Positions 1-39,578 of a DNA stretch of 39,578 bases are shown one piece after another. A program made the translations under genes and the position numbers. The notes beneath the pieces were generated by a model that saw nothing but the letters and a program-made list of their open reading frames with translations, was not told the DNA's origin and did not search any database. Numbering within the stretch: position 1 is the stretch's first letter; every line of letters begins with the position of its first letter. The DNA is taken from assembly GCA_029567505.1 (NCBI GenBank), contig JAKPXO010000257.1, positions 1-39,578 on the forward strand. The letters are read 5' to 3'. Origin of the DNA: Acidobacteriota bacterium (GTDB taxonomy: Bacteria > Acidobacteriota > Thermoanaerobaculia > UBA5066).

Positions 1-61
1 CGTCGTCATGGCGATCGTCGACTCCTGGGACGTCGGCGGCGACGTGAAGTACAGGAAGTGA
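1..61 (+). CDS. BMC pentameric shell protein (EutN/CcmL family), C-terminal end only
   Basis: Only the last 19 codons are inside the window; the gene enters from the left and stops with TGA at 59-61. The visible residues read VVMAIVDSWDVG followed by a short tail ending YRK. This resembles the last beta strand of EutN/CcmL pentamers, where 'VVGIVD' is typical and which also occurs in the intact paralogue at 2130-2414 (VVGIVDALHL). The next gene starts one base after this stop, so it belongs to the same operon. The assignment rests on a short stretch plus context, so it is moderately sure. Confidence 0.6.
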   Translation, partial: VVMAIVDSWDVGGDVKYRK

Positions 62-62
62 C

Positions 63-1511
63 GTGGCCGCGCGCCTGACCGACGCCGAGATCGAGGCGAT
101 CGCCCGACGCATCGTCTCGGACCTCGACGGCCAGCCCGCGGCCGCGTCGCCGGCCGGCGGCGCGGCCGCGGGGGACTCCGCCGCCCCGATGGGAATCCAC
201 CCCACCGTGAACGCCGCCGTCGAGGCGGCGCGGAAGGCCCAGCCCCGCTTCGTCGCTCTCCCGCTGCGCGTCCGCGCGAAGGTGATCGAGGCGATCCGCG
301 CCACGATGCGCGAGAACGGCGCGGCCCTCGCAAAAGCGGCATGGGAGGAGACCGGGCTCGGGCGGTACGAGGACAAGGTCGTCAAGAACGCCCTCGTCAC
401 CGAGCGGACGCCCGGCCTCGAGGACCTCTATCCGTCGGCGGTGACGGGCGACCACGGCCTCACGCTGATGGAGCCGGCGCCGTTCAGCGTCATCGGCGCG
501 CTCACGCCGTCCACGAACCCGACGTCGACGATCATCTGCAACGCGATCGGGATGCTCGCCGCCGGGAACGCCGTCGTCTTCTCGGTCCATCCGTCGGCGA
601 AGGAGTGCTCCATCCGGACGATCGCCCTCCTGAACAAGGCGATCGTCTCCGCGGGCGGTCCCCCCGACGTCGTCACGGGCGTCTCCGCGCCGTCGCTCGA
701 GTCGGCGCAGGAGGTAATGAAGCACCCCGGCATCCGCCTCCTCGTCGTCACGGGGGGCGGGGCGGTCGTGAAGGCCGCGATGGCCAGCGGCAAGCGGGCC
801 ATCTGCGCCGGGCCGGGGAACCCGCCCGTCGTCGTCGACGAGACGGCCGACCTCGCGAAGGCCGGCCGGGACATCGTCCTCGGCGGCTCGACCGACAACA
901 ACGTCATCTGCGTCGACGAGAAGGAGGTCCTCGTCGTCGCGAAGGTGGCCGACGAGCTGATCCGCGCGATGGTCGCCGCCGGCGCGGTGGTGATCGGGAA
1001 GGACCGGCTGAAGGAGCTCGAGAAGGCGATCTTCACGAAGATGGCCGGACCGCGCGAGCACGCCTGGGTCGACAAGGACCTCATCGGGAAGAACGCGAAC
1101 GTCATCCTCCGGAGAATGGGGATCTCGGCGCCCGATACCGTCCGGCAGATCGTCGTCGAGGTCGACGCGGACCACCCGCTCCTCTGGACCGAGCAGATGA
1201 TGCCGGTGATGCCGGTCTGCCGCGTCCCGAGCGTCGACGCGGCGATCGACCTCGCCGTCCCCGTCGAGGGGCGCAACCGGCACACCTTCGTCATGCACTC
1301 GCGGAACCTCGACGCCCTCTCGCGGATGGCGAAGGAGTGCGACGCCTCGATCTTCGTCAAGAACGGCCGGTCGCAGGCGGGCCTCGGCCTCGACGGCGAG
1401 GGCTTCTGCTCCTTCACGATCGCGAGCCCGACGGGCGAGGGGCTCACGTCGCCGCGCAGCTTCTCGCGCTGGCGCCGCTGCGTCCTCGTCGACAACTTCC
1501 GGATCACCTGA
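63..1511 (+). CDS. CoA-acylating aldehyde dehydrogenase of a microcompartment (EutE/PduP type)
   Basis: This 482-residue protein (GTG start) should oxidise an aldehyde to acyl-CoA with NAD+ and CoA inside a bacterial microcompartment. The ALDH core is clear: PSTNPTSTIICNAIG around residues 150-165, a glycine-rich TGGGAVVKAA segment, and DNNVICVDEKEV with the expected catalytic cysteine at residue 283, matching the DNN-x-x-C-x-x-EKEV pattern of EutE/PduP. Residues about 5-21 (LTDAEIEAIARRIVSDL) form an amphipathic helix followed by an Ala/Pro/Gly-rich linker (about 24-42), the usual layout of an N-terminal encapsulation peptide. Shell genes lie on both sides with gaps of only a few bases. The aldehyde cannot be read from this gene alone because the enzyme that would produce it is upstream of the window. 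Confidence 0.93.
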   Translation: MAARLTDAEIEAIARRIVSDLDGQPAAASPAGGAAAGDSAAPMGIHPTVNAAVEAARKAQPRFVALPLRVRAKVIEAIRATMRENGAALAKAAWEETGLGRYEDKVVKNALVTERTPGLEDLYPSAVTGDHGLTLMEPAPFSVIGALTPSTNPTSTIICNAIGMLAAGNAVVFSVHPSAKECSIRTIALLNKAIVSAGGPPDVVTGVSAPSLESAQEVMKHPGIRLLVVTGGGAVVKAAMASGKRAICAGPGNPPVVVDETADLAKAGRDIVLGGSTDNNVICVDEKEVLVVAKVADELIRAMVAAGAVVIGKDRLKELEKAIFTKMAGPREHAWVDKDLIGKNANVILRRMGISAPDTVRQIVVEVDADHPLLWTEQMMPVMPVCRVPSVDAAIDLAVPVEGRNRHTFVMHSRNLDALSRMAKECDASIFVKNGRSQAGLGLDGEGFCSFTIASPTGEGLTSPRSFSRWRRCVLVDNFRIT

Positions 1512-1518
1512 GCGTCCG

Positions 1519-2130
1519 ATGAAGCGCGCCGCCGCCCTCGCCGTCCTCGACTTCGCGGAAATCCCCGCGGGGCTCGACGCGACGGACGCGATGCTGAAGA
1601 AGGCCCCCGTCGCCTTCTTCCGCTCGGGGACGGTGACGGCCGGGCGCTACCTGACGCTGATCGGCGGGACGCCCGCCTCCGTCGAGGAGGCGCTCGCCGA
1701 GGGGCTCGCCCGCGCCGAGGGGCACCTCCTCGACCACCTCTACCTCGCCGACGTCCACCCGCGCCTCCTCGACGCCCTCGAGGGGCGCCGGGGCGAGGAC
1801 GGGACGGGCGCGCTCCTGATCCTTGAGACGGCGACGGCCTCCTCCGTCGTCCTCGCCTGCGAGCGGGCGCTCAAGGGAACGCTCGTCGACCTCGTCGAGG
1901 TGCGCCTATCGGACGCGGGCCTCGCGGGCAAGGGGCTCGCCCTCTTCCGCGGCGACCTCCACGAGCTGGAGGCGGCGGTCGAGATCGTGACGTCGGCCCT
2001 CCCGCCCGCCGCGGGCCTCTCGTACCGCGTCCTTGCGCGCCCCCACGACGCCTTCGCGCGCGAGGCCGCGCTCGGCACCGCGTTCGCGGCCAGCCGCTTC
2101 GTCGACCTCGGCGGCGAGGAGGCCTCGTAG
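1519..2130 (+). CDS. Tandem-domain BMC shell protein (BMC-T, trimer-forming)
   Basis: The 203-residue protein contains two BMC folds in a row. The first (about residues 4-95) has VLDFAEIPAGLDATDAMLKK, with the helix pattern of BMC proteins, followed by VAFFRSGTVTAGRYLTLIGG. The second (about 96-185) has LLILETATASSVVLACERAL and the VEVRLSDAGLAGKGLALFRG strand. Such proteins form pseudohexameric trimers in the shell facets and often carry a larger pore. ATG lies seven bases after the aldehyde dehydrogenase stop. Its stop TAG overlaps the GTG of the next shell gene by one base (TAGTG at 2128-2132), pointing to translational coupling. I cannot tell from sequence alone whether it is a single-layer or a stacking double-layer type. 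Confidence 0.88.
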   Translation: MKRAAALAVLDFAEIPAGLDATDAMLKKAPVAFFRSGTVTAGRYLTLIGGTPASVEEALAEGLARAEGHLLDHLYLADVHPRLLDALEGRRGEDGTGALLILETATASSVVLACERALKGTLVDLVEVRLSDAGLAGKGLALFRGDLHELEAAVEIVTSALPPAAGLSYRVLARPHDAFAREAALGTAFAASRFVDLGGEEAS

Positions 2131-2414
2131 TGCTCCTCGGGCGCGTCATCGGCCGCGTCGTGCCGTGCGTCGTGACGCCGGGCCTCGAGGGGGTCCCGAT
2201 GCTCCTCCTCCAGCCGCTCGGCAAGGACGGGGCGCCGAAAGGGAAGACCCTCGTCGCCGCCGACCCGACGCGGATGGCGGGGGAGGGCGAGCTCGTCGCC
2301 TACGAGGGGGGCCGCGAGGCGGCGCTCCTCCTCGAGCCGTGGTTCGTCCCGGTCGACCACGCCGTCGTCGGCATCGTCGACGCGCTCCACCTCCCGGGCA
2401 GGGAGAAAGCGTGA
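2130..2414 (+). CDS. BMC pentameric vertex protein (EutN/CcmL family), second copy
   Basis: A 94-residue protein, normal for BMC-P pentamers that cap the vertices of the shell. It begins LLGRVIGRVVPCVVTPGLEG, the typical N-terminal strand, continues with LLLQPLGKDG and a lysine/threonine-rich turn before LVAADP. It has the characteristic EGELVAYEGGREAALLL segment, with a glycine-rich loop after a basic/acidic strand, and ends with VDHAVVGIVDALHL. GTG start, one-base overlap with the BMC-T stop. The next pentamer gene starts at GTG 2411 inside this gene's final codons (GTGA), so the three shell genes are probably translated in a chain. Confidence 0.88.
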   Translation: MLLGRVIGRVVPCVVTPGLEGVPMLLLQPLGKDGAPKGKTLVAADPTRMAGEGELVAYEGGREAALLLEPWFVPVDHAVVGIVDALHLPGREKA

Positions 2415-2680
2415 TCACGGGGATCGTCATCGGCGAGATCACGGCGACGATCCGCCACCCCTTCTTCGAGGGGAAGAAGATGCTCGTCGTCGCGCGGACC
2501 GGCGCGGACGGCGCCGAGACGGGCGACTACGTCATCGCGATCGACGCCATTGGTGTCGGCCCCGGCGACCCGGTCCTCGTCCTCGACGAAGGGAACGGCG
2601 CCCGCCAGGTCGTCGGCTCCCCGACCGCCCCCGTCCGCTCCGTCGTCGTCGGCTTCCTCGATCGCGTCGACGTCGTCTGA
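2411..2680 (+). CDS. BMC pentameric vertex protein (EutN/CcmL family), third copy
   Basis: A small gene of 89 residues starting GTG in a GTGA overlap with the preceding stop. It begins VITGIVIGEITATIRHPFFE, has a strand MLVVARTGADG, then DYVIAIDAIGVGPGDPVLVLDEGNGARQ, where family members have 'a.D.vGaG.Ge.Vlv..Gs.aR', and ends SVVVGFLDRVDVV. This GxGD/LDEGNGAR segment is the most diagnostic BMC-P feature in the window. Clearly divergent from the copy just upstream, it probably fills a distinct position among the vertices. Together with the partial gene at the left edge this makes three pentamer paralogues in one operon. Confidence 0.9.
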   Translation: MITGIVIGEITATIRHPFFEGKKMLVVARTGADGAETGDYVIAIDAIGVGPGDPVLVLDEGNGARQVVGSPTAPVRSVVVGFLDRVDVV

Positions 2681-2681
2681 C

Positions 2682-3125
2682 GTGGACGCGCCGCCCCCCG
2701 CTCCGCCGCTCCTCCCGCCGCCCCCTCCGCCCCGGCCGGCTCCGCCCCCTGCCTTCGCCCTCCCCGTCGTCGAGCCCGCCTGCCTCCGTTGGCAGCGCGT
2801 CTACCTCGGCGCGATGGCGGCGATCTACCTCGCCTGCGTCGTCGGCGGCGCGCTCCTCCTCGTCTTCCGGCAGGAGGTCGCCGACTGGCCCCCGCGCGAC
2901 GAGCCGTGGGAGATCGTCCTGACGGGCGGCCTCCTCCTCGGCCTCGGCGCCTTCTTCCTCGCCCTCTACGTTGCCGGCTACTTCCTCCCGCGCCGGCCCT
3001 GGGCGTGGGTCGCGCACCTCGTCCTGATCGCCTTCGGCCTGACGAGCTGCTGCACGATGCCCGCCGCCATTCCCCTCCTCGTCGCCTTCCTCCGCCGCGA
3101 CACTCAGGCCTGGTTCGGCCGCTGA
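2682..3125 (+). CDS. Proline-rich small membrane protein, last gene of the BMC operon
   Basis: I do not recognise a family. The chosen GTG lies one base after the stop of the third pentamer gene, which is the operon spacing; an open frame continues upstream but only across the shell gene. The 147-residue product has a very proline-rich N-terminus (about residues 4-28, mostly P with A and L) and then three hydrophobic segments (about 42-62, 79-102 and 107-132) consistent with membrane helices. It ends in a short basic tail (FLRRDTQAWFGR). Paired cysteines occur in the third helix (SCCTM). Membrane proteins are unusual inside BMC operons. Its role could be unrelated to the shell, or it could anchor or transport for the organelle. 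Confidence 0.7.
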   Translation: MDAPPPAPPLLPPPPPPRPAPPPAFALPVVEPACLRWQRVYLGAMAAIYLACVVGGALLLVFRQEVADWPPRDEPWEIVLTGGLLLGLGAFFLALYVAGYFLPRRPWAWVAHLVLIAFGLTSCCTMPAAIPLLVAFLRRDTQAWFGR

Positions 3126-3143
3126 CCTCAACTCTCCCCGGAG

Positions 3144-3173
3144 CCGGTGCCAGGCGTGAAATCGTGTATTGTT
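3144..3173 (+). repeat. Left 30-bp terminal inverted repeat of the RAYT element
   Basis: Perfect inverted match to 4201-4230. Contains the small palindrome GCCAGGC, so single-stranded forms could fold into the foot of a REP-like hairpin. It lies in the untranslated leader of the transposase gene. Confidence 0.9.
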
Positions 3174-3178
3174 GAGGT

Positions 3179-4111
3179 ATGCCGAGACCTCCCCGCCTCG
3201 ATTCGACCGGCACCGTCACGCACGTCGTCGCCCGCGGGAACGAGCGCCGGCCCCTCTTCCGCGACGACGCCGATCGCACGAAGTACCTCGAGCTCCTCGG
3301 TGAGGCGTGCGGTCGCTACGGCGCGAGGGCGTTCGCGTGGTGCCTCATGCCGAACCACGTCCACCTCGCGCTGCAGACGGGGAGCGCGCCGATCTCCCGC
3401 CTCGTCCACGACGTCCACTCGCGGTACGCGCAGTACTTCAACCGGCGCTGGGAGCGCTCCGGGCACCTCTTCCAGGGGCGCTTCCAGGGGATCGTCGTCG
3501 ACCGCGAGGCGTATCTCCTCGAGGTCGTCCGATACATCCACCGCAACCCGGTGAAGGCACGCCTCGTCGCGCGGCCCGAGGAGTTCCCCTGGTCGAGCCA
3601 CGGCGCCTACCTCTCGACGGGTCCCTCGTGGCTCGCCTCCGGGGAGGTCCTCGGTCTCCTCGCCGGGGGACGACCGAAGGCCCGCCGGCTCTTCCAGGAG
3701 TTCGTCACGGGGGCGTCGGCGGGGCGGTACGACCCCGACGGAGCCCGGTTCGGGGCGGTCGTCGGAGGGGAGGACTTCGTCCGGGCGGCGCTCGCGGGGG
3801 CGGGGCGGGAAGACCTCGTGAGGCGCACGCTCACGGTCGAAGCCGTCGTCAAGGCCGTCGCGGCGCACGAGGAGGTCTCCGTCGACGAGCTGACGGGGCC
3901 GTCCCGCCTCCGGAGCCTCTCCCGGGTCCGGAGCCTCTGCGCCCTTCTGGGCCGGGAGTACGGCGGGATCCCGTTCGCGAGGACCGCCCGCTTCTTCGGG
4001 CGCGACGCCTCGACGATCTCGCGCGACGTGGCGTTCCTGGAGCGCCGCCTCGCCGAAGACCCCGCGGAGGCGCGCCGGCTGGCGGAGCTGCGTCGGGTGC
4101 TCGCGGAGTGA
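3179..4111 (+). CDS. Y1 (HUH) REP-associated transposase with C-terminal DnaA-like DNA-binding domain
   Basis: This 310-residue protein is expected to nick and rejoin single-stranded DNA at REP-like repeats. The N-terminal part (1-165) is a Y1 transposase domain: HVVARGNERRPLF, the metal-binding HUH motif in MPNHVHLALQ (H60, H62), RSGHLFQGRF, and RYIHRNPVKARLV. The tyrosine in the latter (Y119) is at the right distance to be the catalytic nucleophile. Residues about 218-305 resemble the DnaA C-terminal duplex-binding domain seen in many RAYTs: VVKAVAAHEEVSVDELTG, then RVRSLCALLGREYGG and the helix-turn-helix DASTISRDVAFLERRL. A GAGGT Shine-Dalgarno (3174-3178) lies directly against the ATG. 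It looks intact, with no frameshift or lost catalytic residue. Confidence 0.92.
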   Translation: MPRPPRLDSTGTVTHVVARGNERRPLFRDDADRTKYLELLGEACGRYGARAFAWCLMPNHVHLALQTGSAPISRLVHDVHSRYAQYFNRRWERSGHLFQGRFQGIVVDREAYLLEVVRYIHRNPVKARLVARPEEFPWSSHGAYLSTGPSWLASGEVLGLLAGGRPKARRLFQEFVTGASAGRYDPDGARFGAVVGGEDFVRAALAGAGREDLVRRTLTVEAVVKAVAAHEEVSVDELTGPSRLRSLSRVRSLCALLGREYGGIPFARTARFFGRDASTISRDVAFLERRLAEDPAEARRLAELRRVLAE

Positions 4112-4200
4112 CGCCGGCCGGCACGACGTGACGCCCCACCATCGCACGGTTGCCTGAAGCCGACGGCGCGGGGGCGCGTCGGGCCGGGACGTCCCGGAAG

Positions 4201-4230
4201 AACAATACACGATTTCACGCCTGGCACCGG
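4201..4230 (-). repeat. Right 30-bp terminal inverted repeat of the RAYT element
   Basis: Exact reverse complement of 3144-3173. It lies 89 bases after the transposase stop and 28 bases before the HAD gene start, so it may form part of that gene's upstream region. Confidence 0.9.
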
Positions 4231-4258
4231 GGCGGGGGGAGTGTGGGAGGATGGGGGG

Positions 4259-4957
4259 GTGAGGGGGCTGCTCTTCTTCGACCTGGACGACACGCTGCTC
4301 GACCACGCGGGGGCGGAGGCGCGGGCGCAGCTGGAGACGTTCGAGGGGAGGCGGGACGTCTTCGGCGCGGTGGCGTTCGACGAATGGCTCGCCGCGTATC
4401 GCCGGGCGAACGGTCGCCTCTGGGCGGCCTACGGCCGCGGGGAGATCGGGCGGGAGGAGCTTCACCGCCGACGGTTCGCCGATCCTCTCGGGGAGCTCGG
4501 GTGCGACCCGGAAGCGGCGGACGAGACGGGTGCGTTCTACCTCGAGCGCTACCGTGGCGCCTGGCGCCTGAACGAAGGGGCCGAGGAGCTCCTCGCGGCC
4601 GCCGCGAAGGAGGGGGAGGTCGGGATCCTCTCGAACGGCTTCCGGGAGCTTCAGCGGGCGAAGCTGGCGCGTTTCCGGCTGGAGCTCTGGGTGAAGCACG
4701 TCGTCCTCTCCGAGGAGGCGGGCGCGATGAAGCCGGCACGTGAGATCTTCGACGCCGCGGTCCGATCGGCGTGCGGCGCCGACGGAGCGGACGGCCGCCG
4801 GAAGCTCTACCTCGGAGACCACTACGAGACCGACGCCGTCGGCGCGAAGGGAGCGGGCTGGCTCCCGGTCCTCTACAACCCCTCCCGTCGTCCGCTTCCG
4901 GCGCCGGTGCTGAACGTGGCGCGGCTCACCGACGCCATCCCGCTCCTCGCGGGCTAG
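4259..4957 (+). CDS. HAD-superfamily phosphatase (HAD-IA, YjjG/nucleotidase-like)
   Basis: A 232-residue hydrolase of the haloacid dehalogenase fold, probably dephosphorylating a small phosphorylated metabolite such as a nucleotide. Motif I is FFDLDDTLLDH (nucleophile D8, acid/base D10), motif II ILSNGFRE, motif III lysine in AMKPAREIF, and motif IV YLGDHYETDAVGAKGAGW. An alpha-helical cap lies between motifs I and II (about 20-105), as in subclass IA. I chose GTG 4259 because GGAGG at 4246-4250 is at normal distance. An in-frame GTG at 4241 would add six residues but lies upstream of that site. The substrate cannot be read from sequence. Confidence 0.87.
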   Translation: MRGLLFFDLDDTLLDHAGAEARAQLETFEGRRDVFGAVAFDEWLAAYRRANGRLWAAYGRGEIGREELHRRRFADPLGELGCDPEAADETGAFYLERYRGAWRLNEGAEELLAAAAKEGEVGILSNGFRELQRAKLARFRLELWVKHVVLSEEAGAMKPAREIFDAAVRSACGADGADGRRKLYLGDHYETDAVGAKGAGWLPVLYNPSRRPLPAPVLNVARLTDAIPLLAG

Positions 4958-4973
4958 CGGGGAAGAGGCCCCG
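4958..4973. terminator. Short hairpin between convergent genes (weak terminator candidate)
   Basis: CGGGG and CCCCG form a five-base stem around a six-base loop directly after the HAD stop codon and just before the stop of the convergent OLD-family gene. There is no T-run, so it is only a weak candidate. Confidence 0.25.
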
Positions 4974-4981
4974 TCAACCGG

Positions 4982-6649
4982 TCAGGTGGAGAAGCGGGCG
5001 AGGCGGACGGCCTTCTCGACGACCGACGCGAGGAGGCGTGGAACCCCCGGGGAATCGGGCGCGGCCATCGCCTCGGCCACCTCGAGCGCCATGCGCGGCT
5101 TCCCGTGCGCCTTCAGCGCGCGGTCGATGATCGCGGTCGTGGGGATGCGCCGGCGGCCGAAGAGCGACGGGAAGACGCCGGCACGCTGGGCGGCGGCCCG
5201 GTAGACGCCGGCGTAGCCGGCCCCCCAGAGGTGGTGCTCGACGTCCCGCTCGCGGAAGCCGGTGACACGCTCGCGGTCGGGCTCTCCCTGGAGGAAGGAG
5301 CGGGCGGCCCGGACGTAGTGCCGTCCGGCGTCGTCCCCGTCGGCGAGGAGGTGCCACTCGATCCCGAGGCCGCGCGCCATCTTCACGAGCGGCGCGATGC
5401 CGCACTGGGCGAACTCGACGCACCGGACCCCCTCGGCGGGGAGGTCGTGCCCGATGAGCCGGGCGATCTCCGGGAGGAGCCACGACTCGGTCTCCCCCTC
5501 GACGAGGAGCCAGCAGCGGGCGAAGACCGAGGAGGCCCTGTTGACGCGGATGTGGTAGCCGACGCGCCGCATCTCGTCGACCGTCAGTGCCCCCTCGGCG
5601 AGGCCGTGGACGGCCACTCCGCCCCCGTTCCGGACGAGGCGGCGAATGGCGTGGAGGGGGACCGAGGCGAGCAGATCGCCCGAGTTCGTCGTCAGGATCC
5701 TCTGCCCGGCGACGCGGTCGATCAGGCCGAAGACGCGCGCAGCCAGGATCGGGTGGAGATGGGCCTCCGCTTCCTCGATCAGGACGAGCGGCTCGGCACC
5801 CGCCTCGACGGGGGAGCCGTTCTCGGCGTCGAGGACGGCCCCGAGGAGCATCAGGAGCGCGAGGCTCTGCATGCCCGTCCCCTCGCGCGACTCGGCCCGG
5901 AGAGGATCGGTGGCGCCGAGGAGGACCGGGGTCTCCGCGAGGATCTCGGTCGTGCGTCCGCCCGGGGCGCGGGGCGGGAGGCGAAGGCGCTCGACCCAGC
6001 GCTCCGCGAGAGCGCGGGCGGCCGCGATCGGCTCCCGGAGCTCTTCGGGATGGGGCCGCCAGGAGCCCGAGAACTTCCGGTAGGCGCTCTCGACCGTCCG
6101 ACGGAGCTTCCGGGTGACCTCGCCCTCGCCAGCTTCCCCGGGCGCTGGCGGGACGACGGCCGGCGCGGGCGCCTCCGGGCCGGTCGCCGGGGTCTCCAGG
6201 TCGATCTCCACGGGCGCGACTCGCGGGGGCCGATTGAAGCGGACGCGCAGGACCGGATGCCGGCGGCGGAACGCCTCGACGGCCTCCTCGTCTCCCGGGC
6301 TCAGGTCGCGTCCGTCGCGGTCCGTGAGCCGGGACGTGGCGACGGCGGGGGAGCCGTCGGGCGTCCGTGAGGCCGTGAGCTCGGCGACGGTCTCGCGCCC
6401 GCCCTCCCCGGCGAACGTGAACCGCATCGAGATCCGCTCGACCGGAGCCGCCGTCCCGACCGGGAGGTGGAAGTCGAGAGGTGAGAAGGCGGGCCGCGCG
6501 CCGCGGTGACCGAACGCGAGCTCGAGCGCATCGAGGACGCTCGTCTTGCCGCAGGAGTTCTCTCCGATCAGCGCGGTCGTGTCGTCCAGGTCCAGCGTCA
6601 TCCGCCGGATCCCACGGAAGCCCTCGATCTCGATGCGTCTGAGCGGCAC
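4982..6649 (-). CDS. OLD-family ATPase/TOPRIM nuclease (YbjD-like)
   Basis: A 555-residue protein with an N-terminal SMC/RecF-like ATPase and a C-terminal TOPRIM nuclease domain, the architecture of OLD (overcoming lysogenization defect) nucleases. It opens LRRIEIEGFRGIRRMTLDL, followed by the Walker A loop GENSCGKT (residues 29-36). The ABC-type second half includes PLVLIEEAEAHLHP (Walker B region) and ILTTNSGDLL. The TOPRIM part begins at about residue 380 with LLVEGETESWLLP (catalytic glutamate) and has LLADGDDAGRHY (Asp pair) at about 433-444. GTG start. No UvrD-like helicase (the Gabija partner) is adjacent, so it is a stand-alone class 1 type. It follows a GNAT gene by 59 bases. A role in DNA repair or phage resistance is known for relatives, not shown here. 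Confidence 0.87.
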   Translation of the reverse strand: MPLRRIEIEGFRGIRRMTLDLDDTTALIGENSCGKTSVLDALELAFGHRGARPAFSPLDFHLPVGTAAPVERISMRFTFAGEGGRETVAELTASRTPDGSPAVATSRLTDRDGRDLSPGDEEAVEAFRRRHPVLRVRFNRPPRVAPVEIDLETPATGPEAPAPAVVPPAPGEAGEGEVTRKLRRTVESAYRKFSGSWRPHPEELREPIAAARALAERWVERLRLPPRAPGGRTTEILAETPVLLGATDPLRAESREGTGMQSLALLMLLGAVLDAENGSPVEAGAEPLVLIEEAEAHLHPILAARVFGLIDRVAGQRILTTNSGDLLASVPLHAIRRLVRNGGGVAVHGLAEGALTVDEMRRVGYHIRVNRASSVFARCWLLVEGETESWLLPEIARLIGHDLPAEGVRCVEFAQCGIAPLVKMARGLGIEWHLLADGDDAGRHYVRAARSFLQGEPDRERVTGFRERDVEHHLWGAGYAGVYRAAAQRAGVFPSLFGRRRIPTTAIIDRALKAHGKPRMALEVAEAMAAPDSPGVPRLLASVVEKAVRLARFST

Positions 6650-6708
6650 GTCGCGGTCGCGTCTCCGCGTGGAGTGTAGGCCCCGAAGCGTCCCGGCGTC
6701 GGGCGTCG

Positions 6709-7188
6709 TCAGCGTTCGGTCAGCCGCTTCGCGAGGAAGAGGCGCCGCGGGTCGACGTAGCCCGCCTCGCGGTAGAGCCGCCGCGCGCCGTCATTCTCCT
6801 CGGCCACCTCGATCCGGACGGCACGCCCTTCTGCGCCGCGCGCGGCCTCCTCGACGAACGCGAGCGCCGCCCGCCCGATTCCCGTCCCGCGGAAGGCGGG
6901 AAGGACGAAGAGCTCGTCGAGGAGGAGGAAGCGACCCCCCTGCTCCGTGCTGAACCCCCACGTCCCCATCGCGTAGCCGGCCACGGCGCCGCCCGCGAGC
7001 GCGAGCCAGACGCGACCGAGCGCGGGCTCGGAGAGGAGCTCGCGGAGCGGCGGCTCGACGAGCCCCTCGTCGAACGGGATCCCCTCGTGCTCCCAGAGCG
7101 CCCGCATCATCGGGAGGAGGGTGGGGACGTCGCCTGCCTGGGCTACCCAGAACGTCACCGTCGGCGGGACGGCGGAGGAACGTCTCAC
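6709..7188 (-). CDS. GNAT-family N-acetyltransferase
   Basis: A 159-residue acetyl-CoA-dependent transferase. The core includes LLLDELFVLPAFRGTGIGRAAL, where RGTGIG is the acetyl-CoA pyrophosphate-binding loop (motif A), preceded by VAGYAMGTWGF. It is followed by IEVAEENDGARRLYREAGYV, the motif B pattern that ends most GNAT folds. GTG start at 7188; a second GTG about ten codons later could also serve, and neither has a clear Shine-Dalgarno. It lies 61 bases downstream of the Ser/Thr kinase gene and 59 upstream of the OLD gene, all on the minus strand, so the three may be co-transcribed. The acceptor substrate is unknown. Confidence 0.85.
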   Translation of the reverse strand: MRRSSAVPPTVTFWVAQAGDVPTLLPMMRALWEHEGIPFDEGLVEPPLRELLSEPALGRVWLALAGGAVAGYAMGTWGFSTEQGGRFLLLDELFVLPAFRGTGIGRAALAFVEEAARGAEGRAVRIEVAEENDGARRLYREAGYVDPRRLFLAKRLTER

Positions 7189-7249
7189 GAAATACGCCCG
7201 CGGCGATCGCCACGGCAGCGCGCGTCCGGACGGGACGCCGCCACCGCGC

Positions 7250-9142
7250 CTACCTCGAGAGGACCCGTGGGTCGAACCTGGCGCGCATCGTCGCCGAGCC
7301 GATCTCGACGGAGATGGAGCGGAGAGAGGCGGCCGCCGCGGCCGCGTTCTCGCCGACGGCGAAGAGGCGGACGCGCACCAGGCTCGTCGGGTCGTCGTTG
7401 AGGTTCAAGCGGATCTCGGCCGTCGCCCCGGCGACGCCCGGCACGTTCCGTCCGGAGGCGTCGGTGGCCGAGACGATCCGGGCCGACTTCAGGCCCGAGA
7501 CGTTCGCGGGCTGCCGGAACTCGAGGATGATGCTGAGCCCTCTCCCCATCGTGTCGGCGGAGGCGTAGAAGCCGGCGACGTTCGCGTCGACGAGGCGCCT
7601 TTCGGCCGAACCGAGCTTCGCGGCCCGGCTCACGGTCTTCGCGGGCTCCGGGACCGCCGTCGGGAGGACGGTCTCGGGCGCCGTCGGCGGCGCCACGGAG
7701 GCCGGATCGGGTGGCGCCGGGAGGGCGAGCGCCTCGGGCGAGGAGGAGGGGAGGTTCGGCTTGACGTAGAAGGTCCAGCCGGCCCAGGCGCCTCCGCCGA
7801 GGATCGCGACGACGAGGAGCGACACCAGGACGGTCGTGCGTTTCCGGGAGGACGCTTCCTTCTGGCGCACACGGATCGACTCGGTGTCCCGCCTGACCGG
7901 ACGCGGGCGCGACTCGCCGCCGAACGCGGGGTGGACGACCGGCGAGCGGGGGATCCCCTGCTTGCTCTCGCTGATGACCTGCATCTGTTCGTTGTAGTCG
8001 GCCTGCTCGAGCCAGTCGGGCATCTGCGAGGCGGGGGTGGCCTTCGGGGCCGGCGCCGGAGCGGGGAGCCGCGAACCGGCGAGGCTCGGGGAGGAGGACG
8101 GGGCCTTCGTCTCTGCTTCGGTGAACGGGAACGCGCCGTCGTCGAAGAGTCCCGCGGCACCCGAGCCGCCCGGAGTCGGAGACGAGCCGGCGGGCGAAGC
8201 CGGGGTCCCGGCGGAGCCGGAGATCGAGCTGCGCGCCTCGGGAGACGGGAGAGTCGAGACCGTCTCGGGGTCCGGGACGAGGCCGGACTTCTCCGCCTCG
8301 GACTGCGCGGCGACGAGGGCGTCGATGATCTCCTCGTACCCCTGCGGTCGGTCCTCGGACTTCTTCGCGAGCATCTTCAGGACGAGGGCCTGCAGCGAGT
8401 CGGGGATCGCCGGGTTCCCCTCGGGGGCGGCGAAGTCGATCGGCCCGCGGTTCTCCTGAGCCATGACCCACTCGAGGTAGTTCCTCGAGTTCTGGACGTT
8501 GATCGGACGGCGCTTCGTCAGGAGACGGAAGAAGATGACGCCGAGGGAGTAGATGTCGCTCCGGAAGTCGACCTGGCCGAAAGTCAGCAGCTCGTGCGAG
8601 GCGTAGGCGAGCTTCCCGAGGAACTCGCCGGTCTGCGTCAGCTCCCCGCCGCTCCCCTCCTGCAGGACCTTCGCGACGCCGAAGTCGAGGATCTTCACGA
8701 GGCGGCGCTCGTCCTGGAGGGTGACCATGATGTTGTTCGGCGAGAGGTCGCGGTGGAGGATGTTCCGTTCCTTCAGGTACGCGAGCCCCATCGCGGCCTG
8801 GACCATGAGCGGGATCAGCTCCGGGAACGGCCGCCCCTCGAAGGCGCCGAAGTCGACCGCCTTCACGTACTCCATGACGATGGTCGGGAGCCCCTCGCGC
8901 GAGCGGGTGATCTCGTAGCACCGGACGATGTTCCGGTGGTTCAGCGAGGCCAGGATCTGGTTCTCCTTCATGAACCGCGCCTGGAGCTCGGGGTCGGTCA
9001 GGCTCCGCGACATCACCTTCACGGCGACCGGAAGGTGCGTCCGCCGGTCCTCCGCGAGGAAGACGATCCCCATCCCCCCCTCGCCCAGGACGCGGGAGAC
9101 GGAGTAGTGATCGAACTCGGGAGGCCTGAGAAGGACGCTCAA
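7250..9142 (-). CDS. Transmembrane PknB-type Ser/Thr protein kinase with an extracytoplasmic C-terminal domain
   Basis: A 630-residue protein. The kinase domain occupies residues about 12-280: glycine loop LGEGGMGIVFLAE, ATP lysine in VAVKVM (K42), alpha-C glutamate (probably E60), catalytic loop HRDLSPNN (D132, N137), and DFG at 153-155. The usual HRDLKPxN lysine is serine and the APE motif is replaced by SHE (182-184). A long Ala/Pro/Ser-rich linker (about 285-430) leads to one membrane helix (about 436-458) and then about 170 residues outside the cytoplasm. That last part is beta-rich, with no family I recognise. The start is TTG at 9142, chosen because it sits ten residues before the kinase fold and no better start exists upstream. 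Signal input through the outer domain is an inference from topology. Confidence 0.9.
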   Translation of the reverse strand: MSVLLRPPEFDHYSVSRVLGEGGMGIVFLAEDRRTHLPVAVKVMSRSLTDPELQARFMKENQILASLNHRNIVRCYEITRSREGLPTIVMEYVKAVDFGAFEGRPFPELIPLMVQAAMGLAYLKERNILHRDLSPNNIMVTLQDERRLVKILDFGVAKVLQEGSGGELTQTGEFLGKLAYASHELLTFGQVDFRSDIYSLGVIFFRLLTKRRPINVQNSRNYLEWVMAQENRGPIDFAAPEGNPAIPDSLQALVLKMLAKKSEDRPQGYEEIIDALVAAQSEAEKSGLVPDPETVSTLPSPEARSSISGSAGTPASPAGSSPTPGGSGAAGLFDDGAFPFTEAETKAPSSSPSLAGSRLPAPAPAPKATPASQMPDWLEQADYNEQMQVISESKQGIPRSPVVHPAFGGESRPRPVRRDTESIRVRQKEASSRKRTTVLVSLLVVAILGGGAWAGWTFYVKPNLPSSSPEALALPAPPDPASVAPPTAPETVLPTAVPEPAKTVSRAAKLGSAERRLVDANVAGFYASADTMGRGLSIILEFRQPANVSGLKSARIVSATDASGRNVPGVAGATAEIRLNLNDDPTSLVRVRLFAVGENAAAAAASLRSISVEIGSATMRARFDPRVLSR

Positions 9143-9284
9143 TGCAGGACCGTTTCGCGGATTGTACGGCCCATTCCTGAACTCGCATCGCGGCAGCGGG
9201 ATACGCGCTTCCGGCAGGGCTCGACGGCCGGACGGAAGCCGGGCCGGGCGCGACGCGCGCGTCCCGACGGCGGTGCGGTCGCGG

Positions 9285-9665
9285 TCACGCCCCGTTCTGC
9301 CACAGGGCGAAGGCGGCCCCGGCCGGGTCGCGCAAGACGGCGTAGCGGCTCTCGCCCATCGCCTTCGGCCCGAGCAGGACTTCCCCTCCCCGCTCCGTCG
9401 CGGCCGCGACGCTCGCGTCGAGGTCGGCCACGACGACGTAGACGAGCCAGGCGGCCGGGAGGCCCGCGTTCCCGCCGCGCGCGTGACAGACCCCGGCGCG
9501 CGCCTGGCCCGACGAGGGGTCGATCATCGCCCAGTCGGAGTAGTCCCCCATCGGAACCGGCTCCGGCCGCCATCCGGTGACGGCCGCGTAGAAGTCGCGG
9601 AGGCGCGGGGCGTCCTCGACCGTGAGGTCGAGCCAGCCGATCGAGCCGATCGCGGGGGCGCTCAC
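9285..9665 (-). CDS. VOC (glyoxalase/bleomycin-resistance) superfamily protein
   Basis: A 126-residue protein with the paired beta-alpha-beta-beta-beta units of vicinal oxygen chelate proteins. The first unit is IGWLDLTVEDAPRLRDFYAAVTGW and the second VYVVVADLDASVAAATERGGEVL, ending YAVLRDPAGAAFALWQ, the usual C-terminal strand with a DPxGxxF-like motif. The family binds a divalent metal and acts on diverse small molecules; substrate is unknown. GTG start at 9665 overlaps the stop of the upstream epimerase gene (GTGA), so the two are translationally coupled. This gene is hidden inside a longer open frame and its start was set by that overlap and by the family's usual length. Confidence 0.85.
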   Translation of the reverse strand: MSAPAIGSIGWLDLTVEDAPRLRDFYAAVTGWRPEPVPMGDYSDWAMIDPSSGQARAGVCHARGGNAGLPAAWLVYVVVADLDASVAAATERGGEVLLGPKAMGESRYAVLRDPAGAAFALWQNGA

Positions 9666-10576
9666 GCGGCCTCCGTCCGGGAGGCCCGCCAGGCCGCGAA
9701 GAGGCGGGGGGCCTCGTCGACGAAACCCGCGTGGCGAGGCGTCCATCCGAGCCGCCGGACCGCCTTCCACGACGCGACGTGCTGGTTCAGGGCGAGGCCG
9801 GTCGCGAACGGGCCCATCGCGGCGACGGCCTGCTCGACCGGCAGGTGCTCGACGCGCCCCTCCGCCCCCGCGGCGCGGCTCGCGGCGATGGCGCACTCCA
9901 GCACCGTGGACCGGCTCCTGTCGGTGGCGTTGAGCACCTCGCCGGAGAGGCCCGACTCGGCGGCCCGGACGTAGAGGTCGGCGAGGTCGTCGCGGTGGAC
10001 CATCGCCCAGCGGTTCGTACCGTCCCCGACGACGCGTGCGGCGCCGTCCCGCGAGGCGCTCTCGAACCAGTCCGCGGTGAGGCTCCCCGCGCCGCCGTAG
10101 ACGCATCCGGGCCGGATGACGAGCGTCCGCAGCCCGGCGCCGTTCCAGGAGAGGACGGCGGCGTCGACGGCCGGACGGGGCGCGGAGAAGGTCGGCGGAT
10201 CGAGCGGGGTCGACTCGTCGACGGCGGCCTCCCCCGTGTCTCCGTAGACCCAGACGCCGCTCGTGGCGAGGAGGACCCGGTCGACGCGATCGCGAGCGGC
10301 GTCGCGCAGGGCCCCGAGCGCGGCGCGGTGGAGGTCCCACGAGCGGTCCGACGAGTCGACGGCGCAATGGACGAGGACGGAGCAGCGTCCGGCGACCTCC
10401 CTCCAGGCGTCGGGCTCCTCCATCGTGCCGAGGACCGGCACGACCTCCGCGGCCTCGAGGGACGCGGTCTTCTGCGGGTCCCGGACGAGGCCGCAGGTCT
10501 CGTGCCCCGCTCGGGCGAACGCGGCCGCGACGGCCGAGCCGATGTGTCCGGTGGCTCCGGTGACGAAGACTCTCAT
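9662..10576 (-). CDS. NAD(P)-dependent epimerase/dehydratase-like atypical SDR
   Basis: A 304-residue Rossmann-fold protein. The N-terminus MRVFVTGATGHIGSAVAAAF carries the extended-SDR dinucleotide motif GxxGxxG (residues 7-13). TSGVWVYGD (about 105-113) matches the 'SS.avYG' strand, and LRTLVIRPGCVYGG matches the 'R..nvYGP' motif. The Tyr-x-x-x-Lys catalytic pair expected at about residues 134-140 is not there (RPAVDAAV instead), so it is an atypical member that may only bind or reduce without classical chemistry. ATG with an excellent GGAGGAGG Shine-Dalgarno. It lies 44 bases downstream of the aldo/keto reductase and overlaps the VOC gene. Confidence 0.85.
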   Translation of the reverse strand: MRVFVTGATGHIGSAVAAAFARAGHETCGLVRDPQKTASLEAAEVVPVLGTMEEPDAWREVAGRCSVLVHCAVDSSDRSWDLHRAALGALRDAARDRVDRVLLATSGVWVYGDTGEAAVDESTPLDPPTFSAPRPAVDAAVLSWNGAGLRTLVIRPGCVYGGAGSLTADWFESASRDGAARVVGDGTNRWAMVHRDDLADLYVRAAESGLSGEVLNATDRSRSTVLECAIAASRAAGAEGRVEHLPVEQAVAAMGPFATGLALNQHVASWKAVRRLGWTPRHAGFVDEAPRLFAAWRASRTEAA

Positions 10577-10620
10577 GGGGACCTCCTCCGGGACGGTCCG
10601 GATGATAGGCCGCGTCCGCC

Positions 10621-11622
10621 TCAGCGGGCGGGCGGCGAAAAGGCGAAGCCCCGGACGGCGTGAGGCCGGTAGGGCTCCTCGAGCGCGGCGGTCTCCTCCG
10701 GGGAGAGCGCCAGGTCGAGCGCGGCGAGCGCGTCCTCGAGGTGGGCGAGCTTCGTCGCGCCGACGATCGGCGCGGTGACGCCGGGCCGCGAGAGGAGCCA
10801 GGCGAGCGCGACCCGGGCCATCGGCACGCCCCGGGCCGCGGCGACCGAACGCGTCGCGTCGATGACGTCGGCGTCGGAGGGGTGGTCGTAGAGCTGCCGG
10901 GCGTAGTCGTCCGAGGCGGCACGCGGCGTCGCCTCGCGGTCCGCGGGCGTGGCCCGCGTCCCGGCGAGGAGGCCTCGGGCCAGCGGCGACCACGGGAGGA
11001 CCCCGAGCCCCTCCTCGGCGCAGAGCGGGAGCATCTCGCGCTCCTCCTCGCGGTAGAGGAGGTTGTAGTGGTTCTGCATGGAGACGAAGCGCGGGTAGCC
11101 GCGGAGGTCGGAGGTCGCGAGCGCCTTCGCCAGGCGGAAGGCCTCGCCCGAGCTCGCCCCGACGTAGCGGACCTTCCCCTGCCGGACGAGGAGGTCGAGC
11201 GCCTCGAGCGTCTCGGCGACCGGCGTCGCGGGATCGAAGCGGTGGATCTGGTAGAGGTCGATCGTCTCGACGCCGAGACGGCGGAGGCTCGCCTCGCAGG
11301 CCTGGACGACGTGCTTGCGCGAGAGCCCGGACATGTTCGGGCCGGGGCCCATCGGGAAGTGGACCTTCGTCGCGATCACGAGCTCGTCGCGGCGCCCCAT
11401 CTCGCGCAGGAGGCGCCCGGTCAGCTCCTCGCTCGCGCCGAGCGAGTACATGTCGGCCGTGTCGAAGAGGTTGATCCCCGCCTCGAGGGCCCGCCGGAAG
11501 AAGGGCCGCGCGTCCTCCTCCGAAAGGACCCACGGGCGCCAGAGCGGGTCTCCGTAGCTCATGCAGCCGAGGGCGAGGCGGGAGACGACGAGGCCGGTGC
11601 GGCCGAGCTGGGTGTACTTCAT
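10621..11622 (-). CDS. Aldo/keto reductase (YajO-like)
   Basis: A 333-residue NADPH-dependent reductase with a TIM-barrel fold. It begins MKYTQLGRTGLVVSRLALGC, and the catalytic tetrad is complete: D54, Y59, K86 and H127 (in IDLYQIHRFD). The stretch FVSMQNHYNLLYREEEREML and the ending PYRPHAVRGFAF closely resemble E. coli YajO and related AKRs. Cofactor-binding residues appear in PWSPLARGLLAG and APIVGATKLAHLEDAL. It is the first gene of a minus-strand group that continues with the epimerase and VOC genes. The natural substrate is not evident. Confidence 0.92.
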   Translation of the reverse strand: MKYTQLGRTGLVVSRLALGCMSYGDPLWRPWVLSEEDARPFFRRALEAGINLFDTADMYSLGASEELTGRLLREMGRRDELVIATKVHFPMGPGPNMSGLSRKHVVQACEASLRRLGVETIDLYQIHRFDPATPVAETLEALDLLVRQGKVRYVGASSGEAFRLAKALATSDLRGYPRFVSMQNHYNLLYREEEREMLPLCAEEGLGVLPWSPLARGLLAGTRATPADREATPRAASDDYARQLYDHPSDADVIDATRSVAAARGVPMARVALAWLLSRPGVTAPIVGATKLAHLEDALAALDLALSPEETAALEEPYRPHAVRGFAFSPPAR

Positions 11623-11702
11623 GGCGCGTCCGTCCCGACGATCCTCGCACGCCGCCGGCTATTCGGCGCCGGGCGCCCGCGGAACGCGGGAAAGCACGAA
11701 AA

Positions 11703-11718
11703 GCCCGCGCGTGCGGGC
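11703..11718 (-). terminator. Rho-independent terminator for the minus-strand solute-binding protein gene
   Basis: Read on the minus strand, a GC-only six-base stem (GCCCGC/GCGGGC, four-base loop) is followed at once by TTTTCGTGCTTTC. It lies about 120 bases downstream of the solute-binding protein stop codon. Confidence 0.55.
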
Positions 11719-11791
11719 CCTATGAGGAATGCCGTGAAGCTGTCGCGTTCCGTCGGGGTCGATACGGGAGAGGGCCGGAGGCCCGGGTGGG

Positions 11792-11825
11792 GGCCGAACG
11801 AGGCCGAGGACGGCCTCGTTCGGCC
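11792..11825. repeat. Perfect 14-bp inverted repeat (strong hairpin) after the solute-binding protein gene
   Basis: ggccgaacgaggcc at 11792-11805 and its exact reverse complement at 11812-11825 surround a six-base loop. It starts ten bases past the gene's stop codon on the minus strand. No T-run follows, so it may act as an RNA 3'-end stabiliser or a factor-dependent pause rather than as an intrinsic terminator. Confidence 0.6.
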
Positions 11826-11835
11826 GGGGTCGATC

Positions 11836-13020
11836 TCAGTCGGGGTCGATATTGGTCACGAAGGAGATCTTCCCCGCCTTGAACTGCTTGATCACGACGC
11901 TCTTCACCGGGTCGGGGGCGCCTCCCTTGAAGACGATCCGGCCCGTCACGCCGTCGAAGCTCGAGATCTTCGAGAAGGCCTCGCGCACCGCCTCGCGGTC
12001 GTCGCTGGTCGCGGTCTCGAGAGCCTGCTTCAGGAGGTAGAGCGTGTCGTACGTCAGGGCGGCGCCGTCGTCCGGGACCTCCTTGTCGTAACGGTTCTCG
12101 TAGGCCCCGCGGAAGATGCCGACCTTGTCCTCCATGGCGTCGGGGTTGTAGTGGGCGCAGAAGAACGCGCCGTCCACCTCCGCGGCGCTCTTGAGGAGCT
12201 CGGAGTTCGTCCAGGTGTCGCTGCCGAGGAAGGGGGCCTTCACGCCCGCCGCCCGGGCCTGCCGGATCTGCTCGGGGATCTCCCCGTAATAGCTCGGGAG
12301 GAAGACGACGTCGGGAGCCGCCTCGGCGATCCTCTTCCACTGGGCCGAGAAGTCCTTGTCGCCGGTCGCGTAGGTCTCGAAAGCGACGACCTGGCCGCCG
12401 CGCCCCTCGAACTCCTTCTTCAACAGCTCGGCCTGGCTCTTCGGGGCCTCGGACGCCGGGTTGTAGAGGACCGCGGCCTTCGTCGCCTTCATGTAGGCCG
12501 CCGCGAACTTCGCGAGCGCCGACCCCTGGAAGGCGTCGGTGAAGCAGGTCCGGTAGACCCACGTCCGCGGCGCACCGGTGTCGTCCAGCGTCACGCGGGG
12601 CGCGGTCCCCCAGGGCGAGATCAGGAGCGTCTTCTTCTCCGCGGCCACCTGGGCGGCCGGGACCGCTCCGAAGCTCGCGTTCGGTCCGACGATCGCGAGG
12701 ACCTTCTCCTGGTCGATGAGGCGCTTCGCCGCCTCGGCGGCCGGCTCGGCGGCCCCCTGGCTGTCCTCGATGACGAGGCGAAGGAGGTGCTTCGTGCCGG
12801 CGACCTCGACGCCGCCGGCCTCGTTGATCTCGGTGACGGCCAGCTCCGCGGCCTTCTTGCAGGCGTCGCCGATCTCCGAGATGTCCCCGCTCAGCTCGGC
12901 GATGACACCGACCTTGATGTCGGGTCCGCTCTTCTTGCAGGCCGCCTGGGTGAGGAGGGCGCCGCCGAGGGCCGCGGCGAGCATGAGGGTCGTTCCGGAG
13001 ATCGCATAGTCCCGCTTCAT
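11836..13020 (-). CDS. ABC transporter substrate-binding lipoprotein, branched-chain amino acid (LivJ) family
   Basis: A 394-residue periplasmic binding protein, type I fold. The N-terminus has a basic start, a hydrophobic stretch and TQAACKKS, where C28 is the likely lipidated residue (the -3 position is Q rather than the usual L). The mature part begins IKVGVIAELSGDISEIG and has INEAGGVEVAGTKHLLRLVIEDSQ and AIVGPNASFGAVPAAQ, typical of Leu/Ile/Val-type binding proteins, plus DVVFLPSYYGEIPEQIRQAR. It is divergent from ornithine carbamoyltransferase across a 175-bp gap. No permease or ATPase genes accompany it here, so the ligand (amino acid, amide or other) is unknown. Confidence 0.9.
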   Translation of the reverse strand: MKRDYAISGTTLMLAAALGGALLTQAACKKSGPDIKVGVIAELSGDISEIGDACKKAAELAVTEINEAGGVEVAGTKHLLRLVIEDSQGAAEPAAEAAKRLIDQEKVLAIVGPNASFGAVPAAQVAAEKKTLLISPWGTAPRVTLDDTGAPRTWVYRTCFTDAFQGSALAKFAAAYMKATKAAVLYNPASEAPKSQAELLKKEFEGRGGQVVAFETYATGDKDFSAQWKRIAEAAPDVVFLPSYYGEIPEQIRQARAAGVKAPFLGSDTWTNSELLKSAAEVDGAFFCAHYNPDAMEDKVGIFRGAYENRYDKEVPDDGAALTYDTLYLLKQALETATSDDREAVREAFSKISSFDGVTGRIVFKGGAPDPVKSVVIKQFKAGKISFVTNIDPD

Positions 13021-13195
13021 AACCCGGAAGCGTATTTCCGGACGGGGGGCGCGGTCAAACGGTCTTCCATTCTAGAATCCGGCTTTCGCCCCGGGGAGGG
13101 GCGGCGCGCGCTCGACGGACGTCCGGAAGGAGCCTCGCGGGAGGTGCCCGGAGCGGTCCCGCCGCCGCCAGGGGAAAGCCGTCGCCGGAGGACCC

Positions 13196-14194
13196 ATGTC
13201 GTTCAACCTCAAGAACCGCCACTTCCTGACGATCCACGACTTCACCCCGAAGGAGATCCTCTACCTCCTCGACCTGGCGCGCGACCTGAAGCGGGCCAAG
13301 TACGCGGGGACCGAGGTGAAGCGCCTCGGCGGGAAGAACGTCGCGTTGATCTTCGAGAAGGACTCGACCCGTACCCGCTGCGCCTTCGAGGTCGCCTGCT
13401 ACGACCAGGGCGCGAACGTCACCTACCTCGGACCCTCCGGCTCCCAGATCGGGAAGAAGGAGACGATGAAGGACACGGCGCGGGTCCTCGGGCGGATGTA
13501 CGACGCCATCGAGTACCGCGGCTACGGGCAGGCCATCGTGGAGGAGCTCGCGAAGTGGGCCGGCGTCCCGGTCTACAACGGGCTGACCGACGAGTTCCAC
13601 CCGACCCAGATCCTGGCCGACCTCCTCACGATGCGCGAGCACAGCGACAAGCCGCTCGGGCAGGTCTCCTACGCCTACCTCGGCGACGCGCGGAACAACA
13701 TGGGGAACACCCTCATGCTCGGCGGCGCGCTCATGGGGATGGACGTTCGCCTCGGCGCGCCGAAGCACCTCTGGCCGGTCGAGGAGCTCGTCGCGAAGGC
13801 GAACGAGCTCGCGAAGGCGTCCGGCGGGAAGGTCACGCTCACCGAAGACCCGAAGGCGGCCGTCAAGGGCGTCGACTTCGTCCACACCGACGTCTGGGTC
13901 TCGATGGGCGAGCCCGACTCGGTCTGGGCCGAGCGGATCAAGCTCCTCCTCCCGTACCAGGTGAACGCGGCGCTCATGGCGGCGACGGGGAACCCGAAGG
14001 CGAAGTTCCTCCACTGCCTTCCCTCGTTCCACAACCGCGACACGAAGATCGGCGAGGAGATCTACAAGAAGTTCGGGATCGAGGCGATGGAAGCGACGGA
14101 CGACGTCTTCGAGTCGCCGGCGTCCGTGGTCTTCGACCAGGCCGAGAACCGGCTCCACACGATCAAGGCCGTCCTCGTCGCGACGCTGGCCTGA
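13196..14194 (+). CDS. arcB: Ornithine carbamoyltransferase, probably catabolic (ArcB-type)
   Basis: A 332-residue enzyme that interconverts ornithine plus carbamoyl phosphate and citrulline plus phosphate. The carbamoyl-phosphate site [15 protein letters not shown] (STRTR), the [11 protein letters not shown] motif, DVWVSMGE and [13 protein letters not shown] (HCLP) are all present. The overall match to E. coli ArgF and Pseudomonas ArcB is very close, ending [19 protein letters not shown] prefer arcB over argF because carbamate kinase is the next gene, the order seen in arginine deiminase operons. Sequence alone does not separate the two directions. No arginine deiminase (arcA) is in the window. 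Confidence 0.93.
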
Positions 14195-14350
14195 GAGCGA
14201 GCCCGCGCGGAGGGGTTCGGGGACCGCGAAGCGAAGACGAAGTCAACCCGGCGTCCGGGTCCCCCGAGAACATGATCAGCAGAGCCCCCATGCCCCCGGC
14301 TTCTCGTCGCCGCGGGGGGGGCCGCAAGATGGAAGACAAGGAGTAGAGAC

Positions 14351-15292
14351 ATGCGCGTCGTCGTCGCCCTCGGAGGGAACGCCCTCCTCAAGCGCGGGGA
14401 GCCGATGACGGCGGAGAACCAGCGGGCCAACGTGAAAAGGGCCTGCGAGGCGCTCGCGCCGGTCGCGAACGACAACGAGATCGTCATCTCGCACGGGAAC
14501 GGTCCGCAGGTGGGGCTCCTGGCCCTGCAGCAGTCGGCCTATGCCCACGTGGAGCCGTATCCGCTCGATGTCCTCGGCGCCCAGACGGAAGGGATGATCG
14601 GCTACGTCATCGAGCAGGAGATGGGGAACCTCCTCCCGTTCGAGCGCCCCTTCGCCACGATCCTCTCGATGACCGAGGTCGACCCGGCCGACCCGGCCTT
14701 CCGGAACCCCACGAAGCCGATCGGCCCGGTCTACTCGAAGGAGGACGCCGACCGGATGGCCGCCGAGAAGGGCTGGACATTCAAGGCGGACGGGAACGGG
14801 TGGCGCCGGGTCGTCCCCTCGCCGCACCCGAAGCGGATCTTCGAGATCCGGCCGGTGAAGTGGCTCCTCGAGAAGGGGACCGTCGTGATCTTCGCCGGTG
14901 GCGGGGGAATCCCGACCATGTACGGCCCCGACCGCAAGCTGCAGGGGATCGAGGCCGTCATCGACAAGGACCTCGCCTCCTCGCTCCTGGCGCGCGAGGT
15001 CGGAGCGGACGCGTTCGTCATGGCGACGGACGCCGACGCCGTCTACGTCGGGTGGGGGACGCCCGAGGCGCGCGCCCTGAAGACGGTCTCGATCGCCGAT
15101 CTGAAGAAGTACTCCTTCCCGGCCGGATCGATGGGGCCGAAGGTCCAGGCCGCGTGCGAGTTCGCCGTAGCGACCGGAAAGGCGGCCTGCATCGGAGCGC
15201 TGGAGGACACGGCCCGGATGCTCCGGGGAGAGGCCGGGACGACGGTCGTCCGGGACGACGTCGAGCCGGAGTACTGGCCCCGGAAGGGCTGA
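14351..15292 (+). CDS. arcC: Carbamate kinase
   Basis: A 313-residue amino acid kinase-fold enzyme that uses carbamoyl phosphate and ADP to make ATP, CO2 and ammonia. It starts [22 protein letters not shown], has [36 protein letters not shown], and [13 protein letters not shown]. The ATP-site segment is [29 protein letters not shown], and it ends with [17 protein letters not shown]. These are the family's conserved blocks and length. ATG 14351 has GGAG about eight bases upstream. It lies 156 bases after the carbamoyltransferase gene on the same strand, so the pair can run citrulline or carbamoyl-phosphate breakdown with ATP gain. Confidence 0.95.
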
Positions 15293-15332
15293 GGCCGGTG
15301 CCCGCCCGCGGCGTCGAGGGGTCCCGCCTCCC

Positions 15333-16817
15333 GTGAGAGCCGGCGGGGCCCTCCTCCTCCTCGCGCTGCCGCTCTGGCTCGGCTGCGCGACCGCGCCGCG
15401 CGCGACGATCCTCTACGTCACCGACGCTCACGAGATCGCGCCGGTCGTCGACCGGCACGGCGAGAGGGGAGGGGTCGCGCGCCTGAAGACGGTCGTCGAC
15501 CGCCTCGGGGCCGGAGGGCCGGACGCGCTCCTCGTCTTCGGCGGGGACCTCGCGGGCGGCACGCTCTTCGGCGGCGTCTTCCGCGGGGAGCCGATGGTCG
15601 ACGCCCTCGGTCGCGTCGGCGTCGACCTCGCGACGTTCGGCCAGCACGAGTTCGACTTCGGGCCGGCCCACGCCGAGCGCCTCGTCCGCCGCTCCGCCTT
15701 CCCCTGGATCACGTCGAACCTCGTCGACGAGGCCGGGCGTCCGTTCGCGGCGCTCCCGACGCGCCGTCTCGTCCGGGTCGGGGGGCTCACCGTCGGCTTC
15801 CTCGGCCTCACGGACGACCTCGGCACGACGACACCCCACCGAGCGGTCCGGCAGACCGACCTCGTGGAGGCGGTGGCGCGCGAGGCGGCGGCGCTTCGGC
15901 GGGAAGGGGCCGAGGCGATCGTCGTCCTGACGCAGGCCGGGTTCGAGGTGAACCGGCGGCTGCTCGCCGAGGTCCCGGAGGTCGACGCCGTTCTGACCGA
16001 GGAGGAATCCGAGACGGTCTCGGTCGTTCGCTGGTTTGACGGTCGTCCGGTCGCCGCGCCGAGCGGCAACCTCGGGTCGGTCGTCGAGCTGACGCTCGAG
16101 AGGAGCGGAGGCCGGATCTCCTCGCGCGTCGCGGTGCACCCGGTCGACGTCTCCGTCGCCCCCGACCCCGAGCTCTCGGAGATGGAGAAGGAGCTCATGG
16201 CGCGGCTGGAGAGGGAGCTCGCGGCTCCGGCCGGAGCGCTCGCCCGGCCGCTCGACGAGACCGGGAGTCACGAGCGGGAGACACCGCTCGGAAGCCTCGT
16301 GGCCGACGCCTTCCGCGCGGGGACGGGCGCGGACGTCGCCCTCGTTCCCGGTTCGAGCCTCCGCGCTCCTCTCCCCGCCGGGCCCCTCTCGATGCGGCAC
16401 GTCGTTTCCGCCCTGCCGTTCGGGAACCGCGTGGTGACGGTGGAGCTCGCGGGGGCGGAGCTCCGGGCGGTGCTCGAGAGGAGCCTCGCGGCGGTCGGGC
16501 GGAGGACGGGCGGCCTCCTGCAGCTCTCCGGGGTGACGCTCGAGGCCGACCTCGGCGCCCCGGCGGGGCGCCGCCTCCTCGCGGTCCGGGTCGCGGACTC
16601 ACCGCTCCGGGACGACGCGAGGTACCGCGTGGCCGTCTCGAGCTTCCTCGCCGCCGGCGGGGACGGCCACGCCGAGCTCGCCGCCGGGCGGCGGCTCGGG
16701 GGCGTCGAACCGCTCGACGCCGACCTCCTCGCGGAGCACCTCCGGTGGCTTTCCCGAGACGGTCCGGCGGAGCCGCCGCCGCTCGGGCGAATCGCGCTCG
16801 CGCCCACCGGGAGGTGA
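15333..16817 (+). CDS. UshA-like 5'-nucleotidase/metallophosphoesterase with an eroded metal site
   Basis: A 494-residue exported protein; the first 18 residues form a short signal ending WLGC, possibly a lipobox. It has the two-domain layout of 5'-nucleotidases: metallophosphoesterase (about 24-260) and 5_nucleotid_C (about 300-485, with TPLGSLVADAFRAG and GGLLQLSGVTLEAD). Metal-site residues are partly lost. YVTDAHE (D31, H33) and FGGD (D72) remain, but GNHE reads GQHE (Q104), THxG reads TQAG (Q201), and the GGHTH block is TEEES (about 222-226). The C-terminal NGGxIR loop also reads PGSSLR. The reading frame is intact, so this looks like a pseudoenzyme or one with changed chemistry rather than a broken gene. 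GTG start. Confidence 0.82.
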   Translation: MRAGGALLLLALPLWLGCATAPRATILYVTDAHEIAPVVDRHGERGGVARLKTVVDRLGAGGPDALLVFGGDLAGGTLFGGVFRGEPMVDALGRVGVDLATFGQHEFDFGPAHAERLVRRSAFPWITSNLVDEAGRPFAALPTRRLVRVGGLTVGFLGLTDDLGTTTPHRAVRQTDLVEAVAREAAALRREGAEAIVVLTQAGFEVNRRLLAEVPEVDAVLTEEESETVSVVRWFDGRPVAAPSGNLGSVVELTLERSGGRISSRVAVHPVDVSVAPDPELSEMEKELMARLERELAAPAGALARPLDETGSHERETPLGSLVADAFRAGTGADVALVPGSSLRAPLPAGPLSMRHVVSALPFGNRVVTVELAGAELRAVLERSLAAVGRRTGGLLQLSGVTLEADLGAPAGRRLLAVRVADSPLRDDARYRVAVSSFLAAGGDGHAELAAGRRLGGVEPLDADLLAEHLRWLSRDGPAEPPPLGRIALAPTGR

Positions 16818-16824
16818 CGGAGAG

Positions 16825-16839
16825 CCCCCCGTCGGGGGG
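16825..16839. terminator. GC hairpin between convergent genes (first of two)
   Basis: Six C then three bases then six G, eight bases after the 5'-nucleotidase-like gene's stop. Strong stem without a T-run; probably part of a bidirectional transcription end. Confidence 0.45.
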
Positions 16840-16851
16840 ACGGAACGGCGA

Positions 16852-16875
16852 AGGCCCGGGGTCGCCCCCGGGCCT
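16852..16875. terminator. Perfect 10-bp hairpin between convergent genes (second of two)
   Basis: aggcccgggg (16852-16861) pairs exactly with 16866-16875 around a four-base loop. It sits between the 3' ends of the nucleotidase-like gene and ahcY and could stop transcription from both sides; no T-run is present. Confidence 0.55.
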
Positions 16876-16903
16876 CCCGTCGCTCGCGAACGCCTCGCGG
16901 CGG

Positions 16904-18394
16904 TCAGTAGCGGTAGTGGTCGGGCTTGTACGGCCCCTCGGCCGAAACGCCGAGGTAGCCGGCCTGCCTCGGCGTGAGCGTGGTCAGCTTCACGCCGAGG
17001 TGGGCGAGGTGGAGGCGGGCGACCTCCTCGTCGAGCTTCTTCGGGAGGACGTAGACCTTCTTCCCGTACTCGCCCTGGTTCTTCGCGAGCGCGATCTGTG
17101 CCATGACCTGGTTCGTGAACGACGAGGACATGACGAAGCTCGGGTGGCCCGTGGCGCAGCCGAGGTTCATGAGGCGCCCTTCGGCCAGGATCATGACCGA
17201 GTGGCCGTCGGCGAACCGGAACTCGTCGTACTGGGGCTTGATGTTGATCCGCGTGACGCCGGGGACCTTCTTCAGCCCGGCCATGTCGATCTCGTTGTCG
17301 AAGTGGCCGATGTTCCCGACGATCGCCTTGTCCTTCATCTTCGCCATGTGCTCGGCGGTGATGACGTCGAGGTTTCCGGTCGCGGTGATGAAGACGTCGG
17401 CGGTCGCGACGACGTCCTCGAGCGTCTTCACCTCGTAGCCCTGCATCGCGGCCTGGAGCGCGCAGATCGGGTCGATCTCGGTGACGATGACGCGGCAGCC
17501 CTGCCCGCGGAGCGCCTCGGCGCACCCCTTGCCGACCTCGCCGAAGCCGAGGACGACGGCGACCTTGCCGCCGAGCATGACGTCCGTCGCCCGGTTCAGG
17601 CCGTCGACGACGGAATGGCGGCAGCCGTAGACGTTGTCGAACTTCGACTTCGTCACGGAGTCGTTCACGTTGATCGCGGGGAAGAGGAGCGCCCCGTCCT
17701 TCTCCATCTGGTAGAGGCGGTGGACGCCCGTCGTCGTCTCCTCGGAGACGCCGCGGATCGCCTTCGCGAGGCGGGAGAAGACCTTCCCGTCCTTCGCGAG
17801 CTCCGTCCGGATCAGCTCGAGGATGACGCCCCACTCCTCGGGGTCGTTCTTCGGGTCGAACACGGGGACCTTCCCGGCCGTCTCGAACTCGAGCCCCTTG
17901 TGAACGAGGAGCGTCGCGTCGCCACCGTCGTCGACGATCAGGGTCGGGCCGCTCCCGTCGGGCCACTCGATCGCCTCGCGGGTGCACCACCAGTATTCCT
18001 CGAGCGTCTCCCCCTTCCAGGCGAAGACGGGAGTCCCCTTCGGGCTCTCGGGCGTTCCGCCGCTCTCGGGCCGGCCGACGACGACCGCCGCGGCGGCGTG
18101 GTCCTGGGTGGAGAAGATGTTGCAGGAGACCCAGCGGACGTCCGCGCCGAGCTCGACGAGCGTCTCGATCAGGACGGCCGTCTGGACGGTCATGTGGAGG
18201 CTTCCCATGACGCGCTCGCCGGCGAGCGGCTTCTCGCCGCGGTGGCGCTCGCGGAGCGCCATCAGGCCGGGCATCTCCTGCTCGGCGAGGCGGATCTCTT
18301 TCCGCCCGAGCTCGGAGAGGGAGAGGTCGGCGACCTTGAACTTCGGTCGGGCGGAGGACGCGGGGGCGACCTTCGGGTCGAGGACGGTGCTCAT
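16904..18394 (-). CDS. ahcY: S-adenosyl-L-homocysteine hydrolase
   Basis: A 496-residue NAD-dependent enzyme that splits S-adenosylhomocysteine into adenosine and homocysteine, keeping methyltransferases free of product inhibition. Conserved blocks: [68 protein letters not shown], and the NAD-binding loop [16 protein letters not shown]. They continue with [22 protein letters not shown], and the C-terminal KPDHYRY that reaches into the neighbouring subunit. ATG at 18394 follows a clear AAGGAGAA Shine-Dalgarno. Length fits the longer bacterial form with the extra segment near residue 120-150. No methionine-cycle genes are adjacent. Confidence 0.97.
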
Positions 18395-18533
18395 GTTTCT
18401 CCTTGGCCGGCCCGCCCCGTCGTCGGGGGACGGCGTACTCCTGGCCGATCGTGGTACGGGGCCCGCCCCGCGCCGGGTGGCGAGAGGCAGTGTCCGGGCG
18501 GGGAGTCTCCCAACGGGGGCCGCCCCTTGTCAA
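18395..18533 (-). promoter_or_regulatory. ahcY upstream region: candidate -35 box and GC-rich leader
   Basis: On the minus strand, TTGACA at 18533-18528 is a perfect -35 hexamer; about 18 bases on, GAGACT is only a weak -10. The transcript leader of roughly 100 bases is rich in complementary G/C blocks and ends in the Shine-Dalgarno. I could not fit the conserved core of the known SAH riboswitch. Low confidence. Confidence 0.3.
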
Positions 18534-18542
18534 AAAGGGCCG

Positions 18543-19484
18543 TCAGCCTCCCTGGGCCTCGGCCTCGGCGACGAGGAGAGGGAAGAGAGCCCGGTCCCAC
18601 TGGCCGCGGCGGGCCTCCCCTTCGAGGACGCTCAGCGTCTGCCCGTCGTCCCGGACGGCGCGGTACGGGCGCGAGGAGGTCATCGCGTCGAACGCGTCGG
18701 CGAGGGCGACGAGCTGCACCGGGAGCGGGATCTCGGCGCCCCGTAGGCCGTCCGGATAGCCCGACCCGTCGATCCTCTCGTGGTGGCGGAGGACGAAGGG
18801 GCCGTACGGCTCCAGGGCGGGGACGTCGCGGATCAGGCTGAACCCGATGACCGGGTGGGACTTGACGACGGCGAGCTCGCCGTCGGTGAGGCGCTCGCGC
18901 TTGTAGAGGATGCCGTCGGGGATCGCGACCGTCCCGATGTCGTGGAGGACTCCGCCGACCCGGACCCGCTCGATCTCGGCTTCCGACAGGCCCGCCCGGC
19001 GGCCCATCCCGGCCGCAAGCCGCCCGACGCGGGCGGAGTGCTCGATCCGGTGGGGCTCCCGCGCCTCGAACGCCTCGAGGAGGCCGGCGAAGGCGGCGAC
19101 CGTTCGGTGGGATTCGGCCCGGGCGCGCGCGTCGGCGAAGAGGCCCCGGAGGCGGGCCCTCACGACGGGCGCCGGCGACGGCCACGGCACGACGTCGTCG
19201 GCACCGGCCCGGAGCGCGGCGACGCTCCCCGCCCCGCGGGGGGCGACGGCGAGGACGGCGAGGGAGGCGGTCCGCGGGTCCTCGCGGAGGGCCCGAAGGC
19301 GGGCGGCTCCGCCGCCGCCGAGCCCGCTCGCCGCGACGACGACGGGGCCCGAGGCGGCCGCGAGGGCGACCTCCTCGACGGAGGCCGCGACGGTGACCGG
19401 CGTCCGCAGCTCCTCGAACGACCGCGCGATCCGCGCCGACCGCGCCGGGTCGGGCTCGAGGAGCAGGAGGCGGACGTTCGACAC
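18543..19484 (-). CDS. HD-GYP domain protein with a degenerate receiver domain
   Basis: A 313-residue protein (GTG start). Residues 1-115 have the shape of a response-regulator receiver (VRLLLLEPDPARSARIA with acidic E10/D12). The phosphoacceptor position after the third strand reads VVVAASGLGGGG, with no aspartate, and the usual lysine after GADD is replaced (VVPWPSP). Residues about 140-300 are an HD-GYP phosphodiesterase domain: HRIEHSARVGRLAAGM, GGVLHDIGTVAIPDGIL (HD at 181-182), KSHPVIGF, VLRHHERIDGSGYPDGL (HHE, GYP), and ALADAFDAMTSSRPYR. These residues would hydrolyse c-di-GMP. It is divergent from a sigma-54 activator with only 48 bases between starts. Confidence 0.88.
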   Translation of the reverse strand: MSNVRLLLLEPDPARSARIARSFEELRTPVTVAASVEEVALAAASGPVVVAASGLGGGGAARLRALREDPRTASLAVLAVAPRGAGSVAALRAGADDVVPWPSPAPVVRARLRGLFADARARAESHRTVAAFAGLLEAFEAREPHRIEHSARVGRLAAGMGRRAGLSEAEIERVRVGGVLHDIGTVAIPDGILYKRERLTDGELAVVKSHPVIGFSLIRDVPALEPYGPFVLRHHERIDGSGYPDGLRGAEIPLPVQLVALADAFDAMTSSRPYRAVRDDGQTLSVLEGEARRGQWDRALFPLLVAEAEAQGG

Positions 19485-19532
19485 GGGCGGACGATAGCGC
19501 GAATCGCCCGTCGAGAGGCTAGACTCGCCCGA

Positions 19533-20504
19533 ATGGTCGTCCCCGGTGAAGCGGCGGCGTTCGCCGTCGGCCGGTCCGCAGCCTGGTGTCGGCTCGTCGA
19601 GCGGGCGACCCGAGTCGCCCCGCTCGGCGTCACCGTGCTCATCCGCGGGGAGACGGGATCGGGGAAGGACGTCGTCGCCCGCCTGATCGTCGCCCTCGGA
19701 AACCGCGAGGGGGCGCCCTTCGTCGCGGTCAATTGCGCGGCGCTCCCCGACACCCTCGTCGAGAGCGAGCTCTTCGGACACGCCCGCGGCTCGTTCAGCG
19801 GAGCCACCGAGGCGCGCCGGGGGCTCTTCGAGGAGGCGCACCGCGGGACCCTCTTCCTCGACGAGATCGGGGCGCTCCCTCTCTCCGCGCAGGCGAAGCT
19901 GCTGCGCGTCCTCGAGGAAGGGCGCGTCCGCCGGGTGGGCGAGAACCGCGTCACGGACGTGAGGGTCCGCGTCCTGGCCGCCACGAGCCTCGACATGGAG
20001 GCGGCGATCGGGCGGCGGGAGTTCCGCGAGGACCTCTACTACCGCCTCTCCGCGCTGGAGCTCCTCGTCCCGCCGCTCCGGGAGCGCCCCGAGGACATCC
20101 CGCTCCTGGCCGAGCACTTCCTCCGCAAGCTCCGGGAGCAGGGCGGTCCGGAGCGGACGCTCTCGCCGGAGGCCCTCGACCTGCTGACGGGCTATCCGTT
20201 CCCCGGGAACGTCCGGGAGCTGAAGCACGCCGTCGAGCAGGCGGCGGTCTTCGGCGACGGACCGATCCTCGAACCGACGGACTTCCGGGCGCTCTGGGGC
20301 CGCTCCCAGATGCTGCTCCCGGCGAGCGAGCCGCGCGGAGGCCGGAGCCCGATCGTCGACGTGACCTCGGCGCGACTGGAGGAGGCGCTCCGCAGGACGG
20401 GCGGGAACCGCCTGGAGGCGGCGCGACTCCTCGGCATAAGCCGTTCCTCGTTCTACCGGATCCTCCGCCGCCTGCCGGCCGCCGAAGCCCCCCAGCCCGA
20501 CTGA
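19533..20504 (+). CDS. Sigma-54-dependent transcriptional activator lacking a sensor domain
   Basis: A 323-residue enhancer-binding protein consisting of an AAA+ domain (about 10-235) and a Fis-type helix-turn-helix (about 285-315, RTGGNRLEAARLLGISRSSF). Walker A is GETGSGKD (39-46), Walker B LFLDE (107-111), and the arginine/sensor segment REDLYYRLSALELLVPPLRER is intact. The sigma-54-contacting GAFTGA loop reads GSFSGA (86-91), conserving the key phenylalanine but with T to S. There is no N-terminal receiver, PAS or GAF domain, so activity may be set by expression or a partner. The divergent HD-GYP pseudo-receiver protein is an obvious candidate partner (inference). Confidence 0.9.
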   Translation: MVVPGEAAAFAVGRSAAWCRLVERATRVAPLGVTVLIRGETGSGKDVVARLIVALGNREGAPFVAVNCAALPDTLVESELFGHARGSFSGATEARRGLFEEAHRGTLFLDEIGALPLSAQAKLLRVLEEGRVRRVGENRVTDVRVRVLAATSLDMEAAIGRREFREDLYYRLSALELLVPPLRERPEDIPLLAEHFLRKLREQGGPERTLSPEALDLLTGYPFPGNVRELKHAVEQAAVFGDGPILEPTDFRALWGRSQMLLPASEPRGGRSPIVDVTSARLEEALRRTGGNRLEAARLLGISRSSFYRILRRLPAAEAPQPD

Positions 20505-20575
20505 CGCCTCGCCGGCGACGCGCGCGAGGGGCCCGGAGCTCATTCGTTCGAGCCGTCCCTTCGGGAAAGCCCGTG

Positions 20576-21784
20576 TCAGCTCCGCGCCCGCCGTCGACCG
20601 GCGGCGACGATCCGCCGGAGCGCCGAGACGACGTCGAGGACGTCCTCCTCCGTCATCGCGGGGAAGAGCGGGAGCGACATCAGGTTCTCCGTCGTCCGCG
20701 TCGCGTGCGGCAGGCCGTCCTTCGGGAGCCCCTCCGGGTGCCGCGCGAAGTAGTCGCGGTAGAACGAGAACGCGAAGAGCCCCTGCCAGTGGATGCCCGT
20801 GCCGACGTTCTCCGCCTTCAGCGCCGCCGTCAGCTCGTCGCGCGAAAGGCCGGTCGCCTCGGGGCGGTTCCGGAGGACGAAGAGGTTCCAGCAATGCTCG
20901 CGCTCGGCGTCGCCGTCGGCGGGGAGCTCCACCTCCGGCACCTCCGCGAGGAGTGAGAGGTAGAGGCGCGCGAGCTCGCGGCGGCGCGCGGCGAACGCGT
21001 CGAGCTTCGGGAGCTGGGCGAGGCCGACGGCCGCCTGGACGTCGGTGAAGTTCGACTTCCGGCCCGGCATCGGGACGTCGTAGAGCGGGGAGCCCTCGGG
21101 GTAGGGGGTCCCCGCGCCGCGCGCGATGCCGTGGAAACGCTGGAGCTTCAGGTACGCCTCGTGGCGGAGATCGTGGAACGCGATCGCGCCTCCCTCGATC
21201 GTCGTCAGGTTCTTGTTCGGGTGGAAGGAGTAGACGGAGAACGCCGACCGCGGGTCGGCGCCGATCCGGCGGCCGGCGTAGCGCGCCCCCATCGTATGGG
21301 CGGCGTCCTCGACGACGGCGAGGCCATGGCGCTCCGCGACGGCCCAGATCCGGTCCATGCGGCACGGAAGCCCGCCGTAGTGCACCGGGAGGATCGCCTT
21401 CGTCCGCGGAGTGATCCGCTCCTCGATCCGCTCCGCGTCGAGGTTCATCGTGTCGGCCTCGACGTCGACGAGGACGGGGACGGCTCCGCGGAGGACGACG
21501 TTCGAGACGGTGCAGACGAACGTGTGCGCCGTCGTGATCACCTCGTCCCCCTCGCCGATCCCGAGCGCGCCCAGGGCGAGCTCGAGGCCCGTCGTCGCGC
21601 TCAGGAGGGCGAGGCAGCGAGGGACCTCGTTGAAGGCCGCGAGCTCCTCCTCGAAGCGGGCGGTGCGCGGGCCCGTCGTGATCCAGCCGGAGCGGAGCGC
21701 CTCGACGACTCCGGCGATCTCCTCCTCGCCGATGCTCGGACGGGAAAAGGGGAGGAAGCTCTCGCGGCGAGGACGGTCCTGCAT
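20576..21784 (-). CDS. DegT/DnrJ/EryC1/StrS (ArnB-type) PLP-dependent sugar aminotransferase
   Basis: A 402-residue aminotransferase acting on nucleotide-linked keto-sugars. It begins FLPFSRPSIGEEEIAGVVEAL and SGWITTGPRTARFEEELAAF, as in ArnB/PseC-type enzymes. The PLP lysine is K191 in YSFHPNKNLTTIEGG and the cofactor-ring aspartate is D160 in VVEDAAHTMGA. LVDVEADTMNLD and KSNFTDVQAAVGLAQLPKLD are family blocks. It points to synthesis of an amino-sugar for lipid A, O-antigen or another surface glycan. No other sugar-pathway gene is in the window, so the exact product is open. Its 3' end is convergent with the sigma-54 activator. Confidence 0.92.
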   Translation of the reverse strand: MQDRPRRESFLPFSRPSIGEEEIAGVVEALRSGWITTGPRTARFEEELAAFNEVPRCLALLSATTGLELALGALGIGEGDEVITTAHTFVCTVSNVVLRGAVPVLVDVEADTMNLDAERIEERITPRTKAILPVHYGGLPCRMDRIWAVAERHGLAVVEDAAHTMGARYAGRRIGADPRSAFSVYSFHPNKNLTTIEGGAIAFHDLRHEAYLKLQRFHGIARGAGTPYPEGSPLYDVPMPGRKSNFTDVQAAVGLAQLPKLDAFAARRRELARLYLSLLAEVPEVELPADGDAEREHCWNLFVLRNRPEATGLSRDELTAALKAENVGTGIHWQGLFAFSFYRDYFARHPEGLPKDGLPHATRTTENLMSLPLFPAMTEEDVLDVVSALRRIVAAGRRRARS

Positions 21785-21913
21785 GCGCGCACTCTGCCAC
21801 GGGCCGGCCGTTCGAGGGAGGCCGGACCGCCCCGAGCGGAGGCGGCCCGCGCGGGGTGCGCACGGACCGTGAGGACCTGGCCTCGGCTACGATGGACGGC
21901 CGAGGAGGACTTC

Positions 21914-23140
21914 GTGTCCGTTCACGCCACCCGCTTCCGGCTCGCCGCCGCCGCCGCGTTCGCCGTACTGGCCGCGCCCCTCGCGCCCTCCCCCGCGGAC
22001 GCCTGCACCACCGCGATCGTCGCCCCGTCGGCCTCGAGGAGCGGCCGCCCGATGCTCTGGAAAAACCGGGACGCGGACGGGAGCGACAACCAGGTTGTCT
22101 ACCTCGCCGACGGACGCTATCCCTACGTCGGCGTCGTGAACCGCGGGGACGCGGCCGGCCTCCAGGTCTGGGCCGGGATCAACTCCACCGGCTTCGGCGT
22201 GATGAACTCGGCCTCCTACAACCTCGAAAGCGGCGACACGGCGGGCGAGGGGACGTTCATGAAGCTCGCCCTCCAGTCGTGCGCGACGGTGGACGACTTC
22301 GAGGCGCTCCTCGCGCGCTCCAACTCCGGCGGACGGGACGTCTCCGCGAACTTCGGCGTCATCGACGCGAAGGGGGGCGCCGCGGTCTTCGAGACGTCGG
22401 CGAAAGGCTACGTCCGCGTCGACGCCGCCCCATCGGGCGACGGCGCCCGGGGCCTCCTCGTCCGCTCGAACTACAGCCACAGCGGAACGAAGGGGTCGGG
22501 ATCCGGCTTCCTGCGCGAGGCGCGCGCGATCGAGCTCCTCGGGTCGTCGACTGCGGGCGGACTCGACCTCGCGACGATCCTGCGCGCCGCGCGCGACGTC
22601 GGGAACGCCGGGATCGGCCAGACGGGCGAGGAATCCGGACCGCCGCTCGTCTACACGGGCGACAGCATCTGCCGTCTCGACACCGTCGCCGCGATCGTTC
22701 TCGAGGCGCCCGCGCCGGGAGAGGGACCCGAGGCGGGAGCGCTCTGGATCGTCCCGAGCCTTCCGCTCGCGGGAGCCGCCGTGCCGGTTTTCCCTCACGC
22801 CGGCGCGGTCCCGGCGCCGCTGGCCGCGGGCCGGGGCCCGGCGCCTCTCGCCGCGCGAGCCCTCGAGCTGAGGAAGCGCCTCTTCCCCGACACGCGGGGC
22901 GAGAAGAAGCGCTACATGGACCGCCGCGCCCTCGCGGCGCTGAAGGCGCGCTCGCTCCCCGGCCTGCTCGCCGCCGAGGAGGCGACGCGGGCCGAGGTCG
23001 AGGCGGCGCGGGAGGCGTGGAGGCGCTCGCGCCCGGCGCCCGCCGACGCGGCGAAGCTCTCCGCGTCGGCCGCAGCGAGGGCCCTCGCCGCGGGCGAGGC
23101 CGCGGTCGCCGCCGTCGCGAAGGAGCTCGGAGAGCCCTGA
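21914..23140 (+). CDS. Secreted Ntn-hydrolase, linear amide C-N hydrolase / C45 acyltransferase-like
   Basis: A 408-residue exported protein. GTG 21914 has GAGGAGG at 21902-21908. Residues 1-30 are a signal sequence ending SPADA. C31 follows at once in ACTTAIVAPSAS, the position of the N-terminal nucleophile of Ntn-hydrolases, so signal peptidase cleavage at ADA|C would itself expose the catalytic cysteine. Supporting blocks are MLWKNRDADGSDN and WAGINSTGFGVMNSASYN, typical of carcinine hydrolase/isopenicillin-N acyltransferase and choloylglycine-hydrolase relatives. The C-terminal 90 residues are Ala/Arg/Glu-rich and probably helical. Cleaving an amide bond in the periplasm is likely; the substrate is not evident. 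Confidence 0.82.
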   Translation: MSVHATRFRLAAAAAFAVLAAPLAPSPADACTTAIVAPSASRSGRPMLWKNRDADGSDNQVVYLADGRYPYVGVVNRGDAAGLQVWAGINSTGFGVMNSASYNLESGDTAGEGTFMKLALQSCATVDDFEALLARSNSGGRDVSANFGVIDAKGGAAVFETSAKGYVRVDAAPSGDGARGLLVRSNYSHSGTKGSGSGFLREARAIELLGSSTAGGLDLATILRAARDVGNAGIGQTGEESGPPLVYTGDSICRLDTVAAIVLEAPAPGEGPEAGALWIVPSLPLAGAAVPVFPHAGAVPAPLAAGRGPAPLAARALELRKRLFPDTRGEKKRYMDRRALAALKARSLPGLLAAEEATRAEVEAAREAWRRSRPAPADAAKLSASAAARALAAGEAAVAAVAKELGEP

Positions 23141-23162
23141 CGCCGGGAGGGCAACCGACGGC

Positions 23163-23918
23163 ATGACCGAACCTCCGTTCGACCGCTGGCTCGAGGACCT
23201 CGAGCGACGCCATCTCGCCGAGCTCTCCTTCGCCCAGGTGCGCAAGGGGCTCCAGGCGGTCTCCTCGCTCTACGTCGAGCGGAGGGGCCGGATCGGCTCG
23301 GGGGCGGTCTTCGAGGGAGAGGGGAAGCGGGCCGCCTTCGCGCTCTTCTACGGGCCGCTCCACCATCTCGTCGTCGAGCGGATCGTCGCCTCCGTCGGCG
23401 CCGCCGAGCCGCCCCTCTCGCGCGTCCTCGACCTCGGGTGCGGCACCGGTGCGGCGGGCGCGGCCTGGGCGCTCGCCGCGGGCGCCGAGGTCTTCGGAGT
23501 GGAGAGGAGCGGCTGGGCGGCGAGCGAGGCGCGCCGGACGTACGCCGCGCTATCCCTGCGCGGCCGCGCGACGGCGGGGGACCTCCTGCGCGAGCGCCTC
23601 CCCGGCCGCGGCGCCGCGATCCTCCTCGGATGGGTGGTCAACGAGCTCGGGGACCCCTCCCGCGGGACTCTCCTCCCGCGGCTCCTCGAGGCCGCGCGCC
23701 GCGGAGCGCGTGTCCTCGTCGTGGAGCCGATCGCCGCGCGTCAGGTGCCGTGGTGGGGCGAGTGGGAGCAGGCGTTCGCCGCGGACGGCGGCCGGGGCGA
23801 CCTCTGGCGCTTTTCGGCGCCGCTCCCGCCCCTCGTCGCCCGCCTCGACCGGGCCGCGGGCCTCGACCACCGCGTCCTGACGGCGCGCTCGCTCTACCTG
23901 CCGGGCCATCAGGACTGA
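23163..23918 (+). CDS. Class I SAM-dependent methyltransferase
   Basis: A 251-residue protein with motif I VLDLGCGTGAAGAAWALAAG (about residues 88-107), followed by an acidic-ended second strand VFGVERS that would bind the SAM ribose. A later strand RVLVVEPI follows. Before the fold is a helical N-terminus (RRHLAELSFAQVRKGLQAVS). The LGWVVNELGD and LLPRLLEAARRG pattern is reminiscent of Rsm22-like methyltransferases, but I do not see that family's cysteine cluster. It begins 22 bases after the Ntn-hydrolase stop, so the two may be co-transcribed. Substrate unknown. Confidence 0.82.
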   Translation: MTEPPFDRWLEDLERRHLAELSFAQVRKGLQAVSSLYVERRGRIGSGAVFEGEGKRAAFALFYGPLHHLVVERIVASVGAAEPPLSRVLDLGCGTGAAGAAWALAAGAEVFGVERSGWAASEARRTYAALSLRGRATAGDLLRERLPGRGAAILLGWVVNELGDPSRGTLLPRLLEAARRGARVLVVEPIAARQVPWWGEWEQAFAADGGRGDLWRFSAPLPPLVARLDRAAGLDHRVLTARSLYLPGHQD

Positions 23919-24012
23919 CGGAGCGTCGGGCGCGGGAAGACCCGCTTCCGCGGGGCCGCGGCGGAGGAAGGAGCTCGTCGGCGATCCGCGACGGAGTCGG
24001 GTCGACGGCCGA

Positions 24013-24356
24013 GGGCACGGAGAAACGGAAGACGGCGCCCCCGCCCTCGCGCACTCGGCGGAAGGCCGCTCCGCGATCCGAAGGTCGATCCGTGCCCGAG
24101 TGGAGGCGTCGCCGACCGCCTCCTCGAGGGCCGACCGCGCGAGCTCCGCCCTGTCGACCCGGTCCCGCTGCCGCTCGTACCGGCCCAGGCGGGAGAAGCG
24201 CAGGAGGACGTCGATGATGGAGGACATCCGCCGGGCGTTGCCCCGGCTCACGTCGAGCCGGCGGAGGGTCTCCTCGGCCAGCGCCACGGGCGAGTCTCCG
24301 ACGAACAGCCCGGCGATGCCCTCGATCGCGAGGCACGGGGAACGAACGTCGCAGCT
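24013..24356 (-). pseudogene. Decayed histidine-kinase fragment (HisKA plus the last strand of HATPase)
   Basis: On the minus strand, 24356 to about 24065 encodes a HisKA-like stretch: CDVRSPCLAIEGIAGLF, then RRLDVSRGNARRMSSIID and VLLRFSRLGRYERQ, ending IDLRIAERP. This parallels SHDLRAPLRAIDGF and RRMGRLIDDLLAFSRAGRQ of the intact kinase at 24915-28310. The phosphoacceptor histidine is cysteine. Immediately after, in a shifted frame, GGGAVFRFSVP (24045-24013) looks like the final strand of a HATPase domain, so nearly the whole ATPase domain has been deleted. There is no start codon or upstream domain. This fills most of the 530-bp gap 23919-24448; I see nothing else in it. Confidence 0.65.
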
Positions 24357-24448
24357 ACCGTTTCGCGCCCGGTCGGCGCGACGCGGCGCCGGGAGGCTCG
24401 GGAAGCGCGCCTGGGGCCAGGACCGGTTCGGCGGCGGACGCGCCCGCC

Positions 24449-24793
24449 TCAGTCGCTCGCGGCGGTCCGGCGCCCGGGCGAACGACGGCGCGGCTTCGGG
24501 CTTCCGGCGGCGGTCTCGGGCGGGGGCGGCTCCTCTGGGGCGTCCTGGACGCGCTCGACGACGAGCGTCATCTTCGCGAGGAGCGCCGCGAGCGCTCCGA
24601 TCGCCGCCCAGATCGGGACGAGAACGGCCCCCGCGAGCCCGACGACGAGCGGGATCTCGAGGAGCGTCACCCCTTTCGCGTTGCGGATGACGATGCGACG
24701 GACGTTCCCCTGGCGGACGAGCTCCCGAACCGTCGCGAGCAGCTTCTCGCCGGTCACCTCGAGCTCTTCGACGCGGACCTTCGGACCCTTCAT
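24449..24793 (-). CDS. DUF4342 family protein
   Basis: A 114-residue protein matching the DUF4342 pattern: an N-terminal basic segment (VTGEKLLATVRELVRQGNVRRIVIRN), then TLLEIPLVVGLAGAVLVPIWAAIGALAALLA, a hydrophobic hairpin, and TLVVER. The tail is a charged Pro/Arg-rich extension. Family function is unknown; the hydrophobic middle (about 44-75) suggests membrane contact. ATG start at 24793, divergent from the sensor kinase with about 120 bases between, which would hold promoters for both. Confidence 0.82.
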   Translation of the reverse strand: MKGPKVRVEELEVTGEKLLATVRELVRQGNVRRIVIRNAKGVTLLEIPLVVGLAGAVLVPIWAAIGALAALLAKMTLVVERVQDAPEEPPPPETAAGSPKPRRRSPGRRTAASD

Positions 24794-24914
24794 GGTGTGC
24801 CTCCGCGACGAGGTACGGCGGGGGCCGCGGACGGGTTCGCGCCGAGGATGCCCAAACGGGCCGGAATCGGCGCAGGGATGGCCGTATCGCGGTACTCTCG
24901 TCCCGGAGGAGCAG

Positions 24915-27900
24915 GTGGGCTCGGCCGTGGTTCGAACCCCGCGAGCGAAGGGCTCGGCGAAGGACGACCGGAACCCCGACGCGTCCGGTGCGTTCCGCCG
25001 CCTCTGGCCGTACGCCGCCCTGCTCGTCCTCCTCGCTGCGGGCCTGGTGACTGTCCACGTCGGGTTCGCGAGGGCGGCGCGACGGGACTATCGGAACACA
25101 CTGACGACGCTGGCCGGCCAGCAGAAGGCCGCCATCGAGGCTCACCTCGACCAGCGCATCGCGGACGCCCGCGTCTTCGCGGCCTTCCCGAGCGTCCGCG
25201 CCCTCCTGGCTTCGGATGCCGGGCTCGGCGACGAGGACTCGGCCCGCCTCGGAGTGGTCCTCGAGGCGGGCCGGGCCGAGTGGGGGGCACGCTCGATCCT
25301 GCTCCTCGGCGAGGACGGGGCCGTCCGGGCCGGCGCGGGAGAGCAGCTGCCGCCCGGCTCTGCCGCGGTCGTCGCCGGCGTTGCGGCGCGGGCGGTCGTC
25401 GTCAGCCTCGTCGGCGACGGGGAGGCCGCGCGTCTCCTCGTGGCGGCGCGCGTCCGCGCGCCGGGCGACGCACCGCGCGGCTGGGCCGTCCTCGTCGATG
25501 ACCCTTCGAGGTCGCTCTGGAAGATCCTGCGGCGCGAGCCGATCCCGTCCCGCACGGGGGAGGCGCTCCTCGTCTCGACGGAGGCGGACGGCCCCGTCCT
25601 CCTCTCCCCCGCGCGCCACGTCGTATCCGATCCGACACCGCCCCGCGAGCTGCGCCTGGCCGCGGACCGGACCGCACTCGAGGGGCTGGACGGCCCCGAC
25701 CGCTTCGGCGAGCTCGTCGACTACCGCGGCGAGACGGTCTGGGCCGCGTTTCGGCGGATTGACCGGACGCGCTGGGGCCTCGTCGTGAAGATCGACCGGG
25801 CCGAGGCCATGCGGAGCCGCGCGCCGGGCCGCCTGTGGCAGTCCCTCGCCCTCGTCTCCCTCGCTCTCGCGGCCGCCGCGACCTTCCGGGCGATCCGGAC
25901 GTCGGAGCGGCTCCGGACGGCGGCCGAGCTGCAGCGCCGGGACGAACGGCACCGCCTCGTCCTGGAGCAGGTGCGCGACGCGGTCGTCTGGCACCGGCCC
26001 GGAGACGGCCGGATCCTCGAAGCGAACGGCGCGGCGACGGAGCTCTGGGGCCTGTCCCGCGACGAGCTCCTCGACCGGAGCCTCTTCGACCTCCTCGCCG
26101 CGGAGGACGTGACGGAGGCCCGGCTGAAGATGTCCGGCGCGCGCCGCGTCGGCGGCCTCATCCGGACGCGGGGGAAGCGGCGGGACGGAAGCCTCTTCCC
26201 CGCGGACATCTCTGCCCGGACCGTCGTCCTCGAGGGCGAGGAGATCCTCGTCTCGGTCGTCCGGGACGTCTCCGACGCCGAAGCGGCTCTCGGTCAGATC
26301 CGCTTCCTCAACAGGGTCCTCCGGACGCTGACGGCGGTCGACCAGGTCCTCGTCGAGGTCCACCACCGCGAAACCGTCCTTCGCCGGACGTGCGAGGAGA
26401 TCGTCTCGACGGGTGGCTTCCTCGCAGCGTGGATCGGCGTTCCGGATGCGGAGGGACGGATCGCCCCGGCCGCCTCGGCCGGCGCCTTCGCCGGCTATCT
26501 CGAAGAGGTCCGGATCACGACCGACGCGGGGCCGCTCGGGCGGGGGCCGGTCGGGACCGCGTTCCGCGAGGGGCGAACGGTCGTCATCGACGACTGGGAG
26601 AGCGACCCCACCGTCGAGCCGTGGAGGGAGGCGGCGGCGCGGCGAGGGTTCCGCTCGGGAGCCTCCTGCGCGGTCCGGACGGGTGAGACGACGATCGGAG
26701 TCCTGACGCTCTACGCGGACCGCGCCGGGGCCTTCACCCCGGAGGCGGTCCTCCTCCTCGAGGACCTGGCGCGGGACCTCGGCCTCGCGCTCGAGCTGAT
26801 CGAGGCCGGCGAGCGGCGCCGGAGCGCGGAAGAGTCGCTCGCCGCGAGCGAAGCCCGCTACCGGAGGCTCTTCGAGGACAACCCCGGACCGATGTGGGTC
26901 TTCGACGTCGCGTCCCTTCGGTTCCTCGCCGTGAACGAGGCCGCCGTCAGCCTCTACGGCTACTCGCGGGACGAGTTTCTCGGGATGACGCTTCGCGAGA
27001 TCCGGCCGGCGGAGGACGAAGCGGCTCTCCGGGTCGACGTGCAGGTCCCGCGGACGCGAATCCGATCGTCGGGACCGTGGCGGCACCGGACGAAGGACGG
27101 ACGGACGCTCCTCGTCGAGGTCGTCACGCACGACGTCACCTTCGAGGAGAGGCCGGCCCGGCTCGTCCTCGTGAACGACGTGACGGAGCGTGTCCGCGCG
27201 GAGGAGAAGCTCCGCGCCTTCTTCGACTCCGGGATGGTCGGCGCGTTCCTCGCGGACGCGAGCGGGCGGCTCACGGCGGCCAACGACGAGTTCCTCCGGA
27301 TCGTGGGACGCACCCCGGCCGACCTGGAGGAGGGGGCGCTCTCCTGGCGGGGTCTGACGCCGCCGGAGTGGATCGAGGTCGACGTGGCGCGGTCCGCGGA
27401 GGCCCTGGAGCGAGGTGTCTGCACCCCCTACGAGAAGGAGTACCTCCGGAAGGACGGCAGCCGCGTTCCCGTCCTCGTCGGCTTCGCGCTCGTCGGCGAG
27501 ACCCGCGAGGAATCGGTCGCGTTCGTCCTCGACCTCCGGGAGCGAAAGGCGGCCGAGGAGGAGGTCCGCCGCCTGAACTCCGACCTCGAGGCGCGCGTCG
27601 AGCGAAGGACCGAGGAGCTCGTCGCGAAGTCCCGGGAGCTCGAGAGCTTCGCCTACTCGGTTTCCCACGACCTCCGGGCGCCGCTGCGGGCGATCGACGG
27701 TTTCTCCCGCATGATCGAGGAGGACCACGCCGCGGGGCTCGACGGGGAGGGGCGGCGGCTTCTCGGGGTGGTCCGGGACGCCGCGCGGCGGATGGGGAGG
27801 CTCATTGACGACCTCCTCGCGTTCTCCCGGGCCGGAAGGCAGGACCTGAAGAGGACGCGCGTCGACGTCGGGGAGCTGGTCCGGGAGGTCCTGCGGGAGG

Positions 27901-28310
27901 TCCTGTCCGAAGAAGAGCGCGGGCGAACCGACCTCGAGATCGGCGAGCTGCCGCCCGTCGAGGCGGACGCTCCCCTCCTCCGGCAGGTCTTCGTGAACCT
28001 CCTCTCGAACGCCGTGAAGTTCAGCGCGACGCGAGCCCGGCGAAGTATCGCGATCCGGGGGCGGCGCGAGGACGCCCGGGTGGTCTACGATGTCGTGGAC
28101 AACGGCGTGGGGTTCGACATGAAGTTCGCGGGGAAGCTCTTCGGCGTCTTCCAGCGCCTCCACGGGAGGGAGTTCGACGGGACCGGTGTCGGGCTCGCGC
28201 TCGCGGAGAGGATCGTCTCCCGGCACGACGGTTCGATCTCGGCCTGGGCCGAGCCGGATCGTGGCGCCCGGTTCACGGTGTCGATCCCCGAGGCAGGAGG
28301 AGAGAAATGA
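24915..28310 (+). CDS. Membrane-bound multi-PAS/GAF sensor histidine kinase
   Basis: About 1,131 residues. GTG 24915 is chosen because GGAGGA at 24905-24910 lies just upstream; in-frame GTG 24927 is an alternative. Order: membrane helix (about 30-52), extracytoplasmic sensor (about 53-300, with HLDQRIADARVFAAFPSVRALL like double-Cache domains), second helix (about 308-328), and a PAS (about 340-455, LFPADISARTVVLEGEEILVS). A GAF domain (about 475-635, GPVGTAFREGRTVVIDDWES) and two more PAS domains (about 645-890) follow, then a short coiled coil. HisKA has H918 in SVSHDLRAPLRAIDGF, and HATPase has NLLSNAVKFSA, DNGVGFDMK and GTGVGLALAERIV. Its stop overlaps the response-regulator ATG (ATGA), so that protein is its likely phosphate acceptor. 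Ligands are unknown. Confidence 0.93.
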   Translation: MGSAVVRTPRAKGSAKDDRNPDASGAFRRLWPYAALLVLLAAGLVTVHVGFARAARRDYRNTLTTLAGQQKAAIEAHLDQRIADARVFAAFPSVRALLASDAGLGDEDSARLGVVLEAGRAEWGARSILLLGEDGAVRAGAGEQLPPGSAAVVAGVAARAVVVSLVGDGEAARLLVAARVRAPGDAPRGWAVLVDDPSRSLWKILRREPIPSRTGEALLVSTEADGPVLLSPARHVVSDPTPPRELRLAADRTALEGLDGPDRFGELVDYRGETVWAAFRRIDRTRWGLVVKIDRAEAMRSRAPGRLWQSLALVSLALAAAATFRAIRTSERLRTAAELQRRDERHRLVLEQVRDAVVWHRPGDGRILEANGAATELWGLSRDELLDRSLFDLLAAEDVTEARLKMSGARRVGGLIRTRGKRRDGSLFPADISARTVVLEGEEILVSVVRDVSDAEAALGQIRFLNRVLRTLTAVDQVLVEVHHRETVLRRTCEEIVSTGGFLAAWIGVPDAEGRIAPAASAGAFAGYLEEVRITTDAGPLGRGPVGTAFREGRTVVIDDWESDPTVEPWREAAARRGFRSGASCAVRTGETTIGVLTLYADRAGAFTPEAVLLLEDLARDLGLALELIEAGERRRSAEESLAASEARYRRLFEDNPGPMWVFDVASLRFLAVNEAAVSLYGYSRDEFLGMTLREIRPAEDEAALRVDVQVPRTRIRSSGPWRHRTKDGRTLLVEVVTHDVTFEERPARLVLVNDVTERVRAEEKLRAFFDSGMVGAFLADASGRLTAANDEFLRIVGRTPADLEEGALSWRGLTPPEWIEVDVARSAEALERGVCTPYEKEYLRKDGSRVPVLVGFALVGETREESVAFVLDLRERKAAEEEVRRLNSDLEARVERRTEELVAKSRELESFAYSVSHDLRAPLRAIDGFSRMIEEDHAAGLDGEGRRLLGVVRDAARRMGRLIDDLLAFSRAGRQDLKRTRVDVGELVREVLREVLSEEERGRTDLEIGELPPVEADAPLLRQVFVNLLSNAVKFSATRARRSIAIRGRREDARVVYDVVDNGVGFDMKFAGKLFGVFQRLHGREFDGTGVGLALAERIVSRHDGSISAWAEPDRGARFTVSIPEAGGEK

Positions 28311-28738
28311 CGGTGCAGGAAGCTCCGGACGTTCTCGTCGTCGAGGACAACCCCGACGACGTCGAGCTGACCCTCCGCGCCCTGCAGCGGATGCACCTGA
28401 CGAATCCCGTGCGGGTCGCCCGCGACGGGGTCGAGGCGCTCGAGGTCCTCCTCGGCGACGGCACGACCCGGCCGCCGCTGCCCCGGGTCGTGCTGCTCGA
28501 CCTCAAGCTCCCCCGCGTGGGCGGCCTCGAGGTCCTCGCCCGCCTCCGCCAGGAGGAACGGACCCGGACTCTCCCCGTGGTCGTCCTCACGTCCTCGCGC
28601 GAGGAGCCGGACGTGAAGAAGGCCTATTCCCTCGGCGTCAACAGCTACGTCGTCAAGCCCGTCGAGTTCGAGAAGTTCGTCGACGCCGTCGGGAGGGTGG
28701 GGCAGTACTGGCTCCTTTTCAATCTGTCTCCGGCGTGA
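28307..28738 (+). CDS. Single-domain response regulator (Rcp1-like)
   Basis: A 143-residue stand-alone receiver. Phosphoacceptor D65 in VVLLDLKLPRVGG, acidic pocket E13/D14 in VVEDNPDD, switch threonine T95 in VVVLTSSREE and lysine K117 in SYVVKPVEFEKF are all present. The long loop before the third strand (GDGTTRPPLPR) is typical of receivers that pair with phytochrome- and PAS-type kinases. No output domain follows, so it acts by binding another protein or passing phosphate on. The ATG overlaps the kinase stop by four bases. The next gene begins ten bases after this one's stop. Confidence 0.93.
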   Translation: MTVQEAPDVLVVEDNPDDVELTLRALQRMHLTNPVRVARDGVEALEVLLGDGTTRPPLPRVVLLDLKLPRVGGLEVLARLRQEERTRTLPVVVLTSSREEPDVKKAYSLGVNSYVVKPVEFEKFVDAVGRVGQYWLLFNLSPA

Positions 28739-28748
28739 GGGCTCTGCC

Positions 28749-30791
28749 ATGACGTCCGCTTCGGTCGAAGGTCCGCCCCTCAGGCTCCTCCTGCTCGAGG
28801 ACGTCCAGACCGACGCTGAGCTGGAGGTCCGGGAGCTCCGGCGGGCCGGCATCCCGGTGGAGTGGACGAGGGTCGAGACGGAGACGGCCTTCCGTGAGGC
28901 GCTCGCGGTCCTCGACCCCGACCTCGTCCTCGCGGACTACTCGCTCCCGGGGTGGAACGGCCTGGCCGCGCTCGAAGTGGTCCGAAGCGAGCGCCCCGAC
29001 CTTCCGTTCATCGTCGTGACGGGGGCGCTCGACGAGGAGACGGCCGCCGACTGCATCAAGCGGGGAGCGGACGACTACGTCCTGAAGGAGCGGCTCTCGC
29101 GCCTCCCTCACGCGGTCCGCACGGCGCGCGAGGCCTGGGCGACGCGGGTCGCCCGGCGACGGGCCGAGGAGGAGCTCCGGCTCCGCAACTCGGCCCTGGA
29201 GGCCGCCGCCGACGGGATTCTCCTGACCGACGTGGACGGGCGGATCGTCTGGACGAATCCCGCCTTCACCCAGATCACGGGCTGGCCCCTCGAGGAGATC
29301 CTCGGGCGGAAGCCGGACGTCCTGAAGTCGAGTCTCCAGCGGGACGCCTTCTATCGGCAGATGTGGGAGACGATCCTGGCCGGCGGGGTCTGGCGCGGGG
29401 AGCTCTACAACCGCCGGAAGGACGGGTCGATCTACCTCGAGGAGATGACGATCACGCCCGTCCGGAGCGACAAGGGCGTGATCACGCATTTCGTCGCGAT
29501 CAAGGAGGACCTGACCTCCCGCCGGAGGCAGGAAGACCTGATCCGGAACCTCGCGACGCGCGATCCCCTGACCGGGCTTCCGAACCAGGCGATGCTCCGC
29601 GAGGACATCGAGCGCGCGGTGGCCGTGGACGGAGCGTGCGGAACGCTCGTCATGATCGACCTCGACCGGTTCGCTCTCCTGAACGAAGCCCTGGGCCATC
29701 CTGCCGGCGACCGCCTCCTGATCGAGGTGGCCGAACGTCTCTCGCTCGACCTGCCCCGGAGCGGAATGCTCTACCGCTTCGGCGGGGACGAGTTCGTCGT
29801 CCTTCTCCCGGAGTCGGGCCTCGAGGAGGCCGGAGAGATCGCGGAGCGGCTGCGGCGAACGGTCGACGGGATCCGGTTCGCCTCGGAAAACGTCGTCTTC
29901 GACGTCTCGGCGAGCCTCGGCCTCGCCCCGGTCGAGGCGGCCCGGAGCGCTTCGGCGACGCTCTCCCTCGCCGACGCCGCTTTGCGAATGGCCAAGGAGG
30001 CCGGGCGGAACCGCTGGGTCGTCTGCGGTGACGACACGGCCGGCCGGCGCGCCATCGACGACATCGGGCGCTGGGCCGCCCAGGTGAAGGACGCGATCCG
30101 GGAGGGGCGGTTCCGTCTCTACGCCCAGAGGATCGTCTCGCTCGAGACCGGGGAGTCCCACCACGAGGAGGTCCTCCTCCGGATGATCGACGCGAACGGG
30201 GGCGTCGTCGCTCCGGGGGCGTTCCTGCCGGCCGCGGAGCGCTTCGGGCTGATGCCGGCGCTCGACCGGTGGGTCGTCTCGAAGGCGATCGAGCTCCTCC
30301 GCGCCCGCCCGGAGCGCCGGCTCTTCGTGAACCTCTCCGGCACGAGCCTCGGCGACCAGGCGCTCCTCGCGGAGGTCGAGGCGCTGGTCGGCGCGAGCGG
30401 CCTGCCAGCCGGCGCGCTGACGATCGAGATCACGGAAACGGCGGCCATCGCCGACATCGCCGGCCTCCAGCGCTGGGCCCGGAGGCTGAAGGAAGCGGGC
30501 TGCGGCTTCGCCCTCGACGACTTCGGGACCGGCTTCTCCTCGTTCGCCTACCTCCAGTCGCTCCCCGTCGACCTCGTGAAGATCGACGGCTCGTTCGTCC
30601 GCGACCTCGACACGAACGCCACGAACCGGGCCCTGACCGGCGCGATGGTCACGGTCGCTCACGCCCTCGGGAAGACCGTCGTCGCCGAGATGGTCGAGCG
30701 GGCGCCGGTCGCCGAGATCCTGAAGGAGCTCGGGGCGGAGTACGGGCAGGGCTGGTACTGGGGGAGGCCGGAGCCGACCGAGGCGGCCTGA
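28749..30791 (+). CDS. REC-PAS-GGDEF-EAL bifunctional c-di-GMP signalling protein
   Basis: A 680-residue protein. Receiver (about 12-125) with D63 in LVLADYSLPGW and lysine in VLKERL; PAS (about 145-255, TDVDGRIVWTNPAFTQITGW). The diguanylate cyclase domain (about 268-425) has an intact RFGGDEF (GGDEF 345-349) but no RxxD inhibitory site before it. The EAL domain (about 445-675) carries the EAL signature as EVL (474-476), with EITET (560-564), LDDFGTG (589-595), VKIDGSF (K611) and AEMVE kept, so the phosphodiesterase residues look functional. Placed directly after the kinase and receiver genes, it is probably switched by the same kinase (inference). Net synthesis or breakdown cannot be predicted. 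Confidence 0.94.
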   Translation: MTSASVEGPPLRLLLLEDVQTDAELEVRELRRAGIPVEWTRVETETAFREALAVLDPDLVLADYSLPGWNGLAALEVVRSERPDLPFIVVTGALDEETAADCIKRGADDYVLKERLSRLPHAVRTAREAWATRVARRRAEEELRLRNSALEAAADGILLTDVDGRIVWTNPAFTQITGWPLEEILGRKPDVLKSSLQRDAFYRQMWETILAGGVWRGELYNRRKDGSIYLEEMTITPVRSDKGVITHFVAIKEDLTSRRRQEDLIRNLATRDPLTGLPNQAMLREDIERAVAVDGACGTLVMIDLDRFALLNEALGHPAGDRLLIEVAERLSLDLPRSGMLYRFGGDEFVVLLPESGLEEAGEIAERLRRTVDGIRFASENVVFDVSASLGLAPVEAARSASATLSLADAALRMAKEAGRNRWVVCGDDTAGRRAIDDIGRWAAQVKDAIREGRFRLYAQRIVSLETGESHHEEVLLRMIDANGGVVAPGAFLPAAERFGLMPALDRWVVSKAIELLRARPERRLFVNLSGTSLGDQALLAEVEALVGASGLPAGALTIEITETAAIADIAGLQRWARRLKEAGCGFALDDFGTGFSSFAYLQSLPVDLVKIDGSFVRDLDTNATNRALTGAMVTVAHALGKTVVAEMVERAPVAEILKELGAEYGQGWYWGRPEPTEAA

Positions 30792-30809
30792 GGAGAGCGG
30801 CCGCGGGGC

Positions 30810-31715
30810 TCAGGTCTCTCCGACGACGCGGTTGCGGCCCTCGGCCTTCGCCCGGTACATCAGGGCGTCGGCGCGGGCGACGAGCGTCTCGGGCGTGTCG
30901 TCCGGACGGGCGAGCGCCGCGCCGATCGAGACGGTCACGGAGACCGGGCCCGCGGGCGTCGGCGTCCGGGAGCTCTCGACGAGGACGCGAAACCTCTCCG
31001 CCACCGCGCCGAACGCCGGACCGGGGCAATGGGCGGCCAGGACGACGAGCTCCTCGCCTCCCCAGCGGCCGACGAAGTCGTGCCCGCGCGCGGCGTGCCG
31101 CAGCGTCCTCGCGACGAGCCGGAGGACCGCGTCGCCCGTCTCGTGCCCGTGACGGTCGTTGACCGCCTTGAAGCGGTCGATGTCGACGAAGAGGAGGCCG
31201 AACGTGAAGCCGTGCCGCTGGGCCTCCCGGAGGCGCGAGGCGAGCTCCGCCTCGGCCCAGCGCCGGTTGCCGACGCCCGTCAGCGGGTCGAGGAACGCGA
31301 GGCGCTGAAGCTCCTCGGCGCGCTGGCGCGTCTCCTGGTGCTCCGTCTCGTCCTGGAACGTCTCGACCGCTCCGATGATCTCGCCCGAGGCGTCGCGGAT
31401 CGCGACCGCGCGCACCTTGACCGGGACGCGGTGCCCGCCCTTGTGGAGGAGCGCGACGTCGGTCTCCCGGTCCCGTCCGTCCGCGACGGTCTGGGCGAGC
31501 GGGCAGCCGGCGTGGCAGAGCTCGCGTCCCTCGCCGTCGACGTGGCGCAGGAGGTTGTCCCAGCAGTACGAGCCGACGACCTCCTCTCCGGAATAGCCGG
31601 TGATCCGCTGGGCGCCGTGATTCCACGAGGTGATGCGGCGGTCTCGGTCGACGAAGTAGACGCCGTCCGTGAGCGAATCGAGCAGCTTCCTGTAGAAGGA
31701 CTCGGGGATCTCCAC
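30810..31715 (-). CDS. PAS-GGDEF diguanylate cyclase with a Cys/His-rich PAS loop
   Basis: A 301-residue protein from GTG 31715. The PAS domain (about 5-125) starts FYRKLLDSLTDGVYFVDRDR. It carries CWDNLLRHVDGEG and LCHAGCPLAQ, placing C51, H58, C67 and C71 close together. The cyclase domain (about 135-298) has FLDPLTGVGNRRWAE, VDIDRFKAVNDRHGHETGD, and WGGEELVVL (GGEEL 219-223, an active variant). An RGHD inhibitory site lies five residues before it (210-213), so product inhibition is expected. No membrane segment is visible. It is convergent with the REC-PAS-GGDEF-EAL gene. Confidence 0.92.
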   Translation of the reverse strand: MEIPESFYRKLLDSLTDGVYFVDRDRRITSWNHGAQRITGYSGEEVVGSYCWDNLLRHVDGEGRELCHAGCPLAQTVADGRDRETDVALLHKGGHRVPVKVRAVAIRDASGEIIGAVETFQDETEHQETRQRAEELQRLAFLDPLTGVGNRRWAEAELASRLREAQRHGFTFGLLFVDIDRFKAVNDRHGHETGDAVLRLVARTLRHAARGHDFVGRWGGEELVVLAAHCPGPAFGAVAERFRVLVESSRTPTPAGPVSVTVSIGAALARPDDTPETLVARADALMYRAKAEGRNRVVGET

Positions 31716-31846
31716 CGTCCGCCTCCGATCCAGCCCGTCCGAGGTCCTGATTGTGGAGCCGGGCGCTCTCCCCACGCAACGTTCGCGTCCGCCGGGGAGG
31801 CTCGGGAAGAGGGACGGGGGAGGCGGGGCGGTCCGGGCGGAGCCGG

Positions 31847-33457
31847 CTACCGGGCCCGGGCCGGCTGTACGGCGGCGGCGAACGTCAGCTTCGGATTCGT
31901 CTTCTTCGCCCGCTCGAAGTGCCACTCGCTCTCGAAGAGGACGAGCGGCCGCCCCTCGCCGTCGGCGAGCAGCTCGCAGCGGCCCGGGTCGTCGAAGTCG
32001 CGCGGGTCGAAGCCCTCGTTCTCGATCCAGCGGGCGATCTGGTGTGGCAGTCGCGCATACGAGACGTCGGCTCCGTACTCGGCCCGCAGCCGGTGCTGGA
32101 TCACCTCGAACTGGAGCGCGCCGACCGCGCCCAGGATCGGGTCCCGTTCGAGGCGGACCGGGTCGTAGAAGACCTGGACGGCCCCCTCCTCCGAAAGCTG
32201 GTCGAGCCCCTTCTTCAGCTGCTTCCTCTTGAGCGGGTCGAGGAGGACGACGCGGCAGAAGAGCTCGGGGGAGAAGCGGGGGATGCCGGCGTACTCGACG
32301 GCGGGCCCCTCGTGGATCGTGTCGCCGATCCGAAGGGCCCCCGAGTCCCACAAGCCGAGGACGTCGCCGGCCCACGCCTCGTCGACGAGCGTTCGCTCCT
32401 GCGCGAGGAACTGGAGCGGCTTGTTCAGCTTGAGCGTCCGTCCGGTGCGCGCGTGCCGCACCTCCATGCCGCGGGTGAACCTCCCCGAGCAGACGCGGAC
32501 GAAGGCGACGCGGTCGCGGTGGGCCGGGTCCATGTTCGCCTGGATCTTGAAGACGAAGCCGGAGAAGCGCGGCTCGGCCGGGTCGACCGACCCGGCGCTC
32601 GACTCCCGCGGTGCCGGGCCGGGCGCCAGCTCGAGGAACTCGGCGAGGAACGGCTCGACGCCGAAGTCGTTCAGCGCGCTCCCGAAGAAGACGGGGGTCA
32701 GCTCGCCCGCGAGGAAGAGATCGCGGTCGAACGGCATCCCGGCCGCGTCGAGCATCGCGAGCTCCTCGACGAGCTGGGCGTGCGCCTTCGCCCCGATCTC
32801 CTCGACGAGCGCCGGGTCGTCGAGCTCGAACGTCTCGGCCTCGAGCTTCTCCCCCTTCGTCTCGCCCCGCTCGTAGCGGAGGAGCTTCTTCGACCAGCGG
32901 TCGTAGACCCCCTGGAAGTCGGGCCCGGAGCCGATCGGCCAGGTCGCGGGGGAGCAGGGGATCCCGAGGACCTTCTCGATCTCGTCCATCAGGTCGAACG
33001 GGTCACGCCCGGCCCGGTCCAGCTTGTTCACGAACGTCGCGATCGGGATCTTCCTCATCCGGCAGACCTGGAAGAGCTTGATCGTCTGCGGCTCGACTCC
33101 CTTGGCGGCGTCGACGAGCATGACGGCGCTGTCGGCGGCGGCGAGGGTGCGGTAGGTGTCCTCGCTGAAGTCGTTGTGGCCCGGCGTGTCGAGGAGATTC
33201 ACGTGCCGGCCGGCGTACCCGAACTGCATGACGCTCGTCGTGATCGAGATGCCGCGTTCGCGCTCCATCTCCATCCAGTCGCTCGTGGCGTGTCGCGCCG
33301 CCTTGCGCGACTTCACCGAGCCGGCGAGGTGGATCGCCCCGCCGTAGAGGAGGAGCTTCTCCGTCAGCGTCGTCTTGCCGGCGTCGGGGTGGCTGATGAT
33401 CGCGAAGGTCCGGCGGCGGGCGATCTCGGCGGCGAGGGCGTGATGCGGGTCGGTCAT
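31847..33457 (-). CDS. prfC: Peptide chain release factor 3 (RF3)
   Basis: A 536-residue translational GTPase that recycles RF1/RF2 from the ribosome after termination. G1 is SHPDAGKTTLTEKLL, G2 lies in RERGISITTSVMQF, G3 LLDTPGHNDFSEDTYR and G4 FVNKLDR. RF3-specific blocks include GAIHLAGSVKSRKAARHATS, PVFFGSALNDFGVEPFL and GAVGALQFEVIQHRL. ATG at 33457 gives the normal RF3 N-terminus (DPHHALAAEIARRRTFAIIS). The frame stays open far upstream, antisense to the next gene, but that part has no homology. RF3 is patchily distributed among bacteria. The neighbours have no link to translation. Confidence 0.96.
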   Translation of the reverse strand: MTDPHHALAAEIARRRTFAIISHPDAGKTTLTEKLLLYGGAIHLAGSVKSRKAARHATSDWMEMERERGISITTSVMQFGYAGRHVNLLDTPGHNDFSEDTYRTLAAADSAVMLVDAAKGVEPQTIKLFQVCRMRKIPIATFVNKLDRAGRDPFDLMDEIEKVLGIPCSPATWPIGSGPDFQGVYDRWSKKLLRYERGETKGEKLEAETFELDDPALVEEIGAKAHAQLVEELAMLDAAGMPFDRDLFLAGELTPVFFGSALNDFGVEPFLAEFLELAPGPAPRESSAGSVDPAEPRFSGFVFKIQANMDPAHRDRVAFVRVCSGRFTRGMEVRHARTGRTLKLNKPLQFLAQERTLVDEAWAGDVLGLWDSGALRIGDTIHEGPAVEYAGIPRFSPELFCRVVLLDPLKRKQLKKGLDQLSEEGAVQVFYDPVRLERDPILGAVGALQFEVIQHRLRAEYGADVSYARLPHQIARWIENEGFDPRDFDDPGRCELLADGEGRPLVLFESEWHFERAKKTNPKLTFAAAVQPARAR

Positions 33458-33792
33458 GGCTCGGGCCGTCGCGGGGGCCGTGGGGCCGGGCGGCGGGGGG
33501 CGGACTGTAGCATCCGGTGGTGACGGCAAGGCCGGCCCGTCCCGAAACAGGACGGGAATGCTCGAACTGAGAGGGCCGGGGCCCAAAACGGTACCGGGCG
33601 AATGGCCCCTGCGATCCGTCGAGCGGAGCCGGCCTCGCCGATGCGACAGGCGCCCGGGGCCGAGGTCCTGGTCACTCGGCTGCGCGCGGCACGCTCTTCG
33701 CGATCGGGACCCTTCGAACCCTCTGTTCGGCAGAAGGCTTCGGCTCCCGGGACGCATGGCACGCCGTTGTGCAGCGCCCCTCTTCGCAAGCA

Positions 33793-33808
33793 TGGCAGCG
33801 GTCTTGCT
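33793..33808 (+). promoter_or_regulatory. Sigma-54 (-24/-12) promoter candidate for the repeat-protein gene
   Basis: TGGCA at 33793-33797 and TTGCT at 33804-33808 match the -24 and -12 elements, and the invariant GG (33794-33795) and GC (33806-33807) are at the required 12-base register. The two positions after TGGCA differ from consensus. Transcription would begin near 33819, leaving a leader of about 90 bases. The window also encodes a sigma-54 activator (19533-20504), but nothing shows that it acts here. Confidence 0.5.
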
Positions 33809-33879
33809 CACCGTCGTTGCCCCATTTCGTTCGCCTTCGACCTGGATGCCCCTGAGCGGGGCACGGTGACAGGTGGGGA

Positions 33880-33893
33880 GCACCCGCGGGTGC
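33880..33893 (+). promoter_or_regulatory. Small hairpin abutting the Shine-Dalgarno of the repeat-protein gene
   Basis: GCACCC and GGGTGC pair around a two-base loop, one base before GGAGG (33895-33899), which serves the ATG at 33908. It could influence ribosome access in the leader RNA. The loop is tight, so the real pairing may open by one base pair. Confidence 0.35.
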
Positions 33894-33907
33894 CGGAGGG
33901 AGAGGCC

Positions 33908-36900
33908 ATGAGCAATCGGACGGGGTTGAGCGAGGCGGGGTGGGTTCGCCACGGGGAGCAGCAGCCGGAGCGCGCGTCGAGGCCGTCGGGCCTTTCCCGG
34001 TCGTCCCTGGCGGGCACCCTCCTTTCCGTGCTTCTTGCGTCGCCGGCCCTGTCCGTCGTCGACGTGAACAAGAGCTTCGTCCCGATCAACGTCGTGCCGG
34101 GCCAGACGTCGACGATGACGATCAGCCTCTTCAATTCGGCGACCGCCGTCGCGGGCGGCACGGCGTTCGTCGATACGCTTCCGGCGGACGTCACCGCCAC
34201 CTCGATCGTTTCGAACAGCTGCGGCGGGACTCTCTCGATCGCTCCGGCCACGCAGGTCTCGCTCACGGCCGGCACGATTCCGGCCGGTGATGGAATCAAC
34301 TCGGGCCGCTGCGACGTCGTCGTGACCGTCCGCTCGCCGATTCCAGGGACCTACGTCAACACCATCCCCGCGGGCGGCGTGACGACGACGGACCAGGGCT
34401 CGAATCCGCAGGACGCGAGCGCGACCCTGACCGTCGCGCCGTTCCTTCCCCTCACGGGGACGAAGACGTTCAGCCCGAGCGTCCTTCACGTCGACCCGGC
34501 CGGCGTCAGCACGGTCACGATCACTCTGACGAACCCGAATACGCAGCTCCCCCTCACGAACCTCTCCTTCACCGACAACCTCCCCGTGCCCCTCGAGATC
34601 AGCTCCCCGGTGACGACGGGCGGCACCTGCGGCGGTTCGTTCACCGACGGCTCGGGGGGAAGCCTCGACCCAGCCGACACCTCGTTCCGGGTTACCGGCG
34701 GAAGCCTCGCCGCGGGCGGCAGCTGCACGGTCACCGCCCGGGTCCGGGTGCGCGCCTCCGAGGCGAACGTCGCCCGCAATGGCGGGGTTACGAACACCAT
34801 CGGCTCGGGGACGGTCACGACCGCGGAAGGCGTGACGACGACGGCGAACATCAGCGGCGCAGTGACCGTCCAGACCGGGGCGAGGGTCGACAAGGCGTTC
34901 TCGCCGGGCACGTTGACCGTCGGCGGAACCTCGACGCTCACCCTCACGCTTCGGAACTACAACCTGACGGCGATCAGCCCGGCGGACCTCGTCGACGCGA
35001 TGCCCGCCGGCATCACCGTCGTCGGCCCGGTGACGACCACGTGCGGCGGGACGACCTCCTTCACGGCGACGCAGGTCCAGCTCACGGGAGGGACCATCCC
35101 GGCGGCGTCGAGCGCGACGACGAACAACAGCGGCAGCTGCACGGTCACCGCGACCGTCCAGGGGACGACGATCGGCAGCTGGAACAACACGATCCCGACC
35201 GGCACCTTCGGCTCCGTCGCCTACTCGACGGGGAGCGCCACCCTCGTCGTGAACCCGGCGGCGACTTCCGTCTCCGCGGCGAAGGCGTTCAGCCCCACAA
35301 CGGTCGTCCAGAGCCAGCAGACGACGCTCACGATCACCCTCTCGAACTCGAGCGGACTGAACGCCACGATCACGTCGTTCACGGACAACCTGACGACGAT
35401 GGGGACGGGCTACACCGTCGCCTCTGCGCCCGCCGCGACGACGACGTGCGGAGGGAGCCTCGGCGCCGTCCCCGGAAGCACGGCGATCACCCTCTCCGGC
35501 GGCTCGATCCCGGCGGGCGGGAACTGTACGATCACCGTGCCGGTGGCCGTCGCCCCGAACGCGTCGACCGGCACGCGGACGAACACGATCGCAGCGGGGG
35601 CGCTCGTGACCGACCGGGGGAACAACGCCTTCGCCGCCGCGGCGAACCTCACGGTCAACCGGGCCGCGGCGGTCGGGAAGTCGTGGAACCCGACGACGGT
35701 CCTCTCGGGCGGGGTCAGCCGCCTGACGATCACGATCTCGCACGCGAACGGCGCGATCGCCTTCACGAACATGGGGTTGACGGACCTCCTCACCTCGATG
35801 GGGGCGGGCTTCGTCGTGGCGGCCACGCCGAACGTCTTCAACAACTGCGGCGGCACGGTGACCGCGGCGGCGGGGGCGACCTCGATCGTCCTCGCGGGCG
35901 GCTCGCTCGGGACCGGCTCGACGAGCTGCCAGGTGCGCGTCGACGTCCAGACGCCGGCGGCGGGCGCGCCCGGCAGCTACCGGAACCGGATTCCCGCGAA
36001 CAGCCTGTCGACCGCCGAGGGCTTCACCTTCAACGCGAACGCCGACGCGAACCTGACGCTCCAGGCGGCGCCGGCCGTCACCTTGAACAAGGCCTTCACG
36101 CCCGTCGTCTCGAACGGCGGCGCCCCGTCGGTCGCGAGCATCACGGTCGCGAACAACCGGCCGGGGGCCATCGCCCTCACGAACGTCGGCCTCGTCGACC
36201 TCCTCCCGGCGAACGTCGAGGTCTACTCCGTCCCGGCGGCCACGTTCACCGGGGCGGGGTGCAGCGGTGCGACGATCTCAGCCGTCCCCTTCGCGACTCA
36301 GATCGGCTTCTCGGGGGCCTCGATCAACGCGAACTCCACCTGCACGCTCTCGGTGAACGTAACGGCATTCGTCGACGGGAACCACGTTAACCAGATCCCG
36401 ATCTCGACGCTGACCTCCGCCCAGGGTGTCACGAACGACAACGAGCCTTCGGCGACGCTCACGATCCTCCGCAACGTCAACGTCGCGAAGTCTTTCTCGC
36501 CGAACACGGTCGAGGTGGGCGGCAGCTCGACGCTGACGATCCGGATCAGCAACACGAACACCGTCCCGAGGACCCTCGCGAACCCCGGCCTCGTCGACAA
36601 CCTGCCCCTCGGAGTGACGGTCGCCGCCGCTCCGGCGCCCTCGACGACCTGTCCGGGCTCCACTGTCGACGCCCCCGCCGGAGGCGGGACGGTGACGGTC
36701 CGGAACGGGTTGCTCGCTGCCTCGACGTCCTGCACGGTCACGGTGCCCGTGACGGTCGGGGCGACGGGGACGTACGTCAACACGATCGCGGCGAACACGC
36801 TCGTGACGCTGGAGGGCTCCACGAACCCCGATCCGGCGGTCGACACGCTGCGGGCCGTCGCGAAGCCGACGATCATGAAGGCGTTCTCCCCGGCCTCGAT

Positions 36901-39578
36901 TCCCGCGGGCGGGACGAGCACGATCACCTTCACGCTCTCGAACCCGAACAACGGGACGCTTCTCCCTGGCGGACTGATCGGGGCCTCCTTCACCGACACG
37001 CTGGCCGGCATGGCGATCAGCGCGAACCAGAACGCCGGCGGCACCTGCGCGGGGGCCGCGATGAACGCCTTCGCCACGGGCCAGACGGCGCTCTCCTTCT
37101 CGGGCCTCACGATCCCGGCCGGGGCGCCGGGCACGTGCACGGTGACGGTCGTCGTTGACGCCCCGAGCCCGGGAATCTTCCCGAACGTCACCTCGGGGGT
37201 CCTGACGAGCCAGACCCAGACCCCGGGAAGCCCGAGCCCGTCCATCGACCTGACCGTCCTCGCCGGCCCGCCGACGATCGCGAAATCCTTCTCCCCGGCC
37301 ACGATCCTCGGCGGCGGCACGAGCGTCCTGACGTTCGTCCTGTCGAACCCGAACGCGGTGGCGGCAGCCCTCGCCTCCCCCGCGTTCACCGACGTCTTCC
37401 CGACGTCACCGGGCGCGATGACGCTCGCGAGCACGACGGTCTCCAGCACGTGCGGTGGGACGGTCGTCGACTCGGGCGGCGGGGCCCTCGGAGTCGGTGA
37501 CGTCGGCATCCGTCTCAACGGCGGATCGATCCCGGCAGGCGGCAGCTGCACGCTCGCGGTCACAGTGACGGCAGGAGTCCCGGGCGTCTACGCGAACACC
37601 TCGTCGCTCCTGACGAGCACGAACGCGGGGACGAGCCCGGCTTTCGCGTCCGACAGCCTGACCGTCTCGGCGCAGGCGGACCTCTCCCTCCTCAAGACGG
37701 TCTCGGACGCAACGCCCCTCGTCGGCACCACGGTCGTCTTCACGATCACCGTGGCGAACGCCGGCCCGGCGCCGGCGGATTCCGTCACGGTGACGGACCA
37801 GCTCCCCGCCGGCTACACGTTCATCGGGGCGATCCCGTCACAGGGGTCGTACAACGCCGGGTCCGGTATCTGGAACGTCGGCACCGTCGGTGTCGGCGCG
37901 ACGCCGACGCTCGACGTTCAGGCGTCGGTCAACCTGACCGGTCCGTACGGAACGAACGTGGCGGAGATCGCGACGTCGAGCCTTCCCGATCCGGATTCGA
38001 CGCCTGGAAACGGGAACGCTGCGGAAGACGACTACGCGTCGGCCCCGGCGACTCCCGTCCCCGCGGCGGACCTTTCGATCACGAAGACCGACGGAGTGAC
38101 GTCGGTCGTCCCGGGCAACAACGTCACCTACACGATCGTGGCGACGAACGCGGGCCCGTCCGCGGTCACCGGCGCCACCGTCTCCGACACCTTCCCGGCG
38201 ACGCTCACCGGCGCCAGCTGGACGTGCGTTGCGTCGGGCGGCGGAAGCTGTACGGCCTCGGGCAGCGGCAACATCTCCGACACCGTCAACCTCCCCTCCG
38301 GAGCCACCGCGACCTACACGGTGACGGCGACGGTCTCGGCGACGGCCACGGGCACGCTCGCCAACACGGCGACTGTCTCGATCCCGGCCGGCGTCACCGA
38401 CCCGACACCGGGCGACAACAATGCGACGGACACCGACACGCTCTCGCCTTCGGCGGATCTCTCGATCACGAAGACGGACGGCGTGACGACGGTGATCCCG
38501 GGCAACAGCGTCACCTACACCATCGTGGCCACGAACGCCGGCCCCTCGGCGGTCACCGCCGCCACCGTCGCCGACACCTTCCCGGCGACGCTCACGGGAG
38601 TGACCTGGACCTGCGTAGCGTCGGGCGGCGGAAGCTGCACGGCCTCGGGCTCGGGCAACATCTCCGACACCGTCAACCTCCCGGTCGGCGCGAGCGCGAC
38701 CTACACGGTCTCGGCGACGGTCTCCGCGACGGCGACGGGCACCCTCGTCAACACGGCCACGGTCACCCTCCCCGGCGGCATCACCGACCCGACGCCAGGC
38801 AACAATACGGCGACGGATACCGACACCCTCAGCCCGACGGCGGATCTCACGATCACGAAGACGGACGGCGTGACGACGGTCGTGCCGGGCAGCAACGTCA
38901 CCTACACGATCGTGGCGACGAACGCGGGCCCGTCCGCGGTCACCGGCGCCACCGTCGCCGACACCTTCCCGGCGACGCTCACGAGCGTTACCTGGACGTG
39001 CGCGGCGGCGGGCGGCGGGAGCTGCGCGGCCTCGGGCAGCGGCAACATCGCCGACACCGTCGACCTCCCTGCCGGCGCCTCTGTCACTTACACGGTGAAC
39101 GCCACCGTCTCGGCGACGGCGACGGGCTCGCTCGTCAACACGGCAACGGTTGCTGCACCCGGCGGCATCACCGACCCGACGCCGGGTAACAACACGGCGA
39201 CGGACACCGACACCCTCAGCCCGACGGCGGACCTCTCGATTACGAAGACGGACGGCGTGACGACGGTGATCCCGGGCAACGGCGTTACCTACACCATCGT
39301 GGCCACGAATGTCGGCCCGTCGGCCGTCAGCGGCGCCACCGTCTCCGACACCTTCCCGGCGACGCTCACGGGCGTCACCTGGACGTGCGTGGCGGCGGGC
39401 GGCGGAAGCTGCACGGCCTCGGGCTCGGGCAATATCGCCGACACCGTCAACCTCCCTGTCGGAGCGACGGTCACCTACACGGTGAACGCAACGGTCTCCG
39501 CGACGGCGACGGGCTCGCTCGTCAACACGGCAACGGTTGCTGCACCCGGCGGCATCACCGACCCGACGCCGGGTAACA
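33908..39578 (+). CDS. Giant secreted repeat protein (DUF7933-like and DUF11 modules), runs off the right edge
   Basis: At least 1,890 residues without a stop. ATG follows GGAGGGAGAGGCC. A long N-terminus (about 30 polar residues) precedes a signal helix SSLAGTLLSVLLASPALS, and the mature part starts near residue 50. Nine modules of about 130-140 residues (34061-37669) each begin like K-x-FSP-x-x-V and GG-x-STLTITLSNPN and continue with a CGG...GGSCTVTV cysteine pair. They match the DUF7933 pattern of large bacterial surface proteins. A divergent DUF11 module (37676-38065, ADLSLLKTV) and four near-identical DUF11 modules follow (ADLSITKTDG..., TYTIVATNAGPSAV). The paired cysteines suggest disulfides outside the cytoplasm. 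A surface adhesin, stalk or matrix role is inferred. No anchor or sorting signal is visible because the 3' end is missing. Confidence 0.9.
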   Translation, partial: MSNRTGLSEAGWVRHGEQQPERASRPSGLSRSSLAGTLLSVLLASPALSVVDVNKSFVPINVVPGQTSTMTISLFNSATAVAGGTAFVDTLPADVTATSIVSNSCGGTLSIAPATQVSLTAGTIPAGDGINSGRCDVVVTVRSPIPGTYVNTIPAGGVTTTDQGSNPQDASATLTVAPFLPLTGTKTFSPSVLHVDPAGVSTVTITLTNPNTQLPLTNLSFTDNLPVPLEISSPVTTGGTCGGSFTDGSGGSLDPADTSFRVTGGSLAAGGSCTVTARVRVRASEANVARNGGVTNTIGSGTVTTAEGVTTTANISGAVTVQTGARVDKAFSPGTLTVGGTSTLTLTLRNYNLTAISPADLVDAMPAGITVVGPVTTTCGGTTSFTATQVQLTGGTIPAASSATTNNSGSCTVTATVQGTTIGSWNNTIPTGTFGSVAYSTGSATLVVNPAATSVSAAKAFSPTTVVQSQQTTLTITLSNSSGLNATITSFTDNLTTMGTGYTVASAPAATTTCGGSLGAVPGSTAITLSGGSIPAGGNCTITVPVAVAPNASTGTRTNTIAAGALVTDRGNNAFAAAANLTVNRAAAVGKSWNPTTVLSGGVSRLTITISHANGAIAFTNMGLTDLLTSMGAGFVVAATPNVFNNCGGTVTAAAGATSIVLAGGSLGTGSTSCQVRVDVQTPAAGAPGSYRNRIPANSLSTAEGFTFNANADANLTLQAAPAVTLNKAFTPVVSNGGAPSVASITVANNRPGAIALTNVGLVDLLPANVEVYSVPAATFTGAGCSGATISAVPFATQIGFSGASINANSTCTLSVNVTAFVDGNHVNQIPISTLTSAQGVTNDNEPSATLTILRNVNVAKSFSPNTVEVGGSSTLTIRISNTNTVPRTLANPGLVDNLPLGVTVAAAPAPSTTCPGSTVDAPAGGGTVTVRNGLLAASTSCTVTVPVTVGATGTYVNTIAANTLVTLEGSTNPDPAVDTLRAVAKPTIMKAFSPASIPAGGTSTITFTLSNPNNGTLLPGGLIGASFTDTLAGMAISANQNAGGTCAGAAMNAFATGQTALSFSGLTIPAGAPGTCTVTVVVDAPSPGIFPNVTSGVLTSQTQTPGSPSPSIDLTVLAGPPTIAKSFSPATILGGGTSVLTFVLSNPNAVAAALASPAFTDVFPTSPGAMTLASTTVSSTCGGTVVDSGGGALGVGDVGIRLNGGSIPAGGSCTLAVTVTAGVPGVYANTSSLLTSTNAGTSPAFASDSLTVSAQADLSLLKTVSDATPLVGTTVVFTITVANAGPAPADSVTVTDQLPAGYTFIGAIPSQGSYNAGSGIWNVGTVGVGATPTLDVQASVNLTGPYGTNVAEIATSSLPDPDSTPGNGNAAEDDYASAPATPVPAADLSITKTDGVTSVVPGNNVTYTIVATNAGPSAVTGATVSDTFPATLTGASWTCVASGGGSCTASGSGNISDTVNLPSGATATYTVTATVSATATGTLANTATVSIPAGVTDPTPGDNNATDTDTLSPSADLSITKTDGVTTVIPGNSVTYTIVATNAGPSAVTAATVADTFPATLTGVTWTCVASGGGSCTASGSGNISDTVNLPVGASATYTVSATVSATATGTLVNTATVTLPGGITDPTPGNNTATDTDTLSPTADLTITKTDGVTTVVPGSNVTYTIVATNAGPSAVTGATVADTFPATLTSVTWTCAAAGGGSCAASGSGNIADTVDLPAGASVTYTVNATVSATATGSLVNTATVAAPGGITDPTPGNNTATDTDTLSPTADLSITKTDGVTTVIPGNGVTYTIVATNVGPSAVSGATVSDTFPATLTGVTWTCVAAGGGSCTASGSGNIADTVNLPVGATVTYTVNATVSATATGSLVNTATVAAPGGITDPTPGN
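34061..37669 (+). repeat. Nine diverged DUF7933-like modules within the repeat protein
   Basis: Module starts, judged from the K-x-F-x-P motif, lie near 34061, 34456, 34883, 35270, 35665, 36077, 36476, 36869 and 37270, a spacing of about 385-430 bases. DNA similarity is low and spacing varies, so these are old duplications kept at protein level. Module 5 has KSWNP and module 6 KAFTP instead of K-x-FSP. Confidence 0.75.
38066..39578 (+). repeat. Tandem 387-bp near-identical DUF11 repeats, at least four copies
   Basis: Copies start at 38066, 38453, 38840 and 39227, each exactly 387 bases (129 codons) apart with no length change. The fourth has 352 bases inside the window. Each encodes ADL(S/T)ITKTDGVT(T/S)V(V/I)PG at its start, a cysteine pair in WTCVASGGGSC, and ends DPTPGN with Asp/Thr-rich TATDTDTLSP. 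Copies three and four share a run of roughly 80 identical bases around 39113-39191 and 39500-39578. Confidence 0.93.

What the first reader, a model, noticed from the sequence alone, without database searches (positions are those of the whole stretch)
1..2680. Microcompartment operon with three pentamer paralogues, a tandem shell protein and an encapsulated CoA-acylating aldehyde dehydrogenase
The sequence shows an EutE/PduP-type enzyme with an N-terminal amphipathic helix and linker, one BMC-T and three different EutN/CcmL proteins. Three pentamer paralogues are known from several metabolosome classes (for example those of Haliangium and of Planctomycetes). The signature enzyme is out of view, so the substrate and locus type are undetermined.
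Basis: partly seen in the sequence, partly recalled or inferred. Interest (0 to 1): 0.6.

Follow-up and report, generated by a model that had tools for sequence, protein, structure and literature searches.

The report
Deoxyribose-phosphate microcompartment operon cut by contig
This is the downstream half of a bacterial protein organelle of a known type (SPU) that probably breaks down the sugar of DNA; the missing front half, including a fused two-enzyme protein with its packaging tag apparently in the middle, lies on another contig of the same genome.

Summary
Window 63-2680 encodes an intact EutE-type CoA-acylating aldehyde dehydrogenase with an N-terminal encapsulation helix, a tandem (PduT-like) BMC-T and two complete EutN/CcmL pentamers; bases 2-61 are the tail of a third. 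The window starts at a contig end, inside the operon.

The unknown signature enzyme is now found. Contig C281 of the same assembly ends inside a gene fusing an RpiB-like isomerase to deoxyribose-5-phosphate aldolase (DERA). Synteny puts it about 1.48 kb upstream. Fifteen relatives carry the whole operon: RpiB-DERA (fused in 14), CcmP/HO-5816-like BMC-T, BMC-H, EutN1, EutE, PduT-like BMC-T, EutN2, EutN3. This is the sugar-phosphate-utilising (SPU) metabolosome described in 2014 and 2021: a new member of a known kind.

Two details I found in no paper searched. (1) A helix matching the EutE packaging peptide sits between the two fused enzymes; unfused DERAs carry one at the N-terminus. (2) All 28 DERA-linked RpiB-like domains examined have Asp for the catalytic Cys (DGAGIG for CGTGIG), while the genome keeps a separate canonical RpiB. 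The function of that domain is therefore open. All functional claims rest on sequence; nothing was tested biochemically.

The parts
2..61 (+). C-terminal tail (19 aa + stop) of EutN1, first of three BMC-P pentamer paralogues; the rest is missing from the assembly
   Evidence: Frame 2 reads VVMAIVDSWDVGGDVKYRK*; 95% identical to residues 77-95 of EutN1 of a congener
63..1511 (+). EutE-type CoA-acylating acetaldehyde dehydrogenase (pfam00171), 482 aa, with N-terminal encapsulation peptide
   Evidence: Pfam Aldedh 7.3e-33; PRK15398 625 bits, cut-off 403; closest solved relative 5jfl
75..125 (+). Encapsulation-peptide helix LTDAEIEAIARRIVSDL of EutE, followed by an Ala/Gly/Pro-rich linker
   Evidence: Conserved at the EutE N-terminus in relatives; profile matches the interdomain helix of the RpiB-DERA fusion
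1519..2130 (+). Tandem BMC-T shell protein, PduT-like, 203 aa; Thr at the position of the PduT Fe-S cysteine
   Evidence: Two PF00936 domains; best solved relatives are PduT entries
2130..2414 (+). EutN2, BMC-P pentamer paralogue, 94 aa
   Evidence: PF03319 1.3e-17
2411..2680 (+). EutN3, BMC-P pentamer paralogue, 89 aa; last shell gene of the operon
   Evidence: PF03319 2.5e-20; EutN_CcmL entries in PDB including an HO shell pentamer

Best explanation
The window holds the 3' half of an SPU metabolosome operon. Inferred mechanism: 2-deoxyribose-5-phosphate (from DNA or deoxynucleosides) enters a shell made of BMC-H, two kinds of BMC-T and three pentamers. The DERA half of the RpiB-DERA fusion cleaves it to glyceraldehyde-3-phosphate, which leaves to glycolysis, and acetaldehyde, which is held inside and oxidised by the EP-tagged EutE to acetyl-CoA. 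The RpiB-like half most likely acts on a companion sugar phosphate or on the substrate's ring form; which one is unknown. Shown by sequence: gene content, order, conservation, domain identity and EP-like helices. Inferred: substrate, compartment assembly, cargo loading, flux.
For: Own contig C281 ends in an RpiB-DERA fusion 94% identical to the congener's over 337 residues; its end and the window start map to congener L036 at 2121 and 3602, leaving a gap of 1480 bp. Complete operon, with the later genes in fixed order, in 15 relatives. DeoC equivalog 290 bits, cut-off 117. AldDh of EutE type. SPU is defined by pfam01791 + pfam02502 with an AldDh (PMC8217296; PMC4207490). Nucleoside genes: thymidine phosphorylase beside a deaminase-family gene in the own genome, and upp, hpt and that deaminase family just upstream of the fusion in L028.
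Against: The 1480 bp between the contigs (C-terminal part of DERA, first BMC-T, BMC-H, most of EutN1) is not in this assembly, so adjacency is by synteny. No PduL, no DeoB, and no alcohol dehydrogenase was seen among the locus genes, so cofactor recycling and the route to deoxyribose-5-phosphate are not explained. The RpiB-like domain lacks the canonical catalytic Cys.
Confidence: 0.93

Rival explanations
1. An HO-type (Haliangium) or other metabolosome of unknown substrate whose similarity to SPU is only in the shell; the DERA fusion would be unrelated.
For: BMC-T1 is HO-5816-like; BMC-P triplet is shared with HO.
Against: RpiB-DERA is the first gene of the same operon in 15 relatives, with the same following gene order, and it carries an EP-like helix matching the EutE EP.
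Confidence: 0.04
2. The organelle processes another aldehyde (e.g. propionaldehyde or lactaldehyde, as in PDU, GRM or PVM types) and DERA is a minor passenger.
For: AldDhs of BMCs are promiscuous (general knowledge); the EutE/PduP family matches both uses.
Against: No diol dehydratase, glycyl radical enzyme or class II aldolase in any complete locus read; DERA is the only aldehyde-producing enzyme there.
Confidence: 0.03
3. On the RpiB half (a sub-question, compatible with the best explanation): it is an ordinary ribose-5-phosphate isomerase with Asp doing the work of Cys, so the organelle handles both RNA- and DNA-derived pentose phosphates.
For: Fold and phosphate-binding residues kept; M. 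tuberculosis RpiB uses a carboxylate (Glu75) as base, though at another position (PMC4783025).
Against: Catalytic Cys replaced by Asp, and Thr two residues on by Ala or Ser, in 28 of 28; C69S and C69A mutants of trypanosomatid RpiB are dead; score below the rpiB equivalog cut-off (119.8 against 138.65) while a second, canonical RpiB sits elsewhere in the genome (171.7).
Confidence: 0.45

Closest known systems
SPU (sugar phosphate utilisation) metabolosome, Axen et al. 2014 and Sutter et al. 2021
   Same: DeoC-type aldolase (pfam01791), RpiB-type isomerase (pfam02502), AldDh, BMC-H/T/P shell; an aldolase-isomerase fusion is already noted in Marinimicrobia SPU loci that also lack PduL.
   Different: Here in Acidobacteriota related to Thermoanaerobaculia; EP-like helix between the fused domains; Cys to Asp in the RpiB-like domain; no PduL in the genome. 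Subtype SPU1-7 could not be assigned (supplement not available).
HO metabolosome of Haliangium ochraceum
   Same: BMC-P triplet, CcmP-like BMC-T close to HO-5816, tandem BMC-T.
   Different: HO loci have no obvious signature enzyme in the main locus; here the RpiB-DERA fusion heads the operon.
EUT1 metabolosome
   Same: CoA-acylating acetaldehyde dehydrogenase of EutE type.
   Different: Acetaldehyde from DERA, not ethanolamine ammonia-lyase; no EutBC genes among the locus genes read.

Membership tests
SPU metabolosome | DeoC-type pfam01791 aldolase in the locus | tested here: met
   Own C281 fragment (PF01791 42.7 bits, truncated by the contig end); full length in congener L026 (deoC 290 bits). 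Linkage to the window is by synteny.
SPU metabolosome | RpiB-type pfam02502 isomerase in the locus | tested here: met
   PF02502 159.6 bits in own C281; active-site Cys replaced by Asp.
SPU metabolosome | pfam00171 AldDh | tested here: met
   Window 63-1511.
SPU metabolosome | BMC-H, BMC-T and BMC-P shell genes | tested here: met
   BMC-T2 and BMC-P in the window; BMC-H and BMC-T1 only in relatives, because that stretch is not assembled here.
SPU metabolosome | Subtype by shell and AldDh phylogeny (SPU1-7) | not testable with these tools
   Catalogue HMMs and Supplementary Data not held.
SPU metabolosome | Catabolism of deoxyribose phosphate in vivo | not testable with these tools
   Needs biochemistry or growth assays.
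Canonical RpiB (EC 5.3.1.6) | Catalytic base Cys in CGTG motif and rpiB equivalog score | tested here: not met
   DGAGIG in place of CGTGIG; 119.8 bits against cut-off 138.65.
PduT Fe-S shell protein | Cys38 cluster ligand | tested here: not met
   Thr in the window at the position aligned with PduT residue 38 (the PDB chains carry Ser there; that wild type is Cys is own knowledge).
HO metabolosome | Main locus without a sugar-processing signature enzyme | tested here: not met
   RpiB-DERA heads the operon in 15 relatives.

The most novel reading that the evidence does not exclude
The 'RpiB' of SPU organelles is not a ribose-5-phosphate isomerase but a distinct Cys-to-Asp enzyme serving DERA (for example opening the furanose ring of deoxyribose-5-phosphate, or isomerising the triose product), and the fusion is loaded through an encapsulation peptide that works from between two domains instead of from a terminus.
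Probability: 0.3. Interest if true: 0.6.

Novelty: new member of a known kind. Interest (0 to 1): 0.4.

Why it matters
SPU is one of the most widespread organelle types in the 2021 catalogue, and no biochemical study of it turned up in the papers searched. Why it carries an RpiB-like enzyme has no clear answer, because deoxyribose-5-phosphate has no 2-hydroxyl to isomerise (own reasoning). The motif difference makes that question directly testable with one purified protein. An internal packaging peptide, if real, would relax the rule that encapsulation peptides sit at protein ends.

Tried and rejected
DeoC hit on own C428: FbaB-like class I aldolase by sequence, no fusion, and tblastn of all operon proteins finds nothing there. 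A BMC-H elsewhere in the own assembly: none. PduL: none. DeoB: none. Single-pair EP comparison with shuffles was underpowered in Ala-rich linkers; a profile of nine EutE EPs was used instead. In-frame TGA between RpiB and DERA in G068, G080 and G103 looked like recoding, but reading it shows two separate genes, each with its own N-terminal EP-like helix. One fusion event against several: the DERA tree cannot decide (fused label needs 2 changes, 1 not excluded). AlphaFold model of the fusion was of moderate quality (mean pLDDT 72, four sequences); used only for the isolated interdomain helix (157-173). No Pfam family for the Cys-rich linker of the other fused clade.

Full report
Observation. 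The window is contig C364 of a 532-contig, 96% complete assembly and starts at its first base. Four complete genes run left to right, closely packed: EutE-type aldehyde dehydrogenase (63-1511), tandem BMC-T (1519-2130), and two EutN/CcmL proteins (2130-2414, 2411-2680), all above Pfam cut-offs. Bases 2-61 are the tail of a third EutN. The own assembly has no further BMC or EutN gene.

What is missing and where it is. The same BMC-T occurs in 17 of 41 related genomes, own included; named relatives are Acidobacteriota MAGs, one labelled Thermoanaerobaculia. Annotating their loci gives a fixed order: RpiB-DERA, BMC-T1, BMC-H, EutN1, EutE, BMC-T2, EutN2, EutN3. Fifteen are complete; in one (L047) RpiB and DERA are separate genes, and four carry a second copy of BMC-T1. 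Searching the own genome with the congener's upstream DNA found contig C281, whose end is 94% identical and stops inside the DERA domain. By synteny 1480 bp are missing between C281 and the window. An earlier DeoC hit on C428 was a different aldolase and was discarded.

Identity of the parts. The fusion scores as deoC (290 bits, cut-off 117) plus an RpiB/LacAB-family domain. BMC-T1 of the congener is close to CcmP and HO-5816. BMC-T2 is PduT-like but has Thr where PduT carries its cluster ligand. The EutE protein is closest to solved CoA-acylating AldDhs of the EutE/PduP kind (kind by own knowledge).

Type. Axen et al. 2014 (PMC4207490) named SPU loci for a DeoC aldolase, an RpiB isomerase and an AldDh, proposed DNA-sugar catabolism, and noted an aldolase-isomerase fusion in Marinimicrobia. 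Sutter et al. 2021 (PMC8217296) found over 280 SPU loci in 26 phyla and seven subtypes. The present locus meets these features. The own genome also has thymidine phosphorylase beside a deaminase-family gene, and in L028 uracil and hypoxanthine phosphoribosyltransferases and that deaminase family lie just upstream of the fusion, which fits nucleoside catabolism. PduL is absent; a Pta of the E. coli kind is encoded elsewhere; DeoB is absent.

Interdomain encapsulation peptide. Between RpiB and DERA lies a helix such as LSAEDIERIAAKVKEML. A profile built from nine EutE encapsulation peptides finds this helix as its best match in each of the fourteen linkers tested; z is 1.9 to 4.2 against shuffles of the same linker, and 17 of 300 shuffles reach it in the weakest case. 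In the twelve short-linker fusions scanned over their whole length it is also the best match in the whole protein. It is not the best whole-protein match in three of the four Cys-linker fusions. The model shows it as a lone helix inside a low-confidence stretch. Most unfused DERAs read in the phylum carry a similar helix at their N-terminus, so the internal helix is most simply the old N-terminal tag caught by gene fusion. A second fused clade and many unfused DERAs also have a Cys-rich stretch after the helix, without Pfam match. Whether fusion happened once is undecided.

RpiB-like domain. Aligned to solved RpiBs, the catalytic Cys of CGTGIG is Asp and the Thr is Ala. All 28 distinct domains read from fused or neighbouring-gene arrangements have DG[A/S]GIGS, while the histidine in the EHN motif and the C-terminal RHxxR are kept; the own genome's second RpiB has CGTGIG. 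Cys69 to Ser or Ala abolishes activity in trypanosomatid RpiB (PMC4783025). The domain is therefore a distinct subfamily; Asp may replace Cys as base, or the reaction may differ.

Verdict. Ordinary in type, correctly spotted, now completed: an SPU metabolosome split by the assembly, with two testable details that I did not find in the papers searched. Supplements of those papers could not be read, so prior mention cannot be excluded.

Noticed in passing
window 3179-4111 (+): IS200-like (Y1_Tnp) protein with a C-terminal DnaA-type helix-turn-helix, i.e. a REP-associated transposase-like gene, just downstream of the operon; also in congener L025.
   Followed up: partly
window 4982-6649 (-): OLD-like ATPase with TOPRIM domain (DUF2813/AAA_15), conserved near the locus in congener L026 and L027.
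   Followed up: no
L058:9968-10201 (own C281), L036:723-956, L027:5550-5783: Small exported CASCH (haem c motif) protein directly upstream of the fusion in own C281 and two close relatives.
   Followed up: partly
L045, L046, L048, L049 and many unfused DERAs: Cys-rich segment (e.g. CPAGGHCVTRCPDTVRSMIACVGPGC) between the EP helix and DERA, possibly metal-binding, no Pfam match. In L045, L046 and L049 the BMC-T2 has His-Cys near the PduT cluster position.
   Followed up: partly
L069, L070, L071: RpiB and DERA as adjacent genes in one frame separated by a TGA; each has its own EP-like N-terminus: a plausible pre-fusion arrangement.
   Followed up: partly
window 2681-3125 (+): Proline-rich small membrane-protein-like reading frame right after EutN3. 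The Pfam scan and conservation check used the neighbouring frame, so neither tested it.
   Followed up: no
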